Shown one piece after another: positions 1 through 64,000 of a stretch of 64,000 bases of DNA. Positions within the stretch are counted from its first letter, which is position 1. Each line of letters begins with the position of its first letter. Origin of the DNA: Thalassospira profundimaris (GTDB lineage: Bacteria; Pseudomonadota; Alphaproteobacteria; Rhodospirillales; Thalassospiraceae); contig NZ_JPWF01000003.1 of NCBI RefSeq assembly GCF_003326675.1, positions 310,001 to 374,000 on the forward strand. Direction: 5' to 3'. The position numbers and the translations under genes are program-made. The notes under the pieces were generated by a model. The model saw only the letters and a list, made by a program, of their open reading frames with translations, was not told the DNA's origin and made no database searches.

Positions 1-1339
1 AGAACGCGAGAAAAAAGAAAATGGCGAAGATTTCTGGCTTCCCCCGGACGAGCGCCGCAAAGATGACAATGATGACGAAGATGAAAAGGAAGACCCGAAC
101 GAACCCAAACATGACTGGGAAAAACAGCGTCGCAACAAAGCGACCGGGACAGGTTTCTTTGTCTCGCATGATGGTCTGATCGTTACCAACGAACATGTGG
201 TGCGTGATGGTATGCGATTTATCGTTGTCCTGAATGATGATCGTCGTCTTCCGGCAACACTGGTCGGCAAGGACTTCCTGACCGATCTTGCCGTCCTTAA
301 GGTCGACATGCCAGATGGCGTGACGCCGCTGAAATGGGGCAGTGCGCATGCCAGTGCAATCGGCGATGAGGTTTTTGCGGTTGGTTATCCGTACGGGTTT
401 GATCAAAGTCTGACCACCGGGGTTATTTCCGGCAAGCAGCGTGAACTGAGCAAAGGGCAATATAACCCTTACATTCAGACCGATACTGCTGTGAATAAGG
501 GGAATTCCGGCGGGCCGCTTTTGTCGATGGATGGCAAGGTGATTGGCGTGAACTCAGCACTTTATACCCGCTCTGGCGGGAACGAAGGACTGGCGTTTTC
601 GATCCCGTCTGAACATGCACAGGGCATCATCAAGCTGTTGATCGCAGATGGCGAGATCAAGCGCAGCTGGTTTGGCATCGGTTATAGCGAAGTCAAAAAA
701 GGCATGGGCAAGCTTCTTGGGATGGATCGCGACGAAGGCATGTTGATCGCGCGCGCGCCTGATGATGAACCTGCTTACAAGGCCGGTATTCGGGCCGGTG
801 ACGTGATTGTCGCCGTCAATGGCGAAAGTGTTAAATCCCGGATGAGTTTCCGGATGCAGGCGGCAATGGTCAAAGGCGAAACCACTGTGACGGTCTGGCG
901 TCATAACGGATATCGCAGCTTTACCCTGATCCCTGACGACATGGATGAAGCCAAATCCCGTCGTCGCGCACAGGAACGCGAAAAACTGGGGATTGGTGAT
1001 AACAAGAAGGATGATGGCCGGATGGAAATCATGGGTATGGATCTCGTACCTGCCAATGAAAAGGCCTGGAAGAAGCTTGAGCTTCCGGTCGGAACAACCG
1101 GTCTTGTCGTCGACCGCATGGAAACCATGAGCCAGGCATCACGTGCCGGTTTTGATAAGGGTGATTTTATCACGCAGGTAAATGATACTTCCATGGTTAC
1201 CCCCGAAGATTTTGAAAAGATCATGCAGGCGGCGCTGGATGAAAACGCCCAGTATGTTCTGGTGCGTTATGTGCGCAAGGGTGAAGACCGGGTTCGCATG
1301 ATGGACGTGCTTGAGATGATCAATCTCGAAGCATACTGA
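1..1339 (+). CDS. HtrA/DegP-like trypsin-type serine protease, 5' end cut off by the window
   Basis: Periplasmic quality-control protease of the S1C (HtrA/Deg) family. The open frame enters from base 2, so the start codon and signal peptide lie upstream. The visible part begins with a highly charged Asp/Glu/Lys linker (to about base 150) and then the protease core GTGFFVSHDG. The catalytic triad is complete: His in TNEHVV (194-196), Asp in LTDLAVL (284-286) and Ser in GNSGGP (506-508). Two PDZ-like domains follow, one around GMLIARAPDDEPA...GDVIVAVNG (about 735-840) and one around TGLVVDRMET...GDFITQVND (about 1100-1190). A GTG at 197 could be mistaken for a start but would remove the catalytic His. 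The charged linker is unusual for DegP; the rest is standard. Probably a single-gene unit; the opp operon converges on it. Confidence 0.92.
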   Translation, partial: EREKKENGEDFWLPPDERRKDDNDDEDEKEDPNEPKHDWEKQRRNKATGTGFFVSHDGLIVTNEHVVRDGMRFIVVLNDDRRLPATLVGKDFLTDLAVLKVDMPDGVTPLKWGSAHASAIGDEVFAVGYPYGFDQSLTTGVISGKQRELSKGQYNPYIQTDTAVNKGNSGGPLLSMDGKVIGVNSALYTRSGGNEGLAFSIPSEHAQGIIKLLIADGEIKRSWFGIGYSEVKKGMGKLLGMDRDEGMLIARAPDDEPAYKAGIRAGDVIVAVNGESVKSRMSFRMQAAMVKGETTVTVWRHNGYRSFTLIPDDMDEAKSRRRAQEREKLGIGDNKKDDGRMEIMGMDLVPANEKAWKKLELPVGTTGLVVDRMETMSQASRAGFDKGDFITQVNDTSMVTPEDFEKIMQAALDENAQYVLVRYVRKGEDRVRMMDVLEMINLEAY

Positions 1340-1416
1340 TAGGGACACATTTTCCGCCAGCGGGCCGTCCTGATCGGGATGGCTCGCTGGCTGATCATTT
1401 GCACTGAACTATCCTT

Positions 1417-1443
1417 AAAAAAAAGACCGCCACAAGGACGGTC
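1417..1443 (-). terminator. Rho-independent terminator of the opp operon
   Basis: On the minus strand, GACCGTCC-TTGT-GGCGGTC forms a stem with one bulged T, followed by eight or more T residues (A-run 1417-1424 on the plus strand). It lies about 40 nt past the oppF stop codon, so it most likely ends the opp transcript. Confidence 0.85.
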
Positions 1444-1480
1444 CATCAAGTTCAGGGTGCAATTTATGGGGGCTTCTTAT

Positions 1481-2497
1481 TCAGATGCTTTCATGAAAAT
1501 GACAGGCGACTTCCTGGTTGCTTGATACATGTTCAAGCTTTGGTGTTTCCCTAGCGCATTGGTCTTTGGCAAAGGGACAGCGCGTTCTGAAAACACATCC
1601 CGATGGCGGCGAAAGCGGACTGGGCAAATCGCCGGTCAGAACGATGCGCTCCTTGTTGCGTTCGATCTCGGGATCGGGGATCGGAACCGCTGAAATCAGC
1701 GCCTTGGTATAGGGATGTTTCGGGGCGGCATAGATGCTGTCACGATCGGCCAGTTCCATGACGTTGCCGAGATACAGCACCATGATCCGGTGACAGATAT
1801 GGCGAACAATCGACAGGTCATGGCTGATGAAAATCAGGGACAGGTCAAATTCGCGCTGCAATTCCTGCAACAGATTGACGATTTGCGCCTGAATGGAGAC
1901 ATCAAGTGCCGAAACCGGTTCGTCACAGACGATCAGTTTCGGTTCAAGGATCATGGCACGTGCAATGCCGATGCGCTGGCACTGACCACCCGAAAATTCA
2001 TGCGGATAACGATTGATCATCTGCGGCAAAAGCCCGACCCGCGCCATCATGCGTTTGACCCGTGCCTTGATCTCTTCCTTGCCCAGTTCCGGTTTGTGCG
2101 TGACCAGTGGCTCGGCGATGATTTCGCCAATGGTCATGCGGGGGTTAAGGCTGGCCAACGGATCCTGGAAAATGATCTGCAAATCACGGCGAAGCGGCTG
2201 CATTTCACGGTGCGGGGCACCGACAATATCTTTGCCAAGCCAGGCGACCTTTCCTTCGGTTGGGGCAATCAGTTGCAGGATCGCCCGCCCAAGGGTCGAT
2301 TTGCCACAGCCGGACTCCCCGACAACACCAAGCGTTTCGCCGGGATAAAGATCAAAATTCACCCCGTCGACGGCCTTAAGTTGCCGGTCCGGTGCAAACA
2401 GGCCCTTGCCCGGAATGGCAAAATGAACTTTCAGGTCGCGAACTGACAGGATCGGGGAGCTGTCTTTTTTGGGGGTATTCGGATTTATTGCGGTCAT
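1481..2497 (-). CDS. oppF: Oligopeptide ABC transporter ATP-binding protein OppF/DppF
   Basis: One of the two cytoplasmic ATPases that drive peptide import. The 338 residues show Walker A (GESGCGKST), the ABC signature (FSGGQCQRIGIARA), Walker B (LIVCDEPVSALD) and a following H-loop (FISHDLS). The C-terminal oligopeptide-transporter extension has the Cys motif FRTRCPFAKDQC, which in some family members binds a cluster or metal. Its ATG overlaps the oppD stop by 4 nt (ATGA), indicating translational coupling. It is the last gene of oppABCDF and is followed by a strong terminator. Substrate (di- versus oligopeptide) cannot be told from sequence. Confidence 0.93.
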   Translation of the reverse strand: MTAINPNTPKKDSSPILSVRDLKVHFAIPGKGLFAPDRQLKAVDGVNFDLYPGETLGVVGESGCGKSTLGRAILQLIAPTEGKVAWLGKDIVGAPHREMQPLRRDLQIIFQDPLASLNPRMTIGEIIAEPLVTHKPELGKEEIKARVKRMMARVGLLPQMINRYPHEFSGGQCQRIGIARAMILEPKLIVCDEPVSALDVSIQAQIVNLLQELQREFDLSLIFISHDLSIVRHICHRIMVLYLGNVMELADRDSIYAAPKHPYTKALISAVPIPDPEIERNKERIVLTGDLPSPLSPPSGCVFRTRCPFAKDQCARETPKLEHVSSNQEVACHFHESI

Positions 2498-3468
2498 TTG
2501 CCATCCTCCCGGAAACAGGCACTGGCGCGGCCCTGGTCAAAGCTTTTCAGAACCGGACGTTCGGCGCTGCAACGATCCGTGACATAGCCGCACCGCGCCT
2601 GATAGGCGCAGCCGGTCGGAAGGTTTTGTAAGTTGGGTGGCTGGCCGGGAATGGCAAACAGGCTTTCTTCGTTGGCGTGATCAATGCGCGGCATCGATTT
2701 CAGAAGACCCTCGGTATAGGGATGATGGCTGTCGTAATAAATGTCGCGCACCGATCCGGTTTCGACAACACGACCGCCATACATCACCATCACCCGGTCA
2801 CACAATCCGGCGACCACGCCAAGGTCGTGGGTGATCATGACCGTGGCCGTGTTGAAATCCTTTTGCAGATCACGCAGAAGATCAAGAATCTGGGCCTGTA
2901 CGGTGACATCAAGGGCGGTGGTTGGTTCATCGGCAATCAGAACTTCCGGGTCACATAGCAGTGCCATGGCAATCATGACGCGCTGGCGCATCCCGCCCGA
3001 AAATTCATGCGGATACATGTGAACACGCTGGGCCGCACCGGGGATGCCGACGCGATCAAGCATTGCTATGGCACGGTTAAGGGCCTCGCCCTCGGACATG
3101 CCGCGATGTTCAACCAGGACCTCTGTCATCTGTTTGGAGATTTTGAGATACGGGTTCAGTGACGTCATCGGATCCTGAAAGATCATCGACATCGAAACGC
3201 CGCGGATCTTGTTCAATTCGCGCGGTGGCAGGTTCAGGATTTCGGTATCCTTGTATCGAACCGATCCGGTTGACGCGCCGTTTTTGGCCAGAAGGCCCAT
3301 GATAGACATGAAAATCTGTGTCTTGCCCGAACCGGATTCGCCGACCACGCCAAGGGTCTCGCCGGGATCCAACGCGAAATTGACATTATTGACGGCCTCT
3401 ACCTTGCCATCAGGTGTCTGAAAGCTGGTCGTCAGATTTTCGACAGTCAGAATATGATTGGTTGTCAT
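2494..3468 (-). CDS. oppD: Oligopeptide ABC transporter ATP-binding protein OppD/DppD
   Basis: Partner ATPase of OppF, 324 residues. Walker A GESGSGKTQ, signature FSGGMRQRVMIAMAL, Walker B VLIADEPTTALD and H-loop MITHDLG are all intact. The C-terminal region YQARCGYVTDRC is the oligopeptide-transporter motif. It starts 21 nt after oppC and overlaps oppF by 4 nt. Both ATPases have consensus catalytic residues, so a heterodimeric active engine is expected. Confidence 0.93.
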   Translation of the reverse strand: MTTNHILTVENLTTSFQTPDGKVEAVNNVNFALDPGETLGVVGESGSGKTQIFMSIMGLLAKNGASTGSVRYKDTEILNLPPRELNKIRGVSMSMIFQDPMTSLNPYLKISKQMTEVLVEHRGMSEGEALNRAIAMLDRVGIPGAAQRVHMYPHEFSGGMRQRVMIAMALLCDPEVLIADEPTTALDVTVQAQILDLLRDLQKDFNTATVMITHDLGVVAGLCDRVMVMYGGRVVETGSVRDIYYDSHHPYTEGLLKSMPRIDHANEESLFAIPGQPPNLQNLPTGCAYQARCGYVTDRCSAERPVLKSFDQGRASACFREDGK

Positions 3469-3489
3469 GTTAACGATCCTTGCCTTCCT

Positions 3490-4398
3490 TTATCTGTCCT
3501 TCGGATCAAGCGCATCGCGCAGACCGTCACCGATGAAGTTGAAACAGAACAGGGTCAGTGCCAGGAACACCGCCGGATAGATCAGCATCCAGGTGGATGC
3601 TTCGATCACCTTGGCCCCTTCGGAAATCAGTACCCCCCAACTGGTCAGCGGTTCCTGCACGCCCAGTCCAAGGAAAGACAGGAAACTCTCGGTCAGGATG
3701 ACCTGCGGGATGGTCAGGGTCATATAGACGATGACCGGCCCCAGAACGTTGGGGATGATATGGCGGAAAATGATCTTGAAGTTCGAAACACCTGTGGCGT
3801 GGGCTGCTTCGATAAACTCGCGCCGACGCAGGGATAGGGTCTGACCACGGACAATGCGTGCCATGGTCAGCCATTCAACCGCACCAAGGGCCACAAAGAT
3901 CAGGAAAATGTTTCGACCAAACACCACCATCAACATGATGACAAAGAACATGAAGGGCAGGGAATAAAGGATATCGACAAACCGCATCATGATGTTGTCG
4001 ATCCGGCCCCCGAAATACCCGGCAACCGCACCATAGGTCACCCCGATGGCAAGGGATACCGCGGTGGCAAGCAAACCAACCGCAAGCGATACTCGTGCGC
4101 CATACAGAACCCGGATAAACAGATCGCGTCCATTCCCATCGGTGCCAAAGATATGGCCGTTTTCCCAGTTCGGGCCTTCCTGAATGTATCCCCAGTCGAT
4201 CTGGTCATACTCATAGGGGCTTAGAAGCGGGGCGAATATCGCCAACAAGGTAATGATGCCCAAAACGATCATGGACCCCACGGCCGCCTTGTTGCGAAAC
4301 AGACGGATACGCGCATCGCGCCACAGGCTGCGACCTTCGATCTCGTCGGGCGCACCGGCCGCTTCCAGCATTGCTGTCTTTTCAGATTTATTCATCAT
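3490..4398 (-). CDS. oppC: Oligopeptide ABC transporter permease OppC/DppC
   Basis: Inner-membrane permease subunit, 302 residues. It has a short cytoplasmic N-terminus, a first membrane helix (AAVGSMIVLGIITLLAIFAP), a periplasmic loop and then the BPD_transp_1 core with about five more helices. The EAA-type coupling loop is visible as EFIEAAHATGVSNFKIIFRHIIPN. The ATG overlaps the oppB TGA by one base (TGATG), so the two permeases are translationally coupled. A second ATG three bases in is an equally good start. Confidence 0.92.
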   Translation of the reverse strand: MMNKSEKTAMLEAAGAPDEIEGRSLWRDARIRLFRNKAAVGSMIVLGIITLLAIFAPLLSPYEYDQIDWGYIQEGPNWENGHIFGTDGNGRDLFIRVLYGARVSLAVGLLATAVSLAIGVTYGAVAGYFGGRIDNIMMRFVDILYSLPFMFFVIMLMVVFGRNIFLIFVALGAVEWLTMARIVRGQTLSLRRREFIEAAHATGVSNFKIIFRHIIPNVLGPVIVYMTLTIPQVILTESFLSFLGLGVQEPLTSWGVLISEGAKVIEASTWMLIYPAVFLALTLFCFNFIGDGLRDALDPKDR

Positions 4399-5321
4399 CA
4401 GTGTGACTTCAATTTTGGATCAAGAAGGCCGTAAACCATGTCGACCAGGAAATTCAGCATGATGATCATCACCGCATAGACAATGACCACACCCATCACC
4501 AGCGGATAGTCACGGTTCAGCGCCGCCTTGACGAAATAGGTGCCGATACCGGGCACGCCAAAGATGCTTTCGATAACAACCGATCCTGTCATCACCGCCG
4601 CCGTTGCCGGGCCAAGATAGGAAACAACAGGTAAAAGCGCGCCTTTGATCGCATGGCGGTTGACCACAAGCTTTTCACGCAACCCCTTGGCGCGTGCGGT
4701 TCGGATATAGTTGGAATGAAGAACTTCGACCATCGATCCACGGGTCAGTCGCGCGATATAGGCGATCTGGGGCAGGGCAAGGGCAATGGTCGGTAATATC
4801 TTGTACTGGATTTCGCCATCCCCCCATCCAGCTGTTGGCAGGATCGAAAGATACAATCCGAAGACAAGTGACAGCAGCGGGGCCATGACAAAGTTCGGGA
4901 TGGCAATGCCGATCATGGCAACACCCATGACCGCAAAATCAACGGCACTGTTTTGCCGAAGGGCCGCATAGGTGCCGAACGCCACGCCAAAAACAAGGGC
5001 GATGGCAATCGCACTTAGCCCAAGCTGCATCGAGGCGGGCGCACCGGCCATGATCAGTTCGGCAACACTAAAGTCGCGAATTTTGATCGACGGGCCAAAA
5101 TCACCCTGAAACAGTTTTCCGATATAGATGCCGTATTGTTCGATCAGCGGTTTATCAAGGTCGTAGGCGGCCTTGATGTTCTTTTCGATTTCCGGCGGCA
5201 ATGCGCGTTCCTGATCGAACGGGCCGCCCGGTGCAATACGCATCATGAAAAAGGCCACTGTGATCACGATGAACAAAGTCGGGATCGCAATCAACAGCCG
5301 CCGAATGGCGTAAGATAACAT
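4398..5321 (-). CDS. oppB: Oligopeptide ABC transporter permease OppB/DppB
   Basis: Inner-membrane permease subunit, 307 residues, pairing with OppC. The N-terminal helix (LIAIPTLFIVITVAFFMMR) and the motif RIAPGGPFDQER are hallmarks of the OppB/DppB family. The EAA-like loop is YIRTARAKGLREKLVVNRHAIKGA. It is separated from oppA by 83 nt containing a hairpin, so it probably sits on a longer but less abundant part of the transcript. Confidence 0.92.
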   Translation of the reverse strand: MLSYAIRRLLIAIPTLFIVITVAFFMMRIAPGGPFDQERALPPEIEKNIKAAYDLDKPLIEQYGIYIGKLFQGDFGPSIKIRDFSVAELIMAGAPASMQLGLSAIAIALVFGVAFGTYAALRQNSAVDFAVMGVAMIGIAIPNFVMAPLLSLVFGLYLSILPTAGWGDGEIQYKILPTIALALPQIAYIARLTRGSMVEVLHSNYIRTARAKGLREKLVVNRHAIKGALLPVVSYLGPATAAVMTGSVVIESIFGVPGIGTYFVKAALNRDYPLVMGVVIVYAVMIIMLNFLVDMVYGLLDPKLKSH

Positions 5322-5351
5322 AATTCTCTCTCATCCCCGTCGGGGTGGCCA

Positions 5352-5386
5352 CAGGCTGCGGGTGGGAGGAAAAACCACACAGCCTG
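5352..5386 (-). promoter_or_regulatory. Hairpin between oppA and oppB (transcript stabiliser or attenuator)
   Basis: On the minus strand CAGGCTGTGTG pairs with CACCCGCAGCCTG across a T-rich loop. No clear T-run follows directly. Hairpins placed just after a binding-protein gene are known to raise its mRNA level relative to the downstream permeases; that role here is inferred. Confidence 0.55.
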
Positions 5387-5404
5387 CGGCACGGAAGACA
5401 GGAT

Positions 5405-7039
5405 TTACTCAGCGATGTCGAGCCAGCGGGTCAGGTGACGATCCGGGGCATTGTCGATCCAGCCTTTGATCTTTGGCGAGATCAGCTGTTTCGAGACATA
5501 GTAGTAAATGGGGATGTAAGGCTGCGCTTCCATCATGATGGCTTCGGCCTGATGCATCAGGCTGGAACGCTTTTTCAGGTCTCCTTCATTTTCTGCTGCC
5601 AGCATCAACTCGTTGTAACGCGGGTTGTCAAAGGCGGCATAGTTCAGCGGGCCGGTACGTTCTTCGCCAAGGAACAGGAAGTTCTGGGCATCGTTGTAAT
5701 CAGCAATCCAGCCAGCACGGGCAACTTCGAAGTCACCAACTTTCAGATCTGCATAGTGGATTTTGCCTTCGGAATTGAACAGTTCGGCTTCGACACCGAT
5801 CTGTTTCCACATGTTTTGTGCCGCAATCGCGATACGTTTGTGGTTTTCCGATGTGTTGTAACGCAGGGTGAATTTAAGCGGGTTGTCTGCACTGTAACCG
5901 GCTTCTGCCATCAATTTTTTGGCTTCTGCAAGTTTCTCGGCATAGGGCAGGTCTTTCCAGGCAGTGTATGCCGGTTCTGCATAGTTGCCGGTTCCCGGTG
6001 GAACAAAGGAATAGGCCGGAAGTTCGCCGGTTTTCAGAACCGCATCAGTGATGGCTTCGCGGTTCAGGGCAAGGGAAAGTGCCTTGCGCACGCGGACATC
6101 CTTGAATTTGTCCTTGTCGGTGCGGATCGCATAATAGTAGATGCCGGCATATGGTGCGATGCGCAGGCTGTCGGCCAGATTATCACGCAGCCAGGAAATC
6201 TGTTCGGATGCGATGTCGCGGGCCACATCAAGTTCATTGGCGCGGAAACGGTTCTGCATCGCAGTGCGATCTTCGTAGGTGTAATAGATCACCTCGTCGA
6301 TCGGAACATTGGCGGCATCATAGAATTTGTCGTTTTTGACCAGTTTGGTGTGAACGTTCGGCAGCCATTCAACAAGTTTGTAGGCGCCGTTCACCACGAT
6401 ATGCTCGGGCTTTACCCAGTCCTTGCCGAATTTTTCCACGACATGACGCGGAATGGCAAACGCGGTCTGGTGGGTCAGCTGTGCAAGGAAATAGGGGGCC
6501 GGTGCGGTCAGTTTGACCTCAAGGGTGTGATCATCAATGGCTTTAACGCCAAGCTTTGCGCCTTCCTTACCGGTATTTACCGCCTCGGCACCTTCGATGA
6601 TGTAAAGAAGGGACGCATATTCCGCACCCAGTTCCGGATCAAGAAGGCGTTCCCAACCGGCGATGAAATCCTGTGCGGTTACCGGCACGCCATCCGACCA
6701 GTTGTGATCACGGATTTTAAAGGTATAGGTCTTGCCGTCTTCTGAAACGGTCCAGCTTTCAGCAGCACCGGCAACCGGTTCGCCATCCGGGCCATAGGTC
6801 AGAAGGCCAAGCGACATATCATCGGAAATACGGCTGGTCTGAACGGTGGAAATGAAATGCGGGTCCATGGATTGCGGTTCGCCGTCATTGCCGATGCGCA
6901 GGATTTTCTCTGCGTGGGCATAGGTGCTCGACAGCATGGTCATGGAACCGGCGATCAAGGCAGTACCAAGAACAAAGGCGCGTGAGGATTTCAGCAACCC
7001 GTTCACGAGACCCTTTTTGGTCTTCGTGTTGTCTGACAT
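5405..7039 (-). CDS. oppA: Peptide ABC transporter substrate-binding protein OppA
   Basis: Periplasmic binding protein of the SBP family 5 (544 residues). The long N-terminal signal peptide has a basic start, a hydrophobic core (VLGTALIAGSMTMLSSTYA) and a probable cleavage after AHA. The mature protein begins with KILRIGNDGEPQSMDPH, the usual family opening. Motifs such as AAESWTVSEDGKTYTFKIRD and RKALSLALNREAI are typical. The RBS AAGGGAG lies 8 nt before the ATG. It is the first gene of the operon, as expected for the most abundant component, and is divergent from the AraC-type gene at 7529. Confidence 0.94.
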   Translation of the reverse strand: MSDNTKTKKGLVNGLLKSSRAFVLGTALIAGSMTMLSSTYAHAEKILRIGNDGEPQSMDPHFISTVQTSRISDDMSLGLLTYGPDGEPVAGAAESWTVSEDGKTYTFKIRDHNWSDGVPVTAQDFIAGWERLLDPELGAEYASLLYIIEGAEAVNTGKEGAKLGVKAIDDHTLEVKLTAPAPYFLAQLTHQTAFAIPRHVVEKFGKDWVKPEHIVVNGAYKLVEWLPNVHTKLVKNDKFYDAANVPIDEVIYYTYEDRTAMQNRFRANELDVARDIASEQISWLRDNLADSLRIAPYAGIYYYAIRTDKDKFKDVRVRKALSLALNREAITDAVLKTGELPAYSFVPPGTGNYAEPAYTAWKDLPYAEKLAEAKKLMAEAGYSADNPLKFTLRYNTSENHKRIAIAAQNMWKQIGVEAELFNSEGKIHYADLKVGDFEVARAGWIADYNDAQNFLFLGEERTGPLNYAAFDNPRYNELMLAAENEGDLKKRSSLMHQAEAIMMEAQPYIPIYYYVSKQLISPKIKGWIDNAPDRHLTRWLDIAE

Positions 7040-7528
7040 GTGTGATGTCTCCCTTGTTGGTTATGATTTGTTCGTACCTACTCCCTGAAAGTACGTACGC
7101 AAAAATACTGAGGCCGCATTCTGTCAACTTCAAGTAGGATTTCGCGAAATTGACGCAATTGGTCGATATTTGCGTTGTTTTGATGGTTTTGAGGTGTAAT
7201 TTTGCAGTTGATTGCAAAATAGGCCAATTTTCTGCGGTTTTTGTTGCGTTGCGATATGCAGATAGCTTTTTGACATCTTTGCCGGTGCAACGACCGCACT
7301 GCGCCTAATGGTTGCAGATTTCCTGTGAAGTATTTCACATTTAAGGGTTTTTCGGACCGTGCCGCGATTCGAACAAGTCGAGATATTCATCAAAATCCAA
7401 TGCCGAAATCGGTCCTTGGCACCGTGAATAAACCGTGATGGCGGCAAATATCCGTTGAGAAACAAACCGCCACGCGATACGGGTTACTGCGTATTGGTAA
7501 GTCCAACTGCGGAACGGCACCGTTCAAG
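7040..7528. other. AT-rich intergenic region between oppA and the AraC-type gene
   Basis: A 489-base divergent promoter region, visibly richer in A+T than its surroundings (7100-7260 especially). It must hold the oppA promoter and the promoter of the regulator pair. Several short frames cross it but none has an RBS or a recognisable product. No confident operator, tRNA or sRNA was seen. Confidence 0.6.
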
Positions 7529-8752
7529 ATGTTTGAAACCATTGATATCCTGTCATTCGTAATTTCCGTGACCGGGGTGGTACAGGCGGGATTCCTGTTC
7601 ATGGTTCTGCGCAATGAAGGTGCGAGTGCCTGGCACACCAATCGCTGGATGGGGATTTTCCTGTTTGCGTTGTCGCTGTCCTTTGCGCGCATTGTGATTT
7701 TGCAGCTTGTCGGTACGGCAATCGCGCTTTTGCTTGAACCGTTGCTTTTCAGTGCCTATTTCGCGTTGGCACCTGCAGTTTATTTGTATTTCCGCGAAAT
7801 GTCGGGCGATGTACCTGATCGCCCGTGGCGTCATTTTCTTGCCGCTCCGATTGCCTGTATCGCGGTCGGTGTTCTGATCGCGATGGTGTTTGCCCGCTAT
7901 GGCGATGATCTGCTTGCTGGCAAACCTCTTGAAATCACGTTTGAAACGGACTTCGGTCTGAGCTTGATGGCAAACGGATTGCTGGTCGGCTTGTTTATCT
8001 TTGTCAGCATCTATCATGGCGCACTTACGCGAACCGCCATTCGATATGCCCGTATCCTGAAGGCAAAGGGTGATCCCGAAAGCCTGTCTCGACGTCGCTG
8101 GATAAACGGTGTTGTTCCTTGCCTTCACGCGGCATTGATTGCCTTTGCGCTGTCACAGATTTTGCAAATCGCGTCGCACGACATGCGTTGGCCGAATATC
8201 CTGATCAATCTGGGATTTGTTCTGGTTTTGCTGCGCCTGAATTTCCTGTTGGCCAGTCAACCGTTTCGTACAGGCCAGGCAGCTGCAGACGCAATGCGGG
8301 GTTCTCCCCGGTCTGGCCGCACGATCATGAAGGATGATGACCAGACCGCGCTGATTTGTAAAAAGCTCGAACAGGTGGAAGCCGAAGGGCAGCTATTGTT
8401 TGATCCGCTTCTGACAATGCCAAAACTTGCCGTCCGGATTGGCGTGACGCCGAACCAGTTGTCGCACACGCTCAATAACGTACTCGGGCAATCATTCTTT
8501 GAATATGTGAACTCCGTGCGTGTTCACAAAGCTGCCCGGCTTTTATGTTCCGAGCCCGAGCGGACAATTCTTGATATTGCGACAGAGGTCGGTTTTAACT
8601 CCAAATCGACTTTCAATCTTGCCTTCAAGCGTGTAACGGGTATGACACCCAGTACCTATCGCGTGCATAATTCTTCCGACCGCGAAAATAGCCGCTCGGC
8701 GGATAGCGCAAATATTCAACCGGTTGTAACAACCGGTATTTCAGCCCCGTAA
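7529..8752 (+). CDS. Membrane-anchored AraC-family transcriptional regulator (first of a pair)
   Basis: 407 residues. The N-terminal half is hydrophobic, with about seven predicted membrane helices (roughly residues 5-27, 40-60, 66-88, 102-122, 143-165, 196-216 and 224-243). The C-terminal third (about 275-380) is an AraC/XylS HTH domain, with the second helix-turn-helix motif ILDIATEVGFNSKSTFNLAF and the closing GMTPSTYR. The layout implies a one-component sensor that reads a membrane or periplasmic signal and binds DNA from the membrane. It is followed 22 nt later by a paralogue of the same design. Divergence from oppA leaves open that opp is a target, but MipA downstream is the closer candidate. 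Confidence 0.85.
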   Translation: MFETIDILSFVISVTGVVQAGFLFMVLRNEGASAWHTNRWMGIFLFALSLSFARIVILQLVGTAIALLLEPLLFSAYFALAPAVYLYFREMSGDVPDRPWRHFLAAPIACIAVGVLIAMVFARYGDDLLAGKPLEITFETDFGLSLMANGLLVGLFIFVSIYHGALTRTAIRYARILKAKGDPESLSRRRWINGVVPCLHAALIAFALSQILQIASHDMRWPNILINLGFVLVLLRLNFLLASQPFRTGQAAADAMRGSPRSGRTIMKDDDQTALICKKLEQVEAEGQLLFDPLLTMPKLAVRIGVTPNQLSHTLNNVLGQSFFEYVNSVRVHKAARLLCSEPERTILDIATEVGFNSKSTFNLAFKRVTGMTPSTYRVHNSSDRENSRSADSANIQPVVTTGISAP

Positions 8753-8774
8753 TCTCGAAACTGGACCTGTCAGA

Positions 8775-10001
8775 ATGGTGACCGAAACCCCGAAACTTGT
8801 TCTGATGGTGATTGCCGTTGTCGGACTGGCACAAGCCGGTTTTCTGATTTCACTTCTGCGCCAGGAGGGCAAGCGTGCCTTTCGTGCAAACCGTTGGCTG
8901 ATGGTTTTTGCCCTGACGGCCTGTCTAAGCTTTATTGAAGACATCACCGATGTTTTTCTAACACCGAGATGGATGTTGTTGGTCGCACCGGTTTTCATGT
9001 CGATGACCTTTGCCTTTGTACCGTCAATTTATCTGTATTTCCGAGAAATCGCGGATCAGCCGGTACGTCGGCCCATCTATCATTTTCTGGTTTTGATTCC
9101 AGTTTTGGTGGCAACGTCAGTCGCAGTATGGATTTTGTTTGATCAGTTCGTGCCTGAAATAATCCACGGCACCGATGTCGAAATCGATCTTGCTTTGGAT
9201 GAGAACCTTTTGTTGTCGGTCCTGTTGATGTCGACCTTTATCGGGCTTTATGTGCAGCTTTTTGCCTATATGCCCAAGATATGGAAAGTCGCACTTGGCT
9301 ATCTGCGACAAGCTGGCGAGCAACTCGGTGCGGATCAGGTTGCTTTACGCCGCTGGATCCAAGAAATCCTGATCGGCATCACCGCGATTTTTGTGATCTT
9401 CACAGTAACCTCGGTGATCGATATTTTCGTTGATGATGGTACCTGGCTGACAACAATTGTGCAGGGCAGCTTCGCCCTGGTCTTTTTCCGGATGTGTCAT
9501 CTGATGGCGTCTTCGCCAGCCCTTTTTGTCCAAGCCGAATGGCAGGATACAGTCCGTGATGAACAAAATGATCTGCTGTCTGACCGATCAGGAAGCGGGG
9601 GCGTCACATCCGATGATGGTAATAGCACGAAGTCACTTCTTGATGACGATGATGTCAGGCGTATTTGTGAGCGATTGAAACGGGTCGCGACCGAAACCGA
9701 CATGCTGTTTGATCCGCTTCTTTCGATGCCGAAACTGGCAAATGCAATTGCCGCGACGCCAAATCAGTTATCCTTTGTCCTGAACCAGCATCTTGGCAAA
9801 AGCTTCTTTGATTTTATCAACGAAGCCCGCACCAACGAGGCATCAAAGCTTCTGATTGACGCGCCGGATCGCACCATTCTCGATATCGCAACCAGTGTCG
9901 GCTTTAATTCCAAGTCGACTTTCAATCTTGCCTTCAAGAAAATCACCGGCAAGACACCAAGTGCGTATCGCACCGAAAATCTTGATAAATCAGATATTTG
10001 A
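8775..10001 (+). CDS. Membrane-anchored AraC-family transcriptional regulator (second of a pair)
   Basis: 408 residues with the same architecture as its upstream neighbour: about seven N-terminal membrane helices (to about residue 245), a polar Asp/Ser-rich linker (about 255-292) and a C-terminal AraC HTH (about 295-400). The recognition region NSKSTFNLAF is identical to the first copy, and the DNA there is nearly identical too, while the membrane halves differ much more. This points to an old tandem duplication with a conserved DNA target and a changed signal specificity. The 22-nt gap suggests co-transcription with the first copy. Confidence 0.85.
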   Translation: MVTETPKLVLMVIAVVGLAQAGFLISLLRQEGKRAFRANRWLMVFALTACLSFIEDITDVFLTPRWMLLVAPVFMSMTFAFVPSIYLYFREIADQPVRRPIYHFLVLIPVLVATSVAVWILFDQFVPEIIHGTDVEIDLALDENLLLSVLLMSTFIGLYVQLFAYMPKIWKVALGYLRQAGEQLGADQVALRRWIQEILIGITAIFVIFTVTSVIDIFVDDGTWLTTIVQGSFALVFFRMCHLMASSPALFVQAEWQDTVRDEQNDLLSDRSGSGGVTSDDGNSTKSLLDDDDVRRICERLKRVATETDMLFDPLLSMPKLANAIAATPNQLSFVLNQHLGKSFFDFINEARTNEASKLLIDAPDRTILDIATSVGFNSKSTFNLAFKKITGKTPSAYRTENLDKSDI

Positions 10002-10127
10002 CGGGTACGAATGATCATTCGTACCCCGAACAGGTCTTTGTCCGGTTCGATATTATAGAGCCGGACGCCAGCCAATCCATATTCAGGCAGGTTCTGCACA
10101 CCTTCTCATTTCAAGGTGTTTAAGTAG

Positions 10128-10982
10128 ATGTCTGAAACTTATGTATTGCGTCGTGTCGGGAACAGTTTGCTGTTTGCCGGTGTGACGTTGTGCCTGACCG
10201 CACTTCTGATTTTGTACACCACTCCTTCGCAGGCCCAGCAGGCGAAAAAGGAAACGCTTCGCGATCAGGTAAATCCGAAAACCGGTGATGCCCTTGATCC
10301 GTGGTTTGGTGGAAATTGGCAGATCGGCGCCTTTGGCGGCGCGTCAAACAATCCCTATCGCGGGACCGATGATGTTGAACTGGGGCTGTTGCCGGTTGTT
10401 GCCTATGATTCGGAACGCATGCATATCGGTGTTGATGGTATCGATATCAAATTCTTTAAAAACGATGTCTTTAGTGCATCACTGATCGGATCAATCCGCA
10501 CCGAACCGTTTGATAATGGCGATGGCAGTTACCTGCGCGGGATGGAAGAACGTGACATGGCCTTTGAGGCCGGTCTTGGTTTTTCCGCCAATATCTGGCG
10601 CGGTTCGTTGATCACCAACTACCTCACCGATGTGAACGATGCCCATGATGGTCATCAGGTTGATGTGTCTTATGTCGTCCCGGAACAATGGGGCGATGTC
10701 AGTTTCAGCTGGGGCGGCGGGATCACCTGGCAAAGCGATAAGCTGGTGGATCACATGGTTGGTGTCCGCCGCAAGGAAGTCCGCAGTGACCGGGCTTATT
10801 ATGCGCCTGATGCTGCCTTCATCCCGCATATCGACTTCACGGTGACTTATCCGCTGACAGAACAAATCATGCTGATCGGAACGCATGGTTTCCACTATCT
10901 GCCTGACGAATACACCGACAGCCCGATCATTGATGAAGACTATGTTTTCAGTGCCGGTATCGGTCTTGTCTACAGCTTCTAG
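10128..10982 (+). CDS. MipA/OmpV family outer-membrane protein
   Basis: 284 residues. An N-terminal hydrophobic segment (LLFAGVTLCLTALLILY) ending in SQAQQA is a signal peptide. The mature part has the MipA/OmpV pattern: WQIGAFGGASNNPYRGTDD, then LLPVVAYDSERMHIG, alternating amphipathic strands, and a C-terminal aromatic residue (GIGLVYSF) as in beta-barrel proteins. Family members act as scaffolds for murein synthesis or as porin-like proteins that respond to envelope stress, metals or antibiotics. It lies 126 nt after the regulator pair and ends at a strong terminator, so it may be their target or in the same unit. Confidence 0.85.
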   Translation: MSETYVLRRVGNSLLFAGVTLCLTALLILYTTPSQAQQAKKETLRDQVNPKTGDALDPWFGGNWQIGAFGGASNNPYRGTDDVELGLLPVVAYDSERMHIGVDGIDIKFFKNDVFSASLIGSIRTEPFDNGDGSYLRGMEERDMAFEAGLGFSANIWRGSLITNYLTDVNDAHDGHQVDVSYVVPEQWGDVSFSWGGGITWQSDKLVDHMVGVRRKEVRSDRAYYAPDAAFIPHIDFTVTYPLTEQIMLIGTHGFHYLPDEYTDSPIIDEDYVFSAGIGLVYSF

Positions 10983-11042
10983 GAGCTGACACGATTTCTT
11001 TCGTCTAACCCCACACTTTCCGATGTGCAGTCATGCCATCGG

Positions 11043-11089
11043 CGTGGGCCGGTCTCCCCCAATTCATCGACTGGCCCACGTACCTTTTT
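11043..11089 (+). terminator. Rho-independent terminator after the MipA gene
   Basis: CGTGGGCCGGTC pairs with GACTGGCCCACG (12 bp, one G-T pair) around a 14-nt loop. A five-T run lies at 11085-11089. Confidence 0.85.
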
Positions 11090-11095
11090 ACTTTG

Positions 11096-11488
11096 CTACT
11101 GCCCTGTCAGTTCAAGCAGGTCCCACTTGTTGCCATAAATATCTTCGAACACCGCGACCGTGCCATATGGCTCGTAGCGCGGTTGTTCCAGAAACTGGAC
11201 ACCGGCCGCCGTCATGCGGGCGTGATCGCGGGCGAAGTCATCGGTATTGAGGAAAAAGCCAACCCGCCCGCCAGTCTGATTGCCAATGGCCTTGGTTTGG
11301 TCTTCGTCGCTTGCCTGTGCGAGTAGAATACGGGTTTCCTCTGCGCCCTTGGGGGCAATCACGACCCAGCGTTTGCCGCCCCCCAAGTCGCTATCTTCAA
11401 TCAGATCAAACCCGACTTTGTCGGTGTAAAAGGCGATGGCTTCGTCATAGTCGCGCACGACCAGCGCGAACAAACCGATATGGGGCAT
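11096..11488 (-). CDS. VOC (glyoxalase/bleomycin-resistance fold) protein
   Basis: 130 residues forming one vicinal-oxygen-chelate unit of two beta-alpha-beta modules: HIGLFALVVRDYDEAIAFYTDKVGF at the start and a C-terminal PYGTVAVFEDIYGNKWDLLE. Possible metal ligands are the early His and the late Glu residues. Such small VOC proteins include glyoxalases, dioxygenases and resistance proteins; the substrate cannot be assigned. It shares orientation with radC and follows it at 36 nt, so it may be transcribed as the tail of that unit. Confidence 0.8.
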   Translation of the reverse strand: MPHIGLFALVVRDYDEAIAFYTDKVGFDLIEDSDLGGGKRWVVIAPKGAEETRILLAQASDEDQTKAIGNQTGGRVGFFLNTDDFARDHARMTAAGVQFLEQPRYEPYGTVAVFEDIYGNKWDLLELTGQ

Positions 11489-11524
11489 GGTTGTTTTCCG
11501 GCAAAAGATGAAATGAAGGGATGG

Positions 11525-12385
11525 CTATATCAGGCCAAGCGTCTTGAAGGAATTATATCCGGCATGGCTGATGATGATGTGGTCATGCACGGTGATATCC
11601 ATGGCCTTGGCAGCATCAACAATCTTGCGGGTCATGTCGATGTCCCCCTTTGAGGGCGTGGCATCGCCGCTTGGATGGTTGTGCACAAGAATGATCGCCG
11701 ATGCATGAAGTTCCAGCGCGCGCTTGATGACTTCACGCGGATAGACCGGTGTGTGATCAACTGTGCCATGTTGATGACATTCATCGGCAATCAGGCGGTT
11801 TTTGCGATCCAGAAACAGTAAATGCAGTTCTTCGGTCTTAAGGTGCCCGATCCGCACCCGACAATAATCAATCAGTTGTTCCCAACTGGCGATCACCGGC
11901 AATTCCATGGCGCGTTCGCGTGACAGATGTCGTGCGCTGGCCTCGGCGATTTTAATGGCGGCGATGCCGGCATCCCCCAATCCCTTGGCTGTTTGCAAAT
12001 CTTCGGGACGGGCGGCAAGGACATTGGCAAAACTACCGAATTGGGCAATCAGGGCTTTGGCCAGTGGTTTGACATCACCACGCGGCATCGCCATGCACAG
12101 CATCAATTCCAAAAGCTCGTAATCGGCCAAAGCATCCGCACCGCCCTTGATAAAGCGTTCGCGCAGGCGCTGCCGGTGGCCGTGATAATGGGGCTTTGCG
12201 GGTTTGGGCGACTTTGATGCAGCGTTACCATCTTGGGATGGACTTTCTGCACCCACGGTGGCCGATACGTTTGATGCCACATGGTCGCGGGTCTGATCAA
12301 AAAAGACCCGCGTTCCGTCATCAATTTCAGATGGGGTGGGGATAGTCGGGGCAGAAGCAGGTTTGCGATCTTCGGTTTCGCTCAA
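11525..12385 (-). CDS. radC: RadC family JAB/MPN-domain protein
   Basis: 286 residues. The core has an N-terminal HhH-like part (LADYELLELMLCMAM...AKGLGDAGIAAIKIAEA) and a C-terminal MPN/JAB domain with the metal motif HNHPSGDATPSKGD. The first 75 residues are a low-conservation, polar extension. The start is a TTG with RBS GGAAG about 6 nt upstream. RadC was once linked to DNA repair but its actual role is unsettled. The order sfsA-map-radC is common in Alphaproteobacteria. Confidence 0.9.
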   Translation of the reverse strand: MSETEDRKPASAPTIPTPSEIDDGTRVFFDQTRDHVASNVSATVGAESPSQDGNAASKSPKPAKPHYHGHRQRLRERFIKGGADALADYELLELMLCMAMPRGDVKPLAKALIAQFGSFANVLAARPEDLQTAKGLGDAGIAAIKIAEASARHLSRERAMELPVIASWEQLIDYCRVRIGHLKTEELHLLFLDRKNRLIADECHQHGTVDHTPVYPREVIKRALELHASAIILVHNHPSGDATPSKGDIDMTRKIVDAAKAMDITVHDHIIISHAGYNSFKTLGLI

Positions 12386-12412
12386 TTCTGCTTCCCCCGT
12401 TTTGGCCCTTGT

Positions 12413-13219
12413 TTATTCTGCCGCGGCGGGCAGGTTATAGGGCGGCTTGTCCAGACCGGCCGGGGATCGGGTAAAGATTTCAAACCCGTCATCCGTCACG
12501 CCGAGCGAATGTTCAAACTGTGCGGACAGTTTGCGGTCTCGCGTTACCGCTGTCCAGCCATCTGGCAAAATTTTGCACGCATAGGTTCCCTGATTGATCA
12601 TCGGTTCAATCGTAAAGATCATGCCCGGCTCAAGAACCAAACCTTCGCCCGGCTTGCCGTAATGCAGGACATTCGGCGCATCATGGAATACCTGACCAAG
12701 GCCGTGACCACAAAAATCACGCACGACCGAGAAACGTTCGCTTTCGGCATAGGACTGGATCGCATGGCCAATATCGCCAAGGGTCGCGCCCGGCTTTACC
12801 GCATTGATGCCACGCCAAAGCGACTCATAGGTCACATCGACAAGGCGCTGCGCCATGATTTTTGGCGTGCCTGCGATATACATGCGCGATGTATCGCCAT
12901 ACCAGCCATCAAGAATAACCGTGACATCAATATTCATGATGTCGCCATTGGCCAGTTTCTTGTCGCCGGGGATGCCGTGACAGACCACATGGTTGATCGA
13001 TGTGCAGATCGATTTCGGAAAACCGCGATAGCCAAGGCAGGCCGAAATCGCATTGTGATCACGAATATATTCATCACACAGGCGATCAAGTTCACCCGTG
13101 GTCACACCCGGCACGACATGCGGGGTAATCATATCAAGCACTTCCGCTGCCAGCTTACCTGCGGCGCGCATGCCTTCAAATGCTTCGGGGCCGTGAAGTT
13201 TGACTGTTCCGTTCGCCAC
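12413..13219 (-). CDS. map: Methionine aminopeptidase, type I
   Basis: Removes the initiator methionine from new proteins; 268 residues, normal for type I. The metal ligands are visible in order: IDVTVILDGWYGDTSRMY (two Asp), GHGLGQVFHDAP (His), FTIEPMI (Glu) and the terminal Glu in the FEHSLGVT region. The substrate His is in HVVCHGIPG. The start is GTG, with RBS AAGGAG 8 nt upstream. It lies between sfsA and radC. Confidence 0.95.
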   Translation of the reverse strand: MANGTVKLHGPEAFEGMRAAGKLAAEVLDMITPHVVPGVTTGELDRLCDEYIRDHNAISACLGYRGFPKSICTSINHVVCHGIPGDKKLANGDIMNIDVTVILDGWYGDTSRMYIAGTPKIMAQRLVDVTYESLWRGINAVKPGATLGDIGHAIQSYAESERFSVVRDFCGHGLGQVFHDAPNVLHYGKPGEGLVLEPGMIFTIEPMINQGTYACKILPDGWTAVTRDRKLSAQFEHSLGVTDDGFEIFTRSPAGLDKPPYNLPAAAE

Positions 13220-13333
13220 CCGAAATCTCCTTAATCTCAGCGAGGTATATCTGTGTTTTATAGTCCAATGACATAAAGCCAGACGCCGAAATTGGCAAGG
13301 ATTGGCTGATATGCAGGGATTTGGGGGCCGGGT

Positions 13334-14047
13334 TTAAAGACCGACAATCGGTAACGCGGACCGGACGGTCACGGCATTTGTATCAATCGAACAATCATAG
13401 GCAATCGCTTCGACCCCGTTGCTGCGTGCGGCCTTGAACCGTTCGCCGTAATGGGGATCAATATCGGTCGACAGGGTAAAGCGATCACAATCGGTGCGCT
13501 GGATCAGATAAAACATCACCGCCCGATGACCTTCGGCAACCATATCGGCCATTTCATCAAGATGCTTGGCCCCGCGCGCGGTGACGGCATCTGGAAATTC
13601 GGCAAGGCCGGGCATATCTTCGTCGCGTTTCAGATGCACATTCTTGACTTCGACATAGCAAAGCCCGCGTTCGGGATCAGAAAGCAGAATATCAATTCGT
13701 GAGTTTTTGCCGTATTTGACTTCACGTTTCAGATTCTCATAACCCGCCAGTTCCGGGATTTTGCCCGACAGGATCGCTTCCTCGACGATGGCATTGGGGT
13801 GCGCCGTATTGATCCCGATCCATGCATCGCCGATCTGGCACAGTTCCCAGCTATATTTCAGTTTGCGTTTCGGGTTATCCGATTGCGACAGCCAGACATC
13901 AATGCCCGGTTCCTTAAGCCCGATCATCCCGCCCGGATTGGCGCAATGGGCCGTGATCATCTCGCCATTATCAAGTTCGATATCGGCAAGGAAACGTTTG
14001 TAACGCTTGATCAGTTTGCCATGAATCAGGGGCTGGGGAAGTTGCAT
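13334..14047 (-). CDS. sfsA: SfsA family DNA-binding/nuclease-fold protein
   Basis: 237 residues, full length for SfsA (sugar fermentation stimulation protein). Typical motifs are LIHGKLIKRYKRFLADIELDNG, AHCANPGGMIGL, the nuclease-like stretch RIDILLSDPERGLCYVEVKNV and FPDAVTARGAKHLDEMADMV. The EVK motif resembles a PD-(D/E)XK nuclease core. First gene of the sfsA-map-radC unit. Confidence 0.93.
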   Translation of the reverse strand: MQLPQPLIHGKLIKRYKRFLADIELDNGEMITAHCANPGGMIGLKEPGIDVWLSQSDNPKRKLKYSWELCQIGDAWIGINTAHPNAIVEEAILSGKIPELAGYENLKREVKYGKNSRIDILLSDPERGLCYVEVKNVHLKRDEDMPGLAEFPDAVTARGAKHLDEMADMVAEGHRAVMFYLIQRTDCDRFTLSTDIDPHYGERFKAARSNGVEAIAYDCSIDTNAVTVRSALPIVGL

Positions 14048-14175
14048 GTCGAACCTTTCGGGAATTCTGTCCTGACAGAAACTGTCATGTGAGGCGCAGG
14101 ATCAGGGTGCCAATTTCGCGGCAAACCGTTCATACATCAACCCCTTGCAGCCAGTCTGATTTTATCGGAGCCATC

Positions 14176-14394
14176 ATGCGTCAAAGCCTGCGCGACAAAA
14201 TCATTGCCGTTTGTGATCGTAAAATCACGCAAAAGGGGCCGGATGTCGGCCTGTCCTTTTATGCGTTCTTTGCCAACCGCAATGATGATCCGGCCCTTTT
14301 GATGGAGGCAGCAACATGGTGGATCGAAACCCACCAGCTTGATCATTTCGAAAAAGCCACCAAAATTCGCGAGATGGTGCTGGCGGGCAAATAG
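14176..14394 (+). CDS. Small conserved-looking hypothetical protein (72 aa)
   Basis: The frame is open from 14089, but the ATG at 14176 has an RBS (GGAG at 14167-14170) and gives a clean 72-residue soluble protein starting MRQSLRDKIIAV. It is predicted all-helical, with a C-terminal Trp/His patch (WWIETHQLDHFEKA). No known family is recognised. It is divergent from sfsA and its stop lies 15 nt from the end of the convergent methyltransferase gene. Composition matches neighbours, so it is probably a real native gene. Confidence 0.6.
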   Translation: MRQSLRDKIIAVCDRKITQKGPDVGLSFYAFFANRNDDPALLMEAATWWIETHQLDHFEKATKIREMVLAGK

Positions 14395-14409
14395 CCCGCC
14401 AAGCAGGCA

Positions 14410-15309
14410 TCACTGTTTTTGGGCGTCATCGCCAAGGAAATCAACCAGACTGACTTGTCCAGATCCACGGCGCAGTGGTTTGGGTTGGCTTTCATCAGGT
14501 GCCCAGGCCGTCAGATAGATCACCTGAAACTTCGCATGAATGCGGCCGTCTTCGCGGGCGTGGCGTTCGTGATAAATCGCGGCAGCACGGGCAAGGGTGC
14601 TGCGTTTGGTAAATTTCTTTGATCGTTTGGCAATCAGGTTGCTTTCACCCATCCCCGAAAGGTCACGCATCAGTTTAAGCGCATCGGGATAATCAATGGT
14701 GATGTCATCGGCATCAACCACGGGCAGGGCAAAGCCACTGCGCTGAAGCAATGCACCGGCATCTTTCACATCAACAAAGGGCGAAACGCGGGGCGAAACA
14801 CCACCTTCTTCCTCGGCCTCGGCGGTCATCAGGGCTTCACGCAAATCACGCAATGTATCGCCGCCCAGCATACAGGCCAAAAGCAACCCGTCGGGTTTAA
14901 GCGCGCGGCGCGCTTGCAGCAACATGCCCGGAAGATCATTGACCCAGTGCAGCGACAGGTTGGACAGGATCAGATCAAGCGATCCTTCGGCAAAGGGCAG
15001 GAATTCCTCATCCGCGACAAGGGTTGGCTTGCCATTGCGGACCTGGGCATTCTTGGCGTAACCGTTCGAGATATCAGACTGATAAAACGTCTCGATCCCG
15101 CCGCGATTGCCAATGATCTGACCCAACTCGCCACTATGGCAGCCAAGATCAACCGCCAAGGGGAATTTGCGCGTGGTATCGTCAAGCCGGTCGGCAAGCC
15201 GTTCGGCGGTTTCGGCAAACAGGAAATTGTAATCCTGTGCCTTGGTTGCGGCGCGGTCGCGGCGCAGCTTTAAGATGTCTCGATCAAAGACAGTGATCGG
15301 ATCGGCCAT
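14410..15309 (-). CDS. BioC/NDUFAF5-like class I SAM-dependent methyltransferase
   Basis: 299 residues. The SAM-binding motif I is VDLGCHSGELGQII; motif III-IV regions are SLDLILSNLSLHWVNDLP and LKPDGLLLACMLGGDTLRDL. The opening FDRDILKLRRDRAA resembles the family of mitochondrial NDUFAF5 and its alphaproteobacterial relatives, which modify complex I subunits, rather than true BioC. No biotin genes are near. The exact substrate is uncertain. Confidence 0.8.
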   Translation of the reverse strand: MADPITVFDRDILKLRRDRAATKAQDYNFLFAETAERLADRLDDTTRKFPLAVDLGCHSGELGQIIGNRGGIETFYQSDISNGYAKNAQVRNGKPTLVADEEFLPFAEGSLDLILSNLSLHWVNDLPGMLLQARRALKPDGLLLACMLGGDTLRDLREALMTAEAEEEGGVSPRVSPFVDVKDAGALLQRSGFALPVVDADDITIDYPDALKLMRDLSGMGESNLIAKRSKKFTKRSTLARAAAIYHERHAREDGRIHAKFQVIYLTAWAPDESQPKPLRRGSGQVSLVDFLGDDAQKQ

Positions 15310-15397
15310 GAGGCGGGATGCTCCGGCAAAAGTCGTTAAAAATGTTACGACCTAGATAGAGCGTCTTGGTCCGCCACGCAATCGGCCATCAAGCCAA

Positions 15398-16363
15398 TCA
15401 GCCATTCGCGCCGCTCATGCGCAACGGAAATGCACCGCGGCGACGGACCCAATGGTTTGGTCGAAACGCGACAAGGCGTTCTGCCCCGTCAAAATTTGCC
15501 ACCATCGCACCACCCAAAATGATTTCGGCGTTCCCTGTGATCTGCAATATGTCGCCATTGGTGAAATCAACAAATACCAGCCCGGCCCGCGGATTGATCA
15601 AAAGATTGCCAAGTGTGTTAAAGAACCGGTTTCCGGCATAGTCGGGAATGATCAGGGTGCCATCATCCTCGATATGGACAAAGCCCGGGTTTCCACCGCG
15701 GTGCGACACATCAACGTCGCGTCTTTGGTCACCGTGATCAATATAGGACGCGATGAAAAACGTGTCGGCTTGGGCAATCTGTGCGCGGGCTTCATCCGAA
15801 AGGTTGTTTTCGCCACGCGTTATGGTGTCGCCCTTGGGCGCAGGATGATGGGAGGTGCCCAGATCGCGCGGGGTGATGTATTTCGGGCAATTGCCAAAAC
15901 TGTGCCCCACCGTGATGTCAAAGGATGCTTCATTCGTGCGGCTGATTGTCCCGTTCAGGCGGTTGCGCCGACGGGTATGAAGCTCGATCCCGAGTAATCC
16001 GATGGCATCGCCATCTTCCATCCCGGCATCTGCGGGATCATCGCCGTCGCGGGGCAGGGATACCGCAAGATGATAGATGTCGGTGGCAAACAAAAAGCCC
16101 GGTTTGTTGGCGCGAAGGGTTGCCCACGGCCTGCCATCGGGGTCGACACTGCCCAATACAACAAATGGCAATTGCGGGTAAAACAGGCGGTGCTGTTCGA
16201 TCAGATGATCGCGCAGCACTTTGCGTCCGACTTCATTCATGCGCGCATCGACACCCAGAATTTGCTGAAGACGGATTTCTCCAGCATGCCAGGGTGTGGG
16301 GGCACCTTCTGACACTGGCGGTCGGGGGGAGTGCGGGTTTTGGGTGTCGATGCGATCTGACAT
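15398..16363 (-). CDS. Pyridoxamine 5'-phosphate oxidase-like flavin-binding protein
   Basis: 321 residues. Two split-barrel segments are visible: PFVVLGSVDPDGRPWATLRA in the first half and GNPGFVHIEDDGTLIIPDYAGN followed by NTLGNLLINPRAGLVFVDF in the second. This matches the larger PNPOx-like proteins often found fused to or beside ferredoxin reductases and GSTs. Here the next gene upstream is a glutathione S-transferase 24 nt away, so the two are probably co-transcribed. The function may be a flavin- or haem-dependent reductase; this is uncertain. Confidence 0.8.
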   Translation of the reverse strand: MSDRIDTQNPHSPRPPVSEGAPTPWHAGEIRLQQILGVDARMNEVGRKVLRDHLIEQHRLFYPQLPFVVLGSVDPDGRPWATLRANKPGFLFATDIYHLAVSLPRDGDDPADAGMEDGDAIGLLGIELHTRRRNRLNGTISRTNEASFDITVGHSFGNCPKYITPRDLGTSHHPAPKGDTITRGENNLSDEARAQIAQADTFFIASYIDHGDQRRDVDVSHRGGNPGFVHIEDDGTLIIPDYAGNRFFNTLGNLLINPRAGLVFVDFTNGDILQITGNAEIILGGAMVANFDGAERLVAFRPNHWVRRRGAFPLRMSGANG

Positions 16364-16387
16364 GGGGTGTCTTTCAGATTGGGGGGC

Positions 16388-17005
16388 TTATGCAGATGCC
16401 AGCATTTCAGCCGGGGCATGCATGAAGGGCACAAAGCCCGGCAATTTTTCGATCCGCGCAAGCCAGTCGCGGACCTTGCCATAGGTTGCAAGATCAACAT
16501 TGCCCTCGGGCGCACGGGCGACATAGCTATAAAGCGATATATCGGCGATGGTCGGATGATCGGCCGCCAGCCAGTTTTGGGTGTTCAGATGGGCTTCCAT
16601 CAGGGCAAGGATGGCATGGGCGCGTGCAATTACCTCGTCGGCATTAAACGGTGCGCCAAACAGGGTGACAAGGCGGGCAGCACAGGGGCCAAAGGCAATC
16701 TGGCCTGCCGCAACCGATAACCAGCGCTGAACCTTGGCCGCACCTTCCGGATCATCGGGCAGCCAGTCTGTCGCGCCCTGCTTTTTGGCAAGATAGACCA
16801 GAATGGCATTTGAATCGGAAATTACCGTGTCGCCATCCTGCAAGACCGGGACTTGCCCAAACGGATTGATCGCCAGAAATTCCGGCTGTTTGTGTGCGCC
16901 TTTGGACAGATCAAGTTCAATCAATTCGTGATCCAGACCCAAAAGGCCCAGCATCAGGCGGGCGCGGTGGGCATGTCCGGAAATCGGATGATGATAAAGC
17001 TTCAT
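16388..17005 (-). CDS. Glutathione S-transferase family protein
   Basis: 205 residues from the ATG at 17005, where [19 protein letters not shown] is the standard GST N-terminus; a longer reading from 17059 adds 18 unlikely residues. The thioredoxin-like domain has [13 protein letters not shown] and the GSH-binding [10 protein letters not shown]. An all-helical C-terminal domain follows, with [15 protein letters not shown]. An RBS (AGGGA) is about 8 nt upstream. It is divergent from the LysR gene at 17137, which likely regulates it. Confidence 0.9.
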
Positions 17006-17070
17006 GGCAGGTTTCCCTGTGCTTGCGGTGTGAATGTTGGTCCATCTTCCATGTTTCACTAAAATTATGG

Positions 17071-17090
17071 AATTGACGTATTTGGCAATT
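17071..17090. promoter_or_regulatory. Candidate LysR operator between gst and lysR
   Basis: AATTG, a 10-base spacer, then CAATT: a perfect 5-bp dyad in a very AT-rich 131-base divergent intergenic region. Size and position fit a LysR-type binding site, but the match is to shape, not to a proven consensus. Confidence 0.4.
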
Positions 17091-17136
17091 TATTGTTCCG
17101 TTAATTGAAATAATGAACGGATGAAACGGGGAAGCC

Positions 17137-18048
17137 ATGGATCGCTTTAATGCTATGCAGGTCTTTGTGCGGGTTGCCGAGGAACAGGGGTTTGCCGCGG
17201 CTGCACGTGCCCTTAATATGAGCCCGGCAGCCGTCACCCGAACCATAGCCCAGCTTGAAGACATCATTGGCGCACGGCTTTTGACCCGAACCACCCGCAC
17301 TGTGACGATGACCGAAGCAGGGGTGCAATATCTGGCTGATTGCAAACGGTTGCTTGCCGATTTGCACGAAGTCGAAGCCGCGGCCGGTGGTGCCTATGCC
17401 AAGCCAAGCGGGGTGTTGCGCATCACCGCCCCGGTGCAGTTCGGGCAAATGCATATCGCCCCGATTGTCGGGCGGTATCTTGATCAATATCCCGATATGC
17501 GTGCGCATCTGCTGTTATTTGATCGTATCGTCAATATCGTCGAGGAAGGCATCGATCTTGCCGTGCGCATCGGGCATCTTGCAGATTCATCACTCAGTGC
17601 CGTACGACTGGGACAGGTGCGCCAAGTGGTCTGTGGCGCGCCCGAATATTTTGAACGCACTGGTTTCCCGCTAACACCTGCTGATTTGGCAACGCACCGG
17701 ATTGTTGCCTCAACCGGATCATCAGCACGCCTGGACTGGCATTTCAAATCGCCAACCGGCGGGCGCAACATTCATTTGTCACCCGACGTGAAATGGCAAA
17801 CCAATTCCATCGAAGCCGCACGTGAAGCCACCATGAACGGTTGGGGAATTATGCGCATGCTGTCCTATCAGGCAGCGCCCTTTATTGCCGGGGGCAAACT
17901 GATAACGGTACTTGATGATTACAGACCCGATCCGGTGCCGGTCCATCTCGTCCATCCCGAAGGCCGCCATGCCCCGGCAAAGGTCCGAAGCTTTATCGAT
18001 CTGGCAGTCGAAACCCTGCGATCAAACCCGGTTCTGAATTCCAATTAA
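17137..18048 (+). CDS. LysR-family transcriptional regulator
   Basis: 303 residues. N-terminal wHTH: FVRVAEEQGFAAAARALNMSPAAVTRTIAQLEDIIG. The C-terminal effector domain starts near LRITAPVQFGQMHIAP, typical of the CrgA/PecT-like group. RBS GGGGAAG is close to the ATG. Divergent from the GST gene at a short distance, the usual arrangement for a LysR regulator and its target. Confidence 0.92.
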   Translation: MDRFNAMQVFVRVAEEQGFAAAARALNMSPAAVTRTIAQLEDIIGARLLTRTTRTVTMTEAGVQYLADCKRLLADLHEVEAAAGGAYAKPSGVLRITAPVQFGQMHIAPIVGRYLDQYPDMRAHLLLFDRIVNIVEEGIDLAVRIGHLADSSLSAVRLGQVRQVVCGAPEYFERTGFPLTPADLATHRIVASTGSSARLDWHFKSPTGGRNIHLSPDVKWQTNSIEAAREATMNGWGIMRMLSYQAAPFIAGGKLITVLDDYRPDPVPVHLVHPEGRHAPAKVRSFIDLAVETLRSNPVLNSN

Positions 18049-18104
18049 TTCAATCTGCGCGTGTGATATGATCCTGTGATTGTGGGAAATTCGGGGATTG
18101 CGGG

Positions 18105-18875
18105 ATGGTAATGGCGTTATTGCGCACGGTTGGCCGGATCGGGGTGGATGCCATCCTGCCGCCGCGCTGTGGCGGATGTGGTGTGATTACCGAAACCACC
18201 CATGCGGTTTGTGCCGATTGCTGGGCGGGCTTGCGGTTTATATCTGCGCCACAATGTGCCTGTTGCGGCTATCCGTTTGAACTTGATGACAGCGCTAACA
18301 TCATCGGGGGCGAAGGGGTTGACGGGCGGACCCTGTGTGGCACTTGCCTGCAAAAGAAACCGGCCTTTGACTGTGCGCGGGCCGCACTGGTGTATGATGA
18401 TCACAGCCGCGATTACCTGTTGCGGTTCAAGCATGCGGATCGCACCGATCTGACGCCGCTTCTGGCGCGCTGGCTTTATCAATGCGGGCAGGGGATATGG
18501 GATCAGGCGGATTTGATCGCCCCGGTTCCGCTGCATCGGCGGCGGTTGCTGTATCGTCGTTATAACCAGTCGGGATTGCTGGCAACCAAACTTTCGAAGA
18601 TGACAGGTGTCCCGTGGGACGGTTTGGTTTTGGGGCGGCAGCGCAACACACGCAGTCTTGGCGGGCTGGGGCCGTCTTCGCGCAAGCGTGAGGTCGGCGG
18701 GGCTTTTGCGATCAATGAACGTCGGGCCGCACAATGCGGGCTTGATGGTGCGCGGGTTGTTTTGATTGATGATGTACTGACAACCGGGGCGACCGCCAAT
18801 GCCTGTGCGCGGATTTTAAAGCAGTCAGGGGCACTGCACGTATCTGTGATCACAGTTGCACGTGTCGTACGATGA
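18105..18875 (+). CDS. comF: ComF family phosphoribosyltransferase-like protein
   Basis: 256 residues. The N-terminal double zinc-finger has CGGCGV, CADCW, CACCGY and CGTC. The C-terminal phosphoribosyltransferase domain has the PRPP loop VVLIDDVLTTGATANAC. ComF proteins take part in DNA uptake in naturally competent bacteria; in Alphaproteobacteria the role is not established. Two ATGs (18105 and 18111) are possible starts. A terminator follows. Confidence 0.92.
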   Translation: MVMALLRTVGRIGVDAILPPRCGGCGVITETTHAVCADCWAGLRFISAPQCACCGYPFELDDSANIIGGEGVDGRTLCGTCLQKKPAFDCARAALVYDDHSRDYLLRFKHADRTDLTPLLARWLYQCGQGIWDQADLIAPVPLHRRRLLYRRYNQSGLLATKLSKMTGVPWDGLVLGRQRNTRSLGGLGPSSRKREVGGAFAINERRAAQCGLDGARVVLIDDVLTTGATANACARILKQSGALHVSVITVARVVR

Positions 18876-18942
18876 CGCGTTGCAAAAAATCTGTTATATA
18901 ACCGCCATGAAAACAATTTCAGGCGCCGTATCAGATGCCAAA

Positions 18943-18966
18943 GCCCGGTAAAGCGGGCCTTTTTTA
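18943..18966 (+). terminator. Rho-independent terminator after comF
   Basis: GCCCG, six-base loop, CGGGC, then a run of T residues at about 18960-18965. Confidence 0.85.
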
Positions 18967-18998
18967 TGATCGGCTGCAAGTAGAAGGATGATTGCCCC

Positions 18999-19256
18999 AT
19001 GGCAAAAGTTGAAGTTTACGCCACCGAATGGTGCCCCTATTGCAAACGTGCCCGCAAGCTTCTTGAAGAAAAAGGTGTGAAATATCAGTTGATCGACGTG
19101 ATGATGGAGCCGAAGCGCAAAAAGGAAATGATGGACCGTGCCAATGGCCGTCATACCGTACCGCAGATCTTTATCAATGACGAACATATTGGCGGTTGCG
19201 ACGATCTGATGGCGCTTGATGCGGCCAACAAGCTTGACGCAAAACTGTCTGCCTGA
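18999..19256 (+). CDS. grxC: Glutaredoxin 3
   Basis: 85 residues, class I dithiol glutaredoxin. Active site WCPYCKRARKLL at the N-terminus, cis-Pro motif HTVPQIFIND and the GSH-binding GGCDDLMALD. It reduces protein disulfides and mixed disulfides with glutathione. Terminators on both sides suggest its own transcript. Confidence 0.96.
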   Translation: MAKVEVYATEWCPYCKRARKLLEEKGVKYQLIDVMMEPKRKKEMMDRANGRHTVPQIFINDEHIGGCDDLMALDAANKLDAKLSA

Positions 19257-19292
19257 TCGCCGTTAACCGGCGTCAGTGACATTAGTCATACA

Positions 19293-19322
19293 AAACCCCG
19301 GTCGGACTGGCCGGGGTTTTTC
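19293..19322. terminator. Terminator between grxC and the convergent LysR gene
   Basis: CCCCGGTC and GGCCGGGG form a stem flanked by A-run on one side and T-run on the other, so it can end both converging transcripts. Confidence 0.85.
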
Positions 19323-19364
19323 TTTGGTCTGATGATTGGAAAATTGTTGGGGCAAACCCGGCAT

Positions 19365-20249
19365 TCACCCCAAATCGACATCTGATGTCTGGGTCAGAAT
19401 TTGGCGGAATTCGGTAAAGGCCCTGGTGTCAAAGCCCGGACGTGTCGCCAGATGTGTATCGACGCTCATCAATGGATGTTCCTTGACGGTGCCAAGATGA
19501 TGCATCTGATTGACGATGTTGCGCGGCATGATGCTGATGCAGCTTCCCGCCGCCGTACAGGCAAACATGGCATGATAGGAACGGACTTCCTGAACGGCAA
19601 AATGTTCGCGGATACTGCCAAAGCCGGTCAGCCATTCCTCTGCCAGCATGCGATAGGTACATCCGGCTTCAAAGGCCGCCAGTGATCGTATTTTGATGTC
19701 GCTTGCATGTTTGATATCGGGGTGATCGGCGGGCAGTAAAAGAACAAGTTCTTCGCGAAACAGTGGAACGGTATCAAGCGTACCGGGTTCAAGCCACCAG
19801 TCACCCGATGGAATGGCAATCAAGGCACAATCGATTTGTCGCGCCAGCAACTGATCAATCAACTGTCGTGTCGGGCTTGTGGAAAGTTCGATCAAAACAT
19901 CGGGCCAGGCCTTGTTGAAGGCGGCCAATGGCGCGGGCAGGCGACTGGCAACCGTGCTTTCCATTGATCCGATGCGCAGGGTTCCTTGCGGTTCTGATGG
20001 ATTGACGCTTTGTCGGGCTTCCTCGGCAAGGTTCAGTATATGTTCGGCATATTCTAGGAATTTCGCACCCTCTGCCGTCAGGATCATGCGTTTGCTGTCG
20101 CGCTGGAACAGGGCAACGCCGATCTCGGTTTCAAGGTTCTGGACCCGCGTTGTGACATTCGATGGCACCCGTCCCAAAAGTTCGGCTGCACGCGTGATGC
20201 CCTGTTCTTTTGCGACCGTCCTGAAAACGGCAAGGGATGCGATATCCAA
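19365..20249 (-). CDS. LysR-family transcriptional regulator
   Basis: 294 residues. The wHTH is FRTVAKEQGITRAAELLGRVPSNVTTRVQNLE, followed by an effector-binding domain opening with LRIGSMESTVASRLPAPLAAF. It resembles the PtrR/YneJ-like group, but the effector is unknown. It is divergent from the nitronate monooxygenase gene at 20377 with a palindrome-rich AT-rich spacer, so control of that gene is likely. Confidence 0.9.
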   Translation of the reverse strand: MDIASLAVFRTVAKEQGITRAAELLGRVPSNVTTRVQNLETEIGVALFQRDSKRMILTAEGAKFLEYAEHILNLAEEARQSVNPSEPQGTLRIGSMESTVASRLPAPLAAFNKAWPDVLIELSTSPTRQLIDQLLARQIDCALIAIPSGDWWLEPGTLDTVPLFREELVLLLPADHPDIKHASDIKIRSLAAFEAGCTYRMLAEEWLTGFGSIREHFAVQEVRSYHAMFACTAAGSCISIMPRNIVNQMHHLGTVKEHPLMSVDTHLATRPGFDTRAFTEFRQILTQTSDVDLG

Positions 20250-20284
20250 AGATATTCTCCAAATTCGAATTGACTCGTTTTTAA

Positions 20285-20320
20285 ATTCTCATTTAAAGAA
20301 TAAATAGCAGAATTAATTCT
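20285..20320. promoter_or_regulatory. Candidate LysR operator region
   Basis: Two dyads lie side by side: ATTC-N9-GAAT (20285-20301) and the perfect 12-base palindrome AGAATTAATTCT (20309-20320). They sit in the 127-base divergent spacer between the LysR gene and the nitronate monooxygenase gene, as a recognition plus activation site would. Confidence 0.5.
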
Positions 20321-20376
20321 TAAAGAAAGAAAATCATAGGCGGAGGGATTTGAAGCTCCGTTCGGGAAGGAACGTC

Positions 20377-21438
20377 ATGCTGGATCAAATTGGTGTAAAA
20401 CTGCCGATCATACAGGCCCCGATGGCCGGGGTTTCGACCCCGGAACTTGCATCGGAGGTGTCAAATGCCGGTGCGCTGGGGTCTATCGGTGTGGGGGCAA
20501 CCGATGCCGCCGGGGCACGTACGATGATTGACGAACTTCGGGCGCGGACCCATCGGCCCTTTAACGTCAACGTGTTTGTTCATCAATCACCCACCCCCGA
20601 TCATATTCGCGAAGCCGCATGGCTGGATGTGCTAAGACCAAGTTTCGAGGTATTCGGGGCAAAGCCCCCGCAAAGTCTGCGCACGATCTATAAAAGCTTT
20701 GCTGATGATCGCGACATGCAGGCATTGCTGATCAAGGCCAAACCCGCCGTGGTCAGCTTGCATTTCGGGTTGCCGTCAGCCAATGTGATCCGTGAACTGA
20801 AAAACGCAGGCATCAAGCTTCTGGCGACGGCGACAAGCATTGAAGAAGCCCGCAAAATCGAGGCCGCCGGTATTGATGGCATTGTTGCCCAGGGTATTGA
20901 GGCCGGGGGGCATCGCGGCATGTTTGATCCGGCGTCACCTGATGACGGTTTGGGGACGGTTGCGCTGACCCGATTGCTGGTGCGCGAATGCACCGTGCCG
21001 GTGATTGCGGCGGGCGGGATTATGGACGGGGCGGGAATTCGATCCGTTCTTGATCTTGGGGCGGTGGCGGCCCAGATGGGGACGGCCTTTATTTCCTGCC
21101 CGGAAAGTGCGGCGGATGACGCATATCGTGCGGCCCTTATGGGTGAAGCTGCCCGGCATACTCGGATGACCGATGCCATTTCCGGGCGGCCTGCGCGCGC
21201 GCTTGGTAACCGTTTCACGGCGTTGGCGGAAGCCCTTGATCTAAGTCCGCCAGATTATCCGATTGCCTATGATGCCGGTAAGGCGCTTAACGCGGCGGCC
21301 AAGGCGCAGGGGGAATTCGGTTTCGGGGCGCAATGGGCGGGGCAGGGCGCACCGTTATCGCGTGCAATGCCTGCACGCGAACTGGTGGCGAATTTGATGG
21401 ATGAATATCACAAGGCAGGACAAAGCCGGGCGGTTTAA
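20377..21438 (+). CDS. Nitronate monooxygenase / 2-nitropropane dioxygenase family protein
   Basis: 353 residues. FMN-dependent TIM barrel oxidising alkyl nitronates. Family motifs: LPIIQAPMAGVSTPELASEV, ALGSIGVGA, VVSLHFGLP, DGIVAQGIEAGGHRG and PVIAAGGIMDG. The ATG at 20377 is preferred because GAAGGAA lies 5 nt upstream; a TTG at 20350 would add nine residues but has no well-placed RBS. A second family member lies at 37972. Confidence 0.88.
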   Translation: MLDQIGVKLPIIQAPMAGVSTPELASEVSNAGALGSIGVGATDAAGARTMIDELRARTHRPFNVNVFVHQSPTPDHIREAAWLDVLRPSFEVFGAKPPQSLRTIYKSFADDRDMQALLIKAKPAVVSLHFGLPSANVIRELKNAGIKLLATATSIEEARKIEAAGIDGIVAQGIEAGGHRGMFDPASPDDGLGTVALTRLLVRECTVPVIAAGGIMDGAGIRSVLDLGAVAAQMGTAFISCPESAADDAYRAALMGEAARHTRMTDAISGRPARALGNRFTALAEALDLSPPDYPIAYDAGKALNAAAKAQGEFGFGAQWAGQGAPLSRAMPARELVANLMDEYHKAGQSRAV

Positions 21439-21450
21439 GGCCCGGCTTTG
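21421..21450 (+). terminator. Hairpin over the nitronate monooxygenase stop codon
   Basis: An 11-bp perfect stem (CAAAGCCGGGC with GCCCGGCTTTG) whose loop contains the TAA stop at 21436-21438. Only a short T-rich stretch (TCTTTG) follows. It probably ends both this gene and the convergent oxidoreductase. Confidence 0.65.
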
Positions 21451-21465
21451 TCTTTGCGCATTCTG

Positions 21466-22806
21466 TTATCCGCCAAACGTGGCTTCCATTTCCTTGCGGA
21501 ATGCAATTGCCGGGTCCTTGGCATCAAATTCGACATCATCCCATGTCAGGGTTTGATCCATCGCGACCGGGCGTTTGATTTTAAGATGATGGGCAAGGCC
21601 AATCGGCAGGGCATTGCGTGCGCGCGATGTGCTTGCCGGGGCCAGTTTGCCATAAACGGTATAACCGCCTTCCCCATCGAGCATTTCACCGGGTTTAAGA
21701 TCGCGCTTGGCAGTGGCAACCGCATCGCCCGACCAGGCGCGTGATGTGCCGGTTGCCTCGTGACGCAAGGCCGCCGATGCCACCGAAATGCCCAGTTCCA
21801 GCCCGATCAGGTGATAGGGCTTATACATGGTTGAATATTGTCCGCTTGGATCGGTCAAAAGACCATATTCGTTAAAGCAACGTGCGACATAGTCGCTGGG
21901 TGCTTCGAAGGTGACGTAAACGCCCCAGCGCAGGTCGCGAAAGACCGGGCGTGTGTCACGTTCAAGACTTGAAACAACCTCGACCGTGCCTTTGCGATCA
22001 AGGATGCCGCCACTTTCACGCGGGCAAAGCAAACGGGGAAGATCATCGACCCCGCAGGCCGGGAATTGCAATCCGCAATCTTGGGGCACAAGATCACAGG
22101 CATTGGAAACAGCGGCCATTTCAATGGCGGATTTGGTGCCATCAAGGAAGCTGTTGAAAATTTGCGGGTTCATGCCGCCTGCCTGTGCCTGCTCTGGCGT
22201 CAGACCATAGTGATGCCAGACATCATCAGGTGTGACATGGTGATAGATCGGAAGATATTTGGTGCCCTTGCCGGCACACGTTACCGGCAGGCCGATGGCA
22301 CGTGCCCAATCGACCATTTCCGAAATCAGGGCAGGCTGATCGCCATAGGCCATGGAATAGACAAGACCGGCGGCCTCGGCCCGCTTGGCAAGAAGCGGAC
22401 CGGCAAGAACGTCGGCCTCGACATTGACCATGACGATATGGCGACCATATTCGATGGCCTTTAGCGCAAAGCGAATACCCGCCGACGGGCTTCCGGTTGC
22501 ATCAATGATGACTTCCAGTCCATCAGCCGCAATCAGGGCATCGGCATCCTCGGTGATCCAGGTGGTGCGGTTTTTATACGCACTTGCCGGATCGGTTGCC
22601 GAAAACCGGTCGTCGGACCAGCCAACGCGGCGCAGGGCCGCCTTGGCGCGGTCGATGCTCAGATCGGCAATGCCCAGAACGTGATAGCCCGGGTGATGAC
22701 CGGCCTGACTAAGAAACATTGATCCGAATTTACCGGCACCGATGATGCCAACCCGAACCGGATTGCCATCATCAGCACGCTTGCGCAGTTTTGCATCGAG
22801 ATTCAT
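21466..22806 (-). CDS. NAD(P)-dependent oxidoreductase with C-terminal SAF domain
   Basis: 446 residues. The N-terminal Rossmann fold has VRVGIIGAGKFGSMFLSQ and a conserved DATGSPSAG, like homoserine-dehydrogenase-type NAD-binding domains. The C-terminal part (about 365-410) looks like a SAF domain: AVATAKRDLKPGEMLDGEGG. Proteins of this type are found in sugar-acid or compatible-solute catabolic loci; the substrate is unknown. It follows the PhyH dioxygenase gene by 25 nt and the GntR gene is two genes upstream, forming one unit. Confidence 0.75.
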   Translation of the reverse strand: MNLDAKLRKRADDGNPVRVGIIGAGKFGSMFLSQAGHHPGYHVLGIADLSIDRAKAALRRVGWSDDRFSATDPASAYKNRTTWITEDADALIAADGLEVIIDATGSPSAGIRFALKAIEYGRHIVMVNVEADVLAGPLLAKRAEAAGLVYSMAYGDQPALISEMVDWARAIGLPVTCAGKGTKYLPIYHHVTPDDVWHHYGLTPEQAQAGGMNPQIFNSFLDGTKSAIEMAAVSNACDLVPQDCGLQFPACGVDDLPRLLCPRESGGILDRKGTVEVVSSLERDTRPVFRDLRWGVYVTFEAPSDYVARCFNEYGLLTDPSGQYSTMYKPYHLIGLELGISVASAALRHEATGTSRAWSGDAVATAKRDLKPGEMLDGEGGYTVYGKLAPASTSRARNALPIGLAHHLKIKRPVAMDQTLTWDDVEFDAKDPAIAFRKEMEATFGG

Positions 22807-22831
22807 TTAACTTCACTTCTCTGGTGGGCTG

Positions 22832-23626
22832 TTACGCGGCGGATCGCTTGGCGACCAGTTCTTCAAGGCAGCTATCCGCAAGCGGTTCAATCGGTGTGAA
22901 ATCGCGATGCGCGATCCACGGTTTACGATTGAATGCCCGGATATGGTTCGAAACGGCGCACAGGCTGAGATAGACAATCGTGCGGTCAAACGGGCTGATA
23001 TTGGGCGGGCTGGCATGGACCAGATTGCCGTGGAACATCACAACCGATCCTGCCGGACCAATCGGCGCTTCGCAACCGCCTTCGGCGGCAAGTTTGCTGA
23101 CGGTTTCACGATCAAGCGTCCAAAGCGGATAGGACGTGGTTTCAAGATCATGTCCGGCCTGAAGCACACCTGCTTTATGGCTTTTGGGAATAAAAAGAAG
23201 CGGGCCGTTGGCCGGGGTCACATCTTCGAGGAACAGGGCAATGTTAAAGGCACGCGGTTCGGGCATTTCATCATCGCGTTGCCATGTGCCGTAATCCTGA
23301 TGCCATTGCCAGACAGCGCCATCAAAGGCGGCCTTGGCGTTGATCTTGTACTGATGCATGTAAACCTGTTCTTCAAGATACTGAACAACCGGTTCAATCA
23401 GGCGGGGATGCGCGCCAAGACGGCGGTGGGCTTCGTTATAGGTATGTGCGGCAAAGGCGGTTCGGGCGACGCCGGATTTTTCACGCCAGACCTCTTCGCG
23501 GTCGGATGCGTAAATTTGTTTGGCTTCGGATAACAGCAGGGCGGCTTCTTCGCGTGAAAAAAGTTCAGGCAAAAAAACAAAGCCATCCTCGCGAAATTTC
23601 GCGAGTTCGTTCTCACTGAGTTTCAT
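22832..23626 (-). CDS. PhyH-family Fe(II)/2-oxoglutarate dioxygenase, ectoine-hydroxylase-like
   Basis: 264 residues from the ATG at 23626, chosen for the RBS GGAGGAAA just upstream; the frame is open seven codons further. The iron-binding His and Asp are in WQWHQDYGTWQ and the distal His in MFHGNLVHASPPN; 2-oxoglutarate is probably held by the Arg in PFDRTIVYLSLC. The segment between, DDEMPEPRAFN...NGPLLFIPKSHK, resembles the EctD signature more than ordinary PhyH proteins. No ectABC genes are nearby, so a related substrate is more likely than ectoine itself. It lies between a GntR regulator and a SAF oxidoreductase. Confidence 0.82.
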   Translation of the reverse strand: MKLSENELAKFREDGFVFLPELFSREEAALLLSEAKQIYASDREEVWREKSGVARTAFAAHTYNEAHRRLGAHPRLIEPVVQYLEEQVYMHQYKINAKAAFDGAVWQWHQDYGTWQRDDEMPEPRAFNIALFLEDVTPANGPLLFIPKSHKAGVLQAGHDLETTSYPLWTLDRETVSKLAAEGGCEAPIGPAGSVVMFHGNLVHASPPNISPFDRTIVYLSLCAVSNHIRAFNRKPWIAHRDFTPIEPLADSCLEELVAKRSAA

Positions 23627-23690
23627 GACGTTTCCTCCGCGCCGCACATTCTTGTTTTTTATGTTGCGGCCTGATGCCCGTATCGGGCGG

Positions 23691-24362
23691 TTAATTGGTT
23701 TGGTGATCGGTTTCCTTCATCTTCGAAATCAGGCGAATCTTTGCATTGCGTGTATGCTTGTTCGCCAGCATTTGGGCACGGTCACCATCGCCGGCGCAAA
23801 TTGCGTCGGCGATGGCTTCATGTTCCGTCCAGACCGGATCACGGGATGCTCCGGTCTCCAGATAGGCATGCATCACGCGCCGCATTTGCAACCATACGGC
23901 CGCTGATGCTTCGGGCAAAAGGGGGTTGCCCGAAAGACGGTAGATCGTTTGATGAAATGCGACGTCGGCTGCAACAAGTTCTGCGGTGTCGCCGCTGCCC
24001 AGGGCGTGGTTTCCCTGTGTGATGGCAGCCCGCAAAGCCGATTCCCGGTCGGAGGCCATGGAATGTGCGGCAAGACGGGCGGCGAGCCCGTCAAACGCTT
24101 CTCGCAGGTCATAAACGTGACGGACCAAATCGGCATCAACGGCAGCAACGCGGTAACCGCGCCGCCCCATCGGTTCGACCAGTCCGTCACGACGCAGCAG
24201 CCCCAGAGCTTGCAACACGGGTTGCCGCGAGACATTGAGTTCCTCAGCCAGCGCTTCCTGACGCAAAGGTGTCCCGGGAGGGAGAGCACCGGAACACAAG
24301 GCATCAACCAGGCGGTCATGCACTTCGTCAGTCAGACTTTTACGACCGGAAAGAGGTTCCAT
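23691..24362 (-). CDS. GntR-family (FadR/FCD type) transcriptional regulator
   Basis: 223 residues from the ATG at 24362, with RBS GAAGGA 6 nt upstream; a TTG two codons earlier is possible. The wHTH region is LTDEVHDRLVDALCSGALPPG...EALAEELNVSRQPVLQALGLLRRDGLVE. The C-terminal all-helical FCD domain has metal-ligand positions in YDLREAFDGLAARLAA and AAVWLQMRRVMHAYLE plus HEAIADAI. It heads the unit with the PhyH dioxygenase and SAF oxidoreductase and probably controls it through the operator upstream of its own start. Confidence 0.9.
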   Translation of the reverse strand: MEPLSGRKSLTDEVHDRLVDALCSGALPPGTPLRQEALAEELNVSRQPVLQALGLLRRDGLVEPMGRRGYRVAAVDADLVRHVYDLREAFDGLAARLAAHSMASDRESALRAAITQGNHALGSGDTAELVAADVAFHQTIYRLSGNPLLPEASAAVWLQMRRVMHAYLETGASRDPVWTEHEAIADAICAGDGDRAQMLANKHTRNAKIRLISKMKETDHQTN

Positions 24363-24378
24363 CTTCAATCCTTCTTAG

Positions 24379-24400
24379 GTGTACGGAATACTGTATACAC
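24379..24400. promoter_or_regulatory. Candidate GntR operator upstream of the GntR gene
   Basis: An imperfect 22-base dyad: GTGTA and TACAC at the outer ends, with an inner TGTATACA palindrome. It lies 17 bases upstream of the GntR ATG, consistent with autoregulation by an FCD-type GntR protein. Confidence 0.5.
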
Positions 24401-24626
24401 TAATTTCAACCAAGGGAAGGTGTAAGTTCGTCTGCTGACTCTGTTTGGTTGTGCGAAGGGGTGGTTGATGTGCAAGAAGTCCCGATTTTCCAAGGGATTG
24501 CGCGGAAAAGAGCAGGCGTGACTGACTTCACAGTGATGCGGGGCGCGCGCTATTCGAATTGCGTATTGTCGTAACACCTGGGCGGGGCCATCATAAGTAT
24601 GACAACGATAAAAAGGAGAATGCATC

Positions 24627-25451
24627 ATGACCCGTTTCATTGCTGCCTGTGTTCAGGTCAATTCCCAGGACGCCATGTCCGATAACCTTGCGCGTGCGGC
24701 GACCTATGCACGTGATGCCCATGCGGCAGGTGCCCGGTTGATCGCATTTCCCGAAAATGTATCGATGATGTCTTTTGGTGGCGAAAATGTCCGTGCGGCG
24801 GCCTTTCCGGAAGGTGATCATCCCGGTCTTGTCTTTTTCTGTGATCTGGCCACGGAACTTCAATCAACCCTGATTGTCGGATCACTGCATGTAAAGGTCG
24901 AGGGCGAAGACCGGGTGGCAAACCGGTGCTTTGTGATTGGTCCCGATGGCAAGGTGATCACGTCTTATGACAAGATTCACATGTTTGATGTCGATCTTGC
25001 CAATGGTGAAAGTTACCGCGAAAGCAAAACATTCCGTCCCGGCGACACTGCCAAACTTGCGGAGACCGAATTCGGCAAGGTCGGTGTTTCAGTCTGTTAT
25101 GACGTGCGGTTCCCGCATCTGTTTCGGGATTATGCCAAGGCCGGGGCAAAGATCCTTAGCATCCCGGCGGCCTTTACCCGAACGACCGGGCAGGCACACT
25201 GGCATACGCTTTTGAAATCGCGGGCGATTGAAAATGGCTGCTTTGTCATTGCCGCTGCGCAGTGTGGCGATCATCCGGGCGGACGTCAGACATTCGGCCA
25301 TTCCCTGATCATTGATCCGTGGGGCGAAGTTCTGGCCGATGGCGGGACCGATCCCGGCTTTATCACGGCCGAGATCGATCTTGATCGGGTGGATGAAATC
25401 CGGCGCATGGTGCCATCCCTGCAAAATGGCCAGACCTATAAGTCATACTGA
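24627..25451 (+). CDS. Carbon-nitrogen hydrolase (nitrilase superfamily, Nit/amidase-like)
   Basis: 274 residues. The catalytic triad is complete: Glu in IAFPENVSMM, Lys in SYDKIHMFDV and Cys in GVSVCYDVRFPHLFR. The end QNGQTYKSY is normal. It fits the Nit1/Nit2-type omega-amidases or deaminated-glutathione amidases, which often lie close to grxC in Alphaproteobacteria; here grxC is 5.4 kb away. A clear RBS (AAAAGGAGAA) precedes the ATG. Confidence 0.9.
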   Translation: MTRFIAACVQVNSQDAMSDNLARAATYARDAHAAGARLIAFPENVSMMSFGGENVRAAAFPEGDHPGLVFFCDLATELQSTLIVGSLHVKVEGEDRVANRCFVIGPDGKVITSYDKIHMFDVDLANGESYRESKTFRPGDTAKLAETEFGKVGVSVCYDVRFPHLFRDYAKAGAKILSIPAAFTRTTGQAHWHTLLKSRAIENGCFVIAAAQCGDHPGGRQTFGHSLIIDPWGEVLADGGTDPGFITAEIDLDRVDEIRRMVPSLQNGQTYKSY

Positions 25452-25532
25452 TGACTGCTCACGTGACCGTGTATTGATAACTATCCATGTCAGGCTAGTT
25501 CTGACTTAGAGTGGTCGACTTTGCCATCTTGG

Positions 25533-26789
25533 TTACCTTTGAACATGGTTTCTGTACCCCTTTCTAGCGTCGATAAGAGATCGTTCTGAAACGGTGAAAG
25601 GAGTTCGTGTCTCTCTAGCGAGAAACTCTAGGAAACTTTCTTGTATTATTTTCGTCTGACCCACGTAAATTTTAAAATCTTCAGGTATGCTTGTGATTCT
25701 GGGGTTTACGATTATTAACTTTTTGTTCGATGATTTTGATATCCACTCACGGAACGTTTGGTTGATGTGGGTATCTCCAAACCCATATCCAATCACAAAT
25801 AGTTCATCTACGTAGCCCAGATGCCTTTTAAAAAGTGGAAGTATTTCGCTTGGGATGCTCTGTGAAGCTCTGTCTTCAAATTTGTGCATTCCAGTTAGCA
25901 CAGAGCGCCTCAAAAATTGGAGGGTCTTTTGATCGTCAAAGAATGCTATTTCGTTGGTGCATTTAAAATCAGGTATAGTTGCTATCAGTAGATTAATTTC
26001 ACGTAATAGAGAAATAATATGTCTGTAATTTGTGCATTCATCAAAGTTTATTTTTAGATATTTCTTATTGTCGTCATAAAGAAAAATATCTAAAGCGCCA
26101 TGAATCTTGAATAAATTTATTCCTCTATCGTTGATGTTATTCATAAAATTTAGTGGTTCTTGATGAAATTTGTCACAGTTAAATTCATCGAATTTTATTC
26201 GAGAATGGTTTTTATATTCATTTTGAATTAGTGGGATGCTCATTCCCCTGTTATAAAATCCTGTTTTGTATGTTATGTTGTAGTGGCTTGCCAATATCTC
26301 GATGTTTAGATCGTGGTTGGAAGTAAAAATCCAAAATGGGTAATCAACATCTAAAAATTTTTGGAATCTGTAATAAAGATCTAGCGTGTTTTTTATGTAT
26401 TTTTCATTTTTTACTTGTCGGAAAATTAGTAAAATCGATACTAGCTCGACTAACCAACTACGCATGTGATGGAGGTCTTGAAACAGGTCCTTATTGTTGT
26501 GAGTGCGACCTATTTCGACCTCAAGTGCGCCGATAATCTGTTCGTAATGTAGTTCTGAATTTGTAAGGAGTTTGGAAGTAATCTCAATTGTTTGATTCTT
26601 CCTTCCCTCACCACACTTTTTCCAGTGTTCATTGAGATCGTTCAACTTATTCGGAGTGAGCCAATCACGAATTTCGTTGGTGATATCCCATACTAGTGGA
26701 AGGCCAAAATCATAGGATGCTCCTGCTCCGAGAAACATCCCTCTCCAATTTTTCATTTGTTGAATCTTGGTTGTTAGCTTTCTAAGCAT
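25533..26789 (-). CDS. SIR2-like domain protein, AT-rich orphan (putative anti-phage NADase)
   Basis: About 418 residues from ATG 26789 (a TTG at 26819 and an ATG at 26756 are alternatives; none has a strong RBS). Sirtuin-type NAD-binding and catalytic motifs are intact: GAGASYDFGLP at 21-31, TSNHD at 156-160, KIHG with His 230, and VIGYGFGDTHIN at 332-343. This is the SIR2_2 pattern of bacterial defence NADases (as in DSR or ThsA-like proteins), not of protein deacetylases, and no Zn finger is seen. No membrane segment, and the last 80 residues match nothing recognised. The DNA is visibly AT-rich compared with both flanks and codon use differs, indicating horizontal transfer. No partner gene is next to it. 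A defence role is inferred. Confidence 0.78.
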   Translation of the reverse strand: MLRKLTTKIQQMKNWRGMFLGAGASYDFGLPLVWDITNEIRDWLTPNKLNDLNEHWKKCGEGRKNQTIEITSKLLTNSELHYEQIIGALEVEIGRTHNNKDLFQDLHHMRSWLVELVSILLIFRQVKNEKYIKNTLDLYYRFQKFLDVDYPFWIFTSNHDLNIEILASHYNITYKTGFYNRGMSIPLIQNEYKNHSRIKFDEFNCDKFHQEPLNFMNNINDRGINLFKIHGALDIFLYDDNKKYLKINFDECTNYRHIISLLREINLLIATIPDFKCTNEIAFFDDQKTLQFLRRSVLTGMHKFEDRASQSIPSEILPLFKRHLGYVDELFVIGYGFGDTHINQTFREWISKSSNKKLIIVNPRITSIPEDFKIYVGQTKIIQESFLEFLARETRTPFTVSERSLIDARKGYRNHVQR

Positions 26790-26862
26790 GCTAGCATAGA
26801 TGTAACTGACGCTGAACAAACGATTCTTTGCGACTGTAGTAAGTAGGGTTGTGTGCTGTATC

Positions 26863-26890
26863 GAAGTGGTCAGCGATAACTGACCACTTC
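26863..26890. repeat. Perfect 11-bp inverted repeat at the SIR2/VOC junction
   Basis: GAAGTGGTCAG, six-base loop, CTGACCACTTC. It covers the last codons of the VOC gene (stop at 26870-26872) and marks where AT-rich DNA meets normal DNA. There is no T-run on either side, so it is not a canonical terminator. Confidence 0.75.
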
Positions 26891-27271
26891 AAATTCAATG
26901 TTATCGGCATCGCGGAAATAAAACCGGCGACCGGGTTCATAGTCGGCGTGGTTATGGGTGTTGAAACCCGATGCCTTGATCTTTTCTTCGGTCGCGTCAA
27001 GGTCATCGACCACTACAGCAATATGGTTCAGGCCGCCCCGGGTTTGATAGGAAACATCGCTGGCCGCGTTGGCACCTTTGTTACCGTCAGTTTTGCCCGG
27101 GGAGTAAAGGGCGACATAACTTGACGTTCCCCCGACATGATAGGTTTGGCCTTCATAGATCGACGGACCTTTCCAGCGCACTTCCCAGCCAAACCAGTCA
27201 TACAGGTGTTGCGCGGTCTTTGCCGGATCAGAAACAGTAAAATTGACGTGTTCCAGGATTGCTTCACTCAT
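26870..27271 (-). CDS. VOC (glyoxalase/dioxygenase fold) protein
   Basis: 133 residues. N-terminal module EHVNFTVSDPAKTAQHLYDWFGW and C-terminal module GGLNHIAVVVDDLDATEEKI with a closing FRDADNIEFEVV. Possible metal ligands are His in LEHVNF, His in LNHIAV and Glu in IEFEVV, the glyoxalase I arrangement. RBS AGGGAAA precedes the ATG. Substrate unknown. Its 3' end is formed by one arm of an inverted repeat next to the AT-rich SIR2 gene, so a natural terminator may have been lost there. Confidence 0.82.
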   Translation of the reverse strand: MSEAILEHVNFTVSDPAKTAQHLYDWFGWEVRWKGPSIYEGQTYHVGGTSSYVALYSPGKTDGNKGANAASDVSYQTRGGLNHIAVVVDDLDATEEKIKASGFNTHNHADYEPGRRFYFRDADNIEFEVVSYR

Positions 27272-27501
27272 GGCGTTTCCCTTTCGGTTTTCCGGGGTTT
27301 GTCTGTGTTACTCCTTGTTGGTAATTCCTTAACTAAGGTTTAGGTCAATAGATAAATCACAATGAAATATATCAATAAATATCCTTGATGGTTTCGATGC
27401 TCACACGTCCTCACGAAACAGTGTCGCAACGTCATTTCGAATTTTGACTGCTTCGGTTCACGATTGGGCATCAAGGAAACCCAAGCGGAGAATATGTTGC
27501 G

Positions 27502-28041
27502 ATGATTAAACAGTTTCTGGCCGGAACGGCCATGCTTGTTGCCCTGTCTGGTGCCGCAGCGGCCGGCGAGCAATATGTCGATGAAACCGGCTTTGCGATC
27601 AGCGGATATGACGCGGTGGCCTATTTCAATCTGCCCCAGACAAATGATGGCATGATGCAGCCCCATGCCGTACCGGGGCGCACTGAATTCACGACCGAGT
27701 ATAATGGTGCAAAATGGGCCTTTGCGACGGCTGAAAACCGCGACATGTTCCTGGCTGATCCGACGAAATATGCGCCCAAATATGACGGTCACTGTGCATA
27801 TGGTGTTGCCAAGGGCGCAAAGGTCCCGGCCAACCCGAACCTGTGGCGGATTGTTGATGGCAGTCTTTATCTGAACATCACCCCCGAAGTTGCCGAAACA
27901 TGGAACGGTGACATTGCCGATTATATCATGGATGCGAATGATGAATGGTCGGACCTTGAACCCAAATCGGCTTCAGATGACAGCTGGATGGGGATGAGTG
28001 ACAATGACGGCACATATGATATGGCCGCTCCGATCATGTAA
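27502..28041 (+). CDS. YHS-domain secreted protein
   Basis: 179 residues with a Sec signal peptide (FLAGTAMLVALSGAAAAG). The YHS-type domain follows: AISGYDAVAYFNLPQ, WAFATAENRDMFLADPTKYAPKYDGHCAYGVAKG. The DPTKYAPKYDGHCAYG motif contains Tyr, His and Cys positions typical of the group, thought to bind metal. Such proteins are common in marine Proteobacteria and their function is unknown. Ends at a strong terminator. Confidence 0.85.
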   Translation: MIKQFLAGTAMLVALSGAAAAGEQYVDETGFAISGYDAVAYFNLPQTNDGMMQPHAVPGRTEFTTEYNGAKWAFATAENRDMFLADPTKYAPKYDGHCAYGVAKGAKVPANPNLWRIVDGSLYLNITPEVAETWNGDIADYIMDANDEWSDLEPKSASDDSWMGMSDNDGTYDMAAPIM

Positions 28042-28062
28042 ATCCGAGCCCCTGAGGTAAAC

Positions 28063-28099
28063 AAAACACCCCGGCAGATGGTTCTGGCCGGGGTGTTTT
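28063..28099. terminator. Bidirectional terminator between the YHS gene and the ABC permease
   Basis: AAAACACCCCGGC and GCCGGGGTGTTTT form a 13-bp perfect dyad with an 11-base loop; A-run and T-run at the ends serve both strands. Confidence 0.9.
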
Positions 28100-28116
28100 C
28101 GTTGAGGATTTCGGGA

Positions 28117-29481
28117 CTAGGAACTTCGCAATGCTGCGACCACCGGACGCCGATAAAGCATAAAGGCCGGAACCGTTGCCAAAACCAGTCCGATCACAAC
28201 AAAGCCGCCTGCCAGCATCAATTCGGATGATCCAAGCGATGCCTGCATTGCCATCCCGGTTTCGGCGGTAAAGATGCGTGAAACCGATTGCGCGACCATC
28301 CAGCCAAGGCCAAGTCCGCAAATTGCGCCGGTCACCACCAGCAGGGAGACATAGCTCCAGATTGCGGAAAAGACATAGCTTCTTGGCGCACCAAGAGCAC
28401 GCAGCACGGCAAATTGTTTGCGATAGAGCTGCATCAAGGCCAGCACTGCTGCCAAAATGGCGGCGACGACCAATGCCTGTGATCCAAGTGCCATTGCCCG
28501 CATGACCGATCCGGCATTGCCCAACAGGCGATACATTTCCACCAGAACCTCGGCCGGGAAGAAGGCTGTGGAATGATCGGTGCGATAGTCGGATCGAAGG
28601 GTATAGGCCGCCGCAACTGATTTGGGGCGCACCACAATGGCGGGAACACCGGGCAATTCATCAAGATCAAATGGCGGGCCGATGCGTATCACGTGATGAT
28701 GGTCATCATGATCGTGTGCATGTTCATGTTCATCTTCGTCGTGATCCGCCGCGTGATCGTGATCATGATTGTCATCGTGGTGGGCGTCGGCCTCATCGTG
28801 TTCATGATCGTCATGCGCTTCGTTGGCGTCATGATCATGTTCATCACCGGCAAGTTCATGATGCCCGGTCGGCAGGGCATGAAGATCCCAGACCTGTTCG
28901 ACGGCAACAATGATGGCGCTGTCCCATGGGGTGCCGGTGGGCTGCATTTTGCCAACTACATGAAGTTCCGCACCGTGATGGTGATCAAGAACGTCTTCCG
29001 GGCCATGGCCGTGGCTGGGTTCAAATTCATCGCCAATGGCAAGGGGAACGGCGGCACCGATGACGGCCTGTTCGATGGTTTTAAAGACATGTCCGCTGGC
29101 AAGGCCGCCCGACAGATATGTCACAAATTGCGGGGTTGATCCGACGATTGAATGCCCCTTCCAGCTATCACCAAAGGCAAGCGGGGCGGCAATCTCGACG
29201 CGGGGATCATCAAACAGCTTTCCCCAATGTGGTCCATCAAGAAGATTGATCGCGCTATGTTGCAGGAAGATCGAATTCATGACGATTTCGGTCTGGCTTC
29301 CGGGGGCGGCGATCAGGATGTCAAACTTATCAGCCGCCTGTGCGCTGCCCTGACGCAGTGCACGTTCCTGTGCCGTCAGGCCGACACCGATGGCAACCGC
29401 GACCGCGATCAAAAGAACAAACAAAATGTTCATGATCCAGTGGCGTCGAAGACTGGCCATTACAATCGGAAACGGATTCAT
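28117..29481 (-). CDS. FtsX/MacB-like ABC permease with a His-rich periplasmic loop
   Basis: 454 residues. The first helix is IMNILFVLLIAVAVAIGVGL; a large periplasmic domain (about 40-325) follows, then three C-terminal helices (about 335-355, 380-405 and 425-445) as in FtsX-type permeases. Residues 207-263 hold 20 histidines in 57 residues, alternating with Asp and Glu, a strong metal-binding signature. The ATG overlaps the ATPase gene stop by 4 nt. The gene set resembles the Zur-regulated zinc-linked ABC operon of Pseudomonas (PA4063-PA4066 type), so a zinc-delivery or zinc-sensing role in the periplasm is inferred. Confidence 0.82.
   Translation of the reverse strand: MNPFPIVMASLRRHWIMNILFVLLIAVAVAIGVGLTAQERALRQGSAQAADKFDILIAAPGSQTEIVMNSIFLQHSAINLLDGPHWGKLFDDPRVEIAAPLAFGDSWKGHSIVGSTPQFVTYLSGGLASGHVFKTIEQAVIGAAVPLAIGDEFEPSHGHGPEDVLDHHHGAELHVVGKMQPTGTPWDSAIIVAVEQVWDLHALPTGHHELAGDEHDHDANEAHDDHEHDEADAHHDDNHDHDHAADHDEDEHEHAHDHDDHHHVIRIGPPFDLDELPGVPAIVVRPKSVAAAYTLRSDYRTDHSTAFFPAEVLVEMYRLLGNAGSVMRAMALGSQALVVAAILAAVLALMQLYRKQFAVLRALGAPRSYVFSAIWSYVSLLVVTGAICGLGLGWMVAQSVSRIFTAETGMAMQASLGSSELMLAGGFVVIGLVLATVPAFMLYRRPVVAALRSS
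28693..28863 (-). repeat. His/Asp-rich low-complexity coding stretch
   Basis: Imperfect tandem units such as GAHDDHEHD-type codons (CAT/GAT/GAA-rich) encode residues 207-263 of the ABC permease. The opposite strand shows a spurious Met/Ile/Val-rich frame. Confidence 0.85.
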
Positions 29482-30209
29482 GCAATGCCTGCCTTTGCCT
29501 TGATGTTAGCGCTATCATCAATCAGTGCGCCCTTGTCAAAGCGCAACACACGCGCACAGCGATCAATTACATCCATATCGTGGCTGACGGTGATGATGGT
29601 GCGGTTTGGACCGGCGAGTGAGAACAGGATATCGGTTGCGGTTTTTGATGCTGCGTCATCAAGGCTTGCGGTTGGTTCATCGGCCAGAATGATCGGCGGA
29701 TCAAATAGCAGGGCACGGGCAATAGCCACACGTTGCTGTTCACCACGTGACAGGTCAGATGTGCTTTTACGTGCGAGTGGTACGCCAACCTGATCAAGAA
29801 GGTCGTGGGCGCGTTTGCGGGTGGCTGCATCAATGCGCCAGCCGACAAAACTTGCCGGGATCAGAACGTTTTCAAGCGGGCTGACCTCGTCAATCAGGTG
29901 GAAATCCTGAAACACAAAACCGATGGAATCGCGCCGCCAGCGATCTGTCGCGCCTTCGCCAAAGGTTGTGATATCCGTGCCATCCCAAATGATCTTGCCG
30001 TGGCTTGGCTTCAAAAGGCCGCTGATCAGATAAAGCAGGCTGGATTTTCCCGAACCTGACGGGCCAGAGATGCCGACGGTTTCACCGTGGTCAATCGCAA
30101 GGTTGCCGATCTGCAAAACAGGATGGGTGTCTTTGCCATATTGCAGGCTGAGTTCCCTGATTTCCAGAAGGGGCAAACCTTTGGGCTCAGAGGATTTCGA
30201 ACTGGGCAT
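29478..30209 (-). CDS. ABC transporter ATP-binding protein (LolD/MacB type)
   Basis: About 243 residues. Walker A GPSGSGKSSLLYLISG, signature DLSRGEQQRVAIARAL, Walker B IILADEPTASLDD and H-loop TVSHDMD are intact. This is the short ATPase type that partners FtsX-like permeases, here the next gene. The start is uncertain: ATG 30209 gives a normal length and overlaps the end of the preceding gene by about 20 nt; ATG 30248 would add 13 residues. Confidence 0.88.
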   Translation of the reverse strand: MPSSKSSEPKGLPLLEIRELSLQYGKDTHPVLQIGNLAIDHGETVGISGPSGSGKSSLLYLISGLLKPSHGKIIWDGTDITTFGEGATDRWRRDSIGFVFQDFHLIDEVSPLENVLIPASFVGWRIDAATRKRAHDLLDQVGVPLARKSTSDLSRGEQQRVAIARALLFDPPIILADEPTASLDDAASKTATDILFSLAGPNRTIITVSHDMDVIDRCARVLRFDKGALIDDSANIKAKAGIA

Positions 30210-30627
30210 CGACAAGTCGGACAAGGCTGACAAAACCGGTTTCCTCATCTTTGGCTTCACCGAGCTCGAGAATGCCGGTGGTCATGATTGGTCGATTAAA
30301 GGCGACGGCATCAACGATTTTACTGGTGCGGACAAACACGATGTCGCTGGGCCAGTCCGCAGATGTTTCGCAGAACGGGCAGACGGCCATCGGGCGCTGT
30401 GTCAGAACGAAAAACGATGCGTCGGCCTTAAGTGGCGGCGCCATAAAGCCGGGGACATTGATGACTTCGCGCGAGGCGGCAAAGGATTTTGCCTGATCGG
30501 AAAATTCGGCCTGTGTTTTGTAAAGGTCGCGAATTTTGATCTTTTCGCGGGCAAATGCCGGCTTGGCGAATACCAGCCCAAGGGTGGCAGATGCGCCAGC
30601 GATGAAAGTGCGGCGTCCGATACGCAT
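30187..30627 (-). CDS. Tat-exported small protein, DUF3299-like, of the zinc-linked ABC unit
   Basis: 146 residues from the ATG at 30627 (GGAG 8 nt upstream); the frame is open 18 codons further. The N-terminus MRIGRRTFIAGASATLG is a twin-arginine type signal ending at KPAFA. The mature protein has VPGFMAPPLKADASFFVLT followed by a CPFC motif, as in DUF3299-like proteins that occur with FtsX-type ABC transporters in zinc-regulated loci. The CxxC may bind metal or be redox active. It overlaps the ATPase gene, so co-translation is likely. Family match is moderate. Confidence 0.7.
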   Translation of the reverse strand: MRIGRRTFIAGASATLGLVFAKPAFAREKIKIRDLYKTQAEFSDQAKSFAASREVINVPGFMAPPLKADASFFVLTQRPMAVCPFCETSADWPSDIVFVRTSKIVDAVAFNRPIMTTGILELGEAKDEETGFVSLVRLVDAQFEIL

Positions 30628-30652
30628 GCGGTCGTCTCCGTAAAACAGAAGT

Positions 30653-30678
30653 ACCGGCCGCAGCGAACTGCGACCGGT
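30653..30678 (-). promoter_or_regulatory. GC-rich hairpin between phoA and the zinc-linked unit
   Basis: ACCGGTCGCAG, TTCG loop, CTGCGGCCGGT on the minus strand: 11 bp with one T-G pair. No T-run follows, so it is more likely an mRNA stabiliser or partial attenuator than a full terminator. Confidence 0.55.
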
Positions 30679-30701
30679 CAAGATGCTGATCAGGGGATGG
30701 C

Positions 30702-32195
30702 TTATTTGGAAGCCATGCGGTCCTGAATTTTCGAGGCATGTGCCATGACGTGGTAGATGAAGTTCTGTTCAACCACACCCTTGAACAGGTGCGACCACGG
30801 ACCGGCAGCAAAGATGGCAACGTCGTCACCCGCGTGGGTTTCGCTGCTCATCGGGACAAGTGCCTGCTGAAGGTAATCAATGTCGGTGGTGTCAACATTG
30901 GTCAGGTCAGCACGAACTTCGTCTTTCAGCGCACCCGGGCCGTTCATGTAGCCAAGGGTGGTGTAAGGTTTGCCATCATCACCTTTTTCTTCGGACAGGC
31001 CGAGGATCGGGTTGCCGCGGCTTGCATAACCGGAAATGGTCATGGTGTGCGCGTGGTCGGCGGTAACAATGATCAGGGTGTCGTTCAGGTTAACTTTACC
31101 CATGGCGGCCTTGACGGCATCGTTCAGAGCAACGGTGTCTTCAAGCGCACGGGCAGCATTGCCATCGTGGTGGGCGTGGTCGATACGACCTGCTTCAACC
31201 ATCAGGAAGAAGCCCTTGTCGTTGTTGCCAAGGATATCGATGGCTTTTTCGGTCATTTCGGCAAGCGACGGTTCGCCAGCTGCGTCTTTGGCACGATCTG
31301 CTTCGTATTCCATGTGCGAACGGTCAAACAGGCCAAGAACCTTTTTGGTTTTCGCCGGGTCAAGCTTGTCGAACTGTTCCTGGTTCCAGATATATTCTGC
31401 ACCGGCACCAGCTGCCTTTACCCATTCTTTCGGAAGATCGCGACCGTCAGAGCGCTGGCCCATTTTGCCCTTGTCTTCCGGGTCTTCCATGGTTTTGTCC
31501 ATGAACATGCGACGACCGCCGCCCATGGCGACTTCGAAGCCGTCACCGCCTTCTTTCCATTCGATCATCTGAAGGGCGATGTCCTTGCAGCCGCCTGCCT
31601 TTGCTTCTTCGGTCAGGTCGCTGTCGCTTTCCCAGTTACGGTCGGCGGTATGCACATAGTTGGCAGCCGGGGTTGCGTGGGTCAGGCGTGCGGTCGAAAT
31701 CCAGCCGGTCGACATGCCTTTTTCTTCGGCCTGTGCTGCGATGCTGATCAGCGGATTGGCTTTCTGTGCTTCGCAATCACGACGGGCAACGTCCTTGGAA
31801 ACGCCGATGGTGCCGTTATTAAGCTTAACGCCGGTAACCATTGCCGATGCGGTCGGTGCGGAGTCCGCGATCTGTGCATCATGGGTATAGGTTTTCGAAA
31901 GTGCGACGTTCGGGAACTGACCGAAAACCAGGCTGTTGCTTTCGCCATCTACACCGCGCTTCTGACCTTCGAAGATGCGAGCAGCGGTAACGGTCGGGAT
32001 GCTCATGCCATCACCAACGAACAGGATGATGTTTTTCGCACGGTTGGTGTTGTCCTGTTCCATCAGCTTCTGCTGAAGGGTCTGCTGTGCAGCAAGGAAA
32101 TAGGAATCGTTGGCCTGCGGAAGCTGATCTGCCGCATAAGCAACGTTTGCGCACATGGCACCTGCCAGCGCGGAAGCCACAAGAAGGCGTTTCAT
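30702..32195 (-). CDS. phoA: Alkaline phosphatase
   Basis: 497 residues with a Sec signal peptide (LLVASALAGAMCANVAYA). Metal and nucleophile motifs are present: Asp 62 in ILFVGDGMS, the phospho-Ser 112 in ADSAPTASAMVTG, EAGRIDHAHHDGN, and TADHAHT plus the late ETHAGDDVAIFAAGP. It is a Zn/Mg enzyme that frees phosphate from esters in the periplasm. RBS AAGGGAG precedes the ATG. A 9-bp dyad sits in the leader. It lies 74 nt upstream of a putative zinc-handling ABC unit on the same strand. Confidence 0.95.
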   Translation of the reverse strand: MKRLLVASALAGAMCANVAYAADQLPQANDSYFLAAQQTLQQKLMEQDNTNRAKNIILFVGDGMSIPTVTAARIFEGQKRGVDGESNSLVFGQFPNVALSKTYTHDAQIADSAPTASAMVTGVKLNNGTIGVSKDVARRDCEAQKANPLISIAAQAEEKGMSTGWISTARLTHATPAANYVHTADRNWESDSDLTEEAKAGGCKDIALQMIEWKEGGDGFEVAMGGGRRMFMDKTMEDPEDKGKMGQRSDGRDLPKEWVKAAGAGAEYIWNQEQFDKLDPAKTKKVLGLFDRSHMEYEADRAKDAAGEPSLAEMTEKAIDILGNNDKGFFLMVEAGRIDHAHHDGNAARALEDTVALNDAVKAAMGKVNLNDTLIIVTADHAHTMTISGYASRGNPILGLSEEKGDDGKPYTTLGYMNGPGALKDEVRADLTNVDTTDIDYLQQALVPMSSETHAGDDVAIFAAGPWSHLFKGVVEQNFIYHVMAHASKIQDRMASK

Positions 32196-32578
32196 TTCGA
32201 TAGTCTCCCTTATCGAATAATATGTTCGCTGTTATCTGCCAAACAGCGAATGCGGCGGGAGTCTAGTGTCTGTGAAAGGCGCTTTCGTGAAGCAAATATG
32301 ATTGATCTGTTACAACGTTCAGATGAACCGTTTTATGCGGATTCCCATGCAGTCCCGGTTCATTTCGTTTGGGAAGACCGGATTGCCCGGTTGCGGTGTA
32401 ATTCTATTTAAGTAATTGTTTTTATAATGTATTTTTTGAATTTCTGTTCGAGCGTGGAATCTACAAATAACCGACTTGTCGATCCACGATTCCGAAAGAG
32501 GCAGATGTTCACTTGAATGCCGATATCGCCGGATCGAACATCGAATTCCTAGCAATCCGTCCGGGAAATTTCGGCTGC
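32196..32578. other. Intergenic region upstream of phoA
   Basis: 383 bases without a supported gene. Next to phoA is the dyad at 32225-32250; further out is a weak dyad TGAACCG / CGGTTCA (about 32324-32366) and an AT-rich stretch (about 32400-32460) able to hold a promoter. No clear Pho box (CTGTCAT repeats) was found. Confidence 0.5.
32225..32250. promoter_or_regulatory. Dyad in the phoA leader (operator or hairpin)
   Basis: TTCGCTGTT, eight-base spacer, AACAGCGAA: a perfect 9-bp inverted repeat 30 bases upstream of the phoA ATG. It could be an operator or, in RNA, a hairpin just before the RBS. It does not match the known Zur or Pho consensus. Confidence 0.55.
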
Positions 32579-33100
32579 TTATGGTTTGTGCGCGACAATT
32601 GCTTGTCGGACGGATGCGGGCTTTCCTGTTTCAGGATCCGTGACCGGGCCTTGCTGATATGCGGTGATTTGCCAGTCTGCAAACAGCGCGTTCAATTCGT
32701 TTTCATGCAAAAGAAAGTCGGGTGATCGCGGCCGACCATAGATTTCATTTCCGACCATGAATGTCTGATAGATCAGGGTTCCGCCGGAGCGGGTTGCATT
32801 ACGCAAGTCATCAAACAACGGACGATACAGGTAATTGACCACTACGATCAGATCAAATTGCTGATCGCCCAGCGGCCAATGTCCGGCTTCAAGATCGGCT
32901 TCCTGCCAGGTAATGGTCGATCCTGTATCGGTGTCTGTGCGTGACAGGTCACGATCAATGGCTGTGACATCCCAACCCTGTGTGGCCAGCCAGAAACTGT
33001 GCCGTCCTGTGCCGCAGGCAAGATCAAGGGCACGGTTTGATCCGGGGGTCGGGGCAGGGCAGTGCTGTGTGATCCAGTTCGACGGCAATTGGGATGACAT
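32579..33100 (-). CDS. Small class I SAM-dependent methyltransferase
   Basis: 173 residues. Motif I is ALDLACGTGRHSFWLA, followed by the acidic VTAIDRD and the motif IV region FDLIVVVNYLYRPLF. The compact form and the sequence NYLYRPL resemble TehB/tellurite-type or related small methyltransferases. Substrate unknown. It stands alone on the minus strand. Confidence 0.82.
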   Translation of the reverse strand: MSSQLPSNWITQHCPAPTPGSNRALDLACGTGRHSFWLATQGWDVTAIDRDLSRTDTDTGSTITWQEADLEAGHWPLGDQQFDLIVVVNYLYRPLFDDLRNATRSGGTLIYQTFMVGNEIYGRPRSPDFLLHENELNALFADWQITAYQQGPVTDPETGKPASVRQAIVAHKP

Positions 33101-33216
33101 TTTTATAAATCTTGTTTATTGAAGGTTTCGCACGTGTCTGGCGGATTGCGTCAGTTCACGCCATATTACAGATAACTTCTTGTTCTGCGACACATTCGGT
33201 TTCCACAAGTACCATC

Positions 33217-33651
33217 ATGATTCTATTTCAGCTTAAATGCGAACATGATCACGAATTCGAAGGCTGGTTTAAAGACGGGGCAACCTATGACGCCCAGGCC
33301 GCCAGTGGTGATCTGTCTTGCCCGGTTTGTGGAACTTCCAGTGTGGGCAAGGCCCTGATGGCACCGCGTTTGCGGACATCGCGCCAAAAGGAAGTGGCCG
33401 CTGAAAAGCAGCAACAAAAAGCCATCGTCGAGGCAACCAAAGCCGCCATTGCCGAAATCCGCAAACAGGTCGAAACCAATTGCGAACATGTCGGCAGTAA
33501 ATTTGCCGAGGAAGCCCGCAAAATCCATTACGGCGAAGCCAAGAAGCGCGGCATTTACGGCGAGGCCTCCGTCAAGGAAACGGCTGAACTGGTTGAAGAG
33601 GGCATTGATGTCCATGCCTTGCCTTGGGATGACCAAAAGAAAAAGAACTGA
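33217..33651 (+). CDS. DUF1178 family protein
   Basis: 144 residues from the ATG at 33217, where the family begins MILFQLKCEHDHEFEGWF; the frame is open upstream to 33112 but without family similarity. A zinc-ribbon-like pair CEHDH and CPVCGT is at the N-terminus and FGEA/IHYGEAKKRGIYGEAS near the C-terminus. The family is common in Alphaproteobacteria and uncharacterised. Confidence 0.88.
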   Translation: MILFQLKCEHDHEFEGWFKDGATYDAQAASGDLSCPVCGTSSVGKALMAPRLRTSRQKEVAAEKQQQKAIVEATKAAIAEIRKQVETNCEHVGSKFAEEARKIHYGEAKKRGIYGEASVKETAELVEEGIDVHALPWDDQKKKN

Positions 33652-33985
33652 CCCCCGGTTTGGGCATTGCAGCCAGACCGGATTTGCCTTTTACATCTAT
33701 TCTTCAATCATGATTTTCTAAAACCCGTGCCTGCGGGGTGTGGAAATCCGGGATTTTCCAAACAGATTTGTAATGGCCGGATGGCCGGAGCCGTTGAAAA
33801 GCGGTGTGTCGTTATTATTTAAATTTTAGAAGACTATTCAAAAGTGGTGGTTGGGCGATTTGGTATAGGTTTGGAGGGCATGATTTGATCATGGCCGTTG
33901 ATGTATCGCCTCAACCCGTGCGTCGATCCGCAATATTGCGCGTGACTGGATTACTCGGGGCTGCGACGAATACCGGGGAATCAAA
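33652..33985. other. Intergenic region before the diguanylate cyclase gene
   Basis: 334 bases. The middle (about 33800-33860) is AT-rich and probably holds the promoter. A short frame starting at ATG 33892 runs to 33989 but has no recognisable product and overlaps the next start. No terminator or operator was seen with confidence. Confidence 0.5.
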
Positions 33986-35413
33986 GTGACGTCACGTACC
34001 GCAATTGTTGATTATGTGCCCTATGTGCTGGGGGCAATCGGCGTCGGGACCCTGGTCTTTGTCGCTGCATTGTTTGGTATCCTGACACGGCCCGAAGGTT
34101 TGCTTGCGGTATTGTGGCCTGCGAATGCCTTGTTGCTGGCGGCATTTGTGCGTGTTCCGGCCATGAATACACCGGTCGGCTGGATTGCTGCATTTGGCGG
34201 CTATATGATGGCCGATATTTTGACCGGCAGCGACGTTAACAAGGCGGCTTGGCTTACACTTGCCAATATGGCCGGTGTTGCTGTGGGCCTTTTGCTGATC
34301 AGCAAACTTGATCCCGAAGACCGTAACCTTCGCCGACCAACGGCGGTGCTTTATCTCTGCCTGACAAGTGCTGCGGCGGCGGTCGGGTCCGGCCTGATGG
34401 GCATCGCTGTGGCGATCATTGTCTTCCATTCCGATCCGTTGATGGCATTCGTATTCTGGGCCAGCACCGAGTTTTCCAACTACGTGATTATCCTTCCGTT
34501 TGCGATGACTGTTTCGCGCTGGCCGGACTTGCTGAAAGGCTGGCGGGCGCTTGCGCTGCGTGTGCAGCTTGACTGGAAAGTGCTGCTTGGGGCGATGCCC
34601 GCACTTTCACTGGCCTTCAGTTTGGTGATGGTCTCGTTCGTCAGTGGACCCGGCGCAATTGTTTTTCCGGTGCCTGCACTTTTGTGGTGTGCGCTTAGTT
34701 ACCGACTGAGTGTCGTCGCAACTTTGATCACAATGCTGTCGCTTTGGCTGATGGTCGAGCTGGAACTTCATCTGTTGGCCACCCTTCCCAAAGGGGCTGA
34801 TCCGTATTCGGGTGTGATATCGACCAGGCTGGGTATTGCGATGCTTGCGCTTGGGCCTTTGACGGTTGCATCGATTGATCGCGCGCGGTCAGCCCTTGTC
34901 GAGCGTCTCGATCATGCGGCAAACCACGATTATCTGACGGGCCTTCTGTCTCGCGGGGCGTTTATGCCACTTGGGCAGGAGATGATTGATCAGGTTGCCG
35001 CCCGCAAAGGCCGGTTGACCGTGATGGTGATGGACCTTGATCACTTCAAGGAAATCAATGACAGCCACGGGCACGCAACCGGCGACCGGATTTTGGTGGA
35101 AGTTGCAAAGGTCATTCAACGCAGTTTGCGCGGTACCGATCTGTTTGCCCGTCTTGGCGGTGAAGAATTTGCTGTCCTTGTCCCCGATATTGCCAAGGTT
35201 GATGCCCAAGGGTTGGCACAGCGTATTCGCAAGGCTGTCGAACAGGCCAGTATTTCAACAGCCAATGACGTGCCGATCCATACGACCGTCAGTATTGGTC
35301 TGCTCTGCCGGGAACCTGATCAGGCCGTAACAGTCGACAGCCTTCTGAACGAAGCTGATCGTGCAATGTACGAAGCCAAGGAAAACGGGCGTAACCGCGT
35401 GGTCGAACGTTAA
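33986..35413 (+). CDS. Diguanylate cyclase with N-terminal MASE1-like membrane sensor
   Basis: 475 residues from a GTG with RBS GGGGA 6 nt upstream. The N-terminal 300 residues have about eight membrane helices and the MASE1-type motif VLWPANALLLAAFVR. The C-terminal GGDEF domain has the active site RLGGEEFAVLVP and, five residues before it, the inhibitory RxxD site (RGTD). It should make c-di-GMP under product inhibition in response to a membrane signal. Its TAA overlaps the convergent ubiG stop by sharing TTAA. Confidence 0.9.
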   Translation: MTSRTAIVDYVPYVLGAIGVGTLVFVAALFGILTRPEGLLAVLWPANALLLAAFVRVPAMNTPVGWIAAFGGYMMADILTGSDVNKAAWLTLANMAGVAVGLLLISKLDPEDRNLRRPTAVLYLCLTSAAAAVGSGLMGIAVAIIVFHSDPLMAFVFWASTEFSNYVIILPFAMTVSRWPDLLKGWRALALRVQLDWKVLLGAMPALSLAFSLVMVSFVSGPGAIVFPVPALLWCALSYRLSVVATLITMLSLWLMVELELHLLATLPKGADPYSGVISTRLGIAMLALGPLTVASIDRARSALVERLDHAANHDYLTGLLSRGAFMPLGQEMIDQVAARKGRLTVMVMDLDHFKEINDSHGHATGDRILVEVAKVIQRSLRGTDLFARLGGEEFAVLVPDIAKVDAQGLAQRIRKAVEQASISTANDVPIHTTVSIGLLCREPDQAVTVDSLLNEADRAMYEAKENGRNRVVER

Positions 35414-36174
35414 GCTGCTGCCGGTTTGCGCGCAATGACCATGTAATTGACATCAAGGTCACGCGGGGCGGGATACCATTTGTCATTGATCGGGTTATAG
35501 GCAACCCCGGTGATATCGGTCATTTCCAGACCGGCACCGCGCAAATAGACCGACATTTCCGACGGTTTGACAAATTTGCGCCAGTCATGGGTGCCCGCAG
35601 GCAACCAGCGCAGAATATATTCAGCGCCGATTTTGGCCAGTGCCAGTGACTTGATCGTGCGGTTAAGGGTCGCCACAAACATAAGGCCACCCGGTTTAAG
35701 CACCGAGGCACAAGCCTGCATGAAGAATTGCGGGTCATCGACATGTTCGATGACTTCCATATTCAGAACGATATCAAACTGCTTGCCCTCATCGGCCAGC
35801 ATTTCCGGCGTGCAGCAGCGGTAATCAATTTCAAGACCGGATTGCGCAGCATGGACCTTGGCAACTTCGATGTTGTTTTCAGCCGCATCGATCGAGGTCA
35901 TTTTTGCGCCCATGCGTGCCAGCGGTTCGGACAGCAGGCCTGCGCCACATCCGATGTCGATGATTTCGATACCCTTAAGCGGTTCGACCTGATTGGGATC
36001 GCGATCAAGATGGGCGCAGATATTGTCACGCAGAAGCTGCAAGCGCACCGGGTTGAAGCGGTGCAGGGGCTTCATCACGCCATTCGGGTCCCACCATTTT
36101 TCTGCCATTGCGGAAAAGCGTGCAATTTCCTCGGCATTGGCAGTGCGGCTGGTTTTGGCGGATGCGTCCGACAT
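35410..36174 (-). CDS. ubiG: Ubiquinone biosynthesis O-methyltransferase UbiG
   Basis: 254 residues from ATG 36174; upstream codons in the frame are not conserved. Catalyses both O-methylations in ubiquinone synthesis. Family motifs: EIARFSAMAEKWWDPNGVMKPLH, SAM motif IDIGCGAGLLSEPLARMGA, IEHVDDPQFFMQ and the C-terminal DITGVAYNPINDKWYPA. Upstream and divergent from lysC, a common alphaproteobacterial order. Confidence 0.95.
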   Translation of the reverse strand: MSDASAKTSRTANAEEIARFSAMAEKWWDPNGVMKPLHRFNPVRLQLLRDNICAHLDRDPNQVEPLKGIEIIDIGCGAGLLSEPLARMGAKMTSIDAAENNIEVAKVHAAQSGLEIDYRCCTPEMLADEGKQFDIVLNMEVIEHVDDPQFFMQACASVLKPGGLMFVATLNRTIKSLALAKIGAEYILRWLPAGTHDWRKFVKPSEMSVYLRGAGLEMTDITGVAYNPINDKWYPAPRDLDVNYMVIARKPAAA

Positions 36175-36600
36175 GGCGTGGCTCCAAAGGCATGAAATCA
36201 GTTCTGTATCTGTAGTGCCCTGTTTACGCGGCCCGGATCGGCAAGGCAATACTCAGCTGTCAAAAGCATCGGGGCTTTCGGGTGCCAAGCAAAGCGGTCG
36301 GTGGTGGGGGCCTTGCATGGCGGGTATGGGTTGTCAGGGTTTTTGGGTAAAATTCGCACGATATTTCGTTGATTTTGCCCGTCGGGTATCATTCGGGACA
36401 TATTTGGCCGATAAAAATTGCATCGACGCAATTTATCGGCTGCGTTGATGCTTGTTTCGCGATGATTATGGAAGTATTGATAACGCCGCCCGGATCAGGA
36501 GAAGCGCCGACATACTGGCATAGCACCTTTGATCGGGGACCGGATCACATACCGTCACGTTCGGATCGCCGATGGACGGAGAGCATAGCGGGGATACTTC
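36175..36600. other. Intergenic region between ubiG and lysC
   Basis: 426 bases. The divergent promoters of ubiG and lysC must lie here. Apart from the dyad at 36407-36440 there is no supported gene or known riboswitch; a lysine riboswitch was looked for and not recognised. Confidence 0.5.
36407..36440 (+). promoter_or_regulatory. Large imperfect dyad in the lysC leader
   Basis: GCCGATAAAAATTGC and GCAATTTATCGGC pair with only a 2-base bulge and a 6-base loop (ATCGAC). It lies about 160 bases upstream of lysC. No T-run follows, so an operator or leader-RNA element is more likely than a terminator. Confidence 0.6.
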
Positions 36601-37821
36601 ATGGCCCGTATTGTCATGAAATTTGGCGGCACTTCGGTCGCTGATGTTGATAAAATCAAGAATGTAGCACGTCGGGTCAAGGCCGAGGTGGATGCAGGCA
36701 ATCAGGTTGCTGTTGTTGTTTCCGCCATGTCGGGCAAGACCAATGAGCTGGTCGGCTGGGCACAGGAAGTCTCGCCGATGTATGATGCACGTGAATATGA
36801 CGTCATCGTATCGTCGGGTGAACAGGTTACTGTCGGTCTTCTGGCGATGGCATTGCAAAGCATGGACGTGCCGGCACGTTCCTGGCTTGGCTGGCAGATT
36901 CCGATCAAGACCGATGGCGCACATGCCAAGGCCCGTATCAAGGAAATCGATACCACCGAACTCGACAAACGCCTGAATGGCGGAGAAGTCGTTTGCGTGG
37001 CAGGTTTCCAGGGGATTGCACCTGATAACCGGATCACCACGCTTGGTCGTGGTGGTTCCGATACGTCTGCTGTGGCCCTTGCCGCTGCACTGAACGCAGA
37101 TCGTTGCGACATCTATACCGATGTTGAAGGTGTTTACACCACCGATCCGCGCATCGTGCCCAAGGCCAAGAAGATCGAAAAGATTACGTACGAAGAAATG
37201 TTGGAACTGGCTTCGCTGGGTGCGAAGGTCCTGCAAACCCGTTCGGTAGAGATGGCCATGAACCATCGCGTCCGGGTACAGGTCCGTTCGACCTTTAGTG
37301 AAGCAGAAGGAACACTTGTTGTAGACGAGGACGAAATCGTGGAACAGGAAGTCGTCAGCGGAATTGCCTATAGCCGTGACGAAGCCAAGATCACCTTGGT
37401 TAAAGTCTCTGATAAGCCGGGTATTGCCGCTTCTATCTTCAGCCCGCTGGCTGATGCGAATATCAACGTCGATATGATCGTGCAGAACGTCTCTGAAGAC
37501 GGCAAAAGCACGGACATGACCTTTACCGTTCCGCGTGGTGAATTCCAGCGTGCGCTTCAGGTTATCGAGAAAAACAAAGACAAGATTGCCTATCAGGAAC
37601 TTCTGAGCACCTCTGATGTGACCAAAGTGTCGATTATTGGTGTTGGCATGCGTTCCCACGTCGGCGTTGCGCGTAAAATGTTTGAAACCCTTGCTGAAAA
37701 GGGCATCAACATTCAGGTCATCTCGACTTCGGAAATCAAGGTCAGTGTTCTGATCGCCGAAGAATATACCGAGCTTGCAGTTCGTGCCCTGCACACTGCT
37801 TACGGTCTTGATGACGAATAA
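36601..37821 (+). CDS. lysC: Aspartate kinase
   Basis: 406 residues. Phosphorylates aspartate, the first step to Lys, Thr, Met and diaminopimelate. The start [19 protein letters not shown] has the KFGGTS motif; the catalytic part has [16 protein letters not shown] and [19 protein letters not shown]. Two C-terminal ACT domains (from [20 protein letters not shown] and from [19 protein letters not shown]) suggest allosteric control by Lys and/or Thr. Followed by a second nitronate monooxygenase gene and ptsP. Confidence 0.96.
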
Positions 37822-37922
37822 TTCGACAGGGCCTACGCTTTTGCGTGATTAAGCCACTGTTAAATTACGTGTAATACTACATACTAGCTGGAACGAAGTG
37901 TTTCGGCCGTTGTGATGAAATG

Positions 37923-37945
37923 GCAGGGGACCTCGCGTTCCCTGC
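37923..37945 (+). terminator. Weak hairpin after lysC
   Basis: GCAGGG and CCCTGC with an 11-base loop, followed by ATTTCTGCTTT. A poor terminator at best; it may allow read-through into the next gene. Confidence 0.35.
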
Positions 37946-37971
37946 ATTTCTGCTTTGGGGTACAGACAAAA

Positions 37972-39000
37972 ATGAGCGATCCGAAATTCGACGCAGCACG
38001 CGCGCGCCTTGAAAAATTGTGGGCAGCGGGCAAGGAATTCCTTGGAACCGACTATGCCATCTTGGCGGGCGCAATGTCGTGGGTGTCTGAACGTCACCTT
38101 GTTTCGGCCGTCTCTAATGCTGGTGGTTTTGGCGTGATTGCCTGCGGGTCGATGACCCCGGATTTGCTTTCTGCCGAGATTGCGGCAACCAAGGAACTGA
38201 CCAAAAAGCCGTTTGGCGTCAATCTGATCACCATGCATCCGCAGCTTGATGATTTGATTGAAGTCTGCCGCGAACATAATGTTGGTCACGTTGTTCTGGC
38301 TGGCGGTTTGCCGTCATCAGCCTCGATCAAGCAGGCCAAGGAATTTTCCAAGGTTGTCTGCTTTGCCCCGGCGCTGGTTCTGGCCAAAAAGCTGATCCGT
38401 TCGGGTGCCGATGCGCTTGTGATTGAAGGCAGCGAAGCAGGCGGTCATATCGGTCCGGTATCCCTGACCGTACTGGTTCAGGAAATCCTTCCTGAAATTT
38501 CCGACATTCCGGTTTTCTGTGCCGGTGGTATCGGGCGAGGCGAAGCGATTACCGGTTTGCTTGAACAGGGGGCTGCCGGTGTTCAGATTGGTACACGTCT
38601 GGTTTGCGCCGAAGAATGCATTGCTCATCCTGATTTCAAAAAGGCCTTCATCCGTGCAAGCGCACGTGATGCGGTGACGACTGTACAGCTTGATGACCGT
38701 TTCCCGGTTATTCCTGTACGCGCCCTTGCCAACAAGGGAACCGAAGAATTCCGCGAAACCCAACGAAAAGTGATTGAAAAATTCCGCGCGGGTGAGCTGG
38801 ATCAAGGCGCAGCACAGCTCGAAATTGAACATTTCTGGGCGGGTGCATTGCGCCGTGCTGTCATCGATGGTGACGTCGAAGGCGGATCGGTTATGGCAGG
38901 GCAGTCGGTTGGTATGGTAAAGAAAGAACAACCGGTTACAGAAATTCTGCAAGAGTTGGTCGAACAGGCCGTTCAATCCCTGATTAAGAGAGACAACTAA
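37972..39000 (+). CDS. Nitronate monooxygenase family protein
   Basis: 342 residues from ATG 37972; the frame is open further but the family start is near here. FMN TIM-barrel motifs: YAILAGAMSWVSERHLVSAVSNAGGFG, ADALVIEGSEAGGHIG and VFCAGGIGRGEAI. The extra N-terminal helix (DAARARLEKLWAAGKEFLG) is unlike the copy at 20377, so the two are distant relatives. It ends 5 nt before ptsP and both are likely co-transcribed. Confidence 0.87.
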   Translation: MSDPKFDAARARLEKLWAAGKEFLGTDYAILAGAMSWVSERHLVSAVSNAGGFGVIACGSMTPDLLSAEIAATKELTKKPFGVNLITMHPQLDDLIEVCREHNVGHVVLAGGLPSSASIKQAKEFSKVVCFAPALVLAKKLIRSGADALVIEGSEAGGHIGPVSLTVLVQEILPEISDIPVFCAGGIGRGEAITGLLEQGAAGVQIGTRLVCAEECIAHPDFKKAFIRASARDAVTTVQLDDRFPVIPVRALANKGTEEFRETQRKVIEKFRAGELDQGAAQLEIEHFWAGALRRAVIDGDVEGGSVMAGQSVGMVKKEQPVTEILQELVEQAVQSLIKRDN

Positions 39001-39005
39001 GCCAA

Positions 39006-41288
39006 ATGAGCATTCCCTCCGCCGCAGTCTCAGGTCCGCGACGCCTTTTAAAGCGCGTCCGAGACGTTATGGCTGGGCCGGGGACTGCCGAGGAGCGCCT
39101 TGGACAGATCGTGACCATCATTGCCGCCGATATGGTGGCAGAGGTGTGCTCGGTCTATGTCATGCGCGCGGGCGAGGTGCTTGAGCTGTTTGCGACATGT
39201 GGTCTGTCCAAAGAGGCCGTCCACATGACGCGTCTGCGTGTCGGCGAGGGGATTGTCGGTTTTGTTGCCGCACATGCGCGCCCGCTTAATCTTAAAGACG
39301 CACAGGGTCATCCCAACTTTGCCTATCGTCCTGAAACGGGCGAGGAAATCTATCATTCCATGATCGGTGTGCCGATCCTGCGTGGCGGCCGTATTATTGG
39401 CGTTTTGGCCGTGCAGAACCGGACCGAGCGCCTGTATTCGGAAGACGAACAGGAAGCGCTTGAAAACGTTGCCATGGTGCTGGCCGAAATGGTTGCTGGT
39501 GGCGAGTTGGTCAGCCGCGAGGAATTGCTTCCGACCGACGGGATTGCGCTTTTGCCCTTGCGTCTTGGCGGTGCGCGTTTGGCGCCCGGTATTGGCAAGG
39601 GTCTTGCGGTTCTGCATGAACCGCGCATCGTCATTGACCGCATGGTTGCCGAAGACCCGGAAGAAGAACTGGCGCGTCTGCGAGAAGCCATGCGCGGTCT
39701 TCAAAACCATCTTGATAAGATGCTTGAAGCGGTGTCGGGGATTGATGGCCTGGACGAGGCCGATGATCCGGGTGACATCCTTGAAGCATATCGGATGATT
39801 GCCCAGGATACCGGGTGGCTTAACCGTATTACCGAGGCTGTCCATACCGGCCTTACCGCCGAGGCCGCGGTTCAGAAAGTGCATGACGATACGCGTGCGC
39901 GCATGGCGCAGGTGTCTGACCCGTATCTTCGCGAACGACTGCATGATCTTGAAGATCTGGCCAACCGGTTGTTGCAACACCTTTCGGGGCAGTATCAGTC
40001 ACCGGCATTTGGCGATCTGCCTGATGATATCATTCTGGTGGCACGCAATATCGGCCCGGCAGAGCTTCTTGACTACGATCATACCCGTTTGCGTGGTCTG
40101 GCACTTGAAGAAGGGTCGCATACGTCGCACGTGGCGATTGTTGCGCGCGCACTTGATATTCCGGTGCTTGGCGGGGTCAAGGGTGTCCTTGACAAGGTCG
40201 AGGGCGGCGATCCCCTGATCGTTGACGCAGACAATGCCCAGTTGTTTGTGCGCCCGACCGAAGATGTTCGGGCCGTAATTGATGGCGCATTGAAAGCGCG
40301 CGCAGAACGCAAGGCACTTTATGCGCAGATGCGCGATATGCCGGCACGGACGACTGATGGTGCGGATATCTCGCTTAATGTGAATGCCGGTCTTTTGATC
40401 GACGTTCCGCATGTTGTGGAAAGCGGTGCCGACGGCATCGGGCTTTATCGCACGGAAATTCCGTTCATGGTGCGATCCGCGATGCCCGACATTACCGATC
40501 AGACGCGTCTTTATGATCGTATTTTCGAACAGGCCGAAGGCCGACCTGTTGTATTCCGTACCCTTGATGTTGGCGGTGACAAATTGCTGCCTTATTGGGA
40601 GGATATGACAGAAGAGAACCCGGCGATGGGGTGGCGGTCGATCCGTATCACGCTGGATCGCCCGGCGGTGCTTGTGCATCAGTTGCGCGCATTGATCCGG
40701 GCCAGCCATGATCGTGATCTTTACGTCATGTTCCCGATGATCGCCGAGGTCGCAGAGTTTGATCAGGCCAAAGAGGTTCTTGATCAGCAGCTTAAACGTG
40801 AAGCTGCGCGCGGTTTTGTACCGCGCAAGGTTGAAGTCGGCGCGATGCTTGAAGTTCCTGCCTTGATCTGGCAGGCCCCGGCATTGCTTGAACGGGTGGA
40901 TTTCCTGTCCGTTGGAACCAACGACCTTTTGCAGTTCATGTTTGCCGCGGATCGTGGAAATCCGCGGATTGAAGGAAGATATGACACCCTGTCCCCGAGT
41001 GTATTTGCATTTATGCGGCAGTTGGTGACATTGTGTGATCAGCGGAATGTCCGCCTGACCATTTGTGGTGAAATGGCCGGGCGACCGCTTGAGGCGATGG
41101 CTCTCATCGGCTTGGGAATCAAGCGTTTATCGATGGCGCCTGCTTCTGTCGGTCCCGTAAAGGAGATGGTCAGAAGCATGTGCAAGGCAGAAGTGGAACA
41201 ATACGTTCTGTCTATTATGGGCAGTTCGACCAGATCTTTGCGTTCGCGTCTTAAGGCTTTCGCAATAGATCATGGTGTAAAACTTTAA
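39006..41288 (+). CDS. ptsP: PTS enzyme I-Ntr, PEP-protein phosphotransferase
   Basis: 760 residues. N-terminal GAF domain (about 20-165), then the PEP-utilising domains: active-site His 375 in EGSHTSHVAIVARA, the PEP-binding TLDVGGDKLLPYW, NPAMGWRSIR, and TNDLLQFMFAADRGN near the C-terminus with the Cys in LTICGEMAGRPLEAM. First step of the regulatory nitrogen PTS, passing phosphate to NPr and EIIA-Ntr, whose genes are not in this window. Position after lysC is the normal alphaproteobacterial order. Confidence 0.95.
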   Translation: MSIPSAAVSGPRRLLKRVRDVMAGPGTAEERLGQIVTIIAADMVAEVCSVYVMRAGEVLELFATCGLSKEAVHMTRLRVGEGIVGFVAAHARPLNLKDAQGHPNFAYRPETGEEIYHSMIGVPILRGGRIIGVLAVQNRTERLYSEDEQEALENVAMVLAEMVAGGELVSREELLPTDGIALLPLRLGGARLAPGIGKGLAVLHEPRIVIDRMVAEDPEEELARLREAMRGLQNHLDKMLEAVSGIDGLDEADDPGDILEAYRMIAQDTGWLNRITEAVHTGLTAEAAVQKVHDDTRARMAQVSDPYLRERLHDLEDLANRLLQHLSGQYQSPAFGDLPDDIILVARNIGPAELLDYDHTRLRGLALEEGSHTSHVAIVARALDIPVLGGVKGVLDKVEGGDPLIVDADNAQLFVRPTEDVRAVIDGALKARAERKALYAQMRDMPARTTDGADISLNVNAGLLIDVPHVVESGADGIGLYRTEIPFMVRSAMPDITDQTRLYDRIFEQAEGRPVVFRTLDVGGDKLLPYWEDMTEENPAMGWRSIRITLDRPAVLVHQLRALIRASHDRDLYVMFPMIAEVAEFDQAKEVLDQQLKREAARGFVPRKVEVGAMLEVPALIWQAPALLERVDFLSVGTNDLLQFMFAADRGNPRIEGRYDTLSPSVFAFMRQLVTLCDQRNVRLTICGEMAGRPLEAMALIGLGIKRLSMAPASVGPVKEMVRSMCKAEVEQYVLSIMGSSTRSLRSRLKAFAIDHGVKL

Positions 41289-41354
41289 AAAATATCGCTT
41301 TTGGCGGGGCAATCTGCTATTTTTATTGCTAGATCGTAACGTGGGGGTGCGGAG

Positions 41355-42611
41355 TTGGCGATCAAAAAGCGAAAGGAAGATCATTTGGGTGAAGATTCCC
41401 GTGAACGCCTGCGTTTCAGGCCTTTGTCCGGGGACAAGCCATCAAATGATGTTGTGATGGACGCAGAGAATAATCAGTTCGGCGGTAGTTACGCCGAAGT
41501 CGGCAGCCTTCTTCGGGCGAGCCGTATTGGATTGGGGCAATCCGTCGAAGACGTTTGCCGTATGCTCCGTATTCGCAAAATTTACATCGAAGCCATCGAA
41601 AACAGCGACTATTCGGTTCTGCCGAATGGGCCGTATGGTCTTGGCTTCGTCAAGGCATATGCCGAACATCTGGGGCTGGACGGGGCAGAAATGACCCGGC
41701 GCTTCCGCGAGGAAAGCAATGCACCGGCTGTTCGCAGTGAATTGTCCTTCCCTAAACCGGTTCAGGAAAGCCGTGTTCCGGGTGGTGCTGTTCTGCTGAT
41801 TGCTGTGATGCTGGGCCTTGGGGCCTATGGCGGTTGGTATTATTTGTCGAGCCAGGGCAAAACCATTGCTGATCTGGTCGACCCGTTGCCGGAACGTCTG
41901 GCAAGCTATTCGACCATGGCAACCGAGCCGTCCGAGCCGCGCAATCTGGAAAATGCTGCCGAGGCACAGGCAGCAGAGGCAGAAATGCCTGCTGCGGCAC
42001 CAATGGCAAGCGAACCTGAAGCAAGTGCATCTGACGAGGCACCGGTGGCCGTCGCCCCGACCGGGGAAGTTGCCGCACAGGAACCGGTTGTTGAACCGCA
42101 AGCTGCGCCGACTGCAGAAGTTGCAGAAGCCCCGGCAGAAAATGCTGCGCCGGTCGTAACGGAAACCGCAGAAGCCACGCCTGTTGCGCCCGCACCGGCA
42201 CCAGTTCAGGAACAGCCTGCTGCGGCACCAGTTGCACCTGCACCTGCTGCCCCGGCCGCAGAAGTCGCATCAATCCCGGCCGCGCCGGAAGTTGATGATG
42301 CCGGTGGTGCCCGTGTGTTTGGTTCGGTCAATGTGGATAGTCGTGTAACGATTTCGGCGGTTGAAACCAGCTGGGTTCGTATCCGCGAGGCCGACGGCAA
42401 TGTACTTTTGACCCGTATGCTGACGGCTGGCGATACCTATAAGGTGCCGAATCGTGATGGTTTGAAGCTGGAAGTCGGTAATGCCGGTGCGCTGACCTAT
42501 AGCATCGATGGTGCCGAGGCCAAGCCGGTTGGCAATTATGGTGCGGTGATTTCGGACTTCTCGCTTGATGTGAGTGATCTGACACAGGCCGAACAGCCGA
42601 CGGTTCAGTAA
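41355..42611 (+). CDS. RodZ-like membrane protein with HTH_25 and DUF4115 domains
   Basis: 418 residues from a TTG at 41355 (GGGGG about 7 nt upstream); an ATG at 41460 is an alternative. An Xre-like HTH (GSLLRASRIGLGQSVEDVCRMLRIRKIYIEAIE) is followed by one membrane helix (AVLLIAVMLGLGAYGGWYYL), an Ala/Pro/Glu-rich linker (about 195-310) and a C-terminal periplasmic DUF4115 domain (VTISAVETSWVRIREADGNVLLTRML). RodZ links MreB to the cell wall. The order rodZ-ispG-hisS is the same as in E. coli. Confidence 0.88.
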   Translation: MAIKKRKEDHLGEDSRERLRFRPLSGDKPSNDVVMDAENNQFGGSYAEVGSLLRASRIGLGQSVEDVCRMLRIRKIYIEAIENSDYSVLPNGPYGLGFVKAYAEHLGLDGAEMTRRFREESNAPAVRSELSFPKPVQESRVPGGAVLLIAVMLGLGAYGGWYYLSSQGKTIADLVDPLPERLASYSTMATEPSEPRNLENAAEAQAAEAEMPAAAPMASEPEASASDEAPVAVAPTGEVAAQEPVVEPQAAPTAEVAEAPAENAAPVVTETAEATPVAPAPAPVQEQPAAAPVAPAPAAPAAEVASIPAAPEVDDAGGARVFGSVNVDSRVTISAVETSWVRIREADGNVLLTRMLTAGDTYKVPNRDGLKLEVGNAGALTYSIDGAEAKPVGNYGAVISDFSLDVSDLTQAEQPTVQ

Positions 42612-42654
42612 CTTTTCTGCCACGCAACTGGCACATAACTGTGATTGAATGATC

Positions 42655-42680
42655 AAGGCGGCCCAACGGGTCGCCTTTTT
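42655..42680 (+). terminator. Rho-independent terminator after the rodZ-like gene
   Basis: AAGGCGGCCC, three-base loop, GGGTCGCCTT followed by TTT; a 10-bp stem with one G-T pair. Confidence 0.8.
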
Positions 42681-42790
42681 CGTGTCAGATATGCAAATTC
42701 CGGCTGAAATTCTGTCAGGCAACGGTTTCTAATCTGTGCTTGATAAGCTATATACTCCCCCAAGACATCTTGAACATTTTGGAACCGGAA

Positions 42791-43915
42791 ATGAGCGTCC
42801 GCCCATATCGCGATATTGAACGCCGCCAAAGCCGCAAAATCCGTGTTGGTAATGTGGAAGTTGGTGGAGATGCGCCGATCTCGGTGCAGTCGATGACCAA
42901 CACCCTGACCACCGATGTGAACGCGACCGTTGCGCAGATCCATCGTCTGGAAGAGGCGGGGGCGGATATCGTGCGTGTATCCTGTCCGGATCAGGAATCA
43001 ACCGCGGCCCTGAAAGACATCATCAAGCAGGTGCATGTCCCGATCGTTGCCGATATCCATTTCCATTACAAACGTGCAATCGAGGCCGCCGAAGCCGGTG
43101 CTGCCTGCCTGCGCATCAATCCGGGTAATATCGGATCGACTGACCGTGTGCGCGAAGTGGTCAAGGCGGCCAAGGACCATGGCTGTTCGATGCGTATTGG
43201 TGTGAATGCCGGATCGCTCGAAAAGGAACTTCTGGAACGGTACGGCGAACCATGCCCGGAAGCGATGGTCGAAAGTGCATTGAACCATGCCAAAATCCTT
43301 GAGGATCAGGATTTCCGCGAGTTCAAAATCTCGGTCAAGGCATCGGACGTGTTTCTGGCTGTTGCGGCCTATTACGGACTTGCCGAGGCATGCGACTATC
43401 CGCTGCATCTTGGCATTACCGAGGCCGGTGGTCTTCGCGGTGGTACGGTGAAATCGTCCATCGGTATGGGCAACCTTCTGTGGGCCGGGATTGGTGATAC
43501 GCTTCGTGTGTCGCTGTCGGCTGATCCGGTTGAAGAAATCCATGTCGGTTTTGATATTCTGAAATCGCTTGGTCTTCGGACCCGTGGCGTTCAGATCATT
43601 TCCTGTCCGTCCTGCGCGCGTCAGGGCTTTAACGTCGTTGATACAGTGGCAGAGCTTGAAAAGCGTCTTGCCCATATCTCGACCCCGATTTCGCTGTCGA
43701 TCATTGGCTGTATCGTCAATGGTCCGGGGGAGGCCCGTGAAACCGATATCGGTCTGACCGGCGGCGGTGGCGGTAATCACAAAATGTATATTTCCGGCCG
43801 TCCGGATCACAATATCAGCACCGAAAAGATGGTCGACCATATCGTCGAACTCGTCGAAGAACGTGCTGCCAAGATCGAAGCCGAAGAAGCAGCAAAACAA
43901 ACCGCAGCGGAATAG
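42791..43915 (+). CDS. ispG: 4-hydroxy-3-methylbut-2-enyl diphosphate synthase
   Basis: 374 residues from ATG 42791, where the family begins [19 protein letters not shown]; the upstream frame is spurious. A 4Fe-4S enzyme of the MEP isoprenoid pathway. The cluster cysteines are in [11 protein letters not shown] and [28 protein letters not shown] is typical. Lies between rodZ-like and hisS. Confidence 0.95.
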
Positions 43916-43938
43916 CAACGCTGTATTGATCAATTTTG

Positions 43939-43970
43939 GCTTTCCGCCACACCGGCGGAAAGCTATTTTC
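43939..43970 (+). terminator. Hairpin terminator between ispG and hisS
   Basis: GCTTTCCGCC, five-base loop, GGCGGAAAGC (10 bp perfect), then TATTTTC. A modest terminator or attenuator, since hisS follows 81 nt downstream. Confidence 0.65.
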
Positions 43971-44043
43971 ATGTTCGCATGAATTTGCGCCTGTATGGTT
44001 TTCGCGCAAATATCTGGAATTCAAGTTAGATCGGAGACCCAAA

Positions 44044-45285
44044 GTGGCATCGCTTCAACCCGTCCGTGGTACGCACGACCTTCTGCCGGAACAGAACCGT
44101 CTGCAAGATTACATCGCGAATACTGCACGCGAAATCGGCGAGTTGTATGGCTACCATCGCATGACCACGCCGATCTTTGAATTCACCGACGTTTTCGCCC
44201 GTACCCTTGGCGATACATCCGATGTCGTGACCAAGGAAATGTATACGTTCGAAGATCGCGGCGGCGAACAGATCACGCTGCGCCCCGAAGGAACCGCGGG
44301 TATTGCGCGTGCCTATATCTCCAATGGCATGCAGCAGATGTCCCCGGTCAAGGTCAGCTATTATGGCCCGATGTTCCGTTATGAGCGTCCGCAAAAAGGC
44401 CGTCAGCGCCAGTTCCACCAGATTGGTGCCGAACTTCTTGGCGTTGAACAGGTTGCCGGCGATATCGAGATGATTGGTTACGGCGCCCACATCCTTAAGG
44501 CGCTGGGTCTTTGGGATGACATCACGCTGGAACTCAATACCCTTGGCGATCCGGAAAGCCGTGCGGCATATCGCGACGTTCTGGTCGATTACTTCAAGGG
44601 CCATTTTGACAAGCTGTCGGAAGACAGCCGTGCGCGTCTGGAAAAGAACCCGCTGCGTATCCTTGATTCCAAGGATGAAGGCGACCGTGAACTGGTGGCG
44701 AATGCCCCATTGTTCTCGGATTACCTGAACGAGCACAGCCAGGAATTCTTCAAGGGCCTGACCAATGGCCTTGGTGATATCGGAATCAATTATCAGTTGA
44801 ACCCGCGTCTGGTGCGTGGTCTGGATTACTATTGCCATACCTGTTTCGAATTCACCACGAACACCCTTGGCGCGCAGGGCACGGTGATGGCCGGTGGCCG
44901 TTATGATGGTCTGATTTCGACCATGGGTGGTCCGCAGACCGCCGGTGTTGGCTGGGCAGCTGGTGTTGAACGTCTTGCCCTTATGGTTGGCGAAGCCCCG
45001 GCTGGCGCACGTCCGGTTGCCCTGATCCCGATGGGTGAAGCAGCCGAAGCCAAATGTCGGACCCTTGCCCAGACCCTTCGCGAAGCAGGCATTGCAGTCG
45101 AGCTTGGCTATTCCGGCAATATGAAAAAACGCATGAAACGTGCGGACAAAGCCAATGCCGGTCAGGCCGTTATCCTTGGTGATGACGAACTGGCCAAAGG
45201 TGTTGCCCAACTGCGTGACCTTGACAGTGGCGAGCAGCAGGAAGTTGCGCTTGATCAGCTTGCGGATGTAATCGGCAAAAAGTGA
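44044..45285 (+). CDS. hisS: Histidyl-tRNA synthetase
   Basis: 413 residues from a GTG with RBS GGAG 7 nt upstream, starting VASLQPVRGTHDLLP; a frame open from 43936 is not conserved. Class II aminoacyl-tRNA synthetase: motif 2 is in PMFRYERPQKGRQRQFHQIGAE, the His-specific RGLDYYCHTCFEF and motif 3 AAGVERLALMV are all present. The C-terminal anticodon domain has VALIPMGEAAEAK and KRADKANAGQAVILGDDE. Confidence 0.96.
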   Translation: MASLQPVRGTHDLLPEQNRLQDYIANTAREIGELYGYHRMTTPIFEFTDVFARTLGDTSDVVTKEMYTFEDRGGEQITLRPEGTAGIARAYISNGMQQMSPVKVSYYGPMFRYERPQKGRQRQFHQIGAELLGVEQVAGDIEMIGYGAHILKALGLWDDITLELNTLGDPESRAAYRDVLVDYFKGHFDKLSEDSRARLEKNPLRILDSKDEGDRELVANAPLFSDYLNEHSQEFFKGLTNGLGDIGINYQLNPRLVRGLDYYCHTCFEFTTNTLGAQGTVMAGGRYDGLISTMGGPQTAGVGWAAGVERLALMVGEAPAGARPVALIPMGEAAEAKCRTLAQTLREAGIAVELGYSGNMKKRMKRADKANAGQAVILGDDELAKGVAQLRDLDSGEQQEVALDQLADVIGKK

Positions 45286-45292
45286 GATCGGT

Positions 45293-46639
45293 GTGACAGA
45301 CGGAACCACGCATGAGGATGCCGGGGATTGGCCGCTTGATCGCCTGATGGTGATCGGCACCAATCATCGGCGTTCCAGCGAGGATACCCGTGACCGTCTG
45401 TTTATTGACGAAGCCCGCTTGCCACAATTCCTGTCGGCCATTGAACAGGCGCGGCTGGGGCAGGCGGTCGTCGTATCGACCTGCAACCGCACCGAAGTTC
45501 ATTTGCTGGCAACCGAGGCCGAGCGTGGCCGCGAACGTCTGATTGATCTGATGTCGCTTTGGGGCGATATCGACCGCGATCAACTGGCAAGCGAACTTTA
45601 TATCCGGTCTGGTCGCGATGCTTTGCGCCATATGTTTGCAGTGGCTGCATCGCTTGACAGTTTGGTGATTGGCGAACCCGAAGTTTTCGGTCAGGTCAAG
45701 GATGCCCATCGGATTGCGCGCAAGCATGATCTGGTTGGACGTGAACTGGAACTTGTTTATCAGACCGCCTATGCGATTTCCAAAAAGGTCAGAAGCCAGA
45801 CCGGGATCGGGCAGGGGGCGGTTTCGATTGCGGCGGCGGCCCAATCGGTTGCCCGTGACCTTCACGGGGATCTGAAGGATTGCACGCTTTTGCTGGCCGG
45901 TGCCGGGGATATGGGTGAGTTGATCGCCGCATCTCTTGCCGAACGCGGCATTGGGCGCATTCTGGTAACAGATCGTTTGACCGCAAGGGCACGGCTTGTT
46001 GCCAGAAGGCTTGATTGCCACTGGTCGGAAATGGACGACCTTGACCGGCTGTTGGCCGAGGCGGACCTGGTTCTGACTGCGGGTGGGTCGCGGCGCTATA
46101 TGATCGACAAGGATCGCGCCCTTGCCGCAGTCAAGCGCCGCCGGTTCCGACCGGTTCTGATGATTGATACCGCCGTTCCGGGTGATATTGATCCGCAGGT
46201 CGACGAAATTGATGAAGTGTTCTTTTACCGGATCGAGGATCTGGAAAAGATTGCGGCCGAGGGCCGTGGTGGACGTGAAGAAAAGGCTGATGAAGCCTGG
46301 GCGCTGATTGAAACCGAACTTGACGGTTTTGTCCGGGACCGGGCACAGCGCGCCGCCGTTCCGGCCATTGCTGATTTGCGCAGGCGGTTCGAAGCCGTGC
46401 GTGAAGACGCACTTCGCGAAAGCCACGGGGATGCGGAGAAGGCGACAAGACTTCTGATCAACCGTCTTTTGCATACACCGACACAGGCCTTGAAGGATTT
46501 GGCGACGACAACAGATGGTGCAGGCACCGTGGAATGGGTTAAGGCCCAAAAACTGTTGGCGCGTCTTTTTGAACTTGATGATAAATCGCTTGGGCAGAAG
46601 AAAGACCCGAACGATCCCGAACAGGAGAATAAAGAGTGA
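45293..46639 (+). CDS. hemA: Glutamyl-tRNA reductase
   Basis: 448 residues from a GTG at 45293. First step of tetrapyrrole synthesis by the C5 pathway. The start of the catalytic domain is [19 protein letters not shown]; the active-site Cys is in [15 protein letters not shown]; the NADPH domain has [21 protein letters not shown]. This matters because many Alphaproteobacteria make 5-aminolevulinate by the C4 (ALA synthase) route; hemA here shows the C5 route. It is followed by prfA with a 4-nt overlap, the E. coli-type hemA-prfA-prmC order. Confidence 0.95.
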
Positions 46640-47718
46640 GTTTGGACCTTGGTAAACTCGAAGGCGTTGCGCGCCGGTTCGACGAACTCAATGCGCTTCT
46701 TTCCGGTGGCGGGCTTGATGGCGAAGGTTTTGCCAAACTGTCGCGTGAACATGCCGAACTGGCCCCGGTGGTCGAGGCGATTGATGGCTATAAGCGCCTT
46801 CTGAGCAATCTTGAAGAAGCCGAAGAAATTCTGGCCGATACATCGGGCGATCGCGAAATGCGCGAGATGGCCGAAATCGAGAAGTATGAAATCCTCGAAA
46901 AGCTTCCTGATGCCGAACGCCAGATGAAGCTGTTGCTGATCCCCAAGGACAGCGCGGATACCAAAAACGCCATCCTTGAAATTCGTGCCGGTACCGGCGG
47001 CGAGGAAGCGGCCCTGTTTGCAGCCGATCTGTATCGTATGTATCAGCGTTACGCCGAAAGCCGTGGCTGGAAATTCGAACAGATGGATGCCAGTGAAAAC
47101 GATCTGGGCGGGTTCAAGGAAGTCATCGTCAACGTGTCGGGCACCGATGTGTTTGCGCGCCTGAAATTTGAAAGTGGCGTTCATCGCGTGCAGCGTGTCC
47201 CGGTGACCGAGGGGGGCGGACGCATTCATACGTCTGCGGCGACCGTCGCGGTTCTGCCCGAGGCCGAGGAAGTTGATATTCGCATTGATCCCAAGGATCT
47301 GCGTATTGATACCTATCGTTCGCAGGGTGCGGGTGGCCAGCACGTTAACACGACCGATAGTGCGGTGCGCATCACCCATATTCCGACCGGTGTTGTCGCC
47401 GCCAGCCAGGAAGCAAAGTCGCAGCACAAGAACAAGGAAAAGGCGATGAAGATGCTGCTTTCACGCCTGTATGATCAGGAACGTGAAAGCAAGGACAGCG
47501 CGCGTGCCGCCGACCGTAAATCGCAGGTCGGTTCAGGCGATCGTTCGGAGCGTATCCGCACCTATAACTTCCCGCAGGGCCGTGTATCTGATCACCGCAT
47601 TAACCTGACCCTGTATCGTCTGGATGATTTCATTGCCGGTGGTCCATCGGTTGATGAAATGATTGATGCCCTGATTGCCGAGGAACAGGCACAGAAACTG
47701 GCCGAGATCGAAGGGTAA
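46636..47718 (+). CDS. prfA: Peptide chain release factor 1
   Basis: 360 residues starting at a GTG that overlaps the hemA stop (GTGA). The codon-recognition tripeptide PxT appears as PVT in [14 protein letters not shown], and the peptidyl-hydrolysis motif GGQ in [17 protein letters not shown]. It terminates translation at UAA and UAG. The GGQ glutamine is methylated by PrmC, encoded next. Confidence 0.97.
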
Positions 47719-47720
47719 GC

Positions 47721-48641
47721 ATGACGTCGGGTTCTTCATCCATGCCGGGATCAACACCAACATTGGGCACTCTGATGGCCGAGGGCGTTGCCGCCCTGAA
47801 TGCAGCCGGGATTGAAAATGCGCGGATGGATACGCGCATTTTGCTGGCGCGTGCAGCGGGTGTTGATGGCGGTCGTATTTCGGCCTGGCCCGAAGATGAA
47901 GTATCGGATGAAAAGACCGCGCTTTTTCGTGACATGATTTCGCGACGCATCGGGCATGAACCGGTGGGCCGTATTCTGGGCGAGCGTGATTTTTGGCGGC
48001 ATACCTTCAAGCTTGCACCCGATACCCTTGAGCCGCGGCCCGATAGTGAAACGCTTGTCGAATGGGCAATTGATTTTCTTGAAGATAATGATGCGCCGAG
48101 CATTGTTGATTTCGGAACCGGGACCGGATGCCTGCTATTGTCCGCTCTTGGGGATTTGCCCGGATCAAGCGGGATCGGGCTTGATATCAGCGAAGGTGCT
48201 ATTGCCTGCGCGCGCGAAAATGCCAAGGCACTTGATCTTGGTGTGCAGGTAGCGTTCCGGGTATCGGATTGGGACAGTGCAATTACCGATGCAGAACGCG
48301 CAGCGGGATTTGATCTTGTGATGTCCAATCCGCCCTATATCACGCGTGATGAAATGGAAGCGCTGTCACCCGAGGTGCAGAAATTTGATCCGCGCCGGGC
48401 TCTGACCGACGAAGGTGACGGATTGGCCGCCTATCGTGTGTTGTCAAAGGTGGCCTTTGATCTGGCCAAGCCGGGCGGTTTCGTGATTTTCGAGATCGGC
48501 CATGGTCAGGAAAAAGACGTTGGACAGTTGCTGGTCGAGGCGGGATTTGTCGGGGTTGAATATCGTGAAGACCTTGGCGGGATTGTACGTTGTGTAGCAG
48601 CAAAGAAAACCCGTTGTTCGGTTGGGCGCTGTGTAATCTGA
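47721..48641 (+). CDS. prmC: Release factor glutamine methyltransferase
   Basis: 306 residues, 2 nt after prfA. SAM motif I is IVDFGTGTGCLLLSALGD and the catalytic NPPY motif is in VMSNPPYITRDEM. It methylates the GGQ glutamine of RF1 and RF2. The C-terminus is slightly longer than usual (KKTRCSVGRCVI). Confidence 0.95.
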   Translation: MTSGSSSMPGSTPTLGTLMAEGVAALNAAGIENARMDTRILLARAAGVDGGRISAWPEDEVSDEKTALFRDMISRRIGHEPVGRILGERDFWRHTFKLAPDTLEPRPDSETLVEWAIDFLEDNDAPSIVDFGTGTGCLLLSALGDLPGSSGIGLDISEGAIACARENAKALDLGVQVAFRVSDWDSAITDAERAAGFDLVMSNPPYITRDEMEALSPEVQKFDPRRALTDEGDGLAAYRVLSKVAFDLAKPGGFVIFEIGHGQEKDVGQLLVEAGFVGVEYREDLGGIVRCVAAKKTRCSVGRCVI

Positions 48642-48931
48642 GTTTGACGTCCCTGTGACGTAAAAAAAGCAATTGGCAGTGAAAAAAACAGTTGGAATAA
48701 CGGATCAAGCCATATAGGTTGGTCTTAACGGGCCGGGTGCCCGACGCGCTTATGAAAGCGCCGTGTTCCCCAGTAAACAGTCAGCAATCTCCGCTCCTTT
48801 GATGGATCCGGCAGTTTTGTATGGGTGCCGTTTGTCCGGCGCTGTTTAGCGGGAAATATGTTTTTCAGACGGAGTGGTTCCGGGGTCTATGATACCACCG
48901 GATTGTTCTTCAACACCAAAGTCATGTTGAT

Positions 48932-49717
48932 ATGAGAAATAACAATAAACGTCCTCGCGGGCGGCAACAGTCTAATAACAAACGTCCAGTAAATCCTAAG
49001 TTCCAGAATTTTGACAGCAATGGGCCGGATGGCCGTGTTCGCGGTAACGCCCAGCAGGTCTATGAGAAATATATTTCTCTGGCGAAGGATTGCACGGACG
49101 ACCCGGTTCTTGCTGAAAACTTCTATCAGCACGCTGAACATTACCACCGCATTCTTCAGGCGGCTCAGGAATGGGAAAACCAGCGTCGTGAAGAACGCGG
49201 CGGCGATAATCGTCAGCGCAGCAACAATCGCGGTAACCGCGATGATCGCGCCGATGGCCAGTCCGGTCAGGGCGACGAGGCATCGGGTGATAACACCGAA
49301 AACCACGACAATGTGTCTGATGATGGCGGTGTAACCCCGGCAGAGGCAGAACACACTGCCGCCGAGAACACCGACGCAGACGCGGTCGATGAAGTCGAAG
49401 AAAAGCCGAAACGCGCGCCGCGTGCACGCCGTACCGACGGCCGCACCACTGGTCGTGGTCGTCCGCGTAAAACGGTTGACGCCGAAGACGCAGGCGAAAA
49501 CGCCCCGGCAGAATCCGCCAGCGAAGAAGCACCTGCACAAGCAGATGCCGCCGAGCAGGCTGATGAAGGCGAAAAGAAACCGCGCCGTGCCGCAGCCGGT
49601 GCAGCCCGTACCCGTGGTCGCCATCCGACCGCACGCCGCGGCCGCAGCCGCGCTGCTGGTCGTGATGACGAAGAAGCTGTTTCTTCGGACGAAGGTTCGG
49701 AACCGGTTTCTGCCTGA
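48932..49717 (+). CDS. DUF4167 family protein
   Basis: 261 residues. The N-terminal DUF4167 domain is clear: NPKFQNFDSNGPDGRVRGNAQQVYEKY followed by FYQHAEHYHRILQAA. The rest is a low-complexity tail, first Asn/Arg/Asp-rich, then Ala/Glu-rich with Arg-Gly-Arg motifs (RTTGRGRPRK, RRGRSRAAGRD), suggesting an RNA- or nucleic-acid-binding disordered region. The family is specific to Alphaproteobacteria and uncharacterised; it is often next to prmC and clpB. The 290 bases before it are AT-rich and hold no gene. Confidence 0.9.
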   Translation: MRNNNKRPRGRQQSNNKRPVNPKFQNFDSNGPDGRVRGNAQQVYEKYISLAKDCTDDPVLAENFYQHAEHYHRILQAAQEWENQRREERGGDNRQRSNNRGNRDDRADGQSGQGDEASGDNTENHDNVSDDGGVTPAEAEHTAAENTDADAVDEVEEKPKRAPRARRTDGRTTGRGRPRKTVDAEDAGENAPAESASEEAPAQADAAEQADEGEKKPRRAAAGAARTRGRHPTARRGRSRAAGRDDEEAVSSDEGSEPVSA

Positions 49718-49747
49718 TACGGTTTTTCGACCAAATCAACATGACAA

Positions 49748-49780
49748 ACACCCCTGTAAGTCGATGACTTGCAGGGGTGT
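49748..49780 (+). terminator. Strong terminator after the DUF4167 gene
   Basis: ACACCCCTGTAAGTC and GACTTGCAGGGGTGT pair over 15 bp with one T-G pair and a three-base loop; flanking GACA and TGTC extend the stem. A short T-containing tail follows. Confidence 0.75.
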
Positions 49781-49981
49781 TGTCGTTTCGGACCGTGCGC
49801 AGGACGGTTGTTCAGTTCTGCCGGTATGGAACTTTGGGGTGATATGTTCGAATATGACGTGCAACCATTGATTATTGTTGATATCAATTTAGGAAAATCA
49901 CAAATAAATCCGTAAGGTTAATGTCTGTCAGACAGGAACGGGCAAAGCCGACGGAAATGGCGAGTATTCGGGGAGTTGCCA

Positions 49982-51571
49982 ATGGGGGCTGGATTATTTC
50001 GGGTCATCATGGTGCTGTTGTGGGCATTGGGCGGTATGATTATCGCGCTTGGGCTTTTCAACGGTGACTATGAGCTGGCCCTGCTTGGCGGTGTGTGTTT
50101 CATCATCCCGATGTTCCTGCCTTTGGTCATGCTGGCAGTTAACCGTGCAAGTTCGCCATCTTCGAAATCAAAGCCAAAGATGACCCCGGCACAGGCCGCA
50201 AAGCTTAAGGCTGAAGGCCAATGGGCAAAGCGCGAAGATCTGACCGGCCGCAAGCTGCTTGAAGGCAATCCGCCGCTGGTTCTCGGACGCTGGGGCGAAG
50301 ACAAGCGATTGGTTGGTGCAAGCGGTTTGAAACGCATCATTACCTTTGCTTCCAAGCCCGGCGACTATTATCGGTCATCGGCCGAACCCAATGCGCTTAT
50401 TCATACGGGCAACCTGTTTGTCTATGAAAGTTTTGGCAATATCTATCGTGCTGTGCATGACCGGCGCAGCAAGATGGGGCAAAAGCTGATTGTGCTTGAT
50501 CCGCATGGTCAAAGCGGGGCGCAAACAGATCAGTTCAACCCGTTTGATTTCATCCGCCAGCATGGCGAGGGCCAGATTACCGACACCGGATTGATTGCCG
50601 ATACGCTTCTGGCCCCGATGTTTGTGCAGGAACTTGATGAACAGGAAGTCCGGATTGCCCGTACCCTGTTACAAGGGTTCATCGTTTATACGATCCAGAA
50701 AAGCCTGAAGGAAAACCGCAATCTGGCGGAAGTCAGGCGCAACCTGATCATGCCGTCGCACCGGTTCTATAAAATTCTTGAAGAACTGATGGGTATTGAT
50801 TCTGTCGATGGGCGCATTTCTGATGTCGCGTTGAACATTCTCGACATGACTGAAGATCAACGCATGAAGATCATCGAGGCATGTCGGAATGCCACTGCCG
50901 AGTTCGATCACCCGCAAATTTCCCGCCTGATCAGTTCGAGCAGCTTTACGATTGACGATGTTGTTTCAGGCGGCGTTTCGATTTTTGTCATTGGGCAACT
51001 GGGCGGTGAAACACCCGATGTACAGCCATCCTTTAGCCGGGTGATGCTGGCCGGGATCATGAATATGATCAATCAGCGTGCATGGAAGTCCGGCGATCCG
51101 GAATTTCTGGTGTTGATGGACGGGGTTGAGCGTGTTGGCCGTATGCCATTGTTCGAACGTCTTCTGGGCGGTGGATATGGCGATGGAATGATCGTCTGGC
51201 CTGGCTTTAGTGGCGTAAGCGGCCTGATGGATGTGTGCTTGAACTGGGAAAATGTCGTCGGGCGGGTCGATGCGCTTTGCGTGTTTGGTCAGGAAGGTGC
51301 GTTTAACCTTGATTGGGTTTCCGGCCTGACGGCAATGTCGCGGTTTGATGATACCGGCGGTGGTTCGGATACGACGCGCCCGGTTCACCTGCGCCCCCAG
51401 GACAATCAACCGATCCTGCGCTCAGCCGAGGTTGCCCGTTTCCCCAAAGAGGAACAGATATTGTTCCGCAAGGGATGCCCGCCAATACGGGGCTGGCGCC
51501 TTGACTGGCATCATGATGAAATGTTCTCGGGGCTGGCGGTGCATGCGCCAACCTTTAATTCCGACGAATAG
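49982..51571 (+). CDS. Orphan VirD4/TraG-like coupling-protein homologue with degenerate ATPase motifs
   Basis: 529 residues from ATG 49982 (GGGGAG 6 nt upstream; a TTG two codons earlier is possible). Two N-terminal membrane helices (about 6-27 and 33-54). The cytoplasmic part aligns in outline with type IV coupling proteins: LIVLDPHGQSG then DQFNPFDFI (DPKGE...FNPL in VirD4), and FLVLMDGVERVGRMPLFERLL (DEFxALGRxPxxE in VirD4). But the Walker A loop is not recognisable before LIVLDPHG, where LIHTGNLFVYESFG stands, and the Walker B acidic pair is MDG. No relaxase, mating-pair or other type IV secretion gene is near. It is probably not an active translocase; its role is unknown. Confidence 0.7.
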   Translation: MGAGLFRVIMVLLWALGGMIIALGLFNGDYELALLGGVCFIIPMFLPLVMLAVNRASSPSSKSKPKMTPAQAAKLKAEGQWAKREDLTGRKLLEGNPPLVLGRWGEDKRLVGASGLKRIITFASKPGDYYRSSAEPNALIHTGNLFVYESFGNIYRAVHDRRSKMGQKLIVLDPHGQSGAQTDQFNPFDFIRQHGEGQITDTGLIADTLLAPMFVQELDEQEVRIARTLLQGFIVYTIQKSLKENRNLAEVRRNLIMPSHRFYKILEELMGIDSVDGRISDVALNILDMTEDQRMKIIEACRNATAEFDHPQISRLISSSSFTIDDVVSGGVSIFVIGQLGGETPDVQPSFSRVMLAGIMNMINQRAWKSGDPEFLVLMDGVERVGRMPLFERLLGGGYGDGMIVWPGFSGVSGLMDVCLNWENVVGRVDALCVFGQEGAFNLDWVSGLTAMSRFDDTGGGSDTTRPVHLRPQDNQPILRSAEVARFPKEEQILFRKGCPPIRGWRLDWHHDEMFSGLAVHAPTFNSDE

Positions 51572-51597
51572 TTTGGTGGCGATCTGAACAAAGCAAA

Positions 51598-51634
51598 CGG
51601 GCTTGCCAGACGGTCTCCGTCACCGGCAAGCCCG
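51598..51634. terminator. Hairpin between the coupling-protein homologue and the MOSC gene
   Basis: CGGGCTTGCC and GGCAAGCCCG (10 bp perfect) enclose a second small stem (GACGG / CCGTC). A TTT tail on the minus strand and none on the plus strand. Likely ends both converging transcripts. Confidence 0.65.
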
Positions 51635-51647
51635 AAGATGTTGTTTG

Positions 51648-52412
51648 TCAGGAAATGGTAATCGCGTCGCCCGGCTTGATGGTGACGTCATCAAGGGCCT
51701 CGACATAGATGCCCATGTAAAGATGGTTTACACCCTTGCGCAGCATCAAGGGCACGTTGATGTCCGATACTGCCGTGTCGGGATTGACGCTGGTGGCCTT
51801 GCACCGGGTGATCGGATGGATAAACCGGAAGGATGCGCCATTGATCTTGATGATCTGGCCTTCTTCCAATTCCAGTTCTTTCCAGGGATCAAGCCCGTCA
51901 ATCAGGATGTTGCCACGGAACCGCATCGGGTCGATTTCCGATTGCACGATACGGGTGCCGAAATCGCGGATGGATGCAAGGTTAAGGATCGAGATATAGG
52001 GTTCTTTCATGTCGCCAAACTGGGTATCGGGAACCGAATAGATTTTCGGTGTACCGGCAACATCGTTTTTCAGAAACGCCTTCAGGAAATCCTCGATTAC
52101 GGTGCGGCCCATTGCGTCATCAAGCTTGCCCTTGCAGATCGCGCGACCATTGCGAAGAACGGTCAGAGTTGACGTATCTGCATCATACTCGGTGCCGAGT
52201 TCTGCCAGCTTGGGCGTGTTGACCAGTTGCAGGAAGTTGCTTTTGCGGACCCATTCCTGAACTCCGTCCTGACCAAGCGATGACTGGGTGCCAATGACAA
52301 ACCGGCGGTCATCGCTGATCATCTTGTGGGCAGAGATATGAGCTTCGGGCATATCAATGCCGCGCATTCCCTTAACCGGGTATCTTTTGATGGCTTTGAT
52401 CTCGACCGTCAT
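51648..52412 (-). CDS. MOSC domain-containing protein
   Basis: 254 residues from ATG 52412 (AGGAAAA upstream). N-terminal beta-barrel domain MTVEIKAIKRYPVKGMRG, followed by a MOSC domain with RFRGNILIDGLDPWKELE and the cysteine motif ITRCKATSVNPDTAV. Such proteins handle sulfur for molybdenum-cofactor enzymes, by analogy with MOCS and YiiM/YcbX types. It is convergent with the coupling-protein homologue and divergent from clpB. Confidence 0.88.
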   Translation of the reverse strand: MTVEIKAIKRYPVKGMRGIDMPEAHISAHKMISDDRRFVIGTQSSLGQDGVQEWVRKSNFLQLVNTPKLAELGTEYDADTSTLTVLRNGRAICKGKLDDAMGRTVIEDFLKAFLKNDVAGTPKIYSVPDTQFGDMKEPYISILNLASIRDFGTRIVQSEIDPMRFRGNILIDGLDPWKELELEEGQIIKINGASFRFIHPITRCKATSVNPDTAVSDINVPLMLRKGVNHLYMGIYVEALDDVTIKPGDAITIS

Positions 52413-52761
52413 GTTCCGTTTTCCTGTATGGCGCTTTGGCATGTGTTATTTGGGACGACTCACATGCTGATTGGGTGACGTTAGAACGTTGTTTTGGCAA
52501 GGGCAACCCTGACGCGTGCGTATATTTCATGCGCATCGACTGCAAGCTGGAATAATGCCAGAAATCCGTGTTGCAATGCACAATTAATTCTTGCAACTTT
52601 TGTAGGGGTATCTGGTTGCAAACGCGCTAGACTGAGACATATCAATGTTGTCGCTGTCGAAATAATCTATAATTTTAGAATTCGGCAATGACGCCAAGGC
52701 AGTGGATGCTTCCAAGAAGGTCCATATCGTTTGAATACTGTTGGCTCAAGGAGTGACAGGA
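52413..52761. other. Intergenic region upstream of clpB
   Basis: 349 bases between the divergent MOSC and clpB genes. Three copies of the palindrome TTGCAA occur at 52571, 52591 and 52616. A CTTGCAA (52590-52596) with TATCT about 12 bases further could be a weak heat-shock sigma-32 promoter, expected before clpB, but the match is poor and spacing is short. No CIRCE element was seen. Confidence 0.4.
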
Positions 52762-55353
52762 ATGGAATTCGAAAAGTTTACGGACCGGTCCAAAGGGTTT
52801 TTGCAGTCCGCGCAGTCGCTTGCGCTTCGCGAAAATCATCAGCAATTTGTGCCGATCCATCTGCTCAAGGTGCTGCTGGATGACGAAGAAGGTCTGGCAG
52901 CCAATCTGATCAAGGCAGCGGGTGGTAAGCCCAAGCTTGCCCAGGAACGTTGCGCGCAGGAAATGGCAAAGCTGCCAAAGGTTTCCGGCGGCAATGGCCA
53001 GATTTATCTTTCATCCGAATTTGCGCGTCTGATTGATCAGGCACAGGAAGTCGCCAAGAAAGCCGGTGACAGCTATGTCACGGCTGAACGGTTGCTGTTG
53101 ACCATCGCACTTGATCCGAAATCGACCGCGGGCAAGGTGCTTGCCGATGCCGGTGTTACGGCGCAAAGCCTGAATGGGGCGATTAATGACATCCGCAAGG
53201 GTCGCACAGCCGACAGTGCCGGTGCTGAAAACCAGTATGACGCCCTTAAGAAATATGCCCGCGATCTGACCGAGGCTGCGCGCGAAGGTAAACTTGATCC
53301 GGTGATTGGACGTGACGAGGAAATCCGCCGTGCGGTTCAGGTTCTGTCACGCCGGACCAAGAACAACCCGGTGATGATCGGTGAACCCGGTGTCGGTAAA
53401 ACCGCAATTGCCGAAGGTCTGGCTTTGCGGATCGTGAAGGGTGACGTGCCTGAAACCCTGAAGGAAAAGAAACTTCTGTCGCTTGACCTTGGGGCGCTGA
53501 TTGCCGGGGCCAAATTCCGTGGCGAGTTTGAGGAACGTCTGAAAGCAGTCCTGAGCGAAATCGAAGCAGAGGCTGGTCAGGTCATTCTGTTCATTGACGA
53601 GTTGCACACCCTTGTTGGTGCGGGCAAGGCCGAAGGATCAATGGATGCGTCCAACCTTCTGAAGCCGGCACTGGCACGTGGTGAGCTGCATTGCGTTGGT
53701 GCGACCACACTCGATGAATATCGCCAGCATATCGAAAAGGACGCGGCGCTGGCCCGGCGTTTCCAGCCGGTCTTTGTGTCTGAACCGTCGGTCAGCGATA
53801 CGGTATCGATCCTGCGTGGCATCAAGGACAAATACGAACTTCATCACGGGGTTCGCATTGCCGATGCGGCACTGGTGGCAGCAGCAACCCTTTCAAACCG
53901 TTACATTACGGATCGTTTCCTGCCGGACAAGGCGATTGATCTGATGGATGAGGCATCATCGCGTCTTCGGATGGAACTGGATTCCAAGCCCGAGGAAATC
54001 GATGAACTTGACCGTCGTATCATTCAGCTCAAGATCGAACGTGAAGCTTTGAAAAAGGAAGACGATGGCGCGTCGAAAGACCGTCTTGGTCGTCTTGAAA
54101 AAGAGCTGAGCGAGCTTGAAGGCAAATCGACCCTTTTGACGGCGAAGTGGGAAGCCCAGAAAACCGAACTGGCGGCATCGACCCATATCAAGGAGCAGCT
54201 TGACCAGGCACGTAGCGAACTTGAACGTGCGATGCGTGATGGCAAGCTCGAACGTGCTGGGCAGCTTCAATATGAAGAAATCCCGGCACTTGAACGGTTG
54301 CTTGTAAAGGCCGAGGAAGATCAGGCCGACGGCATGAAGGAAGAAGCGGTTACTGAAAAGCATATCGCATCCATCGTGTCGCGCTGGACGGGTATTCCGG
54401 TCGACAAGATGCTTGAAGGCGAACGTGAAAAGCTTCTGGAAATGGAAGACACGTTGCGTAAACGGGTTGTTGGTCAGGATGATGCCGTTCGGTCGATCTC
54501 GAACGCGGTACGTCGTGCCCGTGCCGGGCTTCAGGACCCGAACCGGCCGATTGGCTCGTTCCTGTTCCTTGGTCCGACCGGGGTTGGCAAGACCGAACTG
54601 ACCAAGGCACTTGCGCAGTTCCTGTTTGATGATGAACAGGCCATGGTGCGGATTGATATGTCCGAGTTCATGGAAAAGCATGCGGTCGCCCGTCTGATTG
54701 GTGCGCCTCCGGGCTATGTCGGCTATGAGGAAGGTGGTTCACTGACCGAGGCTGTGCGTCGTCGTCCGTATCAGGTTGTGCTGTTTGACGAGGTTGAAAA
54801 GGCACATCCCGATGTGTTCAACGTCCTGCTTCAGGTTCTTGACGAAGGTCGTTTGACCGACGGACAGGGACGGGTTGTCGATTTCCGCAATACGCTGATC
54901 ATTTTGACCTCGAACCTGGGCGGTGAAATCCTTGCCAACCAGCAACCGGGTCATGACAGTGGCGAAGTCCGCAAACAGGTCATGGAAATCGTTCGGGCAT
55001 CGTTCCGTCCCGAATTCCTGAACCGTCTGGATGAAACCATCCTGTTCCATCGTTTGCAGCGCGAACAGATGGGCAAGATTGTCGATATCCAGTTGGGCCG
55101 ACTTGAAAAGCTTCTGTTCGATCGCAAGATCGACCTTAAACTTGACGAGGATGCCAAGGATTGGCTGGCCGAAAAGGGCTATGACCCGATCTATGGGGCG
55201 CGTCCGCTTAAACGGGTTATTCAGCGATATCTGCAAAACCCGCTGGCGATGCAAATTCTTGAAGGAACGATCAAGGATGGCGATACGGTTCCGGTATCAA
55301 CCGAGGCCAATGACCTTTTGCTTAATGGCAAGAAGGTCGAGGTCGTTGAATAA
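52762..55353 (+). CDS. clpB: ATP-dependent disaggregase chaperone ClpB
   Basis: 863 residues from ATG 52762, preceded by AAGGAGTGACAGGA. Rescues aggregated proteins with DnaK. The N-domain starts [15 protein letters not shown]; the first ATPase has Walker A GEPGVGKT at 207-214, and the second GPTGVGKT at 604-611. The coiled-coil middle domain (about 405-520) lies between. The pore motif GARF-like region is [12 protein letters not shown]. Motifs [27 protein letters not shown] and [11 protein letters not shown] are typical. Followed by a terminator. Confidence 0.97.
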
Positions 55354-55377
55354 GACCGCCTGAAATCTTATGTGCAG

Positions 55378-55411
55378 AACCCCGGTATTAACCGGGGTTT
55401 TGTCTTTTTTG
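55378..55411 (+). terminator. Rho-independent terminator after clpB
   Basis: CCCCGGT, four-base loop ATTA, ACCGGGG, then TTTTGTCTTTTTT. Confidence 0.9.
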
Positions 55412-55485
55412 GGTCATGATTATTGGGCATCATCACGGTGCAAGAAATCTGCACCTTAAAACAACCAGGAACACCGGGACACTTC

Positions 55486-56289
55486 ATGCAGTCACATCCG
55501 TTTCGCACAATCCGTCGTACCAGCATCGTCGTGCTGGGAACTGCCATCATGGTGGCGGGCCTGTCCCAGCCTTCGTTTGCCCAGTCATTTTTTGACAAGG
55601 CCAAGCAGACCTTGGGCGAGGCCCTGAACTCCACGACGACGGGCAGTTCATCAGGATCAACCAGTTCGGCGATTTCTGCATTATCGTCGGACACGGTCGA
55701 GCAGGGCCTTAAACAGGCGCTTGATATCGGTGTTGGTCTGGTGACCGATCAGCTTGGTGCAAAAGATGGCTTTAATGCCGATCCGGTGGCGCATATCCCG
55801 TTGCCTGAAAGTGTCAAAACCGCGCAAAAGCTTTTAAGTGCGGCCGGGCTTGGCAGTTATGCCGATGAAATCGAACTGCGCATGAACCGCGCAGCCGAAC
55901 AGACCATGAATGATGCGGGGGACATCCTGCTGAATGCGGTCAAGCAAATGACGGTTGCCGATGCCAAGGGCATTCTCGAAGGGCCCGATGATGCCGCAAC
56001 CAGCTATCTGCGTCGTGTATCGGGTTCGGACATTGAAAGCCGGTTGCGCCCGGTGATCACGGATGCGTTGTCTGAAACCGGGGCACTGTCGCTTTATGAC
56101 CAGATGGTCGGACAGTATGACACCTTGCCTTTTGTGCCGGATTTGAAGGCGTCACTGACCGATCATGCGACGGATAAGGCAATGGAGGGCCTGTTCCACT
56201 ACATCGCCCTTCAGGAAGCAGACATTCGATCCGATCCGACCCGCTGGACAACCGACATCCTCAAAAAGGTGTTCTCGGCGGCGAACTAG
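55486..56289 (+). CDS. DUF4197 family secreted protein
   Basis: 267 residues from ATG 55486; the frame is open 21 codons further without conservation. A signal peptide precedes the domain (TSIVVLGTAIMVAGLSQPSFAQ). The mature protein is Ser/Thr-rich (about 45-65), then the DUF4197 motifs VEQGLKQALDIGVGLVTDQLG, FNADPVAHIPLPESVKTAQKLL and ELRMNRAAEQ. The family is uncharacterised and periplasmic. Its stop shares CTAG with the convergent kinase gene. Confidence 0.87.
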   Translation: MQSHPFRTIRRTSIVVLGTAIMVAGLSQPSFAQSFFDKAKQTLGEALNSTTTGSSSGSTSSAISALSSDTVEQGLKQALDIGVGLVTDQLGAKDGFNADPVAHIPLPESVKTAQKLLSAAGLGSYADEIELRMNRAAEQTMNDAGDILLNAVKQMTVADAKGILEGPDDAATSYLRRVSGSDIESRLRPVITDALSETGALSLYDQMVGQYDTLPFVPDLKASLTDHATDKAMEGLFHYIALQEADIRSDPTRWTTDILKKVFSAAN

Positions 56290-56711
56290 CGATATTCGGC
56301 AGGAAGGTCTTCCCAGCGGTCGCGCATATCTTCAAGGGTCTCGTCCGGGACCTGATGAATGCTGCCGAAACGGGCGTGGCATTCAACAATCTGAAGCGGC
56401 ACGTCCAGATGCTTGGCCATATCGATATAGGCCTTCATTTCCCAGAAACGGGTGAAGGTGTTCGAGATGACGACATTCCTGCCGTCTTCAAGTGCCTCGC
56501 GGCATTGGGCTTCGCATTTGGCGTGGGTCTGTTTGAGGCGGCGGATATCAAAATCATAGAAACCCTGCCGGTCGACCATGAACATGTCGGCTTCAAGATG
56601 CACGGCATCGGTTGCCGACGCCAGATGGGCCGCCAAAGTCGATTTTCCTGATCCGGGAAGGCCCCGGATCAGGGTCAGTGTCTGGTTCTTTGCGTTTTGG
56701 GCCTTGGGCAT
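56286..56711 (-). CDS. Small P-loop NTPase / polynucleotide-kinase-like protein
   Basis: 141 residues. P-loop IRGLPGSGKST at about 15-25, Asp in HLEADMFMVDRQG and an Arg-rich lid near the C-terminus. It resembles the N4BP2/zeta-type AAA_33 kinases. No antitoxin is next to it, so a toxin role is not suggested. It follows the acyl-CoA ligase gene by 17 nt and is probably co-transcribed. Confidence 0.78.
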   Translation of the reverse strand: MPKAQNAKNQTLTLIRGLPGSGKSTLAAHLASATDAVHLEADMFMVDRQGFYDFDIRRLKQTHAKCEAQCREALEDGRNVVISNTFTRFWEMKAYIDMAKHLDVPLQIVECHARFGSIHQVPDETLEDMRDRWEDLPAEYR

Positions 56712-56728
56712 TTTATCGATAGGTGCCC

Positions 56729-58549
56729 TTACTGGCCTTGGCGCTTGCGCTGATAAAGACCGTCAAGCTGCTTGGCATAAGCTTCGCGGATTTTATGACG
56801 GCGGATTTTCATCGACGGGGTCAGCATTTCATTGTCGATGGTAAAGGCGGCTTCAGCGAACATGAAGCTGCGGACTTTTTCAATCGTCGACAGGCGCTTG
56901 TTCACCCGGTCGATGGCTTCGCGAATGATTTTGCGGAAATCCTCGTTTTTCGAGAGTTCGTCAATATCGTTGGCGATCTTATTCTCGCGGGCAAATTCGC
57001 GCATGAAATCTTCTTCGGGCCAGATGACCGCAACCAGATAGGGCAGGGCATCACCATAGACCATGGCCTGCGAAATCTCGGTTTCAAGTGTCATCAGGCC
57101 TTCGATCCGCTGGGGCGAGATATTGTCGCCGCCAGAATTGACGATGATGTCCTTCTTGCGGTCCGTGATCATCAGGCTGCCTTCTTCGTCAAACATCCCG
57201 ATATCACCGGTATGAAGCCAGCCATTAACAATGGTTGCTGCCGTAACATCGGGCAGGTTCCAATAGCCCTTCATCATGCTTTCGCCGCGCAAAAGGATTT
57301 CGCCGTCCGGAGCGATCTGGACCTTGGCGCCAACCATGGGCGGGCCGACAGTGCGAAGCTTGTTGTTTTCAGCACGGTTGCACGAAACAACCGGGGCAAA
57401 TTCGGTTTGGCCGTAACCCTGCAGAATGCGGATGCCGCAAGATACAAACAGGACGCCCAATTCATAGTTCAGTGGCCCGCCACCCGAAACCATGGCCTTG
57501 ATCCGGCCACCGAACCGCTGGCGCAACTTGCGGCGCAAAAGAAGCTCGCAGGCAAGGTTCTGGAACTTTTCGATGAAGGTAAGGCGTTCCTTTTCGTAGG
57601 TTTTTCGACCCAGGCGAAGGGTCAGATCAAACAGCTTTTGCTTGATGCCGCCTTCTTTTTCGACCATGCGGCTCATACGCTGATAAAGCATTTCATAAAG
57701 GCGCGGTACGGCGGTCATGATGGTCGGGCGCACCTCTGCAAGGTTTGCGGCCAGCTTTTCAAGTCCTTCGGCATAGTAAATCTGTGCGCCGATACTCATC
57801 GGGAAATAAAGCCCGGCGGTATGTTCATAGGAATGCGACAGCGGCAGGAACGACAGGAAAATTTCATCTTCGATGCCAAGGGTATCAATAATGTCAAACG
57901 CACCCATGCAGTTTGACAGGATTGCCCCGTGGCTCAACATCACGCCCTTGGGCGATCCGCCAGTACCCGACGTATAGATCAGGCAGGCCAGATCATCGCG
58001 TTTGATGCCGTCAACCCAGGCGTCAACATTGCTGGCAAGACCGCGGCCCTTGGCAATCAGATCGTCCCAGCGTGAAATGGTGATATCACCGACAAAGCTT
58101 TGACCCCATTCTTCCATCATGATGGCATGGCGGCAGCGCCCGCTATCGAGGGCGGCATGCAGGAAGGGCTGGGCAAGTTTCTTGGTCGAAATAATCGCGG
58201 TGGCCGCACCACTGTCTTCAATCGCGTGCAAATGATCGCGTTCGGTATTGGTGGTATAGGCCGGAACCGTCAACGCGCCGACGCACATGATGGCAAGATC
58301 GGCAATACCCCATTCCGTCCGGTTTTCCGAAACCAGCAACACACGATCACCGGGACGCACGCCGATGTCATAAAGCGAACGGGCAAGGGCGCGCACCTGA
58401 TCAGCGGCCTCTAGCCAGGTGGTGGGCGCAAATTCATTGGTTTCGCTGTTTTTGGTCCAAAGAAACGGCGCGTCACCATATTTTTTGGCCTGTGCGAAAA
58501 ACATCGAGGGCAAGTTTCGCCAGTCGGCATAATCCTGCAAGCTCGTCAT
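56729..58549 (-). CDS. Long-chain fatty-acid-CoA ligase (AMP-forming)
   Basis: 606 residues, first gene of the unit. AMP-binding motifs: LIYTSGTGGSPKGVMLSHG (P-loop), GYGQTEFAPVV, GWLHTGDIGMFDEEG and the C-terminal TDRKKDIIVNSGGDN. Activates long-chain fatty acids; the length and N-terminus fit the FAA1/FadD15-like branch rather than FadD of E. coli. RBS AAGGAAATG precedes the ATG. Confidence 0.9.
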   Translation of the reverse strand: MTSLQDYADWRNLPSMFFAQAKKYGDAPFLWTKNSETNEFAPTTWLEAADQVRALARSLYDIGVRPGDRVLLVSENRTEWGIADLAIMCVGALTVPAYTTNTERDHLHAIEDSGAATAIISTKKLAQPFLHAALDSGRCRHAIMMEEWGQSFVGDITISRWDDLIAKGRGLASNVDAWVDGIKRDDLACLIYTSGTGGSPKGVMLSHGAILSNCMGAFDIIDTLGIEDEIFLSFLPLSHSYEHTAGLYFPMSIGAQIYYAEGLEKLAANLAEVRPTIMTAVPRLYEMLYQRMSRMVEKEGGIKQKLFDLTLRLGRKTYEKERLTFIEKFQNLACELLLRRKLRQRFGGRIKAMVSGGGPLNYELGVLFVSCGIRILQGYGQTEFAPVVSCNRAENNKLRTVGPPMVGAKVQIAPDGEILLRGESMMKGYWNLPDVTAATIVNGWLHTGDIGMFDEEGSLMITDRKKDIIVNSGGDNISPQRIEGLMTLETEISQAMVYGDALPYLVAVIWPEEDFMREFARENKIANDIDELSKNEDFRKIIREAIDRVNKRLSTIEKVRSFMFAEAAFTIDNEMLTPSMKIRRHKIREAYAKQLDGLYQRKRQGQ

Positions 58550-59035
58550 GACATTTCCTTGCCTTGTTATCTTTTCCCGTGGTCGGCAATCTTCGGGTTG
58601 CCCTGATCTGGTATGTTCTATTCAAATCGTTCATACCGGCTCAGATGCAAGCGTGATGAATTTAAATGAACGTTCCAAGACAATTTTGTTATCAGGGATT
58701 GCATCATTTCGCAGCCGGAAAATGACGAATTTATGCGCGCTGTGATCTCTTTCCGCTGGCAACCCCGAATTTTCAGATAAATTTTCACGCAATTGTGCAC
58801 GTGATGACGTGTTCTGAACAAATTGTCGGGGCATCTTATGACGGTTTGCTGTTGTTCGGATCGACCGGAACGATATGATCGGTTTCATGGCCCGCAGGGT
58901 GATCGTCATTCAGGACTGGTGATATGGCATCAAGCAGCTATATATCGGTATCGGGTTGCGATTGCGCGACATGTGAACCATGTCCGGGCAAGCAGGGGCG
59001 CAGTACGAGATTAGAATAGAGTGTCTGGAGGACAA
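58550..59035. other. Intergenic region between the acyl-CoA ligase gene and pepF
   Basis: 486 bases with divergent promoters. No supported gene. Short features: an E-box-like CACGTG at about 58798-58803 with a nearby CGTG, and ACATG-N5-CATGT close to 58970-58985. Neither is convincing as an operator. Confidence 0.5.
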
Positions 59036-60811
59036 ATGAACGCGATCAACAAGAATTTGCCGACCTGGGATCTGACGGATCTCTATAACGATCCAAAAGA
59101 CCCGGCTATCCGGCGCGATCTTGATGATGCCAAGGCGCGCAGCCAAGCGTTCCAGCAAAGCAATCAGGGCAAACTGAACGATCTTTCCGGCGCCGAACTG
59201 GCCGCCGCCATTGCCGAATATGAAGCCATCAGCGAGATTTGCGGCAAGATCGGTTCCTTTGCGCAGCTTCTTTATGCTGGTGACAGTGCCGATCCGGCCA
59301 TTGGCCAGTTCTATCAGTCCGTTCAGGAAGAAATGACCGCCATTTCCAGCCTGTCGCTGTTCTTCGGGCTTGAAATCAACCGGATCGAAGACGATGCCCT
59401 TGATGCGAAATATGCCGAAAGCGAAGAGCTGCGCCGTTATCGCCCGTGGCTGAGTGAAAACCGTGCTTTCCGTCCGCATCAGCTTTCGGACGAGGTCGAG
59501 CAGGTTCTGCATGAACGCCGTGTCGCCGGATCAAGCGCCTGGGTGCGCCTGTTTGACCAGACCATGGCCGATCTGCGGTTCCCGATTGATGGCAATGACC
59601 TGACCATGTCGGACGTATCGAACATGCTGTCCTCGACCAAGGTCGAAGACCGCAAAAAGGCAGCCAAGTCGATTGGTGACATTCTTGGCAAAAACATCAA
59701 ATTGCTGGCGCATATCACCAATACCCTTGCCAAGGACAAGGAAATTGATGATCGCCTGCGCAAATTCGCAACCCCGGTTTCTTCGCGCAACCTGTCCAAC
59801 CAGGTCGAAGACGATGTGGTTGATGCGCTTAATACCGCGGTTAAAAACAGCCATGCCGATCTGTCGCACCGTTATTACCGCCTGAAGGCGAAATGGTTCG
59901 GTGTTGATCAGCTTGATTACTGGGATCGCAACGCGCCGCTTCCGGATGATGATGATCGTCTGATTGACTGGGATACTGCGCGTTCGACCGTTCTTAAGGC
60001 CTATGGCGAATTTTCGCCGGAACTGGCCGCGGTTGGTCAGAAATTCTTTGATAATCCCTGGATCGACGTCCCGCCGCGTGCGGGCAAGTCATCGGGGGCC
60101 TTTGCTCATCCGACGGTGCCGTCGGCACATCCTTATTTGCTGTTGAATTATCATGGCAAGACGCGTGATGTGATGACGCTTGCCCACGAACTGGGCCATG
60201 GCGTGCATCAGGTTCTTGCTGGCGAACATGGCTATTTCCTGTCTGACACGCCACTGACGCTTGCGGAAACCGCATCGGTATTTGGCGAAATGCTGACCTT
60301 CCAGTCGATGCTGCGCTCGGAATCCAATCCGAAGATGAAACGCATCATGCTGGCCAGCAAGGTTGAGGATATGCTCAACACCGTGGTGCGTCAGATCGCG
60401 TTCTTTGAATTTGAAAAACGCGTCCATGACAAGCGCCGCGAAGGCGAATTGACCGTTGATGAGATCTGCGACATCTGGCTTTCCGTACAGCATGAAAGTC
60501 TGGGCGATGCCATCCGGTATGAAGACGAGTACAAATATTACTGGTCCTACATTCCGCACTTCATCCATTCGCCGTTCTATGTGTATGCCTATGCCTTTGG
60601 CGATTGCCTTGTGAACTCGCTTTACGATGTTTACGAAAACGCCGAAGACGGCTTCCAGCAGAAATATCTTGATATGCTGAAAGCTGGTGGCACCAAGCAT
60701 CACAAGGAACTTCTGGCACCGTTCGGGCTTGATGCAACCGACCCGGCCTTCTGGCAACGTGGTCTGAATATGCTCAAACGTATGATCGACGAGCTGGAGG
60801 AGCTTTCCTGA
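59036..60811 (+). CDS. pepF: Oligoendopeptidase F (M3 metallopeptidase)
   Basis: 591 residues from ATG 59036, with GGAGG 5 nt upstream; a GTG at 59021 is less likely. Zinc motif HExxH at residues 384-388 (AHELGHGVH) with a downstream Glu in TLAETASVFGEML. It cleaves short peptides in the cytoplasm. Operon with the AarF-like kinase gene (1 nt gap). Confidence 0.93.
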   Translation: MNAINKNLPTWDLTDLYNDPKDPAIRRDLDDAKARSQAFQQSNQGKLNDLSGAELAAAIAEYEAISEICGKIGSFAQLLYAGDSADPAIGQFYQSVQEEMTAISSLSLFFGLEINRIEDDALDAKYAESEELRRYRPWLSENRAFRPHQLSDEVEQVLHERRVAGSSAWVRLFDQTMADLRFPIDGNDLTMSDVSNMLSSTKVEDRKKAAKSIGDILGKNIKLLAHITNTLAKDKEIDDRLRKFATPVSSRNLSNQVEDDVVDALNTAVKNSHADLSHRYYRLKAKWFGVDQLDYWDRNAPLPDDDDRLIDWDTARSTVLKAYGEFSPELAAVGQKFFDNPWIDVPPRAGKSSGAFAHPTVPSAHPYLLLNYHGKTRDVMTLAHELGHGVHQVLAGEHGYFLSDTPLTLAETASVFGEMLTFQSMLRSESNPKMKRIMLASKVEDMLNTVVRQIAFFEFEKRVHDKRREGELTVDEICDIWLSVQHESLGDAIRYEDEYKYYWSYIPHFIHSPFYVYAYAFGDCLVNSLYDVYENAEDGFQQKYLDMLKAGGTKHHKELLAPFGLDATDPAFWQRGLNMLKRMIDELEELS

Positions 60812-60812
60812 T

Positions 60813-62192
60813 ATGAGTGCAGACGACGATGATTTTACCGTCCCTTCCGAAGAAAACCGGTTTGGCGGGCGGGTTCGTCGTTATGCAAAGGTGGGGGCGT
60901 CGGCCAGCAAGCTGGCTGCACGCCTTGCCACCGGAAAGGTGTTCGGCGGCGAAATCGATCATGCGAAATACGCCGCCGAACTGACCGCTGCCTTGGGCGG
61001 GCTTAAGGGCCCGTTGATGAAGGTCGCCCAAATTCTGTCGACCATCCCCGATGCCATGCCGCGCGAATATAGTCAGGCCCTGGCACAGCTTCAGGCCGAT
61101 GCACCCAGCATGGGCTGGCTGTTTGTCAAACGCCGGATGCGCAGTGAACTTGGTGCCGGATGGCAATCAAACTTTACCGAATTCAGCCACGAGGCGGTGG
61201 CGGCCGCGTCATTGGGGCAGGTGCATAAAGCAACCTTGCCCGATGGGCGCGAAGTGGCCTGCAAGCTGCAATATCCCGATATGTCGGCAACCGTGGAAGC
61301 AGATCTGAAGCAATTGCGTGCGGCTTTTGCCATCTATAAGCGTTATGACAGCGCGATTGATGCCGGCAATATTCAGGATGAACTCAGTGCGCGCCTGCGC
61401 GAGGAACTTGATTACGCCCGCGAAGCCAAACATATGCGCCTGTATGGTCATATGCTTGCCAATGAGGCCACCGTGCATGTGCCCGAACCGGTTGATGATC
61501 TGACCACCAGCCGCCTTTTGACCATGACATGGCAAACCGGGCAGAAGTTTCAAAAGTTCCTTGATAGTACCCCGGATCAGGATGCACGCAATGCCGTGGC
61601 CTTAAATATGTTCCGGGCCTGGTATGTGCCGTTTTATCGGTACGGCGTGATCCATGGGGACCCGCATCTGGGTAACTACACCTTGCGCGATGACCTGTCG
61701 GTCAATCTTCTGGATTTCGGCTGTATCCGTATCTTCAAGCCCGATTTCGTCAATGCCGTGATCACGCTCTACGAGGCCCTTCGCGACAAGGACGAGGAGA
61801 AGGCAGTTGCAGCCTATGAAAGCTGGGGCTTTGAAGCACCGTCACGCGAACTGATTGATGTTTTGAATATCTGGGCCAGCTTTGTTTATGGCCCGATCCT
61901 TGATGACCGTGAACGCAAGATGGGTGAAACCAACTCGGTCGCCTATGGGGCCGAGGTCGCCGCCAAGGTCCATCAGGAATTGCGTCGTGTCGGCGGGGTA
62001 AAGCCGCCGCGTGAATTTGTGCTGGTGGATCGTGCCGCCGTCGGGCTTGGCGCGGTGTTCCTGCGCCTTGATGCGCATGTGAACTGGTATCGCCTGTTCC
62101 ATGATCTGGTGGGTGATTTTGATGTTGCGGCACTCGAATCCCGTCAGAAACAGGCGCTTGATCTGATCGGGCTGGAACGTCCGGACGTCTGA
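60813..62192 (+). CDS. ABC1/AarF-UbiB-like atypical kinase
   Basis: 459 residues. The nucleotide region has the KxGQ-like LKGPLMKVAQILSTIPDAMP, AAASLGQVHKATLPDGREVACKLQYP (with the A-rich loop typical of the family), and HGDPHLGNYTLRDDLSVNLLDFG, matching the catalytic HGD and DFG. It belongs to the ABC1 family. Related to UbiB of ubiquinone synthesis but shorter and without C-terminal membrane helices, so it is probably an AarF paralogue of the cytosol. Confidence 0.88.
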   Translation: MSADDDDFTVPSEENRFGGRVRRYAKVGASASKLAARLATGKVFGGEIDHAKYAAELTAALGGLKGPLMKVAQILSTIPDAMPREYSQALAQLQADAPSMGWLFVKRRMRSELGAGWQSNFTEFSHEAVAAASLGQVHKATLPDGREVACKLQYPDMSATVEADLKQLRAAFAIYKRYDSAIDAGNIQDELSARLREELDYAREAKHMRLYGHMLANEATVHVPEPVDDLTTSRLLTMTWQTGQKFQKFLDSTPDQDARNAVALNMFRAWYVPFYRYGVIHGDPHLGNYTLRDDLSVNLLDFGCIRIFKPDFVNAVITLYEALRDKDEEKAVAAYESWGFEAPSRELIDVLNIWASFVYGPILDDRERKMGETNSVAYGAEVAAKVHQELRRVGGVKPPREFVLVDRAAVGLGAVFLRLDAHVNWYRLFHDLVGDFDVAALESRQKQALDLIGLERPDV

Positions 62193-62271
62193 TTACGGCT
62201 GTTGACCACAGACGATTCGACTTTTCACATGCGGAATCGGGTCTGATTTTACGTATTTCGACCGCGTTCTG

Positions 62272-62304
62272 ACCCGGTTTCAGATAAAAAAGTCACCCGG
62301 TTTC
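62272..62304. repeat. Short direct repeat of 10 bases
   Basis: ACCCGGTTTC occurs at 62272-62281 and 62295-62304. Purpose unknown. Confidence 0.6.
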
Positions 62305-62738
62305 CAAAAAAATTGCGAAGTTTTTTCGCGAACCTTTTCCCCTTTTTTGCGTTTCCCAATCAAGGCCATTTTGGCATTTGATACAGACTCCTGCGTTTAT
62401 TTGTAAGATAATGTTCACTTACTGCGTGGGGTGAAAATAGGGGAAACTGCGGGAAATCAAAGATCTATTACCTGTCGGACGGGATAAGGACCTGTTCCGT
62501 GGTGGAAATAAAATGTGCGAATTTCCGCACATGGATGATTTTTGATTATGTTAATCGATATTTGGTTAAAGTGATTTTTTGTCGGTTTTTGATATTGAGG
62601 TTGTGGGTAGGAAATCGCATCTTGCTTTCAACGCAGACATGGCAGGGCGTCATTGATTGTTTGTCCTGAGCACCGATGGCGGGTGGGACCTGACATGTCA
62701 CCAAGGCTTTATGCCTCGGAATGCGTGGTGGGAAAGTG

Positions 62739-62778
62739 GGCGGTTTCTTCTGCATTTGCTGGAAGAACCGCCTTTTTT
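62739..62778 (+). terminator. Rho-independent terminator 130 nt upstream of pntA
   Basis: GGCGGTTTCTTC and GAAGAACCGCC pair over 11 bp with one bulged T, loop of 11 bases, then TTTTTT. It lies 132 bases upstream of the pntA ATG on the same strand, so it must end a leader, an sRNA or a leaky aarF transcript. Confidence 0.85.
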
Positions 62779-62909
62779 CTTTCCGGGCAAGGGTGCCGGT
62801 AGCCGGGTTCAAAACGGGGTGCGTGATGACACTTCGAAACCGGTTACTTCGCAATAAGAACAAGAATTACCGTGCTTACCGTTACATTAGGGAAGGAGGT
62901 CTAACGCGA

Positions 62910-64000
62910 TGAAACTGGCCGTTCCAAAGGAAATATGGCCCGGAGAGAAGCGCGTTGCCGTCACACCCGAGACTGTCAAAAAGTTGAAGTCTTTGGGGTT
63001 TGACGTCGCAATTGAGGCTGGTGCCGGAATTGACGCCGCCATACCGGATGATCGCTTTGTCGATGCCGGTGCAACTATTGTCAAAACAATGAAAGCCACC
63101 GTGAAGGATGCCGATGTCATCTTCAAGGTGCGCCCACCTGTCATTGATGGCAAAACCAACGAATTGACGGCTTATAAAAAGGGTGCGGCTGTTGTCGCCC
63201 TGTTAGAGCCCTATGATCGCAAAGACCTGATCAATGCGATGGCTGCGGCCGGTGTGGATGGATATTCCATGGAACTGATGCCGCGTATTTCGCGTGCCCA
63301 GTCGATGGATGTGCTGTCGTCGCAATCCAATCTTGCCGGATATCGCGCCGTTCTTGATGCGGCCCATGAATTTGGCCGCATTTATCCGATGATGATGACC
63401 GCGGCGGGCACGTTGGCGCCGGCACGTGTTGTTATTGTCGGGGCCGGTGTTGCGGGCCTTCAGGCCATTGCAACCGCCAAGCGCCTTGGTGCCGTTGTTT
63501 CGGCATTTGATGTGCGCCCGGCCGTCAAGGAACAGGTCCAGTCCCTTGGTGGCACCTTTATTGAAGTCGAAGACGACAATGCATCTGATGCAGAAACCTC
63601 TGGTGGTTATGCCAAGGAAATGTCGGACGACTACAAGAAAAAGCAGGCTGACAAGCTTAAGGAAGTTCTGGCCAAATCCGATATCGTCATTACGACCGCC
63701 CTTATTCCCGGTCGTCCGGCCCCGGAAATTGTCACAGCCGACATGGTTGCGGGCATGAAGCCGGGTTCGGTGATCATTGACCTTGCCGCTGAACGCGGTG
63801 GCAACGTTGCGGGTGTCAAGCTTGGTGAAACGGTTATGACCGAAAATGGCGTCAAGCTGATTGGTCCTGCAAACATCACAAGCTCGGTCGCGACCGATGC
63901 AACCGCGATGTATGCCAAGAACCTTTTGAACTTCATCACCCTTTCTGTCGACAAGGACAAGGGCGCACTGGTGTTTAACGGCGAAGACCAGATCATTGCC
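62910..64000 (+). CDS. pntA: NAD(P) transhydrogenase alpha subunit (PntAA type), 3' end outside the window
   Basis: The frame runs open from ATG 62910 to the window edge (363 residues), near the full length of the short alphaproteobacterial subunit. RBS GGAAGGAGG lies 10 nt upstream. N-terminus KLAVPKEIWPGEKRVAVTPETVKKLK; NAD-binding region VVIVGAGVAGLQAIATAKRLGA and AFDVRPAVKEQVQSLGG; then LIPGRPAPEIVT. It moves hydride between NADH and NADPH, coupled to proton flow. Separate membrane subunits are expected downstream. Confidence 0.94.

What the first reader, a model, noticed from the sequence alone, without database searches (positions are those of the whole stretch)
25533..26789. Isolated AT-rich SIR2-like gene, a candidate single-gene anti-phage NADase
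All sirtuin NAD motifs are intact (GAGAS, TSNHD, KIHG, GYGFGDTHIN) without the zinc finger of deacetylases, as in defence proteins. The gene differs sharply in base composition from both neighbours and interrupts an ordinary backbone region. No known partner gene (Thoeris, DSR, prophage, restriction or transposase genes) is next to it, so it could be a stand-alone system with a novel C-terminal part.
Basis: partly seen in the sequence, partly recalled or inferred. Interest (0 to 1): 0.75.

Follow-up and report, generated by a model that had tools for sequence, protein, structure and literature searches.

The report
Lone SIR2-type NAD-destroying defence gene
A single foreign gene dropped between two ordinary housekeeping genes of a bacterium very probably makes an enzyme that destroys the cell's NAD to stop virus infection, and it belongs to a sparsely scattered family with no constant partner gene, some members of which are carried by phages.

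Summary
An intact 418-codon ORF lies on the minus strand (26789-25533), 36% GC against 54% for the rest of the window, with a complete SIR2 NAD-binding and catalytic set and no zinc finger. It is a clean one-gene insertion: 28 of 28 other genomes of the genus lack it. The AlphaFold2 model (pLDDT 89.6) is one SIR2-like domain, closest to the SIR2 subunit of SIR2-HerA (Nezha). There is no novel C-terminal domain, and no HerA, TIR, Argonaute or STAND partner was found. I aligned 35 near-full-length relatives from several phyla; clustering the neighbours of 48 loci shows no conserved partner gene. Five of eight viral-contig copies have phage head, tail, packaging or lysis genes within a few kb, and a few relatives lie beside known defence genes. 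In one relative the gene occupies the effector position of a type II CBASS operon. Best reading: a minimal, stand-alone SIR2_2 (SIRim) NADase acting by abortive infection, a new variant of a known kind. The trigger is unknown and no activity has been shown. The main rival is that it is an effector controlled in trans; the host genome holds a CBASS-like operon with its own putative effector.

The parts
25533..26789 (-). SIR2_2-type protein, 418 aa, single SIR2-like domain (alternative TTG start at 26819)
26715..26729 (-). GAGAS motif, residues 21-25 (NAD-binding loop)
   Evidence: sequence; G21, A22, G23 and S25 invariant in 36 of 36 aligned rows
26310..26318 (-). N158-H159-D160, with the presumed catalytic Asn158
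   Evidence: invariant in 36 of 36; aligns with the TTNYD-type segment of E. coli Nezha SIR2
26097..26102 (-). H230-G231, presumed catalytic His
   Evidence: H230 kept in 34 of 36 (Q in L059, R in L069), G231 in 36 of 36; aligns with KLHG of E. coli Nezha SIR2
25761..25790 (-). GYGFGDTHIN motif, residues 334-343
   Evidence: aligned to PDB SIR2 chains
25452..26861 (.). Inserted segment of about 1.4 kb, holding only the SIR2 gene, between two convergent backbone genes (left edge known only to within some tens of bases)
   Evidence: gene absent from 28 of 28 genus-mates; empty site read in 23, nitrilase followed by the next backbone gene in the other 5; no clear terminal repeats or target duplication
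24627..25451 (+). Left flank: carbon-nitrogen hydrolase (nitrilase superfamily), backbone
   Evidence: Pfam CN_hydrolase 1.7e-61; present in 29 of 29 genomes of the genus, own included
26870..27271 (-). Right flank: glyoxalase/VOC protein, backbone
   Evidence: Pfam Glyoxalase 8.4e-11; next to the nitrilase in 23 of 28 other genomes
26863..26890 (.). Perfect 11-bp inverted repeat overlapping the 3' end of the VOC gene; inferred right edge of the insertion
   Evidence: identical in 10 of 23 empty sites and 17-21 of 22 arm bases in the other 13

Best explanation
The gene encodes a minimal SIR2_2-class (SIRim) NAD+ glycohydrolase that works as a one-gene abortive-infection defence. It was acquired horizontally as a single-gene cargo, perhaps by way of phage- or plasmid-borne copies, and landed between two convergent housekeeping genes. 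Inferred mechanism: the protein is made in an inactive form. On infection, a phage-derived trigger, binding the SIR2 protein itself because there is no sensor domain and no partner gene, changes its oligomeric state. Asn158 and His230 then cleave NAD+ to nicotinamide and ADP-ribose, NAD collapses, and the phage burst is lost. Shown here by computation: SIR2 fold, complete catalytic set, no zinc module, one-gene insertion absent from relatives, no constant partner in the family, phage and defence contexts of some relatives. Inferred: NADase activity, abortive outcome, self-contained triggering, oligomerisation.
For: Catalytic set invariant (N158, D160, G21-A-G-x-S, G334 in 36 of 36 rows; H230 in 34 of 36). 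Confident model, pLDDT 89.6, pTM 0.89. The top 35 PDB folds are all chains of SIR2-HerA entries (best 1.1e-11, TM about 0.4-0.55), then DSR2 (2.4e-5). Profile search of the PDB gives SIR2-like chains 8j4u, 8yhx and 8w9l, plus one unrelated hit at 0.072. In V. cholerae Nezha the active-site Asn and His are required for defence (PMC11559045, passages read). Absent from 28 of 28 genus-mates, with a clean empty site. Neighbour clustering of 48 loci shows no partner shared by more than two loci, apart from pieces of broken SIR2 genes themselves. In 40 of 45 non-redundant loci the gene's GC is below that of its surroundings, by 5 points or more in 30. 5 of 8 viral loci with long matches have phage structural, packaging or lysis genes within about 7 kb. 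Ten PADLOC families match neighbours of relatives at 1e-40 (101 scanned) against 0 for 53 other window proteins.
Against: No experiment. Curated family cut-offs are not reached: Pfam SIR2_2 23 against 24.5 bits, NCBIfam SIR2_antiphage 33 against 500. In the fold search a deacetylase-type sirtuin (3pdh, 1.6e-4) follows DSR2 (2.4e-5) closely; only the SIR2-HerA chains stand clearly apart. Those closest relatives by fold need HerA for defence (PMC11559045), so acting alone is unproven. There is no recognisable sensor region. In L045 the gene precedes a CBASS operon, so some relatives may need a signal from another system. Two pairs of loci from different genomes share a close neighbour (L064/L066 downstream; L069/L073 upstream), so a partner within a sub-branch is not excluded. 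Only 4 of 20 hand-picked neighbours matched PADLOC at 1e-20. The 'phages' collection gave no match with two queries. Two relatives have lost H230, and several copies are broken reading frames, so some are not active enzymes.
Confidence: 0.6

Rival explanations
1. It is a SIR2 effector that needs an activator made elsewhere in the genome, for example a cyclic nucleotide from a CBASS cyclase, as the position of the relative L045 suggests.
For: L045, in the tree clade that holds the window protein (91/91), has the SIR2 gene 54 nt upstream, on the same strand, of a SMODS cyclase, a ThiF-domain protein and a JAB protein, i.e. in the effector position of type II CBASS. The window's genome holds a SMODS cyclase on contig C25 in what looks by eye like a type II CBASS operon.
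Against: The PADLOC cyclase model that fits L045's cyclase (8.6e-84) finds nothing in the window's genome, so its cyclase is of another kind. The C25 operon has its own putative effector, a 365-aa protein that by eye looks like TM-SAVED (not profile-tested). No SAVED, CARF or SLOG-like extra domain is seen in the window protein. In L053 and L061 of the same clade the neighbours scanned showed no CBASS cyclase or E1/E2.
Confidence: 0.15
2. It is the effector half of a broken two-gene system (SIR2-HerA type) and no longer functions by itself.
For: The nearest solved structures are SIR2 subunits of SIR2-HerA, which need HerA for defence (PMC11559045, passages).
Against: The whole genome gives only one borderline DUF87/HerA-type hit, 23.3 bits against a cut-off of 23.2, on another contig. 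No HerA-like gene recurs beside the relatives. The ORF is full length with the invariant residues in place.
Confidence: 0.12
3. It is a metabolic or regulatory sirtuin (NAD-dependent deacylase) or another NAD-processing enzyme unrelated to defence.
For: It belongs to the sirtuin superfamily; deacetylase sirtuins appear lower in the fold search, close behind DSR2.
Against: No zinc-binding cysteines; SIR2-HerA chains rank first by far; sporadic presence; some copies in phage modules.
Confidence: 0.05
4. It is a decaying or silent horizontally acquired ORF with no present function.
For: No good promoter was found (one search finds fewer promoter-like sites than the shuffles) and no clear Shine-Dalgarno was seen by eye. 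Broken copies exist in other genomes.
Against: A full-length open frame with the invariant residues, in a sequence about 60% different from its nearest relative found, implies long purifying selection before arrival.
Confidence: 0.08

Closest known systems
SIR2-HerA (Nezha) SIR2 subunit, PDB 8su9, 8uae, 8j4u, 8w9l
   Same: Single-chain SIR2-like protein of about 380-430 aa with GAGxS and the Asn and His segments; best fold and profile match
   Different: About 12-18% identity in the fold alignments, TM about 0.5; no HerA beside it here, and none recurring beside relatives
DSR1/DSR2 single-protein NADase defence
   Same: One gene; SIR2 NADase; abortive infection by NAD loss (DSR2, literature)
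   Different: DSR2 chains in the PDB are about 915-973 residues, with a large extra region that this 418-aa protein lacks
Human FAM118B/A and the SIR2_2/SIRim class (PMC12700824, passages read)
   Same: SIR2_2 protein without zinc module; NAD processing tied to assembly
   Different: Vertebrate clade in which the two paralogues together are active; not compared in sequence here
ThsA of Thoeris
   Same: SIR2_2 NADase effector
   Different: ThsA carries a SLOG or Macro domain and needs a TIR protein (literature); neither such a domain nor a TIR_2 match in the genome is present
Uncharacterised SIR2-domain genes in P4-like and P2-like phage hotspots (PMC9122126, passages read)
   Same: SIR2-domain genes as cargo of phages and satellites in E. 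coli, listed there as uncharacterised systems
   Different: Their sequences and sizes were not seen, so identity with this family is untested; some are SIR2-STAND fusions
Type II CBASS
   Same: A relative (L045) sits in the effector position of a CBASS operon
   Different: No cyclase near the window gene; the genome's cyclase is on another contig and of another kind

Membership tests
SIR2_2 / SIRim subfamily of sirtuins | SIR2 fold with GAGxS, catalytic Asn and His | tested here: met
SIR2_2 / SIRim subfamily of sirtuins | No zinc-binding module | tested here: met
   four scattered Cys, no CxxC
SIR2_2 / SIRim subfamily of sirtuins | Curated Pfam SIR2_2 score | tested here: inconclusive
   23 bits against cut-off 24.5, E 9.2e-5; the whole-genome search with this family listed another locus (L115), not this one
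SIR2_2 / SIRim subfamily of sirtuins | NAD+ hydrolysis | not testable with these tools
   needs an assay
SIR2-HerA (Nezha) | Adjacent HerA ATPase | tested here: not met
   neighbours are nitrilase and VOC; one borderline DUF87 hit elsewhere in the genome; no recurring HerA beside relatives
DSR1/DSR2 | Large extra region (DSR2 chains of about 915-973 aa) | tested here: not met
   418 aa; short C-terminal helix only; DSR1 length not looked up
Thoeris | SLOG or Macro domain on ThsA and a TIR ThsB | tested here: not met
   single domain; no TIR_2 match in the genome
SPARSA / short pAgo-SIR2 | Short Argonaute neighbour, APAZ domain | tested here: not met
   flanks are nitrilase and VOC; no PADLOC family at 1e-40 among 53 other window ORFs; APAZ not profiled separately
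AVAST type V / SIR2-STAND | STAND ATPase fused C-terminally | tested here: not met
   418 aa single domain
NCBIfam NF042942 SIR2_antiphage | Score at or above 500 bits | tested here: not met
   33.1 bits
CBASS effector | Operon with CD-NTase | tested here: not met
   not at this locus; seen only in relative L045
Deacylase sirtuins | Four-Cys zinc module | tested here: not met

The most novel reading that the evidence does not exclude
This about 400-aa SIR2_2 family is the minimal form of NADase immunity: one compact SIR2 domain that both senses a phage product and destroys NAD, spread as single-gene cargo of temperate phages and plasmids. The same module has also been taken up as the effector of a CBASS operon, so one protein family works both as a self-contained system and as a plug-in effector.
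Probability: 0.3. Interest if true: 0.65.

Novelty: new variant of a known kind. Interest (0 to 1): 0.45.

Why it matters
The SIR2 defence systems listed in a 2023 review (PMC10952713, passages read: Thoeris, SPARSA, DSR1, DSR2, Sir2-HerA, Avast V, PD-T7-2) have either a partner or, as I understand them, a large extra region in the same protein; attributing that region to sensing is my reading. A single compact SIR2 domain that defends alone would ask how one fold senses infection and stays safe for the host, and would be a small, tractable model for NADase immunity and for its human relatives FAM118A/B. The relative in the CBASS effector position makes the question 'sensor inside, or signal from outside' directly testable within one family.

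Tried and rejected
Novel C-terminal domain: rejected, the model ends with short elements and one helix after the Rossmann fold; 10 of 35 aligned relatives (L041, L043, L044, L046-L049, L051, L056, L066) carry a longer tail, but the window protein does not. Nezha, Thoeris, SPARSA, DSR and AVAST membership: rejected, see the membership table. A defence hotspot at this site in genus-mates: not seen; the five genomes lacking the VOC gene have the nitrilase directly followed by the next backbone gene, with no other cargo, and the 23 others have 35-81 bp there. A transposon with terminal repeats or a target duplication: nothing convincing; one 13-of-17 direct repeat (25476-25492 and 26875-26891) is of a kind that one search shows elsewhere in the gene. 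E. coli homologues: a near search with the Leclercia copy gave nothing. Phage records (INPHARED): none with two queries. Plasmid records: one Vibrio plasmid only, with three queries. First viral-contig scan with the single protein: nothing. The pdb_via fold library was not available. Literature: eight searches; none of the papers they listed has a title or shown start of abstract that describes a stand-alone roughly 400-aa SIR2 defence gene. Only passages of six papers were read (PMC9519451, PMC11559045, PMC12700824, PMC11514479, PMC10952713, PMC9122126). PMC9122126 mentions uncharacterised SIR2-domain systems in phage and satellite hotspots, and the SIRim phylogeny paper (Bonhomme 2025, seen only as a reference in PMC12700824) was not read, so prior description cannot be excluded. 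Host genus: Thalassospira is my recollection from gene content and genome size; no call named it.

Full report
Check of the observation. The reading frame lies on the minus strand, ATG at 26789, stop ending at 25533, 418 aa; a TTG 30 bases upstream is also possible. Many relatives start at about the equivalent of residues 11-16, so the true start is uncertain. Gene GC is 0.36 against 0.54 for the rest of the window; 500-bp windows inside the gene fall to 0.30-0.40, against about 0.47-0.61 elsewhere in 15-38 kb. Third-position GC is 0.37 against 0.57 and 0.54 in the flanking genes. SIR2 similarity is secure with PADLOC SIR2 models (best 7.4e-16), weak with Pfam SIR2_2 (9.2e-5, 1.5 bits under the cut-off) and with NCBIfam SIR2_antiphage (3.1e-8 but far below the cut-off). 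A single-sequence search of the PDB found nothing up to E 1.

It is a one-gene insertion. The search of 60 genomes (own, 28 of the same genus, 31 of the same order) found the protein in its own genome and one short match in an order-mate (G037, residues 313-364, 9.0e-6); none of the 28 genus-mates has it. DNA of the locus matched in 29 of 29 genomes of the genus including the window's own. In 23 of the 28 others the nitrilase and VOC alignments end 35-81 bp apart, against about 1.43 kb in the window. In the remaining five the VOC gene was not found and the nitrilase is followed directly by the next backbone gene. The inserted piece holds only the SIR2 gene. The right edge is placed at the start of a perfect 11-bp inverted repeat that overlaps the end of the VOC gene; this repeat is identical in 10 of the 23 empty sites and matches at 17-21 of 22 arm bases in the other 13. 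No clear terminal repeats or target duplication were found.

The family. Searches found: one plasmid relative at 32% identity in Vibrio parahaemolyticus; 0 of 384 other genomes drawn from the class; three of 397 other genomes drawn from the phylum, one of them (L036) a short match only; 73 loci in genome contigs; and 11 in viral contigs (which includes the 4), 8 of them long matches. I aligned the window protein with 35 near-full-length relatives; the shortest, L081, is 352 aa and lacks the C-terminal end. Of the 48 loci examined, 13 were dropped before the alignment: fragments and broken frames (L052, L057, L064, L067, L070, L071, L072, L075, L079), copies of the same genome (L034, L035, L050) and the plasmid copy L033, which was added back for the tree. 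Not examined: L002 and L036 (short matches) and the weaker partial matches L082-L113. The later viral loci L141-L144 were not added. Identity to the window protein is 21-40%. The tree (37 rows) mixes Alpha-, Beta-, Gamma- and Epsilonproteobacteria, Bacteroidota, Myxococcota, Chloroflexota and others; seven rows form a distant outer clade. The window protein groups with L045, L053 and L061 with moderate support (91/91), though its nearest rows by path and identity are the viral-contig copies L037 and L038. With the family profile, 16 of 289 class genomes gave some match, own included, but in the rows listed only the window's own spans nearly the whole model, so close members are rare.

Catalysis and fold. 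G21, A22, G23, S25, N158, H159, D160, G231 and G334 are invariant in 36 of 36 rows; H230 in 34 of 36, being Q in L059 and R in L069. The profile aligns N158 and H230 with the corresponding Asn and His segments of E. coli Nezha SIR2. In V. cholerae Nezha, N168A or H227A abolished immunity (PMC11559045, passages read). The AlphaFold2 model has pLDDT 89.6 and pTM 0.89. Foldseek ranks chains of SIR2-HerA entries in places 1-35 (best 1.1e-11, TM about 0.4-0.55); DSR2 follows at 2.4e-5, KomBC at 1.4e-4, the deacetylase-type sirtuin 3pdh at 1.6e-4 and Avs5 at 2.1e-4. So the SIR2-HerA match stands apart, while DSR2 and deacetylases are nearly level. Rmsd values are large (about 6-17 A in the 50 rows shown), so the match is of fold, not of fine geometry. 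In the viral library the only hit under 0.001 is a Marseillevirus Sir2 protein. The model is one domain; I see nothing like SLOG, Macro, STAND or a DSR-type extra region.

Partners. Neighbouring ORFs of 48 loci (up to five on each side, BLASTP at 1e-6 and 40% coverage) were clustered. The only cluster over three loci consists of pieces of broken SIR2 genes. There are 24 two-locus clusters: 16 are the same genome seen twice, one joins the two near-identical viral contigs L037/L038, and seven join different genomes, of which L064/L066 (downstream) and L069/L073 (directly upstream, two related bins) are close neighbours. A partner confined to a sub-branch is thus not excluded, and distant similarity would be missed. 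In the window's genome there is no TIR_2 match and only a borderline DUF87 hit on another contig. The family as a whole shows no constant partner.

Context of relatives. At 1e-5, 142 PADLOC families matched the 101 neighbours scanned (103 listed, two left out), most of the 25 shown being E1-E2 models. I then used 1e-40: ten families match, each by one member: E1-E2 twice, PD-T7-1, PDC-S71, AbiLi, Cyclase, PD-Lambda-4_A, PDC-S05 twice and PD-T7-5. None match the 53 other window proteins at 1e-40. This control is from one genome and at one threshold and is rough. Of 20 hand-picked neighbours, 4 matched PADLOC at 1e-20: L055 (AbiLi/AriA), L065 (PDC-S71), L045 (cyclase) and L078 (PDC-S49). Of the eight viral-contig loci with long matches, ten neighbours from six loci, picked by eye, were scanned with PHROGs. 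Five loci have phage structural, packaging or lysis genes: directly beside the SIR2 gene in L144 (terminase, with portal further off) and L145 (tape measure); one ORF away in L141 (tail terminator, head-tail adaptor further off); about 1.7 kb away in L143 (endolysin; terminase about 6 kb); about 5-7 kb away in L142 (tail fibre and tail protein) (positions). L139 has a CI-like repressor. L138 and L140 were not scanned; L140 is the same gene as L050 on a Sorangium chromosome. In L145 (same contig as L040) the SIR2 gene lies antisense between tail genes. Carriage of defence genes by P2-like phages and P4-like satellites is established for E. coli, and uncharacterised SIR2-domain systems are mentioned there (PMC9122126, passages read).

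CBASS link. In L045 the SIR2 gene lies 54 nt upstream, on the same strand, of a SMODS cyclase, a ThiF-domain protein and a JAB protein, i.e. where type II CBASS keeps its effector (recalled). The window's genome carries a SMODS cyclase on contig C25, in what by eye looks like a CBASS operon beside an integrase-like ORF, with its own candidate effector; the PADLOC model that fits L045's cyclase finds nothing in this genome. I therefore keep trans-activation as a rival, not as the main reading.

Mechanism and confidence. That this is a SIR2_2 NADase-type defence effector I put at about 0.75; that it acts as a self-contained one-gene system at about 0.6; that this also holds with CBASS recruitment elsewhere at about 0.3. 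Shown by computation: fold, catalytic residues, insertion, lack of partner, contexts. Inferred: NAD hydrolysis, abortive infection, internal sensing, oligomer control. Membership: it belongs to the broad SIR2_2/SIRim class and fails the defining features of Nezha, Thoeris, SPARSA, DSR1/2 and AVAST V. It would work like the NADase half of those systems.

Noticed in passing
L045:6001-10427: SIR2 relative in the effector position of a type II CBASS operon (SMODS cyclase, ThiF-domain protein, JAB) in a Campylobacteraceae MAG; a possible SIR2 effector for CBASS.
   Followed up: partly
L137 (G000:C25:1-9427): The window's genome has what looks like a type II CBASS operon (SMODS cyclase by profile; E1/E2, JAB and a 365-aa putative TM-SAVED effector by eye) on a small contig with an integrase-like ORF.
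   Followed up: partly
L115:1111-2895 (G000:C1:383188): A second, different SIR2_2 protein (594 aa, long C-terminal region) elsewhere in the same genome.
   Followed up: no
L018:569-1423: In one genus-mate roughly the last third of the VOC gene is repeated in tandem three more times (about 157-bp units) between VOC and nitrilase.
   Followed up: partly
L145:7215-13597 (same contig as L040): A SIR2 relative lies antisense between tail genes (DUF2460 and tape measure) of a viral contig, a moron inside the tail module.
   Followed up: partly
L059 and L069: Two relatives keep the family fold motifs but have Q or R in place of the catalytic His230, suggesting altered or dead enzymes.
   Followed up: no
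L052, L064, L067, L070, L071, L075: Relatives whose reading frames are broken; the gene may often be lost by mutation, or these are assembly errors.
   Followed up: no
L064:3916-5454 and L066:2156-3394; L069:4854-5963 and L073:4867-5988: Two pairs of relatives from different genomes share a close neighbour, a possible partner in sub-branches.
   Followed up: no
window 28117-30260: An FtsX-like permease (by eye) with a very His/Asp/Glu-rich loop next to an ABC ATPase; looks like a metal-linked exporter.
   Followed up: no
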